A DNA stretch of 39,173 nucleotides from Lawsonibacter sp. (lineage in GTDB: Bacteria; Bacillota; Clostridia; Oscillospirales; Oscillospiraceae). The DNA is taken from contig JAAVYL010000060.1 of assembly GCA_022791075.1 (NCBI GenBank), forward strand, positions 1 through 39,173. Reading direction: 5' to 3'. Both the position numbers and the translations under genes were made by a program. The notes beneath the pieces are model-generated. The model was given only the letters and a program-made list of their open reading frames with translations. It had not been told where the DNA came from and made no database searches. Within the stretch, counting starts at the first letter, position 1. Every line of letters starts with the position of its first letter. Shown piece after piece: positions 1 to 39,173 of the stretch.

Positions 1-234
<234 letters not shown>

Positions 235-424
235 CTACTTTCTTCCTAAATTTGCTGGAGAGACGCATCCGCGTCCAAAAAGGTGCTCTGCTCTGTTTGA
301 CAGGCCTGTCCCAATCTGACCAACCGCCGAAACAGTTATAGATTTCATAGCCAAATGGTTATATCGGGAGAGGCCCGCAGCGGTCCCGGCAGACAAGACG
401 CGCCTTGGGTTTTCATGCAGATGT

Positions 425-453
425 AGTGTATCACTTTTTGGGCCGTTTGTAAA
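425..453 (-). promoter_or_regulatory. Candidate sigma-A promoter for the PFOR gene (TTTACA-N17-TACACT)
   Basis: On the minus strand TTTACA (453-448), 17-nt spacer, TACACT (430-425); implies a roughly 190-nt 5' leader. Confidence 0.5.
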
Positions 454-559
454 CTTTCCCGATGAAATTTTCCCTGCAAAATTTAGGGGAAAAAGACCTG
501 GTTTTTTGCCAAGGATGTCAAAATTCCATTTGTGTTTTTTGATACTGAACAGCTTATGA

Positions 560-597
560 ACCAGCCCCGCCGGCTTTCTGGCCGGCGGGGCTGGTTT
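560..597. terminator. Strong stem-loop, likely terminator for the lipoprotein gene
   Basis: ACCAGCCCCGCCGGC-TTTCTG-GCCGGCGGGGCTGGT inverted repeat just downstream of the 619 stop codon; T tract is weak. Confidence 0.55.
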
Positions 598-618
598 CCA
601 AAGTGTATGGTTATGTAC

Positions 619-1314
619 TCAGCCGCCCATGGCGTTGGTGGAGATGGCGGCACCGAAAGCGTTGGCGTCCTTGGGCAGCCAGACCTTGGTCTTCTTGCCA
701 TTGATGGTGTGCTCCTCCAGCACGAAGTCCACATCAAAGTCCTTGGTGTTCTCCGTGGGGGTCAGATTGGCAATGGCCTCAGACATCTTGTTCAGCATGG
801 TGCTGTATACAGCATCCATATCGCCGCCGTTCAATACGTCAGGATCATTGTAAAGTTCTTCAACAATACTGTTCATGGCGTTGGTCACTGCGCCGGAATC
901 AAAGGTGTTGATGGTGCAGGTGACCACAGCAGTCCCCGCTTTCTCGTCAGCCTCTTTCACCTTAGCGGTAAGCTTTACATTTTTGAACATGGTCAGGAAG
1001 GCATCCACAAACTTCTGGGCATCCTCAGCTGTGGCGGTGACACCCTGGCTGGCGAACATGGTAACCATCTGGTCGGCCAGATCGTCATAGATGCCCTCCT
1101 CCAGGCCCATATCCTTCCGGGCCTCGGCCTCGTCGGCATAGCCGAACAGCTCCACAGCGCCCTTGGCGTCGTCCTTCAGGATGAGGTCAAAGAGAGCCAC
1201 GGCCACCTGATCAGCAGGGGCAATTTCTTGCTTCTTGCCGCAGCTGGTGAGCATTGCAGAGCACAGCATGAGCATCGCCAGCAACAGCGCGGGAATTCTA
1301 CGGATTGTTTTCAT
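619..1314 (-). CDS. Putative secreted lipoprotein, function unknown
   Basis: Start MKTIRRIPALLLAMLMLCSAMLTSC with lipobox LTSC; AAGGAG SD 8 nt upstream of ATG at 1314. Confidence 0.85.
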   Translation of the reverse strand: MKTIRRIPALLLAMLMLCSAMLTSCGKKQEIAPADQVAVALFDLILKDDAKGAVELFGYADEAEARKDMGLEEGIYDDLADQMVTMFASQGVTATAEDAQKFVDAFLTMFKNVKLTAKVKEADEKAGTAVVTCTINTFDSGAVTNAMNSIVEELYNDPDVLNGGDMDAVYSTMLNKMSEAIANLTPTENTKDFDVDFVLEEHTINGKKTKVWLPKDANAFGAAISTNAMGG

Positions 1315-1360
1315 TAAAGTCACTCCTTTTTCAACAGTCGGTCCTCAGACCGCGAAAGCT

Positions 1361-1389
1361 ATTATACAAGCGCCCGTTTGAAAAATCAA
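1361..1389 (-). promoter_or_regulatory. Promoter of lipoprotein gene (TTGATT-N17-TATAAT)
   Basis: Minus strand TTGATT (1389-1384), 17-nt spacer, TATAAT (1366-1361). Confidence 0.7.
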
Positions 1390-1436
1390 CCAAAAAATTA
1401 GAAATTTAGGAAATCTTAATGTTTGTTCGAAGCGTG

Positions 1437-1465
1437 TTGCTTTTTCCCGGCGAAGCCGTTACAAT
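1437..1465 (+). promoter_or_regulatory. Candidate promoter of yifB/comM (TTGCTT-N17-TACAAT)
   Basis: TTGCTT 1437-1442, 17 nt, TACAAT 1460-1465, about 40 nt upstream of the CDS start. Confidence 0.55.
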
Positions 1466-1504
1466 AGAGACGGATAAAATTTTTCCGATCTTGGAGGTGG
1501 GAAT

Positions 1505-3022
1505 ATGGTCCGTTCCATCCAATCCCTGGGGCTGCATGGAGTCACCGGCTATCTGGTGACTGCCGAGTGTGATCTGTCCGGCGGCCTGCCCGCCTTCACG
1601 GTTGTGGGCCTGCCTGACGCCGCCGTCAGCGAAGCCCGGGAGCGGGTCCGGGCCGCCATCAAAAACTGCGGTTTTACCTTTCCTGTCAGCCGGATTACCG
1701 TCAATCTGGCCCCCGCTCACCTGAAAAAGATCGGAACCCTGTATGATCTGCCCATTCTGGTGGGCATTCTGGCCGCCGGCAAACAGCTGCGGCTGCCCAA
1801 AGAAAGCTGCGCCTTTCTTGGAGAGCTGTCCCTTTCCGGGCAGCTTCGGCCCTGCGCTGGTATGCTGTCCATGGCACTGGCCGCCAAACGGGCAGGAATT
1901 GAGTCTCTGTATGTCCCGGAGGAAAACGCCGCCGAGGCCACCTTGGCGGAGGGGCCTGTCATTTACCCCGTCCGGGATGTCCAGCAGCTGGAGCGCCATC
2001 TTACCGGAGAGGAACCCATCTCCCCCGCACCACCCTGGATCCCCTCCTCCTCCGCCTTCCATTGCCCCGATATGGCAGAGGTAAAGGGCCAGGAGCAGGT
2101 AAAACGAGCCCTGGAGATCGCCGCCGCCGGGGGGCACAGCGTACTCATGTCCGGTCCGCCGGGAACGGGCAAGTCCATGCTGGCCCGCCGCCTGCCCGGC
2201 ATTCTGCCCAACATGACCCGGCAGGAGGCCCTGGAGTGCACCGAGATCCACTCCATCATGGGCCAGACCAGTGCCGTACAGCCTCTGATTACGGTACGCC
2301 CCTTCCGCTCTCCCCATCACACAGTCTCCTCCACTGGCATGGCTGGGGGCGGCTCCAACCCCCGGCCGGGGGAAATCTCCCTGGCCCACAACGGAGTTCT
2401 CTTCCTGGACGAGCTGCCTGAGTTTCCCAAGGAGGTGCTGGAGGTGCTGCGTCAGCCGCTGGAGGACGGTCAGGTGCAGATTTCCCGGGCGGCAGGTACT
2501 GTCACCTACCCCGCCCGCTTCATGCTGGTGTGTGCCATGAACCCCTGCAAGTGCGGCTGGTATGGCCACCCCTCCGGCCGGTGCCGGTGTACCGAGGCTG
2601 AAGTGAAAAAGTACCTCTCCCGCCTGTCAGGCCCCCTGCTGGACCGGCTGGACCTGTTTGTGGAGGCGGATCCTCTGGAATTCGACGAGCTGGCCCATCG
2701 GGAGCGGGCGGAGACCTCTGCTCAGGTGAAGGAGCGGGTGGATACCGCCCGGGCCCTTCAGACCCGGCGGCAGGAAGACACCGGCGTGCCCTGCAATTCC
2801 CAGCTCACCCGGGAGAGCCTGGACCGCTTCTGCGCCCTGGACGAGGGCTGCCAGCGGCTGATGAAGGGGGCCTTTGACCGCATGGGCCTCACTGCCCGGA
2901 GCTATGACCGCATCCTCCGGGTGGCCCGCACCATCGCCGACCTGGACGGCGGCGGGGATATCCAGCCCACCCACCTGGCCGAAGCTTTACAGTACCGGCC
3001 GCCGGAATATTTGAGACGTTAA
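1505..3022 (+). CDS. comM: YifB/ComM family Mg-chelatase-like AAA+ ATPase
   Basis: SLGLHGVTGYLVTAECDLSGGLPAFTVVGLPDAAVSEARERVRAA, Walker A GPPGTGKSMLARRLPGILP, and MNPCKCGWYGH: classic YifB motifs. Confidence 0.96.
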   Translation: MVRSIQSLGLHGVTGYLVTAECDLSGGLPAFTVVGLPDAAVSEARERVRAAIKNCGFTFPVSRITVNLAPAHLKKIGTLYDLPILVGILAAGKQLRLPKESCAFLGELSLSGQLRPCAGMLSMALAAKRAGIESLYVPEENAAEATLAEGPVIYPVRDVQQLERHLTGEEPISPAPPWIPSSSAFHCPDMAEVKGQEQVKRALEIAAAGGHSVLMSGPPGTGKSMLARRLPGILPNMTRQEALECTEIHSIMGQTSAVQPLITVRPFRSPHHTVSSTGMAGGGSNPRPGEISLAHNGVLFLDELPEFPKEVLEVLRQPLEDGQVQISRAAGTVTYPARFMLVCAMNPCKCGWYGHPSGRCRCTEAEVKKYLSRLSGPLLDRLDLFVEADPLEFDELAHRERAETSAQVKERVDTARALQTRRQEDTGVPCNSQLTRESLDRFCALDEGCQRLMKGAFDRMGLTARSYDRILRVARTIADLDGGGDIQPTHLAEALQYRPPEYLRR

Positions 3023-3106
3023 CGCGCTTTTGCTGCCCACTATCCCTCTGTGACACAAAAAGTCAAGCATCTTTTTAGTTAAAAATTCCCAATCAGGCGG
3101 CATAAT

Positions 3107-3135
3107 TTGACAAAATTTGGCGTGCGAGGTATGAT
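3107..3135 (+). promoter_or_regulatory. Near-consensus sigma-A promoter (TTGACA-N17-TATGAT) for the small hydrophobic ORF
   Basis: TTGACA 3107-3112, 17-nt spacer, TATGAT 3130-3135. Confidence 0.85.
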
Positions 3136-3241
3136 AAAAACACCCATCAGTCAGATGGGACGGAAAGTGCGCTGTTACATAAAGGCGGTTGGCCCACCCT
3201 TTGAACCCCTACGCAAATCCAAACAGGGGGAGGTGGTGCAG

Positions 3242-3328
3242 ATGTGGAAAAAACGGATTTTTAAAGTAATCTGTTTTTTGGCAGGTTTTGCAATACTCAT
3301 GTGCCTGTCGTCCATAAATGCGTGTTAG
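3242..3328 (+). CDS. 28-aa hydrophobic single-span peptide, candidate type I toxin
   Basis: MWKKRIFKVICFLAGFAILMCLSSINAC; SD AGGGGGAGG 8 nt upstream; dedicated promoter and structured leader. Confidence 0.7.
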   Translation: MWKKRIFKVICFLAGFAILMCLSSINAC

Positions 3329-3355
3329 CCGCCCGGATGGCCCCGAGCGGCTAAC
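3324..3355. terminator. Stem-loop over the small-ORF stop codon; candidate bidirectional terminator or interaction stem
   Basis: GTTAGCCGC - 14 nt - GCGGCTAAC perfect 9-bp stem; shared by the two convergent transcripts. Confidence 0.6.
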
Positions 3356-3405
3356 GTCTTGTCAGCTAATTGACTTGGGCTAACCGTCAGTAACAGCGCC
3401 CTTCT
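3324..3405 (-). ncRNA. Predicted antisense RNA (candidate type I antitoxin) convergent with the small ORF transcript
   Basis: Initiated by a consensus minus-strand promoter at 3412-3440; predicted to run through the conserved 3' element into the 3324-3355 stem-loop (about 80 nt). Confidence 0.6.
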
Positions 3406-3411
3406 GTATCT

Positions 3412-3440
3412 ATTATATCCGTCTGCACGCCCCTTGTCAA
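3412..3440 (-). promoter_or_regulatory. Consensus sigma-A promoter TTGACA-N17-TATAAT for the antisense RNA
   Basis: Minus strand TTGACA (3440-3435), 17-nt spacer, TATAAT (3417-3412); exact consensus in both boxes. Confidence 0.85.
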
Positions 3441-3451
3441 GTCGAAGCCAG

Positions 3452-3724
3452 TCATTCCTTCCTCCACCGCTTCAGCGTGGGGAACCACCCCCGCATCATC
3501 TTCTCCGCCTCCTCCTGGGGACCGAAGGGATGGCCGTTTTCAGCGTTGAACTTCAGGTTGAAGGCAATCATATCGTCCATAGTGGCCTCTGGAGCGGTAA
3601 AGGCCCCGTTCTGATAGCAGTAACGGCAGTAGTCACCGCTGAGGGCGCCGCCGGCCTCGGTGCCCTGGTCCTCGGGACGGTCCAGGGGCATGGCACAGCA
3701 CTGACAAAACTTTCTTTCTTCCAT
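3452..3724 (-). CDS. Alternative, internally initiated zinc-ribbon protein (90 aa) within the WYL ORF
   Basis: ATG at 3724 preceded by AAGGAGGTTTTCCCA, in frame with the upstream WYL ORF; zinc-ribbon family motif CQCCAMPL...YCRYCYQNGAFT. Confidence 0.55.
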   Translation of the reverse strand: MEERKFCQCCAMPLDRPEDQGTEAGGALSGDYCRYCYQNGAFTAPEATMDDMIAFNLKFNAENGHPFGPQEEAEKMMRGWFPTLKRWRKE

Positions 3725-4711
3725 TGGGAAAACCTCCTTATGTTGGACGGGGTCTGTTCCCCCGTCTCTGACACAAGGATACACCCCATAACCTGACAGG
3801 GTCTGTCCAGTTTCATAAACCGCCAAGGATTTTTTTATTTCCTCCTTCAGGATATCCCGCCAGTAGTCCGGGGACAGCACCTCCAGCTGGCCGCCGAACG
3901 ACAGCAGGAAGGACCGCAGCCACTGGTCCTCAGGAAAAGCACAGCTTACCAGCAGGCGGCCATCCGGCTGAACAGCAATCTCTCTGGGATGAAAATAGTC
4001 CCGGACCCGCCATGCAGCGGAGGGGGTGAACAGCAGCCGCAGCTCTACCCCCCGATACCCCTCCGGGAGCGGCGTCTCCAGCTGATCCGGAGGCTGTCTA
4101 AACGGACAGCTCCCCTCCTCAAGGGTGAGCTCCTCCATGCGGACCAGGCGAAAAATGCGCCAGTCCTGTCTGCTGCGGCAGAAGGCCTGCAGATACCAGC
4201 ACCCGGCTTTGAATACCAGCCGGGCAGGCTCTGCGGTGCGGCGGCTGCGCTCCCCGGCGGAGCTGTAGTAGGTGAAGGACAGGGGCCGGCGCTCCAGAAC
4301 AGACCGCTTCACCAGAGAAAAATTCTCCCGCTCCACAGCTCCGCTGCCCCAGTCGGTAAAATCCACCTCCAGCCACTCGCCGCCCTCCCGGTGAAACAGG
4401 GCGGACATCCGGGCCAAGGTGCCCTCCTCCTCTGCGCCGCCAGTGGAAAGGATGGCCTGAAGGGCAAACAAAATCTCGTCCTGCTGCTTCTGGGACAGCA
4501 GGCAGCGGTCCAGCACAAACTGGTCCATCAGCCGGATGCCGCCCCCCTTGCCCTTCTGAGCGTAGACAGGAATTCCGGCGGCGGACAGCGCATCCACATC
4601 CCGATAGATGGTACGTTCCGACACCTCCAGCCGCCGGGCCAGCTCCCCGGCCGTAACCGCCCTCTTTTCAATCAAAAGATAGAGTATCTCAAAGAGACGG
4701 CCGTTTTTCAT
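3452..4711 (-). CDS. HTH/WYL-domain (YafY-type) transcriptional regulator in one ORF with a C-terminal putative zinc-ribbon protein
   Basis: N-term HTH MKNGRLFEILYLLIEKRAVTAGELARRLEVSERTIYRDVDAL and WYL-like middle; from residue 330 MEERKFCQCCAMPLDRPEDQGTEAGGALSGDYCRYCYQNGAFT. Internal AAGGAGG SD before MEERKF. Confidence 0.88.
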   Translation of the reverse strand: MKNGRLFEILYLLIEKRAVTAGELARRLEVSERTIYRDVDALSAAGIPVYAQKGKGGGIRLMDQFVLDRCLLSQKQQDEILFALQAILSTGGAEEEGTLARMSALFHREGGEWLEVDFTDWGSGAVERENFSLVKRSVLERRPLSFTYYSSAGERSRRTAEPARLVFKAGCWYLQAFCRSRQDWRIFRLVRMEELTLEEGSCPFRQPPDQLETPLPEGYRGVELRLLFTPSAAWRVRDYFHPREIAVQPDGRLLVSCAFPEDQWLRSFLLSFGGQLEVLSPDYWRDILKEEIKKSLAVYETGQTLSGYGVYPCVRDGGTDPVQHKEVFPMEERKFCQCCAMPLDRPEDQGTEAGGALSGDYCRYCYQNGAFTAPEATMDDMIAFNLKFNAENGHPFGPQEEAEKMMRGWFPTLKRWRKE

Positions 4712-5433
4712 CGGACCGTGATCTGCCCCAGCACCTGGCCAATGGGCAGGTTGATGGCCAGGCCGGCCCGGTCATCATAGGGGGTGGGGCTCTTGTTGAT
4801 GAGCACCAGCCTGGAGCCCCCAAAATAGTTGATGAGCCCGGCGGCGGGGTAGACAGCCAGAGAGGTGCCTCCGATCATGAGCAGGTCGGCCGCCCGAATA
4901 TCGGCCGCTGCCCCCTCAATCGTGGCGCTGTCCAGCCCCTCCTCATAGAGAACCACATCAGGCTTGATAACGCCGCCGCAGGAGCATTTGGGCACTCCCT
5001 GGCCGTTTTTAATGTCCTCCACAGTGCAGGGCTTACGGCACTTCATACAGTAGTTGCGGTGAACCGACCCGTGGAGCTCCCAAACCCGCTGGGACCCGGC
5101 CTTCTGGTGGAGACTGTCGATGTTCTGTGTGACCACACTGAGCAGCTTACCCGCCGCCTCCAACTCGGCCAGCTTTTTATGGGCGGCGTTAGGCTGGGCG
5201 TCCAGACAGAGCATCTTATCCCTGTAAAAGCGGTAAAACTCCTCAGGCCGGGCGTCGAAAAAGGTGCGGCTGAGGATTTGCTCCGGGGGCCAGGCGTACT
5301 TCTGGTTGTACAGCCCGTCCACACTGCGGAAGTCCGGGATACCACTCTCAGTAGATACCCCTGCCCCGCCGAAAAAGACTATCCTTTGGCTTTCGTCAAT
5401 CCACTGCTGTAAGGTTTTAAGTTTTTCGTCCAT
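4708..5433 (-). CDS. cobB: SIR2 family NAD-dependent protein deacetylase
   Basis: FFGGAGVSTESGIPDFRS, TQNIDSLHQKAGS, ELHGSVHRNYC, CX2C zinc site; 4-bp ATGA overlap with the WYL regulator. Confidence 0.96.
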   Translation of the reverse strand: MDEKLKTLQQWIDESQRIVFFGGAGVSTESGIPDFRSVDGLYNQKYAWPPEQILSRTFFDARPEEFYRFYRDKMLCLDAQPNAAHKKLAELEAAGKLLSVVTQNIDSLHQKAGSQRVWELHGSVHRNYCMKCRKPCTVEDIKNGQGVPKCSCGGVIKPDVVLYEEGLDSATIEGAAADIRAADLLMIGGTSLAVYPAAGLINYFGGSRLVLINKSPTPYDDRAGLAINLPIGQVLGQITVR

Positions 5434-5459
5434 GAGAAGCCCCCCTTAATAAACTGGAA

Positions 5460-5837
5460 TTAGTTTAATTTCTGTTTATTATATTCTTCGTCTGTCGGAA
5501 ACCGCCAGCCCTCGTCCAAATCAAATATTAAGTCCACATTATCAAATGTCACATTCCATGTAGCACCTGTCAAGAGATGAGTTATTTCAGTAAGACATTT
5601 CAACCAGTAGTTTGCAACCTCGAATAGTGTTTTTGGGCTGTTCCTTGGGAGTTTTGTAGAGCCGCTGAAAATAATATCGTCCTGTTCTTCTGAGTTCTCA
5701 TATATACCGAAATCCTCTACCTTTCGCTTAAAAGGATATCCAGAGCAATACTTTTTTGAGATTTCTTTGCTAATTGTTCTTTCCTGTTCAGTCAAAGGCT
5801 CTTTTCTTGCCGCCTCATAATAAATTGCAAATGCCAC
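5460..5837 (-). CDS. Hypothetical protein (125 aa), compositionally atypical (AT-rich)
   Basis: GTG start with SD GGAGGAGGG; TTGACG-N17-TATAAT promoter upstream; codon use much more AT-rich than neighbours. Confidence 0.75.
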   Translation of the reverse strand: MAFAIYYEAARKEPLTEQERTISKEISKKYCSGYPFKRKVEDFGIYENSEEQDDIIFSGSTKLPRNSPKTLFEVANYWLKCLTEITHLLTGATWNVTFDNVDLIFDLDEGWRFPTDEEYNKQKLN

Positions 5838-5872
5838 TATTTGCCCTCCTCCAAGCCCGATTTATGACTCTA

Positions 5873-5901
5873 ATTATATCATCGCCAACCTGAAACGTCA
5901 A
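5873..5901 (-). promoter_or_regulatory. Promoter TTGACG-N17-TATAAT for the 5460-5837 gene
   Basis: Minus strand TTGACG (5901-5896), 17 nt, TATAAT (5878-5873). Confidence 0.7.
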
Positions 5902-5920
5902 CGAACAAGGAAACTCCCTC

Positions 5921-5951
5921 TTGACTTAAACCCAGCTTCAAGTGGTAAGAT
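5921..5951 (+). promoter_or_regulatory. MerR-type promoter (TTGACT-N19-TAAGAT with internal dyad) upstream of aldo/keto reductase
   Basis: 19-nt spacer and imperfect dyad ACTTAAA-cccagc-TTCAAGT between -35 and -10. Confidence 0.5.
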
Positions 5952-5980
5952 GGCTCCAACCAAAAACAAGGAGGAAGCGT

Positions 5981-7126
5981 ATGAACTACCGTACATTGGG
6001 CCGAACCGGCCTGAAGGTCAGCGAGATCGGCATGGGCTGCGAGGGGCTGGTGGATAAAAGCTATGAACAGGTCCTGGAATTTGTGGACAGGATGGAGGAG
6101 CTGGGCATTAACTGCATCGACCTGTACTCCCCCAATCCGGAGATGCGCTCCAGCCTGGGCAAAGCGATGCGGGGCCGGCGGGATAAATTCGTCCTGCAGT
6201 CCCACCTGTGCTCCATCTGGGAAAACGGCCAGTATCTGCGTACCCGGGACATCGGCAAGGTAAAAGCCGCTTTTGAAGACATGCTCCGCCGGCTGGACAC
6301 CGACCACATCGAGATCGGCATGATCCACTATGTCGACGCCGTGGCAGACTGGCAGGAGGTCGTCAACGGGCCTGTCATGGCCTACGCCCGGGAGCTGAAA
6401 GAAGCCGGGAAGATCGGCTGCATCGGCCTGTCCAGCCACAACCCGGAGGTGGCACAGGCGGCAGTGGACAGCGGGCTCATTGACGTGCTCATGTTCAGCG
6501 TCAACCCCTGCTACGACCTCCAGCCCGCCAATGAGGATGTGGAGCAGCTGTGGGCGGATGCGGCCTATGAAAAGCCCCTGGTAAATATGGACCCCCAGCG
6601 GCAGGCTCTGTATGAGAGCTGCCAGCGTCAGGGGGTGGGCATTACCGTAATGAAGGCCTTTGCTGGCGGGGAGCTGCTGGGCCGGAACGCCTTGGCTCAA
6701 GTCGCCCTCACCCCTCTCCAGTGCCTGCACTACGCCCTCACCCGCCCCGGCGTAGCCAGCGTCATGGCCGGGGCCCATACCCTGGAGGAGCTGGAGGCCT
6801 GTGCCTCCTACTGCTCCACACCCGACAGTGAGAAGGACTACGCCGCCGCATTTGCTGCCATGCCCAAAATCAGCTGGGTGGGCCACTGCATGTACTGCGG
6901 CCACTGCGCCCCCTGTCCCCAGGGCATCGATGTGGCGGCGGTGACCAAGCTGCTCAACCTCACCCGTGCCCAGGGGCAGGTGCCCGAGACGGTGCGGGAG
7001 CACTACGCCCTCCTCTCCCATCACGCCGGGGAGTGTGTGGCCTGCGGGTCCTGTGAGGCCCGGTGTCCCTTCTCCGTCCCCATTGTGGAAAACATGAAGC
7101 AGGCCGTTCAAGCCTTCGGCCTATGA
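5981..7126 (+). CDS. Aldo/keto reductase with C-terminal ferredoxin-type 4Fe-4S domain
   Basis: MNYRTLGRTGLKVSEIGMGCEG...; C-term CMYCGHCAPCPQGI and CVACGSCEARCPF; SD AAGGAGGAAGCGT before ATG 5981. Confidence 0.95.
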   Translation: MNYRTLGRTGLKVSEIGMGCEGLVDKSYEQVLEFVDRMEELGINCIDLYSPNPEMRSSLGKAMRGRRDKFVLQSHLCSIWENGQYLRTRDIGKVKAAFEDMLRRLDTDHIEIGMIHYVDAVADWQEVVNGPVMAYARELKEAGKIGCIGLSSHNPEVAQAAVDSGLIDVLMFSVNPCYDLQPANEDVEQLWADAAYEKPLVNMDPQRQALYESCQRQGVGITVMKAFAGGELLGRNALAQVALTPLQCLHYALTRPGVASVMAGAHTLEELEACASYCSTPDSEKDYAAAFAAMPKISWVGHCMYCGHCAPCPQGIDVAAVTKLLNLTRAQGQVPETVREHYALLSHHAGECVACGSCEARCPFSVPIVENMKQAVQAFGL

Positions 7127-7133
7127 TTCAGAA

Positions 7134-7159
7134 GGCCTCCGCCCGGACAGGCGGAGGCC
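7134..7159. terminator. Bidirectional stem-loop terminator between convergent genes
   Basis: GGCCTCCGCC-CGGACA-GGCGGAGGCC followed by GTTTCTT. Confidence 0.75.
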
Positions 7160-7164
7160 GTTTC

Positions 7165-8394
7165 TTACAGTCTTGTCTCAATGGGGACGGACACAATATA
7201 ATCGCTGCTGTTCAGCTGCCGCAGCAGGGCAGGCAAAATCCGTGCGGTATCCTCGCTCCCGGTCAAGGTGAGATAAGCGGTGCGGCGGTGGGCGCCCAGA
7301 CGGTTTACGGCGCTGCTGGCAAAAGACGCCGCGCCCACAGTGCTGCTCGGCTCCAGAAGGAGGGTCTCCTTCCAGCATACCCAGCCCGAGTCCTCCAGGC
7401 CGGCCCGCTGCCCGGCGGAGACATAGGCCAAGGTTGTTCTGGTATGGGCGGCCCGCTCCAGCGCCAGGTTGCCCCGGGCCAGCTGGGCGGATATCTCCTC
7501 CCCCTCGGGCAGAATACCCACGCTGTGCCCGGTGCCCAGAATACGGCGTACCAGGTCCCCCTCCTCCTCCAGCAGCTGCGGGGTAAGGAAAAACACACCG
7601 CAGCGCCGGTCGCTTTCCAGGATGCCGAGGATTCTGTCAATCTCTGTGGCGCTCTCACAGCAGAAGGCAAGATAGGCGGCAGTTTGGGTCTCGTTCGGCT
7701 CCTGAATCACAATGGGATTGGTGGGGTTTGCCGTACCGGGGTTGACACTGGGGACATCCCCGCCGTTATTGCCCGGGTCCGTGCCGGGAGGGTCTGTGAC
7801 ACTGGCGTTTGGCGTGGTGACCGCAGCGGGGTTGAGACTCTGGGTATAATCTCGCAGGCGGTTGTTAATCAGCCACTGGGCCGCATCAATATATCTGTCA
7901 TCAGGCAGCACCGCGTCAGAGCTTTTAATCCGCACCATGTAGCCCTGTGAGATGTAAGGCAGCTTGATATAGCTGTACTCCAGGTTGAAAAAGGAGCACA
8001 CCATGCTCAGGGACAGGTAGGGCCTCCCGTTGCGCATAATTGCCCGGGAGTCGTAGGTGGTGCCGGACATGTCGTCCCGGCAGGTGCCGTCGTTCAGATC
8101 AAAGACCAGAATCTGCCGCAGATTAAACAGCGTGACCACATTGCTGCTGCGGTTGTAGCTGGTATACAGTCCAAGGTTAATGTGGTTGTCATTGAGGTTG
8201 GCGTCAAAAACAGTGTAGGGTACATAGAGTACCCCTCCCGACCAGCACGGCATCGTGCTGGAGCGGAGAAACGACACATTGTCGTTCAGGCCGGTAAAAT
8301 ACAGGGTGGCCGCCGACGCAGGCATGGGAGCGAACAGTCCCACAGCCAGCACAACAGCCAGTACAGCAGAAAAAATACGGCGTTTTCCCTTCAC
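7165..8394 (-). CDS. Secreted protein: N-terminal copper-amine-oxidase-like/stalk-type region, Pro/Thr linker, C-terminal NodB-like fold lacking catalytic motifs
   Basis: Signal peptide MKGKRRIFSAVLAVVLAVGLFAPMPASA; linker TDPPGTDPGNNGGDVPSVNPGTANPT; C-term CGVFFLTPQLLEEEGDLVRRILGTGHSVGI resembles polysaccharide deacetylase strand/helix pattern. Confidence 0.75.
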   Translation of the reverse strand: MKGKRRIFSAVLAVVLAVGLFAPMPASAATLYFTGLNDNVSFLRSSTMPCWSGGVLYVPYTVFDANLNDNHINLGLYTSYNRSSNVVTLFNLRQILVFDLNDGTCRDDMSGTTYDSRAIMRNGRPYLSLSMVCSFFNLEYSYIKLPYISQGYMVRIKSSDAVLPDDRYIDAAQWLINNRLRDYTQSLNPAAVTTPNASVTDPPGTDPGNNGGDVPSVNPGTANPTNPIVIQEPNETQTAAYLAFCCESATEIDRILGILESDRRCGVFFLTPQLLEEEGDLVRRILGTGHSVGILPEGEEISAQLARGNLALERAAHTRTTLAYVSAGQRAGLEDSGWVCWKETLLLEPSSTVGAASFASSAVNRLGAHRRTAYLTLTGSEDTARILPALLRQLNSSDYIVSVPIETRL

Positions 8395-8432
8395 AGGGAC
8401 TCCCTCCCTTTACATTTTTCGTTGTTTGGTTT

Positions 8433-8461
8433 ATTATAGCATAGAATAACCGGCGGGGCAA
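8433..8461 (-). promoter_or_regulatory. Promoter TTGCCC-N17-TATAAT for the 7165-8394 gene
   Basis: Minus strand TTGCCC (8461-8456), 17 nt, TATAAT (8438-8433). Confidence 0.65.
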
Positions 8462-8572
8462 GTCCGGCGGAAATTTAAGAAATTTTTAATCAAAGCTAAA
8501 CAGTCCTTCAAGCCGGCTGTGATACACTGACATCGTAACAAAGTCGCGACCTGGCAGAAAGGAGCCGTCTGT

Positions 8573-9169
8573 ATGGATATTACATTGGAAATGGTTGAGC
8601 GTTTGAAGGAAAAAGCCAATATCAGCTACGGACAAGCCAAGGAGGCCCTGGAGTACAGCGGCGGCAACCTGTTGGACGCACTGATCTATTTGGAGGAAAA
8701 GGGGGCCATCCCCCGTGAGGAGGGAGCCTATTTCTCCACCAAGAGCGAGGCGCCCTCTCCCCCGCCTGCGCCGGAACCTCTGCCAGTGCAGCTCCCTGCC
8801 GGGACAAAAAAGCAGAAAGCTCCCAAGTACCCTAAACAGCCCCACGCCGGCCGCGCCGGCACCAGGCGTTTCTTCAACACCCTGCGCCGCTGGCTGGTGG
8901 ATAACGAGCTGGAAATCTGGCGGAAGGACCAGCCCATCACCGCCCTGCCCGTTCTGATCCTGGTACTGCTGGTGTTCTGTGCCCCGTGGTTCACCATCCC
9001 TGTTTTGGTGCTGGGACTCTTCCTTGGCTTCCGCTACAGATTCTCCGGCCCGGACCTGGACCGGGACGGCCTGAACAGTGTAATAGGCTCTGTGGCGGAC
9101 ACGGCTGCCGACCTGGGGCACAAGGTCATGGAAGAGCTGAAGCATGACTGGCACTCCGACGAAAAGTAG
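8573..9169 (+). CDS. DUF4342/UBA-TS-N domain protein with a C-terminal membrane segment
   Basis: MDITLEMVERLKEKANISYGQAKEALEYSGGNLLDALIYLEEKG (UBA-like) plus ALPVLILVLLVFCAPWFTIPVLVLGLFLGF transmembrane. Confidence 0.85.
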   Translation: MDITLEMVERLKEKANISYGQAKEALEYSGGNLLDALIYLEEKGAIPREEGAYFSTKSEAPSPPPAPEPLPVQLPAGTKKQKAPKYPKQPHAGRAGTRRFFNTLRRWLVDNELEIWRKDQPITALPVLILVLLVFCAPWFTIPVLVLGLFLGFRYRFSGPDLDRDGLNSVIGSVADTAADLGHKVMEELKHDWHSDEK

Positions 9170-9190
9170 AGCAACCATGAGGTGAATGAA

Positions 9191-9865
9191 ATGTCTGAGC
9201 GTATTCTGTTGATAGAGGACGAGGAAAAGCTGGCCCGGATGGTGGAGATGGAGCTGAAGTACGAGGGCTATGAGGTAGAGAAAGCCCTGAATGGACGCAG
9301 CGGCCTGGACCTGGCCCTGAGCGGCGGGTTCGATCTGGTGCTGCTGGATATTATGCTGCCCCAGCTGTCCGGGATGGAGGTCCTGCGCCGGCTGCGGCGG
9401 GAAAGTCAGATTCCTGTTATCATGCTCACCGCCCGGGACAGCGTGGTGGACAAGGTATCCGGCCTGGATTCCGGCGCTGACGACTATGTCACCAAGCCCT
9501 TTGCCATTGAGGAGCTGCTGGCCCGCATCCGGGCCGCACTGCGCAGCAAGGGCGGCGGACCGGCCGTCCCTCTGTCCGTAGGGCCTCTGGTGATGGATGT
9601 GGACCGCCACCAGGTCACTGTACGGGGCCAGGGGGTGGAGCTGACCAAAAAGGAGTTTGACCTGCTCCACCACCTGCTGGAGAACAAGGGGCGGGTGCTG
9701 TCTCGGGAAGCTCTCCTCGATGCTGTGTGGGGCTTTGACTTCGTGGGCGAAACCAACTCCGTGGACGTCTACATCCGCTTTCTGCGCTCCAAGCTCGACG
9801 ATGCGTTCGGCCTGAAGCTGATCCACACCGTTCGCGGTGTGGGCTATGTCATCAAAGAGGAATGA
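9191..9865 (+). CDS. OmpR/PhoB-family response regulator
   Basis: ILLIEDEEKLARMVEMEL..., LVLLDIMLP, MLTARDSVVDKV..GADDYVTKPF, winged-helix C-term; SD GAGGTGA before ATG 9191 (in-frame GTG at 9182). Confidence 0.96.
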   Translation: MSERILLIEDEEKLARMVEMELKYEGYEVEKALNGRSGLDLALSGGFDLVLLDIMLPQLSGMEVLRRLRRESQIPVIMLTARDSVVDKVSGLDSGADDYVTKPFAIEELLARIRAALRSKGGGPAVPLSVGPLVMDVDRHQVTVRGQGVELTKKEFDLLHHLLENKGRVLSREALLDAVWGFDFVGETNSVDVYIRFLRSKLDDAFGLKLIHTVRGVGYVIKEE

Positions 9866-9876
9866 GGGGGAGACCT

Positions 9877-10380
9877 ATGGTCATTGTATACCGTTCCAAC
9901 ACCGGATTTACCCGGGAGTACGCCGAAATGCTGGGCAGAGCAGAAAAGCTCAAGGTCTTCAGCGCAGCAGAGGCGGAACACAAAATACTCCCTCAGGAGG
10001 CCGTCTTCTATATGGGACCCCTGATGGCAGGCCACATCTCCGGCCTTGACCAGGCAGTAAAGAAATTCAGCGTGAAGGGCGTGTGCGGCGTGGGCATGTC
10101 CCCCGCCTCCCGCCAGACACTGGAAACCCTGTCCAAAGCCAACTTTGCCCCTGGCGCCCCCATCTTCTATCTTCAGGGGGGCTGGGCCCCCAAAAAAGTG
10201 GGCTGGCTGAAACGGCGCATGGTGAATATGGTCACCAAATCCACCCGGGAATCTCTGCGGGCCAAGGGCAGCCGCCGCACCCCCGAGGAGGACCGGCAGC
10301 TGAGCTTCCTGCTCCACGGCGGCAGCTATGTGGCCTTTGAGAACCTGGCCGCCATTCGGGGCTGGATAAAAGAGCAATAG
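9877..10380 (+). CDS. Flavodoxin-domain protein
   Basis: MVIVYRSNTGFTREYAEML FMN-phosphate-loop-like motif; SD AGGGGGAGA upstream of ATG 9877. Confidence 0.8.
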   Translation: MVIVYRSNTGFTREYAEMLGRAEKLKVFSAAEAEHKILPQEAVFYMGPLMAGHISGLDQAVKKFSVKGVCGVGMSPASRQTLETLSKANFAPGAPIFYLQGGWAPKKVGWLKRRMVNMVTKSTRESLRAKGSRRTPEEDRQLSFLLHGGSYVAFENLAAIRGWIKEQ

Positions 10381-10414
10381 AAGCCCGGGACTTTTCTGAC
10401 AGGAGGTGACCTCT

Positions 10415-11875
10415 GTGGCACAGCCCCGGCATAGATTCCGAACCCCGCCGCCGGAGGACCCCATCGCCGCTGCCCGGGACTCTTCCCTGGCCCTGCGGCT
10501 GAACATTGGTTTTTTTCTGCGGCAGCTGGGTATTTTTCTGGTGATGGACCTGCTTCTCCTGGCAATGGCCTGCTTTGGGATGTTTTTCTATGCGGAGAAC
10601 CGCTGTGCCGACGTGGTATCCCTGGTAGCCCAGCGAGGCGTCCCCACAGAGGACGCGATCCCCTGGATGGAAGCCAGTGACTACACCATTGCAAAGCTGG
10701 ACCGGGAGCCCCTGGGAGAGGATACTGCTACTGGCCACACCCTGTTTTTTCCCAGCCGGTGGGAGACCGAGGAGGGGCGGCGCTCCTGGAACCTCAGTGA
10801 GTTTTACACCGTTGAGATGCCCAACAGCGGCCAGCCCTACGCCGTCACAGTGGACCTGTCCGGCATTTTCACCGGCCTGTACTGGGCGGGCGTGGTAATT
10901 CTGGTCTGTCAGGGGCTCTCCCTGGTGACCAGCCTGTTCCGCAGCAGCCGCTCCATTCAAAAGGTGCTGCGGCCCATCCAAGACCTGGCCGCCACGGCGG
11001 CCCGGCTTAACTCCATGACCCACATGTCCAAACGGGAACTGGAAAGTCTGGCCGGCGAACTGGACAAAATTGACGCCGCCCACCTGGACAGCCGTATTGA
11101 CCTGCCCCCCACCCAGAAGGAGCTGCGCTCCCTGGCCCAGTCCATCAACCAGCTGATGGACCGGGTCAACCAGGCCTACAGTGCTCAGATGCGCTTTGTC
11201 TCTGATGCCAGTCACGAGCTGCGCACCCCTATCGCCGTGATCCAGGGCTACGCCGCTCTGCTGGACCGGTGGGGCAAGAGCGACCCGGAGGCGCTGCAGG
11301 AGTCCATTGACGCCATCCGCGGCGAGGCCGCTGCCATGGAGCGGCTGGTGGAGCAGCTTCTCTTTCTGGCCCGGGGGGATAACGACTCTCAGCCCGTCAA
11401 AAAGGAATGTATCGACCTGACTGACCTGGCCGGTGAGGTGCTGCGGGAGGAGGAGATGATTCATCCTGAACGTATCTTCCTCCCCCGCTGGGGGGAGGAA
11501 GAGGTCAGCATCAATGCTGACCCTGGGCTGATGAAACAGCTGCTGCGGATCCTAATGGACAACAGCCTGAAGTACAGTCCGGAGGAGGGGCGCATCTACC
11601 TCCGGGTCATCCGGTCCGGAGATTATATACGCCTCACAGTCCAGGATGAGGGAATGGGTATCCCTCCCCAGGGAATCTCCCACATTTTTGAGCGGTTCTA
11701 TCGTACGGATCAGTCCCGGGACCGAAAGACCGGCGGGACAGGGCTGGGACTTTCCATCGCCAAATGGATTGTGGAGCACCATGGAGGCTGGTTTGAGGTG
11801 GTGTCCCGTCCCGACGTGGGTACCCGAATCACCGCAGTTCTGCCCGCCGCCCGAAAGGAGGAGAGCGCCTCATGA
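10415..11875 (+). CDS. Sensor histidine kinase (HAMP, HisKA, HATPase)
   Basis: MRFVSDASHELRTPIAVIQGYAALL, DNSLKYSPEEGRI, DEGMGIPPQGISHIFERFYRTD, GGTGLGLSIAKWIVEHHGG; AGGAGG SD before GTG 10415. Confidence 0.96.
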   Translation: MAQPRHRFRTPPPEDPIAAARDSSLALRLNIGFFLRQLGIFLVMDLLLLAMACFGMFFYAENRCADVVSLVAQRGVPTEDAIPWMEASDYTIAKLDREPLGEDTATGHTLFFPSRWETEEGRRSWNLSEFYTVEMPNSGQPYAVTVDLSGIFTGLYWAGVVILVCQGLSLVTSLFRSSRSIQKVLRPIQDLAATAARLNSMTHMSKRELESLAGELDKIDAAHLDSRIDLPPTQKELRSLAQSINQLMDRVNQAYSAQMRFVSDASHELRTPIAVIQGYAALLDRWGKSDPEALQESIDAIRGEAAAMERLVEQLLFLARGDNDSQPVKKECIDLTDLAGEVLREEEMIHPERIFLPRWGEEEVSINADPGLMKQLLRILMDNSLKYSPEEGRIYLRVIRSGDYIRLTVQDEGMGIPPQGISHIFERFYRTDQSRDRKTGGTGLGLSIAKWIVEHHGGWFEVVSRPDVGTRITAVLPAARKEESAS

Positions 11876-12438
11876 AGCTGCGCTTTGCCCTTCCCGAGGA
11901 CGTCTCCGCCCTGCTGGATATCTATGCCCACTATCTCCCCACTACTGTCACCTTTGAGTACACCCTGCCCAGTCCGGCAGAATTTGCCCGCCGGGTGGCC
12001 CAAGTCTCAACCGTATACCCATACTTGGTTCTGGTTGATAATCAAAGGATTCTCGGCTACTCCTACGCCCACCCCATTGCGGAACGGGCCGCCTACGGCT
12101 GGGGCACGGAGCTTTCCATCTACCTCCATCCCGGCGCTGCCGGCCAGGGCCTGGGCAAGCGGCTGTATCAAACATTGATGGAGCTGCTTCGTCAACAGGG
12201 CGTAAAAACAGTTTACGGTCTCGTGGCCAGCCCCAATCCCGCCAGCGAGAGCCTGCACCAGAGCCTCGGCTTTCAACTCATGGGCGTCCAGCACAAGGCC
12301 GGATACAAAAACGGCAGGTGGATCGACCTGCTCTGGTACGAAAAGCCCCTTGGCCCCTATACCCCAGAACCAAGTCCCGTAATACCTGTCAAGCGCCTCC
12401 CCCAGCGCCGGCTTCAGGATATTTTGAATGGTTTTTAA
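11872..12438 (+). CDS. GNAT family N-acetyltransferase (phosphinothricin acetyltransferase-like)
   Basis: FALPEDVSALLDIYAHYLPTTVTFEYTLPS, YAHPIAERAAYGWGTELSIYLHPGAAGQGLGKRLYQTLM; 4-bp ATGA overlap with kinase. Confidence 0.92.
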   Translation: MKLRFALPEDVSALLDIYAHYLPTTVTFEYTLPSPAEFARRVAQVSTVYPYLVLVDNQRILGYSYAHPIAERAAYGWGTELSIYLHPGAAGQGLGKRLYQTLMELLRQQGVKTVYGLVASPNPASESLHQSLGFQLMGVQHKAGYKNGRWIDLLWYEKPLGPYTPEPSPVIPVKRLPQRRLQDILNGF

Positions 12439-12446
12439 GACAAAGG

Positions 12447-12473
12447 AAGGGCCCCGCTCTCAGCGGGGCCCTT
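12447..12473. terminator. Bidirectional stem-loop between convergent GNAT and thiI genes
   Basis: AAGGGCCCCGC-TCTCA-GCGGGGCCCTT, perfect 11-bp stem. Confidence 0.75.
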
Positions 12474-12480
12474 CGCCAAT

Positions 12481-13647
12481 TTATACCTGTATCCGTTCAA
12501 TCCCATCCACAGCAGCCTGGACCATTCCGTCAATATCCAGGCTCTGCTCCGCATACTCCAGCTCCTCCAGAGTGGGACGCAGTCTGGGGTGGCGGGGGGT
12601 AAAGACAGTGCAGCAGTCCTCATAGGGGAGGATGGAGATATCATAGGTGCCGATTTTTCGGGCAATCCTGACAATATCCTCCTTATCCATCCCCACCACA
12701 GGGCGGAGAATGGGCAGATCCACCACCGCACCAGTGACAGCCATGGCCTCCATGGTTTGGCTGGCCACCTGACCCAGGCACTCACCAGTGACCAGAGCCT
12801 TCGCCCCGCACCGCCGGGCAACCTGCTGGGAAATACGCATCATAAACCGCCGCATGACCAAGGTGAACAATTCCTGGGGGCAGGAGCGGCGCAGCTCCTC
12901 CTGAATGGCGGTAAAGGGAACCACATGCACGGTGACCCGCCCGCACCAGGGCGCCAGCATCCGGGCCAGATCAATAACCTTCTCCTTGGCCTCATTGGAG
13001 GTATAGGGGTAGGAAAAGAAGTGAACCATCTCCAGAGACACTCCACGCTTGGCAATCATCCAGGAGGCCACAGGGGAGTCAATCCCTCCGGACAGCAGCG
13101 ACACCGCCCGGCCATTGATGCCCACAGGCAGCCCCCCTGCCCCCGACTCCGGGTCGGCGTGAACAAAGGCCGCATAGTCCCGCACCTCAATGTGAACAGT
13201 GAGCTCAGGATTGTGAACATCCACCTTCAAATCCGGATAGAGCTCATCCAGCTCTCCACCCACATACTGACTGAGCTGGATGGAAGTCATAGGAAATGTT
13301 TTGTCCGCCCGTTTGGTCTCCACCTTAAAGGTGCGGGCAGTGGACAGCTTGTCGTCCAAATACTCCCGGGCGGCGGCCAGAATGGCATCCTTGTCCTTCC
13401 CGCAGGCCCGGGCCCGGCTGAGACCCACCACGCCGAACACCTTTGTCAGCGCCTCCCAGGCCCCGTCCATATCACACTCCTCCGTCATGGGCTCCACATA
13501 GGTGGTGGACTGACGGGTATACACCCTGAACTGGCCCAGATTATTCAGCCGGCGGTAGATATTAGCCTGAAGCTTGTCCTCAAAGCTGCGGCGGTTCAGC
13601 CCCTTCAGGACCATCTCCCCCAGCTTGAGGAGAATCATTTCATTCAT
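12481..13647 (-). CDS. thiI: tRNA 4-thiouridine synthase ThiI
   Basis: MILLKLGEMVLKGLNRRSFEDKL, LLSGGIDSPVASWMIAKRG, TGECLGQVASQT. Confidence 0.97.
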   Translation of the reverse strand: MNEMILLKLGEMVLKGLNRRSFEDKLQANIYRRLNNLGQFRVYTRQSTTYVEPMTEECDMDGAWEALTKVFGVVGLSRARACGKDKDAILAAAREYLDDKLSTARTFKVETKRADKTFPMTSIQLSQYVGGELDELYPDLKVDVHNPELTVHIEVRDYAAFVHADPESGAGGLPVGINGRAVSLLSGGIDSPVASWMIAKRGVSLEMVHFFSYPYTSNEAKEKVIDLARMLAPWCGRVTVHVVPFTAIQEELRRSCPQELFTLVMRRFMMRISQQVARRCGAKALVTGECLGQVASQTMEAMAVTGAVVDLPILRPVVGMDKEDIVRIARKIGTYDISILPYEDCCTVFTPRHPRLRPTLEELEYAEQSLDIDGMVQAAVDGIERIQV

Positions 13648-13673
13648 TCAAATCACCCCATTCAGCGTTTGCA

Positions 13674-13692
13674 GGGCGGCCGCAGGCCGCCC
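13674..13692. terminator. GC-rich stem-loop directly after rsgA
   Basis: GGGCGGCC-GCA-GGCCGCCC. Confidence 0.5.
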
Positions 13693-14580
13693 TTACGTTT
13701 CCTTCCTCTGCCAATCCGGAATGGCTTTCGCCTGCTCATACAGACGGACGTAGCTCTGGTGGCGGGTTTTAGGAATCTCCCCGGCCTTCACCGCAGCCAG
13801 TACAGCGCATCCCTTCTCCTTCACATGGGCACAGTTCTGAAACTGGCACCTGCCCAGCCAGGGGGCAAACTCCCGGAAGGCATACTGCAGCTCCTCCTTC
13901 CGGGCCAGCTCCATCCTGTCCACGTCGAAGGAGGAAAAGCCGGGGGTATCTGCCGCCAAAGTCCCGCAAGACAGACGGAACAGCTCCACATGCCGGGTGG
14001 TGTGCCGTCCCCGGCCCAGCTTATCACTGACCTGACCGGTTGCAAGCCTCATTCCCCTCTCCAGGGCGTTAAGCAGGCTGGACTTGCCCACCCCGGAGTT
14101 GCCGGTAAAGGCGCACACCCGCCCAGAAATGGCCTCACGGAGCGCGTCAATTCCCGCCCCGGTCTCTGCGCTCACCCGGAAGGTGGAAAAACCGGCCTGT
14201 TCATAAATACCGGCCAGGCTATCTCCCGGCTCCAGGTCGCACTTGTTTACACAAATCAGGATCTCACATCCCCGGGCGGCGGCAATAGCCGCCACCCGGT
14301 CGATGAGAAAAGGGTCGGTGACAGGCGCTGCCTGGGAGGCCACCACCACCAGCTGATCAATATTGGCCACGGCGGGCCGGTAAAACTCATTCTTTCGGGG
14401 GAGCAGCTCATCCAGCGCCCCCGAGCCGTCCTCCAGGGGGGTAAACCGCACCCGGTCTCCGACCAGCGGGGTGAGCCCCGCGTGGCGGTGCTTCCCCCGC
14501 GCCCGGCAGGCAACAACCGACTGTCCGTCGTCCACATAGTAGAAGCCGCTGAGGGCTTTGCAAATAATGCCCTCTCTCAT
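13693..14580 (-). CDS. rsgA: Ribosome small-subunit-dependent GTPase RsgA
   Basis: OB domain, CVNKCDLE, GNSGVGKSSLLNAL, DTPGFSSF, zinc-site region C..C..H..C; ATGA overlap with prkC. Confidence 0.97.
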   Translation of the reverse strand: MREGIICKALSGFYYVDDGQSVVACRARGKHRHAGLTPLVGDRVRFTPLEDGSGALDELLPRKNEFYRPAVANIDQLVVVASQAAPVTDPFLIDRVAAIAAARGCEILICVNKCDLEPGDSLAGIYEQAGFSTFRVSAETGAGIDALREAISGRVCAFTGNSGVGKSSLLNALERGMRLATGQVSDKLGRGRHTTRHVELFRLSCGTLAADTPGFSSFDVDRMELARKEELQYAFREFAPWLGRCQFQNCAHVKEKGCAVLAAVKAGEIPKTRHQSYVRLYEQAKAIPDWQRKET

Positions 14581-16727
14581 GCGTCAAAGTTCACCGGAAT
14601 GGTACCAATGGCTACGCCGTTGATATAGACCGCCACTTCCCTGGTTCCCATGCCGGTCTTCCCCTGGACCGGAACATCCACAGCGGTGTCCATGGTGGCA
14701 TCCGCAGTGGCGCTGCCCACCTCCACGCCGTCCAAAAGCAGGCGTATGGTAACCTCGCCCTCATAGCCCACCAGAGAGACATTTACATGCTTGGTTACCG
14801 GCGTGGGGTCTGTTGTGGTTCCAGGGTCGGGATTATTCTGATTGCCCGGGTCCGGATCAACCACTGGAGGCGGATCCGGAGTCTGGGTGCTGGGATCGGG
14901 CCCCAGGCTGATAATCAGGTTGACATTGGTTCCCGGGTCCACCTTGGTTCCGGCAACAGGGTATTGGCTGATGACCTTCCCCTCCTCTACAGTGTCGTCA
15001 TACTCGTGCTCCGTCCTGCCCTTGTCGCCCAGGTTGTAGCTGCTGATCATGCTCTTGGCCAGCGATTCGGTCTTGTTCAGCAAATCGGGCACTTCAATCT
15101 TTTGCTCCTCCGGGCCCAGGCTGACCACCATATAGACCTCAGTGGAGGGCGGCAGCTCCACATCCTCCAGCGGGGTGTATGAGATGACGTGGCCCTCTTC
15201 CACGGTGTCGTCGTGCTCATACCTGGGCGGGACCACGGGCTTCAGGCCCTTCTCCCGCAGCAGACGGCACGCCTCCTGATAGTCCATATTGTCAATGCGG
15301 GGCATCGCGACGGTGTCCGGCCCGCCGCTGATAGTGACGGTAATCTCGGTAACAGTCTCCTCCACCTGGGTCTCCGCCTCGGGGGTCTGTTCAATGATGG
15401 TGCCCGGCTCAGCCTCGTCGGCCACTGTATCTCCGGCCACCAGGGTAAACCTGCCCAGAAGCTCTGTATCATTCTTGATCTCCTCATAGACCTTGCCGAT
15501 CAAGTTGGGAACCTCATCGGTCTTCGGCGGGGTCAGAGACCCGGCAAAAACCGCTTTCCAGAGGAAAGACACCATCAGCACCACAAAGAGCAGCACCGCT
15601 GCGGCAGCCAGAACAATGGGCCACACCGGCCCCTGACGGGGCATATCCTCCTCGTCCTCCTCATACCGGCGGCTCCGGCGGGAGGACTCCTCCTCATACC
15701 GCCGGCCGGGTCCCCGGCGCTGGGCATACTCCTCCTCATACTGGCGGCTGCGGTTCTGGGTGCGCTCCTCCTCATACCGCCGCTCCCCGGCAGCACGGCC
15801 GCTCCCCGTGTGAACGGGGCGCACCTGAGTAAAGCCATCCTCATCCATGGGGTCCTCGGGGTCAAATTCAGAGGCACTGTAGTCAAAATTAATATTAGGG
15901 TTCTTCCGGAACTCCTCCAGGTCGGCCAGCATCTCGTCGGCAGACAGATACCGCTGGTCCGGGTTGGGGGCCATAGCCCGCATAGTAATGACCTCCAGGG
16001 CCTCGGGAATGGTGGAATCCAGCTCCCGGGGCGACAGAGGAATGGAGTTGATATGCTGAATGGCCACAGACACCGGGGTGTCCCCCTCAAACGGAAGGCG
16101 GCCGGTAATCATCTCGTAGAGGACAACGCCGGCGGAATACAGGTCGGACCGGGCGTCGATGTGGCTGCCCCTGGCCTGCTCCGGAGAAATATAGTGTACC
16201 GAGCCCAGAGCCTCCTGGGTCAGGGTGCTGTGCCCGCCGGAGGCCACCCGGGCGATGCCGAAGTCGGCCACCTTCACGCTGCCGTCCCGCAGAACCATCA
16301 CATTGTGGGGCTTGATATCCCTGTGGATAATTCCCCGGCTGTGGGCATGGCCCAGGGCCTTGATAATCTGGGTAATGAAATGCAGGGCCTCCCGCCAGTT
16401 GAGTTTATTGCCCTTTTTCTGCATGTACTGCTTCAGGGTAATGCCGTCAATCAGCTCCATAACGATATACTCCAGCTCTGAGGAGCGGCTCACGTCATAT
16501 ACCGCCACAATGTTGGGGTGGGACAGCATGGCCACGGCCTGAGACTCGTCATGGAACCGGCGGCGGAACTCCGCATCCTGAGACAGGTCTTCCCGCAGAA
16601 TTTTGATGGCCACCAGCCTGTTGAGGCGGTGGCACCGGGCCTTGTATACCTTGGCCATCCCGCCGGTCCCCACCAGCTCCAGTATCTCATATCGGTTATC
16701 GAGTAATTTACCGATGTAAGGATCCAT
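14577..16727 (-). CDS. prkC: PASTA-domain Ser/Thr protein kinase (PrkC/Stk1)
   Basis: LVGTGGMAKVYKARCHRLNRLVAIKIL, HRDIKPHNVMV, DFGIAR, transmembrane segment, three PASTA repeats. Confidence 0.97.
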   Translation of the reverse strand: MDPYIGKLLDNRYEILELVGTGGMAKVYKARCHRLNRLVAIKILREDLSQDAEFRRRFHDESQAVAMLSHPNIVAVYDVSRSSELEYIVMELIDGITLKQYMQKKGNKLNWREALHFITQIIKALGHAHSRGIIHRDIKPHNVMVLRDGSVKVADFGIARVASGGHSTLTQEALGSVHYISPEQARGSHIDARSDLYSAGVVLYEMITGRLPFEGDTPVSVAIQHINSIPLSPRELDSTIPEALEVITMRAMAPNPDQRYLSADEMLADLEEFRKNPNINFDYSASEFDPEDPMDEDGFTQVRPVHTGSGRAAGERRYEEERTQNRSRQYEEEYAQRRGPGRRYEEESSRRSRRYEEDEEDMPRQGPVWPIVLAAAAVLLFVVLMVSFLWKAVFAGSLTPPKTDEVPNLIGKVYEEIKNDTELLGRFTLVAGDTVADEAEPGTIIEQTPEAETQVEETVTEITVTISGGPDTVAMPRIDNMDYQEACRLLREKGLKPVVPPRYEHDDTVEEGHVISYTPLEDVELPPSTEVYMVVSLGPEEQKIEVPDLLNKTESLAKSMISSYNLGDKGRTEHEYDDTVEEGKVISQYPVAGTKVDPGTNVNLIISLGPDPSTQTPDPPPVVDPDPGNQNNPDPGTTTDPTPVTKHVNVSLVGYEGEVTIRLLLDGVEVGSATADATMDTAVDVPVQGKTGMGTREVAVYINGVAIGTIPVNFDA

Positions 16728-16749
16728 GGTAAATATCCTCCTTAATTAT

Positions 16750-17469
16750 TCAGCGTTTGAGCAGCACCGCCGTCACATTGTCCGGGGCCCCCCGGCTCAG
16801 CGCAATGTCCAGCAGGCGTTTGCAGCAGTCCTCCGCCGCCCCGCCGTGTATCACCTCATAGAGCATCTCCTGTTCATTCACTACATTGCTCAGTCCATCA
16901 CTGCAAAGCAGCAGATAGTCCCCCTCGGCCAGAGACTGGCGGAAGCAGTCCGCCATCAGAACGGGCTCCGCCCCCAAGGCCCGGGTTATCAGATTTCTGT
17001 GGGGGTGGTTGCGGGCCTGCTCCCGGGTCAGCTCCCCCCGCTCCACCAAATCCTCCACCAGGGAGTGGTCCCGGGTGACCAGAACAATCCCTTCACTGTT
17101 GATGTGGTAGGCCCGGCTGTCCCCCTCGTTGAGGACAACTGCCTCCCGCTCCCCGGCCAGTACCGCCACTATGGTGGTGCCCATACCGGCGCACTCCGGG
17201 TCGCTGACCGACCGTTGAAAGACAGCCTGGTTGGCTACAGAGGCGGCATGTCCCATCCGCTCCTCCACAGTGTCATCCGGGCTGCCCTTGAAGAAATGCT
17301 CCATAAACAGCTCCACAGCCATGGTGCTGGCCACATTTCCCGCCCGGGCGCCGCCCATACCGTCGCACACCAGGGCAAGCACCCGTCCATCCTTCAGCGT
17401 TCGGGCGGCAAAGGAGTCTTGATTTTGCTGCCGCACCGCACCGCGGTCGGTCACTCCCCATACCTGCAT
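16750..17469 (-). CDS. prpC: Stp1/PrpC PP2C-type Ser/Thr phosphatase
   Basis: GVTDRGAVRQQNQDSF, VCDGMGGARAGNVAS, LLCSDGLSNVV, APDNVTAVLL. Confidence 0.96.
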   Translation of the reverse strand: MQVWGVTDRGAVRQQNQDSFAARTLKDGRVLALVCDGMGGARAGNVASTMAVELFMEHFFKGSPDDTVEERMGHAASVANQAVFQRSVSDPECAGMGTTIVAVLAGEREAVVLNEGDSRAYHINSEGIVLVTRDHSLVEDLVERGELTREQARNHPHRNLITRALGAEPVLMADCFRQSLAEGDYLLLCSDGLSNVVNEQEMLYEVIHGGAAEDCCKRLLDIALSRGAPDNVTAVLLKR

Positions 17470-17475
17470 AGTGTT

Positions 17476-18522
17476 TTACCTCGTTTCTGCCGGACTTCCG
17501 GCGCTGTGCTTCATCGCTTTGCGGCGCAGCTGGCCGCAGGAGGCATCAATGTCTCCCCCCAGCTTCCGCCGTACAGTAACCGTGACTCCCTGAGCCTCCA
17601 GCCGGTTCTGAAACGCCGCCACCCGGCGGCTGGGCTTTAAGGGACTCTCTTCCACCTCATTGAGTGGGATGAGATTCACATGGGCCGGGGCGCCCCGCAG
17701 GCGTCTGGCCAACAGATCCGCCTGCCAGTCTGAATCATTCACCCCGTCGATCATGGCATACTCATAGGAGATGCGCCGGCCGGTTTTTTCAAAATACCGG
17801 CGGCAGGTCTCCATCAGCTTCTCCACCCCTACCCCCTGGTTCACCGGCATAATTTTGGACCGGGTCTCGTCGTCAGGTGCGTGGAGAGAAACCGATAGAG
17901 TTAATTGTAACCCATACTGGGCCAGTTTGTCAATTTTCTCCGTTAAACCACAGGTGGACAGCGAGATATGGCGCATCCCGATATTCAGCCCATCAGGGCA
18001 GTTTACCAGGGATAAAAAGCGCAAAACCGTGTCAAAATTGTCCAGCGGCTCCCCAATTCCCATCAAAACGATGTTGGAGACGGGTACTCCACTGTCTGTC
18101 TGCGTAAACAAAACCTGGTCAATCATTTCCGCCGGCGTCAGGTCCCGCACCTTGCCGGCCAGAGTGGAGGCGCAGAAGGCACACCCCATCCTGCACCCCA
18201 CCTGGCAGGAGATGCACACCGTATTGCCGTGCTGATAGCACATGAGCACCGATTCCACGCAGTTGCCGTCCGCCAGCTGCCACAGATATTTGATGGTGCC
18301 ATCCTGCTGAGACACCTGCTTCCGGGCCACAGCGGGCGGGGTGAGCAGAGCCGTCTCCGCCAGCCTCTGCCGCAGAGCTTTGGGGAGGTTGGTCATCTCC
18401 TCGAAGGAGGTCACCCCCCGGTACAGCCACTGAAAAACCTGCCTGGCCCGGAAGGCCGGCTCTCCCAGCTTCCTGAACCAGCCGGAGAGCTCCTCCAGGG
18501 TCATTGATTTTATGTCAACCAA
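17476..18522 (-). CDS. rlmN: 23S rRNA (adenine2503-C2)-methyltransferase RlmN
   Basis: SMTLEELSGWFRKLGEPAFRARQVFQWLY, CVSCQVGC-type radical SAM CRMGCAFC. Likely TTG start at 18522 after AAAGAGGAG, rather than the ORF-track ATG at 18624. Confidence 0.95.
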   Translation of the reverse strand: MVDIKSMTLEELSGWFRKLGEPAFRARQVFQWLYRGVTSFEEMTNLPKALRQRLAETALLTPPAVARKQVSQQDGTIKYLWQLADGNCVESVLMCYQHGNTVCISCQVGCRMGCAFCASTLAGKVRDLTPAEMIDQVLFTQTDSGVPVSNIVLMGIGEPLDNFDTVLRFLSLVNCPDGLNIGMRHISLSTCGLTEKIDKLAQYGLQLTLSVSLHAPDDETRSKIMPVNQGVGVEKLMETCRRYFEKTGRRISYEYAMIDGVNDSDWQADLLARRLRGAPAHVNLIPLNEVEESPLKPSRRVAAFQNRLEAQGVTVTVRRKLGGDIDASCGQLRRKAMKHSAGSPAETR

Positions 18523-18527
18523 AGAGT

Positions 18528-19856
18528 TCACTCCTCTTTGCGGAATTTGCATATAAAAAATCCGTCCGTCCCCTGCCTGTGAGGCCAGAGGGTGAGCATC
18601 CCCCTCCTGGCATCCCCCACACATTCGGGCAGCGGGAAGCCCTCCATCCGATACTGGGGGTGGGCAGTCAGAAAGCCCAGGGCCACCTCCTCATTTTCCC
18701 GGCACAGAAGGGTGCAGGTGGAGTAGACCAGCACGCCGCCGGGCCGGACGTATCGGGCCGCGTTGTCCAGGATGGCCCGCTGAACTCCAGGAAGACCGTC
18801 CAGAGAGGCGGGGTCCTTGTAGCGGATGTCCGGCTTCTTCCGAATGACGCCCAAGCCGGAGCAGGGGGCGTCCACCAGCACCCGGTCGAAGGTATTTTCC
18901 CAGTCCGGGCAGAACACCTTTCCATCGGCAGTCATGGGGGTGATATTGGTCAGGCCCAGCCGGCTGGCTCCAGCCTGAATCAGCTTTTTCTTGTGGGGAT
19001 GAAGGTCACAGGAGAGGACCTCTCCCTTGCCCTCCATCTGGATGGCACAGGCAAAGCTCTTTCCGCCGGGGGCCGCGCAGCAGTCCAGCACCTTCATCCC
19101 CGGCTTGGGGTCCAGAGCCAGGGCGGCCAGCTTGCTGGCCGGGTCCTGAACGTAAAACAGTCCCTCCTGAAAGGCGGCCAGCCGGCTCAGATCTCCGGTC
19201 CTCTCCAGAATCAGGCAGTCGGCCAGCCAGGGGTGGAACTGGACCGCCGCCCCCTCCTCCTCCAGCGACTTCGCCAGCTCCTCCACTGTAATCTTGACGG
19301 TGTTGGCCATAGCTGTAATGGGAACCCGGCCGTTGTTGGCAGCCAGCAGTCTGGCCGTCTCCTCGCTGCCCAGGGCGGCGAGGAGCTCCCTCACCAACCA
19401 CTCCGGGTGGGAGTAGAGGGTGGATAAATAGCAGGCCGGGTCGGTCTGGGGGATGGCGGGCAGCTGCTCCAGATTCCGCTCCAGACTGCGCAGAATACCG
19501 TTGGTCATCCCCGCCGCCCGGGGGTTTTTGCAGTGCTTTCGGGTCAGTTCCACTGAGACATTCACCGCCGCACTGTGTGGAACCTTGTCCAGAAACAGCA
19601 TTTGGTAGGCCCCCAGCCGCAAAGCCTCCACCACCTTCCCCTCCATCCGCTTCAGGGGCAGATTGGAGAACCGGGAGAGGTAGAAGTCCAGCAGCAGCTG
19701 GTTTTGGAGCACGCCGAAGCACAGCTGGGTGGTCAGAGCCCCATCCCGGCTGTTCAGCCCCGCGGAAGCCAGCCGCTTTTTCAAAACAGTGTCTGACCAT
19801 CCCCCCTGCCGCTGGCAGTCATTCAGTGCTAACAGCGCCACTTCCCGGGCGTCCAT
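18528..19856 (-). CDS. rsmB: 16S rRNA (cytosine967-C5)-methyltransferase RsmB
   Basis: NusB-like N-domain, VLDCCAAPGGKSFACAIQM, DAPCSGLGVIRKKPDIRY, LVYSTCTL. Confidence 0.96.
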   Translation of the reverse strand: MDAREVALLALNDCQRQGGWSDTVLKKRLASAGLNSRDGALTTQLCFGVLQNQLLLDFYLSRFSNLPLKRMEGKVVEALRLGAYQMLFLDKVPHSAAVNVSVELTRKHCKNPRAAGMTNGILRSLERNLEQLPAIPQTDPACYLSTLYSHPEWLVRELLAALGSEETARLLAANNGRVPITAMANTVKITVEELAKSLEEEGAAVQFHPWLADCLILERTGDLSRLAAFQEGLFYVQDPASKLAALALDPKPGMKVLDCCAAPGGKSFACAIQMEGKGEVLSCDLHPHKKKLIQAGASRLGLTNITPMTADGKVFCPDWENTFDRVLVDAPCSGLGVIRKKPDIRYKDPASLDGLPGVQRAILDNAARYVRPGGVLVYSTCTLLCRENEEVALGFLTAHPQYRMEGFPLPECVGDARRGMLTLWPHRQGTDGFFICKFRKEE

Positions 19857-19987
19857 GCTTCTTCACCGGCCTTTCCTCTCCTTAGTCCGACCTTTCTGAA
19901 CCGCTTCCGGTCCACATAGCGGTCCTGAAATCGTTCGATGAGCCATTTCGCATCTAAAATCCGGTCATAACCGGTAAAGTCATACAT
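19829..19987 (-). CDS. Small conserved-looking protein (52 aa) between fmt and rsmB
   Basis: MYDFTGYDRILDAKWLIERFQDRYVDRKRFRKVGLRRGKAGEEAWTPGKWRC; AGGTG SD; fills the fmt-rsmB gap and overlaps the rsmB start. Confidence 0.5.
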   Translation of the reverse strand: MYDFTGYDRILDAKWLIERFQDRYVDRKRFRKVGLRRGKAGEEAWTPGKWRC

Positions 19988-19991
19988 TGCA

Positions 19992-20915
19992 TCACACCTG
20001 GATCGGGTGCCCCGCCAGGTAGGCGGCGGCGGACATCCTCTTTTTGCCGGGGGCCTGGAGCTCCAGGATACGCAGGACCTGCCCGTCGCCGCAGGCCACA
20101 TCAATCCCCTGTTTATCCGCGGCAACGACGGTCCCCGGGAGGGCGGCGGTACGCTTTTCCGCCACCTGAGCCACCCAGAGCTTGATGGGCTCGCCGGAAA
20201 TTACATCAGTCGTGGCCACTGGCCAAGGGTACAGACCCCGAACCTGGTTGAAAATCTCCTGTGCGCTCCGGGTCCAGTCCACGGGAGACAGAGCCTTGGA
20301 CAGCATGGGGGCCAGGGTGGCCTCTGCATGGTCCTGGGGGATGCGGGAGGCTGTCCCGGCCTCAATCCGGGCCACTGCCTCCACCAGCAGCTCTCCGCCC
20401 ATGGCGGCCAGGCGGTCATAGAGGGTAGCAGCATCCTCCGTCTCTCCAATCGGGGTGGCCCGCTGAAGGATAATGTCCCCCGTATCCATATCGTGGGCCA
20501 TATCCATAATGGTGACGCCGCTCTCCCTCTCCCCCTTCAGAATAGCCCAGTTGATGGGGGCGGCCCCCCGGTATTTGGGCAGCAGAGAGGAGTGGACGTT
20601 AATGCACCCCTTGGAGGGCAGGGCCAGTATATCGTCAGGCAGAAAGCGTCCATAGGCCGCCGCCACAATCAGCTCCGGCTCCAGCCTCCGGAGGAGGGAC
20701 AGCACCGTCCCGTCCCGCAGCCTCTCCGGCTGGAACACCGGAATATTGTGAGACTGGGCGCACACCTTCACCGGAGTTGGCTGGAGCTTATTCTGGTGCC
20801 GGCCCACGGGCTTGTCCGGCTGACTGAACACCCCTGCCACCTCATGGCCCGCCCTCACCAGCGCCTCTAAAGAGGGGACGGCAAAATCGGGGGTGCCCAT
20901 AAAGACAATTCTCAT
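19992..20915 (-). CDS. fmt: Methionyl-tRNA formyltransferase
   Basis: MRIVFMGTPDFAVPSLEALV, CINVHSSLLPKYRGAAPINWAI. Confidence 0.97.
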   Translation of the reverse strand: MRIVFMGTPDFAVPSLEALVRAGHEVAGVFSQPDKPVGRHQNKLQPTPVKVCAQSHNIPVFQPERLRDGTVLSLLRRLEPELIVAAAYGRFLPDDILALPSKGCINVHSSLLPKYRGAAPINWAILKGERESGVTIMDMAHDMDTGDIILQRATPIGETEDAATLYDRLAAMGGELLVEAVARIEAGTASRIPQDHAEATLAPMLSKALSPVDWTRSAQEIFNQVRGLYPWPVATTDVISGEPIKLWVAQVAEKRTAALPGTVVAADKQGIDVACGDGQVLRILELQAPGKKRMSAAAYLAGHPIQV

Positions 20916-21406
20916 TCGTCCTCCTCCCTGGACAAAATCTCGTCCAGCTCCTCGGAGGTATACAGCCGGTCGGTGAGCTCGTCATACATCTGGCCGTCCA
21001 AATGGCCCAGCTCATGGCAGAAGCAGCGAGCGGTGAGATCAGTGCCCTCCACCTCGAACCACTCTCCTCTCCGGTTTTGGGCCCTGACCCTCACCCATGC
21101 GGGCCGCTTCACATTGCCCCACATACCGGGCAGAGAGAGACAGCCCTCCCAGCCTGCCTGCTCCCCCTCCTGGGCCAGAATCTCCGGATTGACCAGCTCC
21201 AGCATACTGTTGTCCTCCAGAACTACAATCACCGCCCGGCGGAGGATCCCCACCTGGGGTGCCGCCAGCCCCATCCCCTTTGCGTTGTCCAGCGTCTCTT
21301 TCAGATCGTCCAGCAGGTTTGCCAGCTTCTCATCAAACCTTGTAACCGGATGACACATCTTGCTCAGTGCCGGGTCTCCCTGGGTCAAAATCGTCCTGAT
21401 TGCCAT
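20912..21406 (-). CDS. def: Peptide deformylase
   Basis: GMGLAAPQVGILRR, EGCLSLPG, CHELGHLDGQMY; SD GAAGGAGA before ATG 21406. Confidence 0.97.
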   Translation of the reverse strand: MAIRTILTQGDPALSKMCHPVTRFDEKLANLLDDLKETLDNAKGMGLAAPQVGILRRAVIVVLEDNSMLELVNPEILAQEGEQAGWEGCLSLPGMWGNVKRPAWVRVRAQNRRGEWFEVEGTDLTARCFCHELGHLDGQMYDELTDRLYTSEELDEILSREEDE

Positions 21407-21440
21407 ACTCTCTTCTCCTTCGGGCTTTTTCGTTATTTTC

Positions 21441-23909
21441 TTATCCGTTATAGGGGTCCACATCCGCATAGACGGTGATGCCCTTATTTTCCTTATCCTT
21501 CTGGGCCGCTTTCAGCAGATGGGCCAGCAGCGCACGAAACTCCTTTTCCGGCCGGCCATTGAGGGTGAGCCGATAGCGGTACCGGTTATTCACCTTAGCC
21601 ACCGCCGCTGGAGCGGGACCCAGCAGCTGCCACTGGTCCGGGACCCTGGACAGCGCCTGCTCCAGAGCCCGGCGCAGGCGGACACAGCAGCGCAGGACCG
21701 CGCCCTCCTCCAGTCCGGAGGCGGTCACCACCACCCGCTGGGCAAAGGGAGGGTCCCGGCGCAGGCGGCGCAGCTCAATCTCCTGCTCATAAAAGCTGTC
21801 ATAGTCCTGGCGGGCCGCACATCGAATCACATCGTTGTCCGGGGTAAAGGTTTGAATCACCGCCCTCCCCCGCTTCTCTCCCCGGCCGGCCCGGCCCACC
21901 ACTTGGGTGAGGAGGGAAAAGGTCCGCTCTCCTGCCCGGAAATCATCCACATAGAGGGACAGGTCAGGGGCCACCACCCCTACCAGCGTCACATTTTCAA
22001 AGTCCAGCCCTTTAGCCACCATCTGAGTTCCCACCAAAATGGGGATGCGCTCTCTGCGGAACCGGTCCAGCAGCTGCTCATGGGGGTGGGCGGCGGAGAT
22101 CGTGTCGGTATCCATCCGCAGCACCTCTGCCCAGGGGAACAGCTCCCGCAGCTCCTCCTGGACCCGCTGGGTCCCGGTGCCCACAAAATTCAGCAGTCCC
22201 CCGCAGGAGGGGCACACCGGAGGCAGCGGCTGGGAAAAGCCGCAGTGGTGGCACATCAGGCGGTTATTGGCCGAGTGATAGGTGAGCTTCACCGAGCACC
22301 GGGGGCACTCGGGCACCTCGCCGCACTCCCCGCAGGAGACCATCCGGCTCGCCCCCCGGCGGTTGAGAAACAAAATTGCCTGCTCCTCCCGCCTGAAATT
22401 TTCCTCCAGCTCCCTTTTCAGCACCGAGCTGACCGAGGTATCGTTGCCTTGACGCAGCTCCTCCTTCAAATCGGCAATCAGCACCTGGGGCAGCGCCTTC
22501 TGGTTATAGCGTGTTCTCAACCGGAACAGCCCAATCTGCCCCTCCCTGGCCTGATACATCGTCTCAATGGAAGGGGTGGCCGAGCCCAGCACCAGCAGGG
22601 CGTTGTCCTGCACGCAACGGTATTTTGCCACCTCCCGGGCGTGGTAGCGCGGAACGTTTTCCGACTTGTAGCTGCTCTCCTGCTCCTCATCTAAAATGAT
22701 GAGACCCAAATTGTCCAGGGGGGCAAACACTGCGGACCGGGTGCCAATCACCACCTGGGCCTGACCCCGGCGCGCCCGCTTCCACTCGTCGTACCGTTCC
22801 CCTGCCCGCAAAGAGCTGTGGAGCACCGCCACCTGCGGGCCGAAGTGAGCGGCAAATATCCGCAGCAGCTGGGGTGTCAGCACAATCTCCGGCACCAGCA
22901 CCAGAGCGGCGCGCCCCCGGGCCAGGGTCTCCTGAATCAGGCGGATGTACACCTGCGTCTTTCCGCTCCCCGTCACCCCATAGAGGAGGGCGGCGGCGGG
23001 CCTGCCCTGCCGGGCCAGAGCATCCAGCCCCTCCAGCGCAGCCTGCTGCTCCTCATTTAAAACCGGGGGCGGGGCTGGCTCCGTCTCTGCCAGCGTGGAT
23101 GAGCGCAGTACCTCCTGCTTCTCCAGGGTAAGCACACCGCTCTTTTCCAGGGACTTGAGCGTGGCCGGGGAGGCCCCGGTGAAGTAGCACAGCTCCTTGG
23201 CGGAAGCGGCGCCCAAGGCGCACAGCAGCTCGGTCACCGCATACCGCAGGGGAGCGGTTTTCCGCCGGGGCGAAACCATCGCCATGGCGTCCTCGGCCGG
23301 CATAGCCAGCACAGCCAGCTTCTCCGTCTTGTCCCCCACTGCCCGCTGGGCGGCAGTCTCCAGACAGGCCACCCCCCTCTCAACCAAGCGGCGGATGGAG
23401 GGGTTGGGGTCCCTGGCCCCAAAGGCCATGCGGATCTGTTCCATATCTCCCTTGCCGCCCCAGCTCCACAGCAGGTCAAGCAGCTGCACAGCCGCAGGAA
23501 GGTCCTCCGCAGCAGCGTAGGCCCGCTCTCGATCCACCCCCTGCCGGATCGCCACACAGTCCCGCAGAGAGAAATACAGCCCCGCGGGAAGCATAGCCTT
23601 AACACAGTCGTAGACGGTGCAAAAATACCGCTCCCGCATCCAGAGGGCCAGCTGGACAGCCTTCCCGCTCAGGACAGGCTCCTCGTCCAAAACAGCCAAA
23701 ATGGACTTCAGAGGCTGTCCGGAGAAGGCGCCCTCAAACACAGACAGTACAATCCCGTCCGACCCCCGATTGCCTGCGGCAAAAGGGACCAGCACCCGTA
23801 TCCCGGGCTGCAGCCGCTCCTCCAGCTCATCCGGCACCAGGTAGTCATAGGGCTTGTCAATGGCGTAAACCGCTCTGGCCACAGCCACCTTTGCTATTCT
23901 CCTGCTCAA
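21441..23909 (-). CDS. priA: Primosomal protein N' (PriA helicase)
   Basis: LLYGVTGSGKTQVYIRLIQ, DEEQESSYK, zinc-binding CGECGEVPECPRC...CHHCGF..CPSCGG. Start likely TTG 23909, or a downstream in-frame GTG. Confidence 0.97.
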   Translation of the reverse strand: MSRRIAKVAVARAVYAIDKPYDYLVPDELEERLQPGIRVLVPFAAGNRGSDGIVLSVFEGAFSGQPLKSILAVLDEEPVLSGKAVQLALWMRERYFCTVYDCVKAMLPAGLYFSLRDCVAIRQGVDRERAYAAAEDLPAAVQLLDLLWSWGGKGDMEQIRMAFGARDPNPSIRRLVERGVACLETAAQRAVGDKTEKLAVLAMPAEDAMAMVSPRRKTAPLRYAVTELLCALGAASAKELCYFTGASPATLKSLEKSGVLTLEKQEVLRSSTLAETEPAPPPVLNEEQQAALEGLDALARQGRPAAALLYGVTGSGKTQVYIRLIQETLARGRAALVLVPEIVLTPQLLRIFAAHFGPQVAVLHSSLRAGERYDEWKRARRGQAQVVIGTRSAVFAPLDNLGLIILDEEQESSYKSENVPRYHAREVAKYRCVQDNALLVLGSATPSIETMYQAREGQIGLFRLRTRYNQKALPQVLIADLKEELRQGNDTSVSSVLKRELEENFRREEQAILFLNRRGASRMVSCGECGEVPECPRCSVKLTYHSANNRLMCHHCGFSQPLPPVCPSCGGLLNFVGTGTQRVQEELRELFPWAEVLRMDTDTISAAHPHEQLLDRFRRERIPILVGTQMVAKGLDFENVTLVGVVAPDLSLYVDDFRAGERTFSLLTQVVGRAGRGEKRGRAVIQTFTPDNDVIRCAARQDYDSFYEQEIELRRLRRDPPFAQRVVVTASGLEEGAVLRCCVRLRRALEQALSRVPDQWQLLGPAPAAVAKVNNRYRYRLTLNGRPEKEFRALLAHLLKAAQKDKENKGITVYADVDPYNG

Positions 23910-23931
23910 TGGCTGTCACCGTCCTCAAAAA

Positions 23932-23954
23932 TGCAGGGGGCGGCGCCCCCTGCA
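23932..23954 (-). terminator. Intrinsic terminator/attenuator between rpoZ and priA
   Basis: Minus strand TGCAGGGGGC-GCC-GCCCCCTGCA followed by TTTTTG. Confidence 0.7.
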
Positions 23955-23956
23955 AG

Positions 23957-24172
23957 TCACGCTTCCGCCTGCTCCGCTCCCTCATTTTCCTCGTTCAGCT
24001 TACCGTCAGCCACAGCCTGAATGGCAATGCTAACCGGCTTCTCGTCCAGCGGCTCACCGGCCATTTCGGCCTCACGGGCAATCTGGCGGGCCTTACAGGC
24101 TACCACATTCACCAGCTCGTAGCGGCTGGGCACCTTTTCCAGCAGATCCTTCATTGCGGGATACAGCATCAT
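23957..24172 (-). CDS. rpoZ: DNA-directed RNA polymerase omega subunit
   Basis: MLYPAMKDLLEKVPSRYELVNVVACKARQIAREAE; position between gmk and priA. Confidence 0.93.
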   Translation of the reverse strand: MMLYPAMKDLLEKVPSRYELVNVVACKARQIAREAEMAGEPLDEKPVSIAIQAVADGKLNEENEGAEQAEA

Positions 24173-24203
24173 AGCAAAAACTCCTTATTCCATAAACTTT
24201 TTC

Positions 24204-24260
24204 GCTCCGCATAAGCTGCTTTCAGCCTCCGGCGGAGCTTTACCGCCCCCTGCGCGGAGC
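24204..24260 (-). other. Structured gmk-rpoZ spacer
   Basis: Outer 7-bp stem GCTCCGC (24204-24210)/GCGGAGC (24254-24260) enclosing CTCCG-G-CGGAG. Confidence 0.35.
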
Positions 24261-24269
24261 TATAAATTC

Positions 24270-24881
24270 TTACGCAAACTGCCTCAGAATAGACCTGCGG
24301 CTGTCCACCCGGCACTCGGCGGCGGTTAGAATCGCCTCAATCTCGGCCACTGCTCCCGACACCTTGTCGTTGATGACCAGGTAGTCGTAATTGGGAATCT
24401 CCCTGAACTCCACCTTGGCCTTCTCCAGGCGGCCGGCGATCACATCCTCGCTGTCCGTGTTCCGGCGGTGAAGGCGGCGGGACAGCTCCTCAAAGGAGGG
24501 CGGGATAATAAAGATGAACAGCGCGCCGGGGCACCGCTGGCGGACCTTGGCCGCGCCCTGCACCTCAATATCCAGCAGCACGTCAGTTCCCTCGTCCAGC
24601 CGCTGCTGGATCGCCTTGAGGGAGGTGCCGTAGTAGTTGTCCACATACTCGGCATACTCCAGCAGCTCATTGGCGGCAATCATCCGCTCAAATTCTGCCC
24701 GGGTCACAAAGTTGTAATTCACGCCGTCCTGCTCTCCCACCCGGGGGCTTCGGGTGGTGTAGGACACCGAGAAATAGACATTTTTCCTCTGGCTGAGCAG
24801 CTCGGCGATGACGGTGCTCTTCCCCACCCCTGACGGTCCGGACAGTACAATGAGCTGCCCCTTTTCCTTCTTCAGCTGCAT
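24270..24881 (-). CDS. gmk: Guanylate kinase
   Basis: [43 protein letters not shown]. Confidence 0.97.
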
Positions 24882-25141
24882 GGCTCCTCCTCTCCGCCGC
24901 TGGGCTCCCTGCCCTCCAGCCGGCCGACAATCGCCTCCGGGGAAAGCGCAGACAGCACCACATGGTCATTGTCCATAATCAAAACCGCCCTGGTGCGCCT
25001 GCCATAGGTGGCGTCAATCAGAATCCCCCGCTCCCGGGCCTCCTGCACCATCCGCTTGATAGGCGCAGAATCGGGACTGACCACCGCCACCAGCCTGCCG
25101 GCGGACACCAAATTGCCAAACCCAATATTGATGAGCTTCAA
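24872..25141 (-). CDS. remA: RemA-type extracellular matrix/biofilm regulator (DUF370)
   Basis: [69 protein letters not shown] start with GAGGAGG SD. Confidence 0.95.
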
Positions 25142-25163
25142 GATACAGCCTCCTCACAGCGGT

Positions 25164-25229
25164 CCGGTGAGGACACCGGGCCCTGCATACTTGCTTCTGC
25201 TCCGCAGGGCCCGATGCTCTCATCGGGCC
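25164..25229 (-). promoter_or_regulatory. Three overlapping, partly mutually exclusive hairpins upstream of the remA RBS
   Basis: C: CCGGTG-AGGA-CACCGG (25164-25179); A: CGGGCCCTGC/GCAGGGCCCG (25177-25213); B: GGCCCGATG-CTCT-CATCGGGCC (25208-25229). Confidence 0.45.
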
Positions 25230-25242
25230 GTCCTGAATAGGA

Positions 25243-26121
25243 TCACTCAATATTCTGAACCTGCTCCCGGATTTTCTCAATTTCGGCCTTAATGTCCACC
25301 ACCTGGCCGGCAATTTCGATGTCGCTGCATTTTGAGCCGATGGTGTTGGCCTCACGGTTGAATTCCTGGATGAGGAAGTCCAACTTCCGTCCTGTGGCGC
25401 CGCCCCTGGAAAGCATCTCCCGCAGCTGGGCCACATGGCTGCGCAGGCGGACAGTCTCCTCGTCCACGGCCACCTTGTCGGCAAAAATCGCCGCTTCGGT
25501 GAGGATACGGCCAGGGTCCAGCTGAGTGTTGGACAAAACCTCGTTCATCCGGGCCTCCAGCTTGGCGCGATACTCGGCCACTGTCTGGGGAGAGCGCCGC
25601 TCTACCAAAGAGACCTTCTCCTCAATAACAGCCGCCCGGGACAGCACGTCCTCCTTCAGCCGCTCCCCCTCACGGGTACGCATCTGGTCAAAATCGGACA
25701 GGGCCCGGTCTACCACAGAGCAGATATCTCTGGCCATCTGCTCCACATCCTCCTCCGCCTTTTCGGCCAGCAGGACCTCTGGAAAGCGGGACAGCAAAGA
25801 CACAGATATATCACTGCTCAAGCTATAATCCTCCGCCAGCTGCTTCAAGGCGGTATAGTAGCCGTCCGCCACTGGCTTATTGACAGACACCTGGACCTTA
25901 TTGGCGCCGGTACTGTCTAAGGTAACAAACACGTCCACCTTCCCCCGGGATATTGCATTCTGCACCCGGGCCTTGATGGCCTCCTCGGCGAAGAGGTACA
26001 GCCGGGGGATGCGGACGTTGCAGTCAAGATAACGATTGTTGACGGAGCGCAGTTCCACTGTAATGGTACAGCCGTTGACCGTCTCCTCTGCCCGGCCGTA
26101 GCCGGTCATACTTTTGACCAT
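25243..26121 (-). CDS. yicC: YicC/YloC family endoribonuclease
   Basis: MVKSMTGYGRAEETVNGCTITVELRSVNNRYLD; C-term DFLIQEFNREANTIGSKCSDIEI. Confidence 0.96.
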   Translation of the reverse strand: MVKSMTGYGRAEETVNGCTITVELRSVNNRYLDCNVRIPRLYLFAEEAIKARVQNAISRGKVDVFVTLDSTGANKVQVSVNKPVADGYYTALKQLAEDYSLSSDISVSLLSRFPEVLLAEKAEEDVEQMARDICSVVDRALSDFDQMRTREGERLKEDVLSRAAVIEEKVSLVERRSPQTVAEYRAKLEARMNEVLSNTQLDPGRILTEAAIFADKVAVDEETVRLRSHVAQLREMLSRGGATGRKLDFLIQEFNREANTIGSKCSDIEIAGQVVDIKAEIEKIREQVQNIE

Positions 26122-26179
26122 AGTTAGATCACTCTCCTGTTGACAAAGTACACATCTTCTTTCTTAAAAAGCCAAAAGC

Positions 26180-26698
26180 TTATCCCCGCAGCCGGACCCG
26201 CAGAACAGCTGCCACACGGGACAGACCAATATCATAGGCAGCAAAAACCAGGTTGCCTGCTCCATAGAGCAGCAGTGTGCTGTCCAGCAGCCAATCCGGC
26301 GCCTCCGGCAGAAACAGCTTTTGGAAGACAAACCAGAACAGAGTGAGGACCATGTTGAACCAGGACAGCTTCAGTCCCCACTCAATCCAAAGGCGGCGCA
26401 GGGACTCAATATGCCCCTTCACCACAGGGTAAAGGCCCAAAAAGGCCAGAAAAAGCACCGCCACACCCTTATCAGGCAGCAAAAGCAGGCCCAGCAGAGA
26501 GGCCGCAGCCCAGCACAGACAGCCCGCAGCCCTCCCCGCATACAGGGTGGCGGCCATCGGGAACAGTCCGGCGGCGGCAGTAAGGCCGATTCGGCCCGAG
26601 GGGGCCGCACAGGCCAGCCACAGGACCGCCAGACTCCCTGCGGACATCACACCTCCCAGTGCCGTATAGACGCTCTGTTTTCCATCAGGCCTGGCCAT
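26180..26698 (-). CDS. Hypothetical integral membrane protein
   Basis: Multiple hydrophobic segments; directly adjacent to the DnaJ-domain gene. Confidence 0.7.
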   Translation of the reverse strand: MARPDGKQSVYTALGGVMSAGSLAVLWLACAAPSGRIGLTAAAGLFPMAATLYAGRAAGCLCWAAASLLGLLLLPDKGVAVLFLAFLGLYPVVKGHIESLRRLWIEWGLKLSWFNMVLTLFWFVFQKLFLPEAPDWLLDSTLLLYGAGNLVFAAYDIGLSRVAAVLRVRLRG

Positions 26699-27295
26699 TC
26701 AGCAGCGGCCTCCTCCACACAGACAGTTGAGGCACAGCATGGTAGTACAGCAGTCCATGGTATCCATCCCGCCGGCGTATCCCGCCGGACGGTATCCGCC
26801 CATGGCGCCCCGTTGCATCACAGCCAGTGCCTGCTGGTACTCCATATTGTTGGGCTCCAGCTGCACAGCCCGGGTATAGTTCTGCATCGCCTCATCCAGC
26901 CAGCCCTTCCGGTAAGCAATGCTGCCGGAGAGGAAATACCACTCTCCATCCTTCTGCCCCACCTCGTAGAGCAGCTGCTCCGCCTGGCCCAGGTCGCCGG
27001 CGTTAATCAGGTTGCGCACCCGCGCGTAGGTGGGATTGGACGCCGCAGAGGAATAGCCCTGCTGATAGCCGCCGTAGCTTCTGGAGGAGGAGCCGGCGTA
27101 CCCGCCGGCACGCTGCCGGGTGATGGTGTCATAAGCCTCGTTAATCTCCTTCATCTTCTCCTCAGCCAGATCTGCCAGAGGGTTATTTTGATAGTTGTCC
27201 GGATGATATTTCCGTGCCAGCTCCCGATATGCCTTTTTAATCTCTTCATCGCTGGCGCTCTGGCTCACCCCCAGAACGGTGTATGGATCTCTCAT
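26699..27295 (-). CDS. J-domain protein with TPR-like region and Cys-rich tail
   Basis: [34 protein letters not shown] (HPD motif); tail [22 protein letters not shown]; start 27295 gives a 4-bp ATGA overlap with the upstream gene. Confidence 0.92.
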
Positions 27296-28158
27296 CTGTC
27301 GTTTCTCCAAATCTTTTGTTTTTTTATTTCTTTCCAGCTTCCATCAAACACGGCCTTTTGTACCAGAGGCAGGCCAAGATAGATGATATTTTCCAGCAGG
27401 GGCTGCCGGCATCCAAATTCTCCCAGCTGGAGGGCGGCGCCCATCAGCTCCAGAGAGTGGTCCATCGTCAGCCGAAGCCCTTCGTCGTCTCCGTCGGGAC
27501 CATAGCGGGCGGCCACTGGGTTATACCGCCCCGCCAGCCTGTCCTCCTCCAGGTCATCCCGGGCATCGGCCAGATAAATCCACCGTCCCAGGTGGTAGAG
27601 CAGCTGCCCCAGCACTCTCCCCCGCTCTCCCTCCTGTGGGGCTGCGCCCTGAAGCAGACGGGCAAAGGTGTCCGCTGCCCGGTCCAGAGAGGAGCATCTC
27701 TCCTCCTCCAACGCCGTCAGCTCCTCCAGGCAGCACCGGACAGTATGGTCAAACCCAGGCCTGCGGCGGGCCGCTTTTGTATAGGCCGGCTTCAAAACCC
27801 AGGACACAGCCCTGGCGGGCAGGCCGCCCCACAGTCCGTCGTCCCGGGCCGAATCCCGCAGCTTCCACCATGCCAGCACCACGCTCTCATCCGCCGCCTG
27901 CTCCAGCGCCGGACTGTCGGGACACATGGCCTTTTTGAGCAGCGGATTGGCGTGGCACCGGCCCAGGCAGGGGGTAAAGCACGTCTCCGGCTCCCACAGC
28001 AGCAGGGCCAGAAAGGTAAAATCGAAGTTGAGCAGCATAGGAGCGACAAGCCCGTACCTCCGCCGCAGACTGCGGCACAGACCGCAGTAGGTGGCCTTAT
28101 ACAGGTCAAAGTCTCTGCATTTCAGCTCCGGCTGAAGGGGGCGCACATAGCCAAACAT
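27292..28158 (-). CDS. DUF5685 family protein
   Basis: [36 protein letters not shown]. Confidence 0.85.
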
Positions 28159-28166
28159 GGCGTCCC

Positions 28167-28589
28167 TCAGCGCAGCTGCTTCAGGATGGCAAACTCAGGC
28201 GCCTTGCGCCCGGAGATGGCCCGGTCCATCAGAAGGGCGGGGATAAAACCCGCCGCAAGCCCCAGAAGTGCTGTAAGCATGGCGGTCAGCTCACTCAGGT
28301 GCAGCAGATACAGCCCTGCCCCATAGCCCAGGCCAAGGCCCAGACAGGGCAGAAGAAACACCGCCACTGAGGTGCTGATGTTCCGGCCATCGGAGGGCTC
28401 CACCTCCACAAAGTCTCCGGGCTCGGCCCCGATGCTGTTGGATGCCAAAGCCAAAATTTCCTGGGGGGGCTTGGCAGAGCACCCGGCGCAGGCGCCGTCG
28501 CAGTGCAGGCCACACTCCATCTGCCGCAGGAGAGAGACCTCCGCCACCCCCTCCCCGACAATCTGTTTGACAATCGCGTTTTGAACCAT
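28167..28589 (-). CDS. RseC/MucC-like SoxR-reducing system protein
   Basis: IVGEGVAEVSLLRQMECGLHCDGACAGC... Cys cluster followed by two transmembrane segments. Confidence 0.82.
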   Translation of the reverse strand: MVQNAIVKQIVGEGVAEVSLLRQMECGLHCDGACAGCSAKPPQEILALASNSIGAEPGDFVEVEPSDGRNISTSVAVFLLPCLGLGLGYGAGLYLLHLSELTAMLTALLGLAAGFIPALLMDRAISGRKAPEFAILKQLR

Positions 28590-28603
28590 TGTTTTCGCCT
28601 CGC

Positions 28604-29836
28604 TTATCCGATGATCTCCACTGCCACGGTGTATTCTCCAATCACGCCCACTGTGCTCGTCCCATTCAGATAGACCTGGGCGGGGACCCGGCTGCCGCCC
28701 AACGTGGTTGCGTGGGACAGGTCGGCCACAATGCGGAACTGACTGGCGTTAATCTGCTCCAGGTCCTCCTCCCGGCCCCGGACCGTCACCTGGACGCTCT
28801 GGGTAACTACATTGGCCGTATAGCCGTTCGGGTGGTCTGTGGTAGTGATATTGTCCACTGCAAAGGTGCGGGTGCTCAGTCCCTCCACTGTCACAGTGAC
28901 CTGGGCTGAGGCAATACCGCTCTCGTTGTTCAGACTGGGATCCAGGTTTATGGAGAAGGAAAATGAATTGGTGGTCACCACCTCAGACAGATTGATGCTG
29001 CCCAGATAGATCTCTTCCAGCCCATCCAAGTCAGCCTGTGCGCCGGACACCACAATCGTATGAGGTTCAATGGAGACCTTGGCGTCCCCCTCCTCAGCGC
29101 CGCCGCCGGGCTCAATATCGACCTTCAGTTCAACCTCCTTTGTCACCACAACCGGAACCACCACATAGGCTGTCTCGGTGCTGAGGGTAACCTCCAGGTC
29201 GTCGAGCACATTGCCCCCGCTGTCCAGCAAGGTAAGGGGCAGGTCCCCGGCAAACCGGTCATCTAATTCATCGTCCTCCAGAATGGCAGCCACCTTGGCC
29301 ACCCGGTTCACCTGCTCCACCGGCCCGCTGACCGTGATGCTCTCCGGTTCAATGGCGGGAGTGCCCATTTGATAGCCCTTGGCCACCCGGCCGCTGAGCT
29401 GGAACTCCACTTCAAAGGGCTTGTTATACAGCTTTCCCACCGTCACCACCACTGTAGCCGGCTCCTGTTTGTGGCCGTTTACATTTTCTGCATTAAAATT
29501 TTCAGGCCAGACCGGCTTGCAGCGCACCACATTTTCCCCCTCCACACAGCGGGAGACGTCCGCCACCATATACAGGTTGGCGCGGTTCATCAGCAAATCG
29601 GTGCGCACACTGGCAGGCGCCTCCACCCGCAGCTCCACAGCTGCGGGCGAAATATCTGCAATGGTGAGCCCCTGATTGGCCAAAACATTGGTCCCCGTTG
29701 TCTCCACCCGCACATTGTGGATGGAGACGGTTCCGTTTGGGTCCACTGAGGCCCGGATATAGAACCAGAAGGTGATGGCCAGCAGAACAGACAGCAGAAT
29801 ACAGACCCATCGCTTTTCCAAAAGCTGTCCCATCAT
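28604..29836 (-). CDS. cdaR: CdaR/YbbR-domain regulator of diadenylate cyclase
   Basis: N-term transmembrane WVCILLSVLLAITFWFYIRA, repeated YbbR-like beta modules; 4-bp overlap with cdaA. Confidence 0.93.
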   Translation of the reverse strand: MMGQLLEKRWVCILLSVLLAITFWFYIRASVDPNGTVSIHNVRVETTGTNVLANQGLTIADISPAAVELRVEAPASVRTDLLMNRANLYMVADVSRCVEGENVVRCKPVWPENFNAENVNGHKQEPATVVVTVGKLYNKPFEVEFQLSGRVAKGYQMGTPAIEPESITVSGPVEQVNRVAKVAAILEDDELDDRFAGDLPLTLLDSGGNVLDDLEVTLSTETAYVVVPVVVTKEVELKVDIEPGGGAEEGDAKVSIEPHTIVVSGAQADLDGLEEIYLGSINLSEVVTTNSFSFSINLDPSLNNESGIASAQVTVTVEGLSTRTFAVDNITTTDHPNGYTANVVTQSVQVTVRGREEDLEQINASQFRIVADLSHATTLGGSRVPAQVYLNGTSTVGVIGEYTVAVEIIG

Positions 29837-30732
29837 AGCCCGTCGTCCTCCTCTTTTCTTCCTCCGTTCAGCAGCAGGCCCAGCAGGGGCAGGGAGCTGC
29901 TCTTCTTCTCATCCTGCTTGTCGTTCAGCAGCTCGTTGCGCAGCAAACGCTCCAAAGTCTCCGGAGCCAGATGCCGCTTGAGCATACCGCCCACGGCGGC
30001 AGAGATGGAACCCGTCTCTTCCGAAACAATGACCACGACAGCATCGGAGTGCTCGCTCATCCCAATGCCCGCCCTGTGGCGCATTCCCAGGTCCCGGCTC
30101 AGGTTCACATTGCCCGACAGAGGCAGCATACAGCCCGCGCCAACAATACGTCCCTCCCGGACAATCACCGCCCCGTCGTGCAGAGGCGCCTTGTTCCAGA
30201 AGATATTTTTCAAAAGCTCGCTGGACACGCTGCAGTCCAGGGCGGTGCCCGTCTTAATCACGTCGTCCAGCAGATTCTGCCGTTCAAAGACCATCAGAGC
30301 GCCCACCTTGTCCCGGGACAGGTCGGCATAGGCCTCCGTGGTCTGGCTGATGGCAGTCTCCATATCCTGCCCCGCCTCCTTGGCGGAGGCAAAGACAAAG
30401 CCCAGCCTACCGCTGCCCATCCGCTCCAGGAACCGGCGTATCTCCGGCTGAAAGAGCACCACCAGCACCACAATGCCCCAGTATACCAGCTTATCCAGGA
30501 GAAAGCTGGTAGCCGTCAGGGAGAGTACAGAGGACGAGGAGACGAACATAACCATCATTAAAATCAAGACGCCCCACATCAGCCGCCCGGAGCTGGTCTT
30601 GCGCAGCATCCACAGCAGCTTGTATATCACAAAGGATAAAATGGCAATATCCAGAATATCCGTCAGCTGGATCTGCAGCATTGGAAAATTAGACTGTAAA
30701 AACATCTGAACGCGATGAAACAGCTCTCCCAC
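29833..30732 (-). CDS. cdaA: Diadenylate cyclase CdaA
   Basis: Three transmembrane N-term, DisA_N domain with DGAVIV (LHDGAVIVREGRI) and RHRAG (LGMRHRAGIGMSE). Likely GTG start at 30732 after GAGGTG. Confidence 0.96.
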   Translation of the reverse strand: MGELFHRVQMFLQSNFPMLQIQLTDILDIAILSFVIYKLLWMLRKTSSGRLMWGVLILMMVMFVSSSSVLSLTATSFLLDKLVYWGIVVLVVLFQPEIRRFLERMGSGRLGFVFASAKEAGQDMETAISQTTEAYADLSRDKVGALMVFERQNLLDDVIKTGTALDCSVSSELLKNIFWNKAPLHDGAVIVREGRIVGAGCMLPLSGNVNLSRDLGMRHRAGIGMSEHSDAVVVIVSEETGSISAAVGGMLKRHLAPETLERLLRNELLNDKQDEKKSSSLPLLGLLLNGGRKEEDDGL

Positions 30733-30781
30733 GGGACTCACCTCGTTTCTGCGCAGGCAGCGCAAAATACTTCATCGTGAT

Positions 30782-30810
30782 ATTATACGATATTTCCACC
30801 CGCTTGGCAA
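30782..30810 (-). promoter_or_regulatory. Promoter of the cdaA gene string (TTGCCA-N17-TATAAT)
   Basis: Minus strand TTGCCA (30810-30805), 17 nt, TATAAT (30787-30782). Confidence 0.75.
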
Positions 30811-30869
30811 CTGAAAAGGCCCATTCAAAAATGAAAATTTTATAAAAAATTTTTCAGGCGGCATACCAA

Positions 30870-30905
30870 CCCCGGCAGAGGCGGCATAGAGCCGTCCAGC
30901 CGGGG
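30870..30905 (-). terminator. Stem-loop downstream of the cysteine desulfurase-like gene
   Basis: CCCCGGC...GCCGGGG with internal GGCGGC-ATAGA-GCCGTC; no immediate poly-T. Confidence 0.5.
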
Positions 30906-30917
30906 CAGTATCCGCCA

Positions 30918-32042
30918 TCAGTTTGTGTTGCTCAGCGTTTTCACGACCTGCAGAAATTGATCCGCCTCCCGCCGGGTATTGAAGGCGGAGACACTGGCCC
31001 GGAGGGTCCCGGTCTCCAGCGTACCCGCGCTCTCGTGGGCCAGAGGGGCGCAGTGGAGTCCCGCCCGCACAGCGACTCCCCGGCTGCCCAGAGCCTCCCC
31101 CACTGTCTCGCAGTCCCTGCCCTCCATGCGGAAGGAAAGTACTCCGGCCTGGACCGCTGGGTCTCCGGCTTGAAACACCTCTGTGCCGGGAATGGACCGC
31201 AGTCCCCTCCCTATGCGGCAGATCAGCTCCGACTCCTGCGCCCCAATGCGCTCCACCCTCCGGCGCTCCAGGAAGCGCAGGCCCTCCAGCAAGCCGGCGA
31301 TTCCGGCAATGTTGTGGGTGCCCGCCTCCAGGCGGTCGGGCAGAAACTCAGGCATGGACTGGCGCCTGGATTCGCTGCCCGTCCCCCCCTCCAGCAGGGT
31401 AGCCGGCCGCATTCCGCACAGCAGCAGGCCGGTGCCTTGGGGACCATACAGCCCCTTATGCCCCGGCATAGCTATGAAAGCCGCCCCCAGAGCGGTAAAA
31501 TCCAGGGGGATACAGCCTGCGGACTGGGATGCGTCCACAATCAGAGGCACCCCTCTCTCCCGGCACAGTCCGGCAATCTCCTCAATGGGCAGGATAAAGC
31601 CGAATACGTTGGACACATGGGTACAGACCGCCAGATCGACCCCTCGATCCAGTTCCCGGCGGAAATCCCCCAAAACGGCCCTCTGGTCAAAAAGGCCGCC
31701 TCGGGCTACCCGCAGATCCACCCCCAGCGTGTGAAGAGGCCGGGTAACTGCGTTGTGCTCATAGCCGGAGATCACCACCCGGCTGCCCGGTCTGGCCAGT
31801 GTTTTAATGGCGATGTTCAGGCTGTGGGTAGCGTTGAAGGTAAAGACCACCTGTTCCGGGTCGTCCATATGAAACAGCCGGGCCGCCGCCTCCCGGCAGG
31901 CAAAGGCTGTCTCCGCCGCCGCCATGGCAGGCCGGTGTCCGCCCCGGCCGGGGCTGGCCAGATGGCTGATGGCCCAGGCCGAAGCGGAGGCCACAGCCGC
32001 CGGCTTTTGCAGGGTGGTAGCCGCACTGTCAAGATAGATCAC
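30918..32042 (-). CDS. Cysteine desulfurase-like class V aminotransferase
   Basis: MIYLDSAATTLQKP, FTFNATHSLNIAIKTL, ASQSAGCIPLDF, GHKGLYGPQGTGLLL; GTGA overlap with the DUF3343 gene. Confidence 0.93.
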   Translation of the reverse strand: MIYLDSAATTLQKPAAVASASAWAISHLASPGRGGHRPAMAAAETAFACREAAARLFHMDDPEQVVFTFNATHSLNIAIKTLARPGSRVVISGYEHNAVTRPLHTLGVDLRVARGGLFDQRAVLGDFRRELDRGVDLAVCTHVSNVFGFILPIEEIAGLCRERGVPLIVDASQSAGCIPLDFTALGAAFIAMPGHKGLYGPQGTGLLLCGMRPATLLEGGTGSESRRQSMPEFLPDRLEAGTHNIAGIAGLLEGLRFLERRRVERIGAQESELICRIGRGLRSIPGTEVFQAGDPAVQAGVLSFRMEGRDCETVGEALGSRGVAVRAGLHCAPLAHESAGTLETGTLRASVSAFNTRREADQFLQVVKTLSNTN

Positions 32043-32293
32043 AGGGCCACCTCCTGATAGCTGCCGTCTCCGGCGGTAATAAAGATCCGCTTGGGGCTCA
32101 GTCCCACCCGCTGCAGAATGCGCAGGGCGTCAGGCAGGTTGCGCTGGGAAATTTTCACCGAATGGCTGCACCCCTCGCCGGAGATGCTCTTGGGCGAACG
32201 GAGCACCCGAGCGGTAATTCCGGCCCGCTCCAGGGCTGCGGAGGTGCGCTGGGCATAGGTCAGAGACCGGCATACGATAAGGTAATAGAGCAT
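32039..32293 (-). CDS. DUF3343 domain protein (putative Se/S-lyase partner)
   Basis: MLYYLIVCRSLTYAQRTSAALERAGITARVLRSPKSISGEGCSHSVKI, typical DUF3343 with GCSH; preferred over the 169-aa ORF extension. Confidence 0.85.
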   Translation of the reverse strand: MLYYLIVCRSLTYAQRTSAALERAGITARVLRSPKSISGEGCSHSVKISQRNLPDALRILQRVGLSPKRIFITAGDGSYQEVAL

Positions 32294-32309
32294 GGCATGA
32301 TTCCTCTCC

Positions 32310-32421
32310 CGGGGCGGTACAGCGTCCGCCCCGCAGAAATAGCCGGGAGGGGAACTGCCGTTCCCCTCTCGTAACCAGTCTATGCCCCTATCCGAGGGGT
32401 TGACACCTGCTCCGGCAGATG
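32310..32421 (-). ncRNA. Candidate structured leader/ncRNA: array of four consecutive hairpins upstream of DUF3343-cysteine desulfurase
   Basis: In + coordinates: CGGGGCGG/CCGCCCCG (32310-32333), GAGGGGAAC/GTTCCCCTC (32347-32368), CCCCT/AGGGG (32385-32399), CACCTGC/GCAGATG (32404-32421). Confidence 0.45.
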
Positions 32422-32534
32422 TTGTACCTCTCCCGTTAAAATATCTCAAAACTGCGTAAAACCATCCGCTCCTCCAGATGTGGTCAACAGAGTATTGGCG
32501 CGGCTTCCATTTCCGGTGAGCAGCTCGCCGGGCT

Positions 32535-33017
32535 TTACATTTTCTCAATCAGCGCCACTGCATGGGCAGCCATGCCCTCTCCGGAGCCGGTGAAGCCCAG
32601 TCCCTCCTCCGTTGTGGCCTTTACGTTTACCTGTGAGGATTCAATTCCCATCGCCCGGGCCAGATTGTCCCTCATTCCGGGGATATGAGAGGCCAGTTTG
32701 GGTCGCTGAGCCAGAATGGTCGCATCCACATTGCTCACTGCAAGCCCGTTGTCCCCCAGCAGCTTTACCACATGCTCCAGCAATTTCAGGCTGTCCGCCC
32801 CGGCATAGGCCGGATCCGTGTCCGGAAAGTGCTTTCCAATATCCCCCAGGCCAGCCGCTCCCAGCAGCGCATCCATTACAGCGTGAGTGAGCACATCCGC
32901 GTCAGAGTGGCCCAGCAGGCCCTGTTCCCAGGGAACCCACACCCCGCCCAGAATCAGCCTTCGCCCCTCCGTCAGTCTGTGGACGTCATAACCGTGGCCA
33001 ATACGAAAGTCATTCAT
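32535..33017 (-). CDS. ispF: 2-C-methyl-D-erythritol 2,4-cyclodiphosphate synthase
   Basis: [55 protein letters not shown]. Confidence 0.97.
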
Positions 33018-33745
33018 AATATGCCCTCCGCTCTGGCCCGAAGAATGGCCTCCCCCAGGACCAGATCCAAGGGAGTGGTTATCTTGATATTTTCCCGGCT
33101 GCCGCTGGTGAGGGTGACCGGCATTCCCAGCCGTTCCACCGCGCCGCAGTCGTCGGTCAGGAGTTCTCCGTCATCCAGCGCCTTCTGGGTGGCTGTGCGG
33201 ATGAGGCCGGCCTCAAAAACCTGCGGGGTCTGCACCGCCCACAGCTGGGAGCGGTCCACTGTCTCCGTGGTCCTGCCCTCATTCTCCCGCTTGATAGTGT
33301 CTGTGATAGGAATGGCAGGGGCGGCAGCCCCGGTGAGGGCAGCCCGGACCACCGTATCCCGGATGATCTCCTGAGACACCAGGGGCCGGGCGCCGTCGTG
33401 GATGGCAATCAGCCCCATGTCCGGGCTGACCTCACTCAGGCCGGCCTGAACCGAGTGAATGCGTTCCATACCGCCCACCACCACCTTGGTCACCTTGTCA
33501 AAGGCAAAATCCTTGCAGATACGCCCCACCTCCACCAGCAGGTCCTCCCGGGTGACCACCACGATCTCGTCAATGGAGGGGCAGTCCTGAAAGGCATACA
33601 GACTGTGGACCAGTACAGGCAGTTCCCCCAGGGGGGCCAGTACCTTGTCGATGCCCCCCATCCGCCGGGCCAGGCCGGCCGATACAATCACTGCCGCGCA
33701 CCTGGACTCCTCGGTTTTCTTCTTAAACAGAGACAGCAGGCCCAT
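33014..33745 (-). CDS. ispD: 2-C-methyl-D-erythritol 4-phosphate cytidylyltransferase
   Basis: [57 protein letters not shown] overlap with ispF. Confidence 0.96.
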
Positions 33746-34482
33746 TATCCTCGCTCCTTATGCTCCAATTTTTTCTTCCGCACCGCATCCAGAATCTTTT
33801 CCCGGGGGACCAGCTCTTCCTCCCAACTGGTATCCTCCACAGCACTGGTGCATCGAAAGCCCGTCCAGCCCCGGACATTCCACCTCACCAGCTCAATCTC
33901 ATCAAAAAGCTCATAGTCCGGGTCTATCATCTCGTGCATCTCCACCCAGCAGCTGCAGTCCTGCTCTGACAGGGGGTTTGAAAAGTCCAGAAAAACCATG
34001 GAGCCGGGACAGGCCCAGTAGCAGCCCCAGACAGCCAGCAGATTGGTCTCCGGGTCGTAGTCCGCACCGGTCCAGATAAAGGTCTCCTGTCCCATTCGGC
34101 CGTCCAGCGGCCAGGACTTCTCCGGGATATAATGCAGGTTCTCCCCGGTCTCCACCTCCAGAACACTGTAGCCGTACAGGTCCTCCCGGAAGACCAGGTA
34201 TTGGTTTCCATTGGCGTGGGAGATGAGGGCGCAGAACTCCCCGTCAAAGTCCAGGTTATCCCAAGTATACACCACCCGGCCCCCGCTGTCCAGCAGCTGA
34301 TGCCGGGCGGCACAAATCTGGTACTCCAGGTGTCCTGTATAGTAGTCCGTGCGGACAGAATACCCCCCGGACAGAGCCTGTGTCTTTCCGGGCAGTTCGG
34401 AGCGGTGCTCCTCTGAAAAGACAAACCCGCACCTTTGGCGGTATGCCTGATATTGGGCGGTGTGGTAGACGTTCATACGCAC
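33745..34482 (-). CDS. Hypothetical protein (245 aa)
   Basis: Intact ORF abutting ispD with a 1-bp stop/start overlap; beta-rich, Trp/Tyr-rich sequence. Confidence 0.8.
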   Translation of the reverse strand: MRMNVYHTAQYQAYRQRCGFVFSEEHRSELPGKTQALSGGYSVRTDYYTGHLEYQICAARHQLLDSGGRVVYTWDNLDFDGEFCALISHANGNQYLVFREDLYGYSVLEVETGENLHYIPEKSWPLDGRMGQETFIWTGADYDPETNLLAVWGCYWACPGSMVFLDFSNPLSEQDCSCWVEMHEMIDPDYELFDEIELVRWNVRGWTGFRCTSAVEDTSWEEELVPREKILDAVRKKKLEHKERG

Positions 34483-34488
34483 ACCTCC

Positions 34489-35592
34489 TCAGGTCTGCTG
34501 ATGGTGCATAGAGATCACCTGGCAGTCGGGGCAAATCTCGATGTACAGGGTGCCCTCCATGAAATCCAGCGCCCCCCACTGGATCTGAGCCAAATATTTC
34601 ATGGTCCTTCCGCAGTCGGGGCAGGGGTAGTACTGAGCGTCCTGAATCCAGAACGGAAAGCCGCCCACAGTACAGGTGGTGCCGTCCAGTCCCGCCCCAT
34701 AGAACACCGGGACGGGCTCTGTTCCCAAGACGTAGGGGTTGTCTTCATACTCCTCTATCATCTCATCGTCACTGTCCTCCTCCCCTTCGCCCTGGAAATA
34801 GGGGAACACCGCCTCACTCCCGCCGTCAAGCGTGAAGCGGGAATAGGCAGGCTCAGCCCAGGGAACGCAGCCGGGGCAGCAGACAGCGGTAACAACCCCG
34901 TTCAGTCCCAGGAACTCCAGCCGTCTGTCCCGGCCATCCAGGGTCAGGATATCCACCAGCCTCCCTTTGCAGTGGGGACAGCGGTCCTCCCGGAGGCGGA
35001 ACACCCGGGCGGCGGTATCCTTTCCCCTGTCCCCCTTGATGAGGGGATAGCAGGTGTCAAAGTTGAGCTGCCGCCGCTGCCCCGCCTTGTCAAAGGTCCA
35101 GCCTCCCGTCTGAGCATAGACGGAGGGGTCCACATACAGCTCCTTCCGCCAGGGGCGGGGGTGCTCCTCCAGCTCCCGGAGGACCTCCAGGGTCCGGTCG
35201 TCCCCCTGCATGGCCAGACAGCACATCAGATGGCCCGCCGTCCCTGCGTCCTCTGTCTCCAGCAGGGCACGGACCAGCCCGTCCCGAACATCCGCCGGGG
35301 CATGGTAGTAGAGTTCAGGCGGATAATATATCTCTTTCTCCAGGGCGGCCCTGGCCAGCTCCGGGGAGCAGATCCCGTGGCAGTGCAGCAGATTCTGAAA
35401 GTCCTTATCCCAGGCGTCCTCCTCCAGCCGCTCCACATGCTCAATCAGGCCGCTCAGCCTCTCCTCAATTTCCTCCGGCGTCCAGGCCATCACCTCCCGG
35501 CGCTCCTGCTCCGCCTTGCAGTGCCAGCACAGCCCTTGATAGCGCAGTTCTCTGCCGCACACAGTGCAGTTATAGGGATAGATTGCACTCAT
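34489..35592 (-). CDS. Hypothetical multi-zinc-ribbon protein with a DUF1963/YwqG-like C-terminal end
   Basis: CTVCGRELRYQGLCWHC, CPHCKGRL, CCPGC, GGFPFWIQDAQYYPCPDCGRTMKYLAQIQWG...CPDCQ. Confidence 0.8.
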   Translation of the reverse strand: MSAIYPYNCTVCGRELRYQGLCWHCKAEQERREVMAWTPEEIEERLSGLIEHVERLEEDAWDKDFQNLLHCHGICSPELARAALEKEIYYPPELYYHAPADVRDGLVRALLETEDAGTAGHLMCCLAMQGDDRTLEVLRELEEHPRPWRKELYVDPSVYAQTGGWTFDKAGQRRQLNFDTCYPLIKGDRGKDTAARVFRLREDRCPHCKGRLVDILTLDGRDRRLEFLGLNGVVTAVCCPGCVPWAEPAYSRFTLDGGSEAVFPYFQGEGEEDSDDEMIEEYEDNPYVLGTEPVPVFYGAGLDGTTCTVGGFPFWIQDAQYYPCPDCGRTMKYLAQIQWGALDFMEGTLYIEICPDCQVISMHHQQT

Positions 35593-35682
35593 AACCCCAG
35601 ATCCTTTTTTCAGTATATAAAATACAGCGGCTTTTTCGTTTCCGTTCGGAATAAAAAAGCCGCCCGGAACCTCTCGGCCCGC

Positions 35683-36159
35683 TCATGCCAGCGCGGTGTT
35701 CAGCTGCTCCTCCACTGACTCATAGCTGACGCTTTTAGACAGCACAATCTCGGATATGAGAATCTGCTTGGCGGAGTGGAGCATCTTCCTCTCGCCCGTG
35801 GACAGGCCCCGCTTTTGGTCCCGAATGGTCAGGCCCTTGATCACCCGGGCCACTTCAAACAGGTCGCCGCTCTTCATCCGCTCCATATTCTCCCGATAGC
35901 GGTGATTCCAGTTGGCCGTCATCTCCACTTGGATATCGGGGATGGCGGCCATCACCAGGTCCGCCTGTGTCTGGTCCACCACCCGGCGGACGCCGATTTC
36001 CTCACAGTTCTCTGTGGGAACCATCACAACCATGGAACGGTTGGGCAGCTTCAGGATATAATAATCCCTCACCACACCATCCACAGTCTTTTGGACGATG
36101 CTGTCCACTATGCCCGCCCCATACATAGGGTGGACAACCTTATCCCCGATTTGGTACAC
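35683..36159 (-). CDS. carD: CarD family transcriptional regulator
   Basis: MYQIGDKVVHPMYGAGIVDSIVQKTVDGVVRDYYILKLPN; CarD_TRCF-type N-domain, helical C-domain; GTG start. Confidence 0.95.
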   Translation of the reverse strand: MYQIGDKVVHPMYGAGIVDSIVQKTVDGVVRDYYILKLPNRSMVVMVPTENCEEIGVRRVVDQTQADLVMAAIPDIQVEMTANWNHRYRENMERMKSGDLFEVARVIKGLTIRDQKRGLSTGERKMLHSAKQILISEIVLSKSVSYESVEEQLNTALA

Positions 36160-36321
36160 CTGCTACCTCACTTTCTCTCATCCAATCCCGGACTTTTCCT
36201 CTTCTATACTATAGCCAGTTATATTATAGCAATTTTATCCCATTTTCGCAAGGGAAAATCGGTCTTTTTTTGAATTTATCTCCTTTATTTCTCAAATTTT
36301 TTGAGTTTAGGGCACAAAAAA

Positions 36322-36342
36322 ACCCGGCCGCTGAGCGGCCGG
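36322..36342. terminator. Bidirectional intrinsic terminator
   Basis: AAAAAAA-CCCGGCCGC-TGA-GCGGCCGGG-cccggTTTTT. Confidence 0.85.
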
Positions 36343-36403
36343 GCCCGGTTTTTGTCGAATTTCTGCTCCCCCACGCAGGCCCCATGCCTGCGCATCTTTG
36401 GGT

Positions 36404-37093
36404 TCAGGAGAGCTTTGCATCAAAAACGTAAAGGTCGGTGTTCTTTTCTCCAGGGAAGCAGAAGAACAGCTCCGAGGTGTTGAACAGAGGGAGTGTAACG
36501 CTCTTAGGTACCGCTCTGCCGGTGATCGGAATCTCAGCAAGCAAAAAGCCTTCATCGCCATAGACGGTCAGAGTCATATCATCCGAGGCGTAGACCTGGA
36601 AGGTGATGGAAGTGTATTTCCCTCCCAAATTGAAATGGGCCTCTTTATAGCTTCCATAGTAGCCCAGATAGAGCCAATGGCTGACGTCCACGCCGCCGAT
36701 ATTTTCCGTCTTGCCCTCAGAGCTCTGGATCTGCTTGCTGGCCTGACCCTTGATGCTGTAGGCCTTATAGGTGTCGATCAGGTCGACCTCGCCCTGCTTG
36801 CCCAGGAGGATGGCATTTGTGGCCTGATCCCAGCCCACATCAACGCCCAGCAGGTTGGCAATGGAGCGGATGGGGACGTAGTTCGTGCCGTTGTACACGA
36901 TGGGATAGGTGCGCACACCGTTGGACTCGGTAATAATCTTCTCCTCGCCGTCTACTTTGATGGTGACACCGGAGTTGAGATAAGCTTTAATCTCCTGCAG
37001 GCCGCCGGCCGCCGCCGCTCCCGCGGTAAAGCTGATCACAGCGGTCACGGTCACACACAGCGTCAGGATGAGGGCCAAGGTCCTTTTCTTCAT
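36404..37093 (-). CDS. Secreted protein: copper-amine-oxidase-like N-terminal domain plus NPCBM-like C-terminal domain (paralog A)
   Basis: MKKRTLALILTLCVTVTAVISFTAG signal; ITESNGVRTYPIVYNGTNYVPIRSIANLLGVDVGWDQATNAILLG; GGAGG SD before ATG 37093. Confidence 0.9.
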   Translation of the reverse strand: MKKRTLALILTLCVTVTAVISFTAGAAAAGGLQEIKAYLNSGVTIKVDGEEKIITESNGVRTYPIVYNGTNYVPIRSIANLLGVDVGWDQATNAILLGKQGEVDLIDTYKAYSIKGQASKQIQSSEGKTENIGGVDVSHWLYLGYYGSYKEAHFNLGGKYTSITFQVYASDDMTLTVYGDEGFLLAEIPITGRAVPKSVTLPLFNTSELFFCFPGEKNTDLYVFDAKLS

Positions 37094-37127
37094 GATGATT
37101 CCTCCATATCTTCTGTTTTGAACACCT

Positions 37128-37168
37128 TGACCTTTTGCATTGCAAAAGGTCACAAGGGTGCCCCTGTG
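37128..37168 (-). promoter_or_regulatory. Leader palindrome pair of paralog A
   Basis: TGACCTTTTGCA-T-TGCAAAAGGTCA perfect (37128-37152), overlapping CACAAGGG-TG-CCCCTGTG (37151-37168, one mismatch). Confidence 0.65.
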
Positions 37169-37173
37169 TATTT

Positions 37174-37202
37174 ATTATACCATGGCTTTCCAAAGATTGC
37201 AA
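37174..37202 (-). promoter_or_regulatory. Promoter of paralog A (TTGCAA-N17-TATAAT)
   Basis: Minus strand TTGCAA (37202-37197), 17 nt, TATAAT (37179-37174). Confidence 0.8.
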
Positions 37203-37220
37203 CCTTAGTAAGAAAAAACA

Positions 37221-37240
37221 ACCGCCCCGTCGGGCGGCTG
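37221..37240 (-). terminator. Terminator of paralog B
   Basis: Minus strand AGCCGCCC-GACG-GGGCGGTT then GTTTTTTC. Confidence 0.7.
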
Positions 37241-37312
37241 TCCTTTTATACTGGATTACTCCTCAGCGGAGCTCCCATACCCGCGCAGTCCTGCCCGCGG
37301 ATGGCCTGCGAA

Positions 37313-38041
37313 TTACTGCTCCACATCCAGATAGGCGTCAAAGATGTAAGTCTTAACATCGCCACCCGCATAATAAGGAACATTTGTAATCTGGAAGGTG
37401 AGCTGGTTCGTCTTGAACAGGGGGATCGTGACAGTCTGAGCTACCTGGCCGCCGGTGACATCCTTCTCAAACAGCACGGCACCGTCGTCGCCCAGAACCT
37501 GAAGGGTAGCATTTCTATTAGAGTAGTAGCTGAAGGTCAATGTATCGTGCTTGCCGCCCAGGTTGAAGGAAACACCGCTCACAGTTTTTTCGTTGCCATG
37601 ATACCTCTCACGGCCAAGTGTGAGCCATCTGGAACAGCTGACTCCCGATATCTCCATTGGATCCTTGTCCCCGGTTTGATATTGCGCACTCCAGTCAAAG
37701 GTCTGATAGTTTTTGTATGTGTCGATCAGGTCCACGCCGTTGGGCTGCTTGCCCAGAAGGATGGCGTTTGTGCTCTGATCCCAGTCCACGTCAACCCCCA
37801 GCAGGTTGGCGACGGAGCGGATGGGGACATAGTTCGTGCCGTTATACACGATGGGGTAGGTGCGCACGCCGTTGGATTCGGTGATGATCTGCTCCTCGCC
37901 GTCCACCTTGATGGTGACGCCGGAGTTGAGATAGGCTTTGATTTCCTGGAGACCGCCAGCCGCCCCCGCGACGGTGACGCTGACTACAGCAGCCACAGTC
38001 ATACACAGGGTCAGGATGATGGCAAGGGTCTTTTTCTTCAT
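37313..38041 (-). CDS. Secreted protein: copper-amine-oxidase-like N-terminal domain plus NPCBM-like C-terminal domain (paralog B)
   Basis: MKKKTLAIILTLCMTVAAVVSVTVAGAAGGLQEIKAYLNSGVTIKVDGEEQIITESNGVRTYPIVYNGTNYVPIRSVANLLGVDVDWDQSTNAILLGKQ; N-half nearly identical to paralog A. Alternative start MKKVKTESIT at 38071. Confidence 0.9.
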   Translation of the reverse strand: MKKKTLAIILTLCMTVAAVVSVTVAGAAGGLQEIKAYLNSGVTIKVDGEEQIITESNGVRTYPIVYNGTNYVPIRSVANLLGVDVDWDQSTNAILLGKQPNGVDLIDTYKNYQTFDWSAQYQTGDKDPMEISGVSCSRWLTLGRERYHGNEKTVSGVSFNLGGKHDTLTFSYYSNRNATLQVLGDDGAVLFEKDVTGGQVAQTVTIPLFKTNQLTFQITNVPYYAGGDVKTYIFDAYLDVEQ

Positions 38042-38101
38042 TGTGATGCTCTCCGTTTTTACTTTTTTCATCTTCTCTACCTCTCTTTTCTTTTTTGAAC
38101 G

Positions 38102-38145
38102 TTCTGATCTTTTACAATGTAAAAGATCAGAAGAGCGCTCTTCTG
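38102..38145 (-). promoter_or_regulatory. Leader palindrome pair of paralog B
   Basis: TTCTGATCTTTTACA-A-TGTAAAAGATCAGAA perfect (38102-38132), overlapping CAGAAGAGC|GCTCTTCTG perfect (38128-38145). Confidence 0.7.
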
Positions 38146-38150
38146 CCGCC

Positions 38151-38179
38151 ATTATACAACAGCCTTCCAAAGATTGCAA
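38151..38179 (-). promoter_or_regulatory. Promoter of paralog B (TTGCAA-N17-TATAAT)
   Basis: Minus strand TTGCAA (38179-38174), 17 nt, TATAAT (38156-38151). Confidence 0.8.
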
Positions 38180-38197
38180 CCCTATAAGTAAAAAACG

Positions 38198-38218
38198 GCC
38201 GCCCAACCGGGCGGCCGT
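38198..38218 (-). terminator. Intrinsic terminator of the S1 gene
   Basis: Minus strand ACGGCCGCCC-GGTT-GGGCGGCCGT followed by TTTTT. Confidence 0.85.
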
Positions 38219-38233
38219 TCTGTCTGTACTGTA

Positions 38234-39173
38234 TTACTCCTCTTCCGCGGGAACTTCCTCCTCGTCGGCGGGACCCTCCAGCAGGGCGCGGATGGACAGG
38301 GAAATCTTCTTGTTCTCCATATCCACATCGGTGATCTTGACATCCACCTTGTCCCCCTCGGACACCACGTCGCCGGGCTTCTCCACCCGGTGATCGGCCA
38401 GCTGGGAGATGTGGATCAAACCGTCTACACCGGGGACCACCTCGGCAAAGGCGCCGAAGGTCATCAGCTTGACGACGCGCACGTTGGCAGTGTCGCCCAC
38501 CTGATAGGTTGTGGTGAACACGGTCCAGGGGTCCTGGCTGTGGTCCTTCATACCCAGAGAGATCTTCTTCTTCTCCTTGTCGGCAGAGATGACGTACACA
38601 TCCACGGCGTCGCCCACCTTGACCACCTCAGAGGGATGCTTGATGCGGCTCCAGGACAGCTCGGAGATATGGACCATGCCGTCCACGCCGCCAATGTCCA
38701 CGAACGCGCCGTAGGAGGTCAAAGACTTCACGGTGCCGGTATACCGCTTGCCGTCCTCGATCTCAGACCAGACCTTCTCGGCCGCGGCGGCCCGCTCGGC
38801 GCGGGTGACCTTGCTGATAGAGCCCACCACACGGCGGCGGGCCCGGTTTACCTCGGTAATGACCAGGCGGACCTTCTGCTTGAGCAGCTCGCTCATCGGG
38901 GTCTCCCGGGGCAGGCCGGTCTGAGAGGCAGGGACGAACACCCGCACGCCCTTGACAGAAACCACCACGCCGCCCTTGTTGTCCTCGGTGACGAAGCCCT
39001 CCATCACAGTCTCATTCTCCCGGGCAGCCTCGATCTCCTCCCAGCCCTTGTTGATATCCAGGCGGCGCTTGGACAGCTTGACCAGGCAGTCACGGTCGCT
39101 GACCTGCATGACGATGGACTCGATCTCGTCGCCCACCTTCACGATGTCCTCAGGTTTCACAGTGGGGTCGTCG
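38234..39173 (-). CDS. rpsA: 30S ribosomal protein S1 / S1 RNA-binding domain protein, C-terminal part; open at the window edge
   Basis: Repeated S1 motifs ([64 protein letters not shown]). The frame continues past the 39160 ATG to the window end without a stop. Confidence 0.94.

Follow-up and report, generated by a model that had tools for sequence, protein, structure and literature searches.

Conserved pairing between the two ends of a putative toxin mRNA in a multi-copy RNA cassette of gut Clostridia

Background

Does the messenger RNA of a small gene in a gut bacterium close upon itself by pairing its leader with its own 3' end and, if so, what would the closed molecule do? The question is raised by a locus on a contig of Lawsonibacter sp., all 39,173 nucleotides of which were analysed (hereafter, the window), where a 28-aa ORF lies between two segments that are complementary to one another. 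Among the mRNAs of type I toxins, hok and aapA are the best-known cases of such end-pairing, and complementarity of this sort occurs in bsrG too; the kind of system is, therefore, known already. A preliminary description of the locus had proposed that the full-length message folds back on itself and stays translationally inert until its 3' end is trimmed, and that an RNA from the opposite strand both imitates the mRNA leader and pairs with the 3' element. Here, we examine these proposals by comparison with a large number of related modules.

Results

Organization of the cassette

In order, the window copy comprises a strong promoter (P1), a leader arm, a hairpin holding the Shine-Dalgarno (SD) sequence, the ORF, a hairpin at the stop codon, a spacer, a 3' arm and a second promoter (P2) convergent with the first. 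P1, the predicted promoter of the small-ORF mRNA, occupies 3107-3135 on the plus strand (TTGACA-17-TATGAT, 11/12), and P2, from which an antisense RNA would arise, occupies 3412-3440 on the minus strand (TTGACA-17-TATAAT, 12/12, a perfect sigma-70 promoter); across the 58 related modules described below, both promoters stay close to consensus with few exceptions. The leader starts with a 5'-terminal hairpin (CCCATC..GATGGG, 3143-3159) and continues with the outer extension of the 5' arm (3160-3165), arm a (GCGCTGTTAC, 3169-3178) and arm b (GGCGGTTGGCCC, 3184-3195). The SD-sequestering hairpin follows at 3206-3229, where CCCCT (3206-3210) faces AGGGG (3225-3229), with outer pairs between CCACC (3194-3198) and GGTGG (3232-3236) that rival arm b for positions 3194-3195. 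The SD sequence itself, GGGGGAGG, lies at 3226-3233, upstream of the ORF (3242-3328), whose product, MWKKRIFKVICFLAGFAILMCLSSINAC, is predicted to be a single-helix membrane peptide and is a putative toxin.

The stop codon is held in the stem of the next hairpin (GTTAGCCGC/GCGGCTAAC, 3324-3355), a feature of both strands, and an element at 3361-3366 offers an alternative partner for the 3' strand of this hairpin. Beyond it lie 3' arm b (GGGCTAACCGTC, 3377-3388), 3' arm a (GTAACAGCGC, 3390-3399) and TTCTGT (3402-3407), the partner of the outer extension, which overlies the predicted antisense start. The antisense RNA would be about 90 nt long and cover 3313-3405 on the minus strand, its ends being placed by prediction. 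Elsewhere in the window, adjacent ORFs of 249 and 297 aa on the minus strand (36404-38206) share one and the same signal-peptide-like start and GLQEIKAYLNSGVTIKVDGEE block, likely as a result of tandem duplication.

A long helix joins the ends of the mRNA

The pairing originally described was borne out by the sequence: positions 3169-3178 are the exact reverse complement of 3390-3399, CGGTTGGCCC (3186-3195) pairs with GGGCTAACCG (3377-3386) through one G.U wobble, and a 7x3 internal loop separates the two helices. The helix exceeds the 20 bp first claimed, amounting to about 28 pairs between 3160-3195 and 3377-3407, as it grows inward by G3184.C3388 and G3185.U3387 and outward by pairing ACGGAA (3160-3165) with UUCUGU (3402-3407). 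The predicted fold of the mRNA reaches -111 kcal/mol, against -80 +/- 5 for shuffled sequences (z -6.4), and the duplex between the leader and the 3' region has a z of -3.75 relative to shuffled leaders; perfect 10-bp inverted pairs spaced 150-260 nt apart number 14 in the 39-kb window. Past the 3' arm, no clear plus-strand terminator was found in the window sequence. Taken alone, this single-sequence support for the fold-back is modest and it is, therefore, comparison that decides the question.

The cassette belongs to a large, multi-copy family

A DNA search across 99 related genomes gave matches in 26, with up to nine per genome, and yielded 58 full-length modules. For a wider search, a covariance model was built on the 3' part of the cassette; it found matches in 38 of 64 genomes of the same genus (up to 21 per genome), in 86 of 298 genomes and 55 of 149 genera of the order, in 39 of 292 genomes of the class and in 7 of 300 of the phylum. 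The named records are mostly gut Oscillospiraceae, for example Flintibacter muris and Pseudoflavonifractor sp. 60. Some copies adjoin phage tail genes, and the stop-hairpin pattern occurs on 21 viral contigs, in some cases close to tail or virion genes; phage records gave a single partial match and a search of PLSDB for plasmid carriage gave none. No Rfam 15 covariance model reached its gathering score, the matches being at chance level only. Several genomes carry tandem cassettes separated by a few tens to about 110 bp (loci L035, L023, L056, L058, L069 and L002).

Covariation and wobble pairs place the helix in the mRNA

None of the 56 related modules tested has lost the end helix, the energy of which is about -40 to -57 kcal/mol. 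In an alignment of 55 rows, 23 of its 28 pairs have changed on both sides, compared with 11.6 +/- 1.9 in shuffles, and the cells with two-sided changes number 103, against 31 +/- 7.6, both counts being unweighted for kinship. Arm a is paired in 94% of cells and arm b in 95%, with two-sided changes in 9/10 and 8/12 pairs, respectively, while the outer extension is paired in 73%, all six of its pairs having changed on both sides. If the partner is slid by one to three columns, the paired share falls to 31-51%. The 5'-terminal hairpin is missing from one subgroup and covaries where present (71% of cells paired, 3/6 pairs changed on both sides). The preliminary description had asked whether the arms covary in homologous loci, and they do; relatives in which one arm had been altered without compensation were not found.

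Complementarity between the arms could, in principle, serve either strand. Leader and antisense 5' end were, therefore, aligned under strand-symmetric scoring and the differences between the arms counted. Among transitions, 133 differences are of the type that gives G.U in the mRNA and 21 of the type that gives A.C; after conditioning on base composition, the excess retains odds ratios of 5 to 8 (Fisher p 2e-15 or less). The plus-strand duplex is the stronger one in 54 of the 56 modules, and a fold-back of the minus strand, weaker in those 54, was rejected. In a second set of 46 modules, nearly all of them belonging to different genera, families and classes, the search for the leader spanned 240 nt and the few modules whose leader was doubtful were kept; here, the counts were 128 G.U-type to 38 A.C-type, with the plus strand stronger in 40/46. 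Because the arm differences are G.U-type rather than A.C-type, the alignments show that the pairing acts in plus-strand RNA, that is, in the predicted mRNA, which must then include the 3' arm and so reach the antisense start, and probably pass it. Some of the excess of wobbles could arise because the antisense RNA has a 5' hairpin of its own to fold. The proposed fold-back of the full-length message is thus a real, conserved and covarying structure.

Opening of the ribosome-binding site

The SD sequence is sealed in a separate, covarying local hairpin that stands apart from the long end helix. We compared the predicted cost of opening the ribosome-binding site (RBS) in the full RNA, in RNA trimmed behind the stop hairpin and in RNA whose 3' arm was masked, as if covered by the antisense RNA; the means over 54 modules were 15.1, 16.1 and 16.3 kcal/mol, respectively. 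Opening is predicted to be cheaper in the full than in the trimmed RNA in 34/54 modules, and masking is predicted to make it 1.3 kcal/mol dearer on average (38/54 modules, p=1.5e-4), an effect that is absent from the window copy (16.2 full, 16.1 masked). The dinucleotide CC at 3194-3195, which can go either to the end helix or to the outer SD stem (CCACC/GGTGG), may partly account for these differences in cost. Trimming or antisense binding is predicted to free the leader arms, the unpaired fraction of arm a rising from 0.09 to 0.43 on trimming. Since the local hairpin keeps the SD closed with or without the 3' arm, trimming is not predicted to open the RBS, and the suggestion that the message is inert until its 3' end is removed found no support.

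A stop-codon hairpin constrained on both strands

Compensations in the stop-codon hairpin (3324-3355) are almost all Watson-Crick, with hardly any G.U, which argues for constraint on both strands and is what would be expected if each of the two RNAs used the hairpin. On the minus strand, the hairpin is followed by ACGCATTTAT in the window and by ACGCTTTT in most relatives, and the adjoining T-run is steadier on that strand (TTT in 89%, against 58% on the other). A terminator of the antisense RNA is, thus, likely embedded in the last codons of the ORF. Stop-codon type (TAG or TGA), hairpin and downstream copy covary across relatives over 3324-3366: TTAG-type hairpins are followed by a TTAG copy in 28 cases and by TTGA in four, TTGA-type hairpins by these in two and 16 (p=1e-7, with modules counted without regard to kinship). 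Ribosomes that reach the stop codon would open the hairpin and so permit pairing with the downstream copy; alternatively, the pair of hairpin and downstream copy may act in antisense termination.

Different peptides on one scaffold

The peptides of the family are about 23-33 aa long, charged and then hydrophobic, and mostly end in -AC. They are under purifying selection, pN being lower than pS in 76 of 78 pairs of one subgroup and in 193 of 253 of the other; the conservation of the peptide end is due in part to the overlap of its codons with the antisense terminator, AAAGCGTGTTAG reading CTAACACGCTTT on the other strand. The window peptide matched no family in Pfam, including Hol_Tox (PF16935), or in NCBIfam. 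Distant cassettes built on the same scaffold carry other peptides; two of these belong to Pfam Hol_Tox, with E about 1e-7, and also match, weakly, the type I toxin PepG1 of NCBIfam. Hol_Tox is a family of known type I toxins. Examples of scaffold-sharing cassettes with Hol_Tox-like or other peptides are L088 (1501-1627, minus strand), L095 (1501-1633, plus strand) and L127 (1501-1627, minus strand). The ORF, judging from these cassettes, appears to be exchanged inside a conserved RNA frame. At locus L061 (337-693), arms of the genus type are combined with a peptide of the VSTSEVLQLCLVIIGICGLFIQGKKK kind, also found in L129, a possible recombinant between subfamilies.

Discussion

A model for the cassette

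A small, hydrophobic, single-helix peptide that is conserved and has its own SD, together with a predicted antisense gene overlapping its mRNA (P2 being kept in nearly all modules), is what a type I toxin-antitoxin system presents in sequence. The cassette is apparently such a system, and this is the best reading of it mainly because the scaffold is shared with relatives that encode Hol_Tox; on this reading, the window peptide would be toxic and the antisense RNA would neutralize it.

We regard it as probable that, in this toxin-antitoxin cassette, the antisense RNA competes with the mRNA's own leader for the 3' arm. The P1 transcript would encode the 28-aa membrane peptide and extend past the antisense start; a helix of about 28 bp between its leader and its 3' end would close the molecule, while the local hairpin would shut the SD. 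P2 would give rise to the antisense RNA, some 90 nt in length, which probably ends at the hairpin of the stop codon. The perfect sigma-70 sequence of P2 predicts a minus-strand RNA whose 5' part, with GGGCGCTGTTACTGACGGTTAGCCC, is, as the preliminary description foresaw, a near-copy of the leader and a perfect complement of the mRNA 3' arm, and it is on this account that competition with the leader is proposed. The helix formed in cis has wobbles and an internal loop and the duplex formed in trans has neither, so the antisense RNA should invade, displace the leader and build a long 3' duplex. That duplex would presumably be a substrate of RNase III, and the SD stem would become slightly tighter.

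Alternative explanations

Several other roles for the end helix deserve consideration. Control of the Hok/AapA kind, with an inert end-paired mRNA whose RBS is opened by 3' trimming and an antisense RNA that catches the trimmed message, would fit the overall layout, in which a toxin mRNA has a conserved 5'-3' helix, and the predicted release of arm a on trimming. We consider it unlikely, as the SD lies outside the long helix and is predicted to stay closed in the trimmed RNA, and as the antisense RNA is directed at the mRNA 3' end, part of which at least would be lost on trimming. If, conversely, the end-paired form were the translation-competent one, to be disrupted by the antisense RNA in the way that TimR disrupts the timP pseudoknot (PMC11228461), the slightly cheaper opening of the RBS in the presence of the helix (relative to both trimmed and masked RNA) would be explained; an effect of about 1 kcal/mol on a barrier of 15 kcal/mol makes this proposal quite improbable. 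Somewhat unlikely, in our estimation, is a helix that mainly shields both ends of a long-lived message and has no direct role in translation. Local control of the RBS, enclosure of both ends by the helix, the 5'-terminal hairpin that precedes it and the stabilizing 5' helix (5'-UH) of Fst RNA I (PMC7472228) all speak for protection of this sort, which, on its own, leaves unexplained why the antisense RNA starts where it copies the leader.

Two explanations dispense with RNA pairing altogether. The likeness of leaders and promoters on both strands might reflect one protein that binds both promoter-proximal DNA regions, with the RNA pairing incidental, but binding to DNA would not favour G.U over A.C and the wobble counts of both module sets thus render this reading highly implausible. 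Multiple copies and inverted repeats also recall a small MITE-like mobile element with the arms as its termini. The arms, however, change by G.U-compatible steps and the ORF is under selection; moreover, conservation spans from one -35 box to the other, beyond the arms, and ends there. We rejected this possibility and give it next to no credence.

Relation to known type I systems

With aapA/IsoA of Helicobacter pylori and hok/Sok, the cassette has in common the mRNA for a small membrane peptide, the covarying 5'-3' helix, the antisense RNA and the multi-copy occurrence. In AapA, however, it is the long-distance helix that covers the SD, which trimming then exposes (PMC6733600), whereas here the SD hairpin should, by prediction, outlast trimming; Sok binds the 5' UTR, whereas the antisense RNA of the cassette would cover the mRNA 3' end and repeat the leader.

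Akin to txpA/RatA and bsrG/SR4 of Bacillus, the antisense RNA would converge over the mRNA 3' end, and related cassettes carry Hol_Tox peptides, those systems having Hol_Tox-like toxins; the window peptide is unrelated to them in sequence. The SD of bsrG also lies in a stem, which antisense binding is reported to lengthen (PMC4147584); masking in the present family is predicted to shift the RBS cost in the same direction, by a small amount that vanishes in the window copy. The leader and 3' UTR of bsrG from Bacillus phage SPBc2 (SPbeta; L270, 370-620) are complementary through CTCAAGGGA/TCCCTTGAG, which suggests that this mRNA, too, is end-paired, but its complementary 3' segment, judged from sequence, is not at the antisense 5' end.

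Fst/par of pAD1 resembles the cassette in its convergent promoters, a toxin mRNA of about 230 nt, a small antisense RNA, a stem-loop over the SD and a helix at the mRNA 5' end. Its direct repeats are read in opposite directions by RNA I and RNA II (PMC7472228) and give complementary leaders; here, in agreement with the distinction drawn in the preliminary description, the repeats are inverted and give like leaders, with complementarity to the mRNA 3' end.

Conclusions

In the freely accessible journal literature searched, we found no earlier description of this cassette in gut Clostridia, nor of an antisense RNA that repeats the leader, nor of a scaffold kept across different peptides. We tentatively suggest that the family may represent a widespread, undescribed RNA cassette of gut Clostridia, in which like leaders would exchange strands on one 3' arm, the peptide would be swapped inside a retained scaffold and a second switch, between the stop hairpin and its downstream copy, would report translation as far as the stop codon.

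Covariation shows that the ends of the putative toxin mRNA pair across a large, multi-copy family of gut Clostridia, whatever peptide the cassette carries and, therefore, it is the RNA scaffold, rather than the peptide, that is the conserved unit. With the scaffold as a model, many small toxins that lack annotation can be searched for, and the cassette lends itself to asking directly whether displacement of an mRNA's own leader is how an antisense RNA works.
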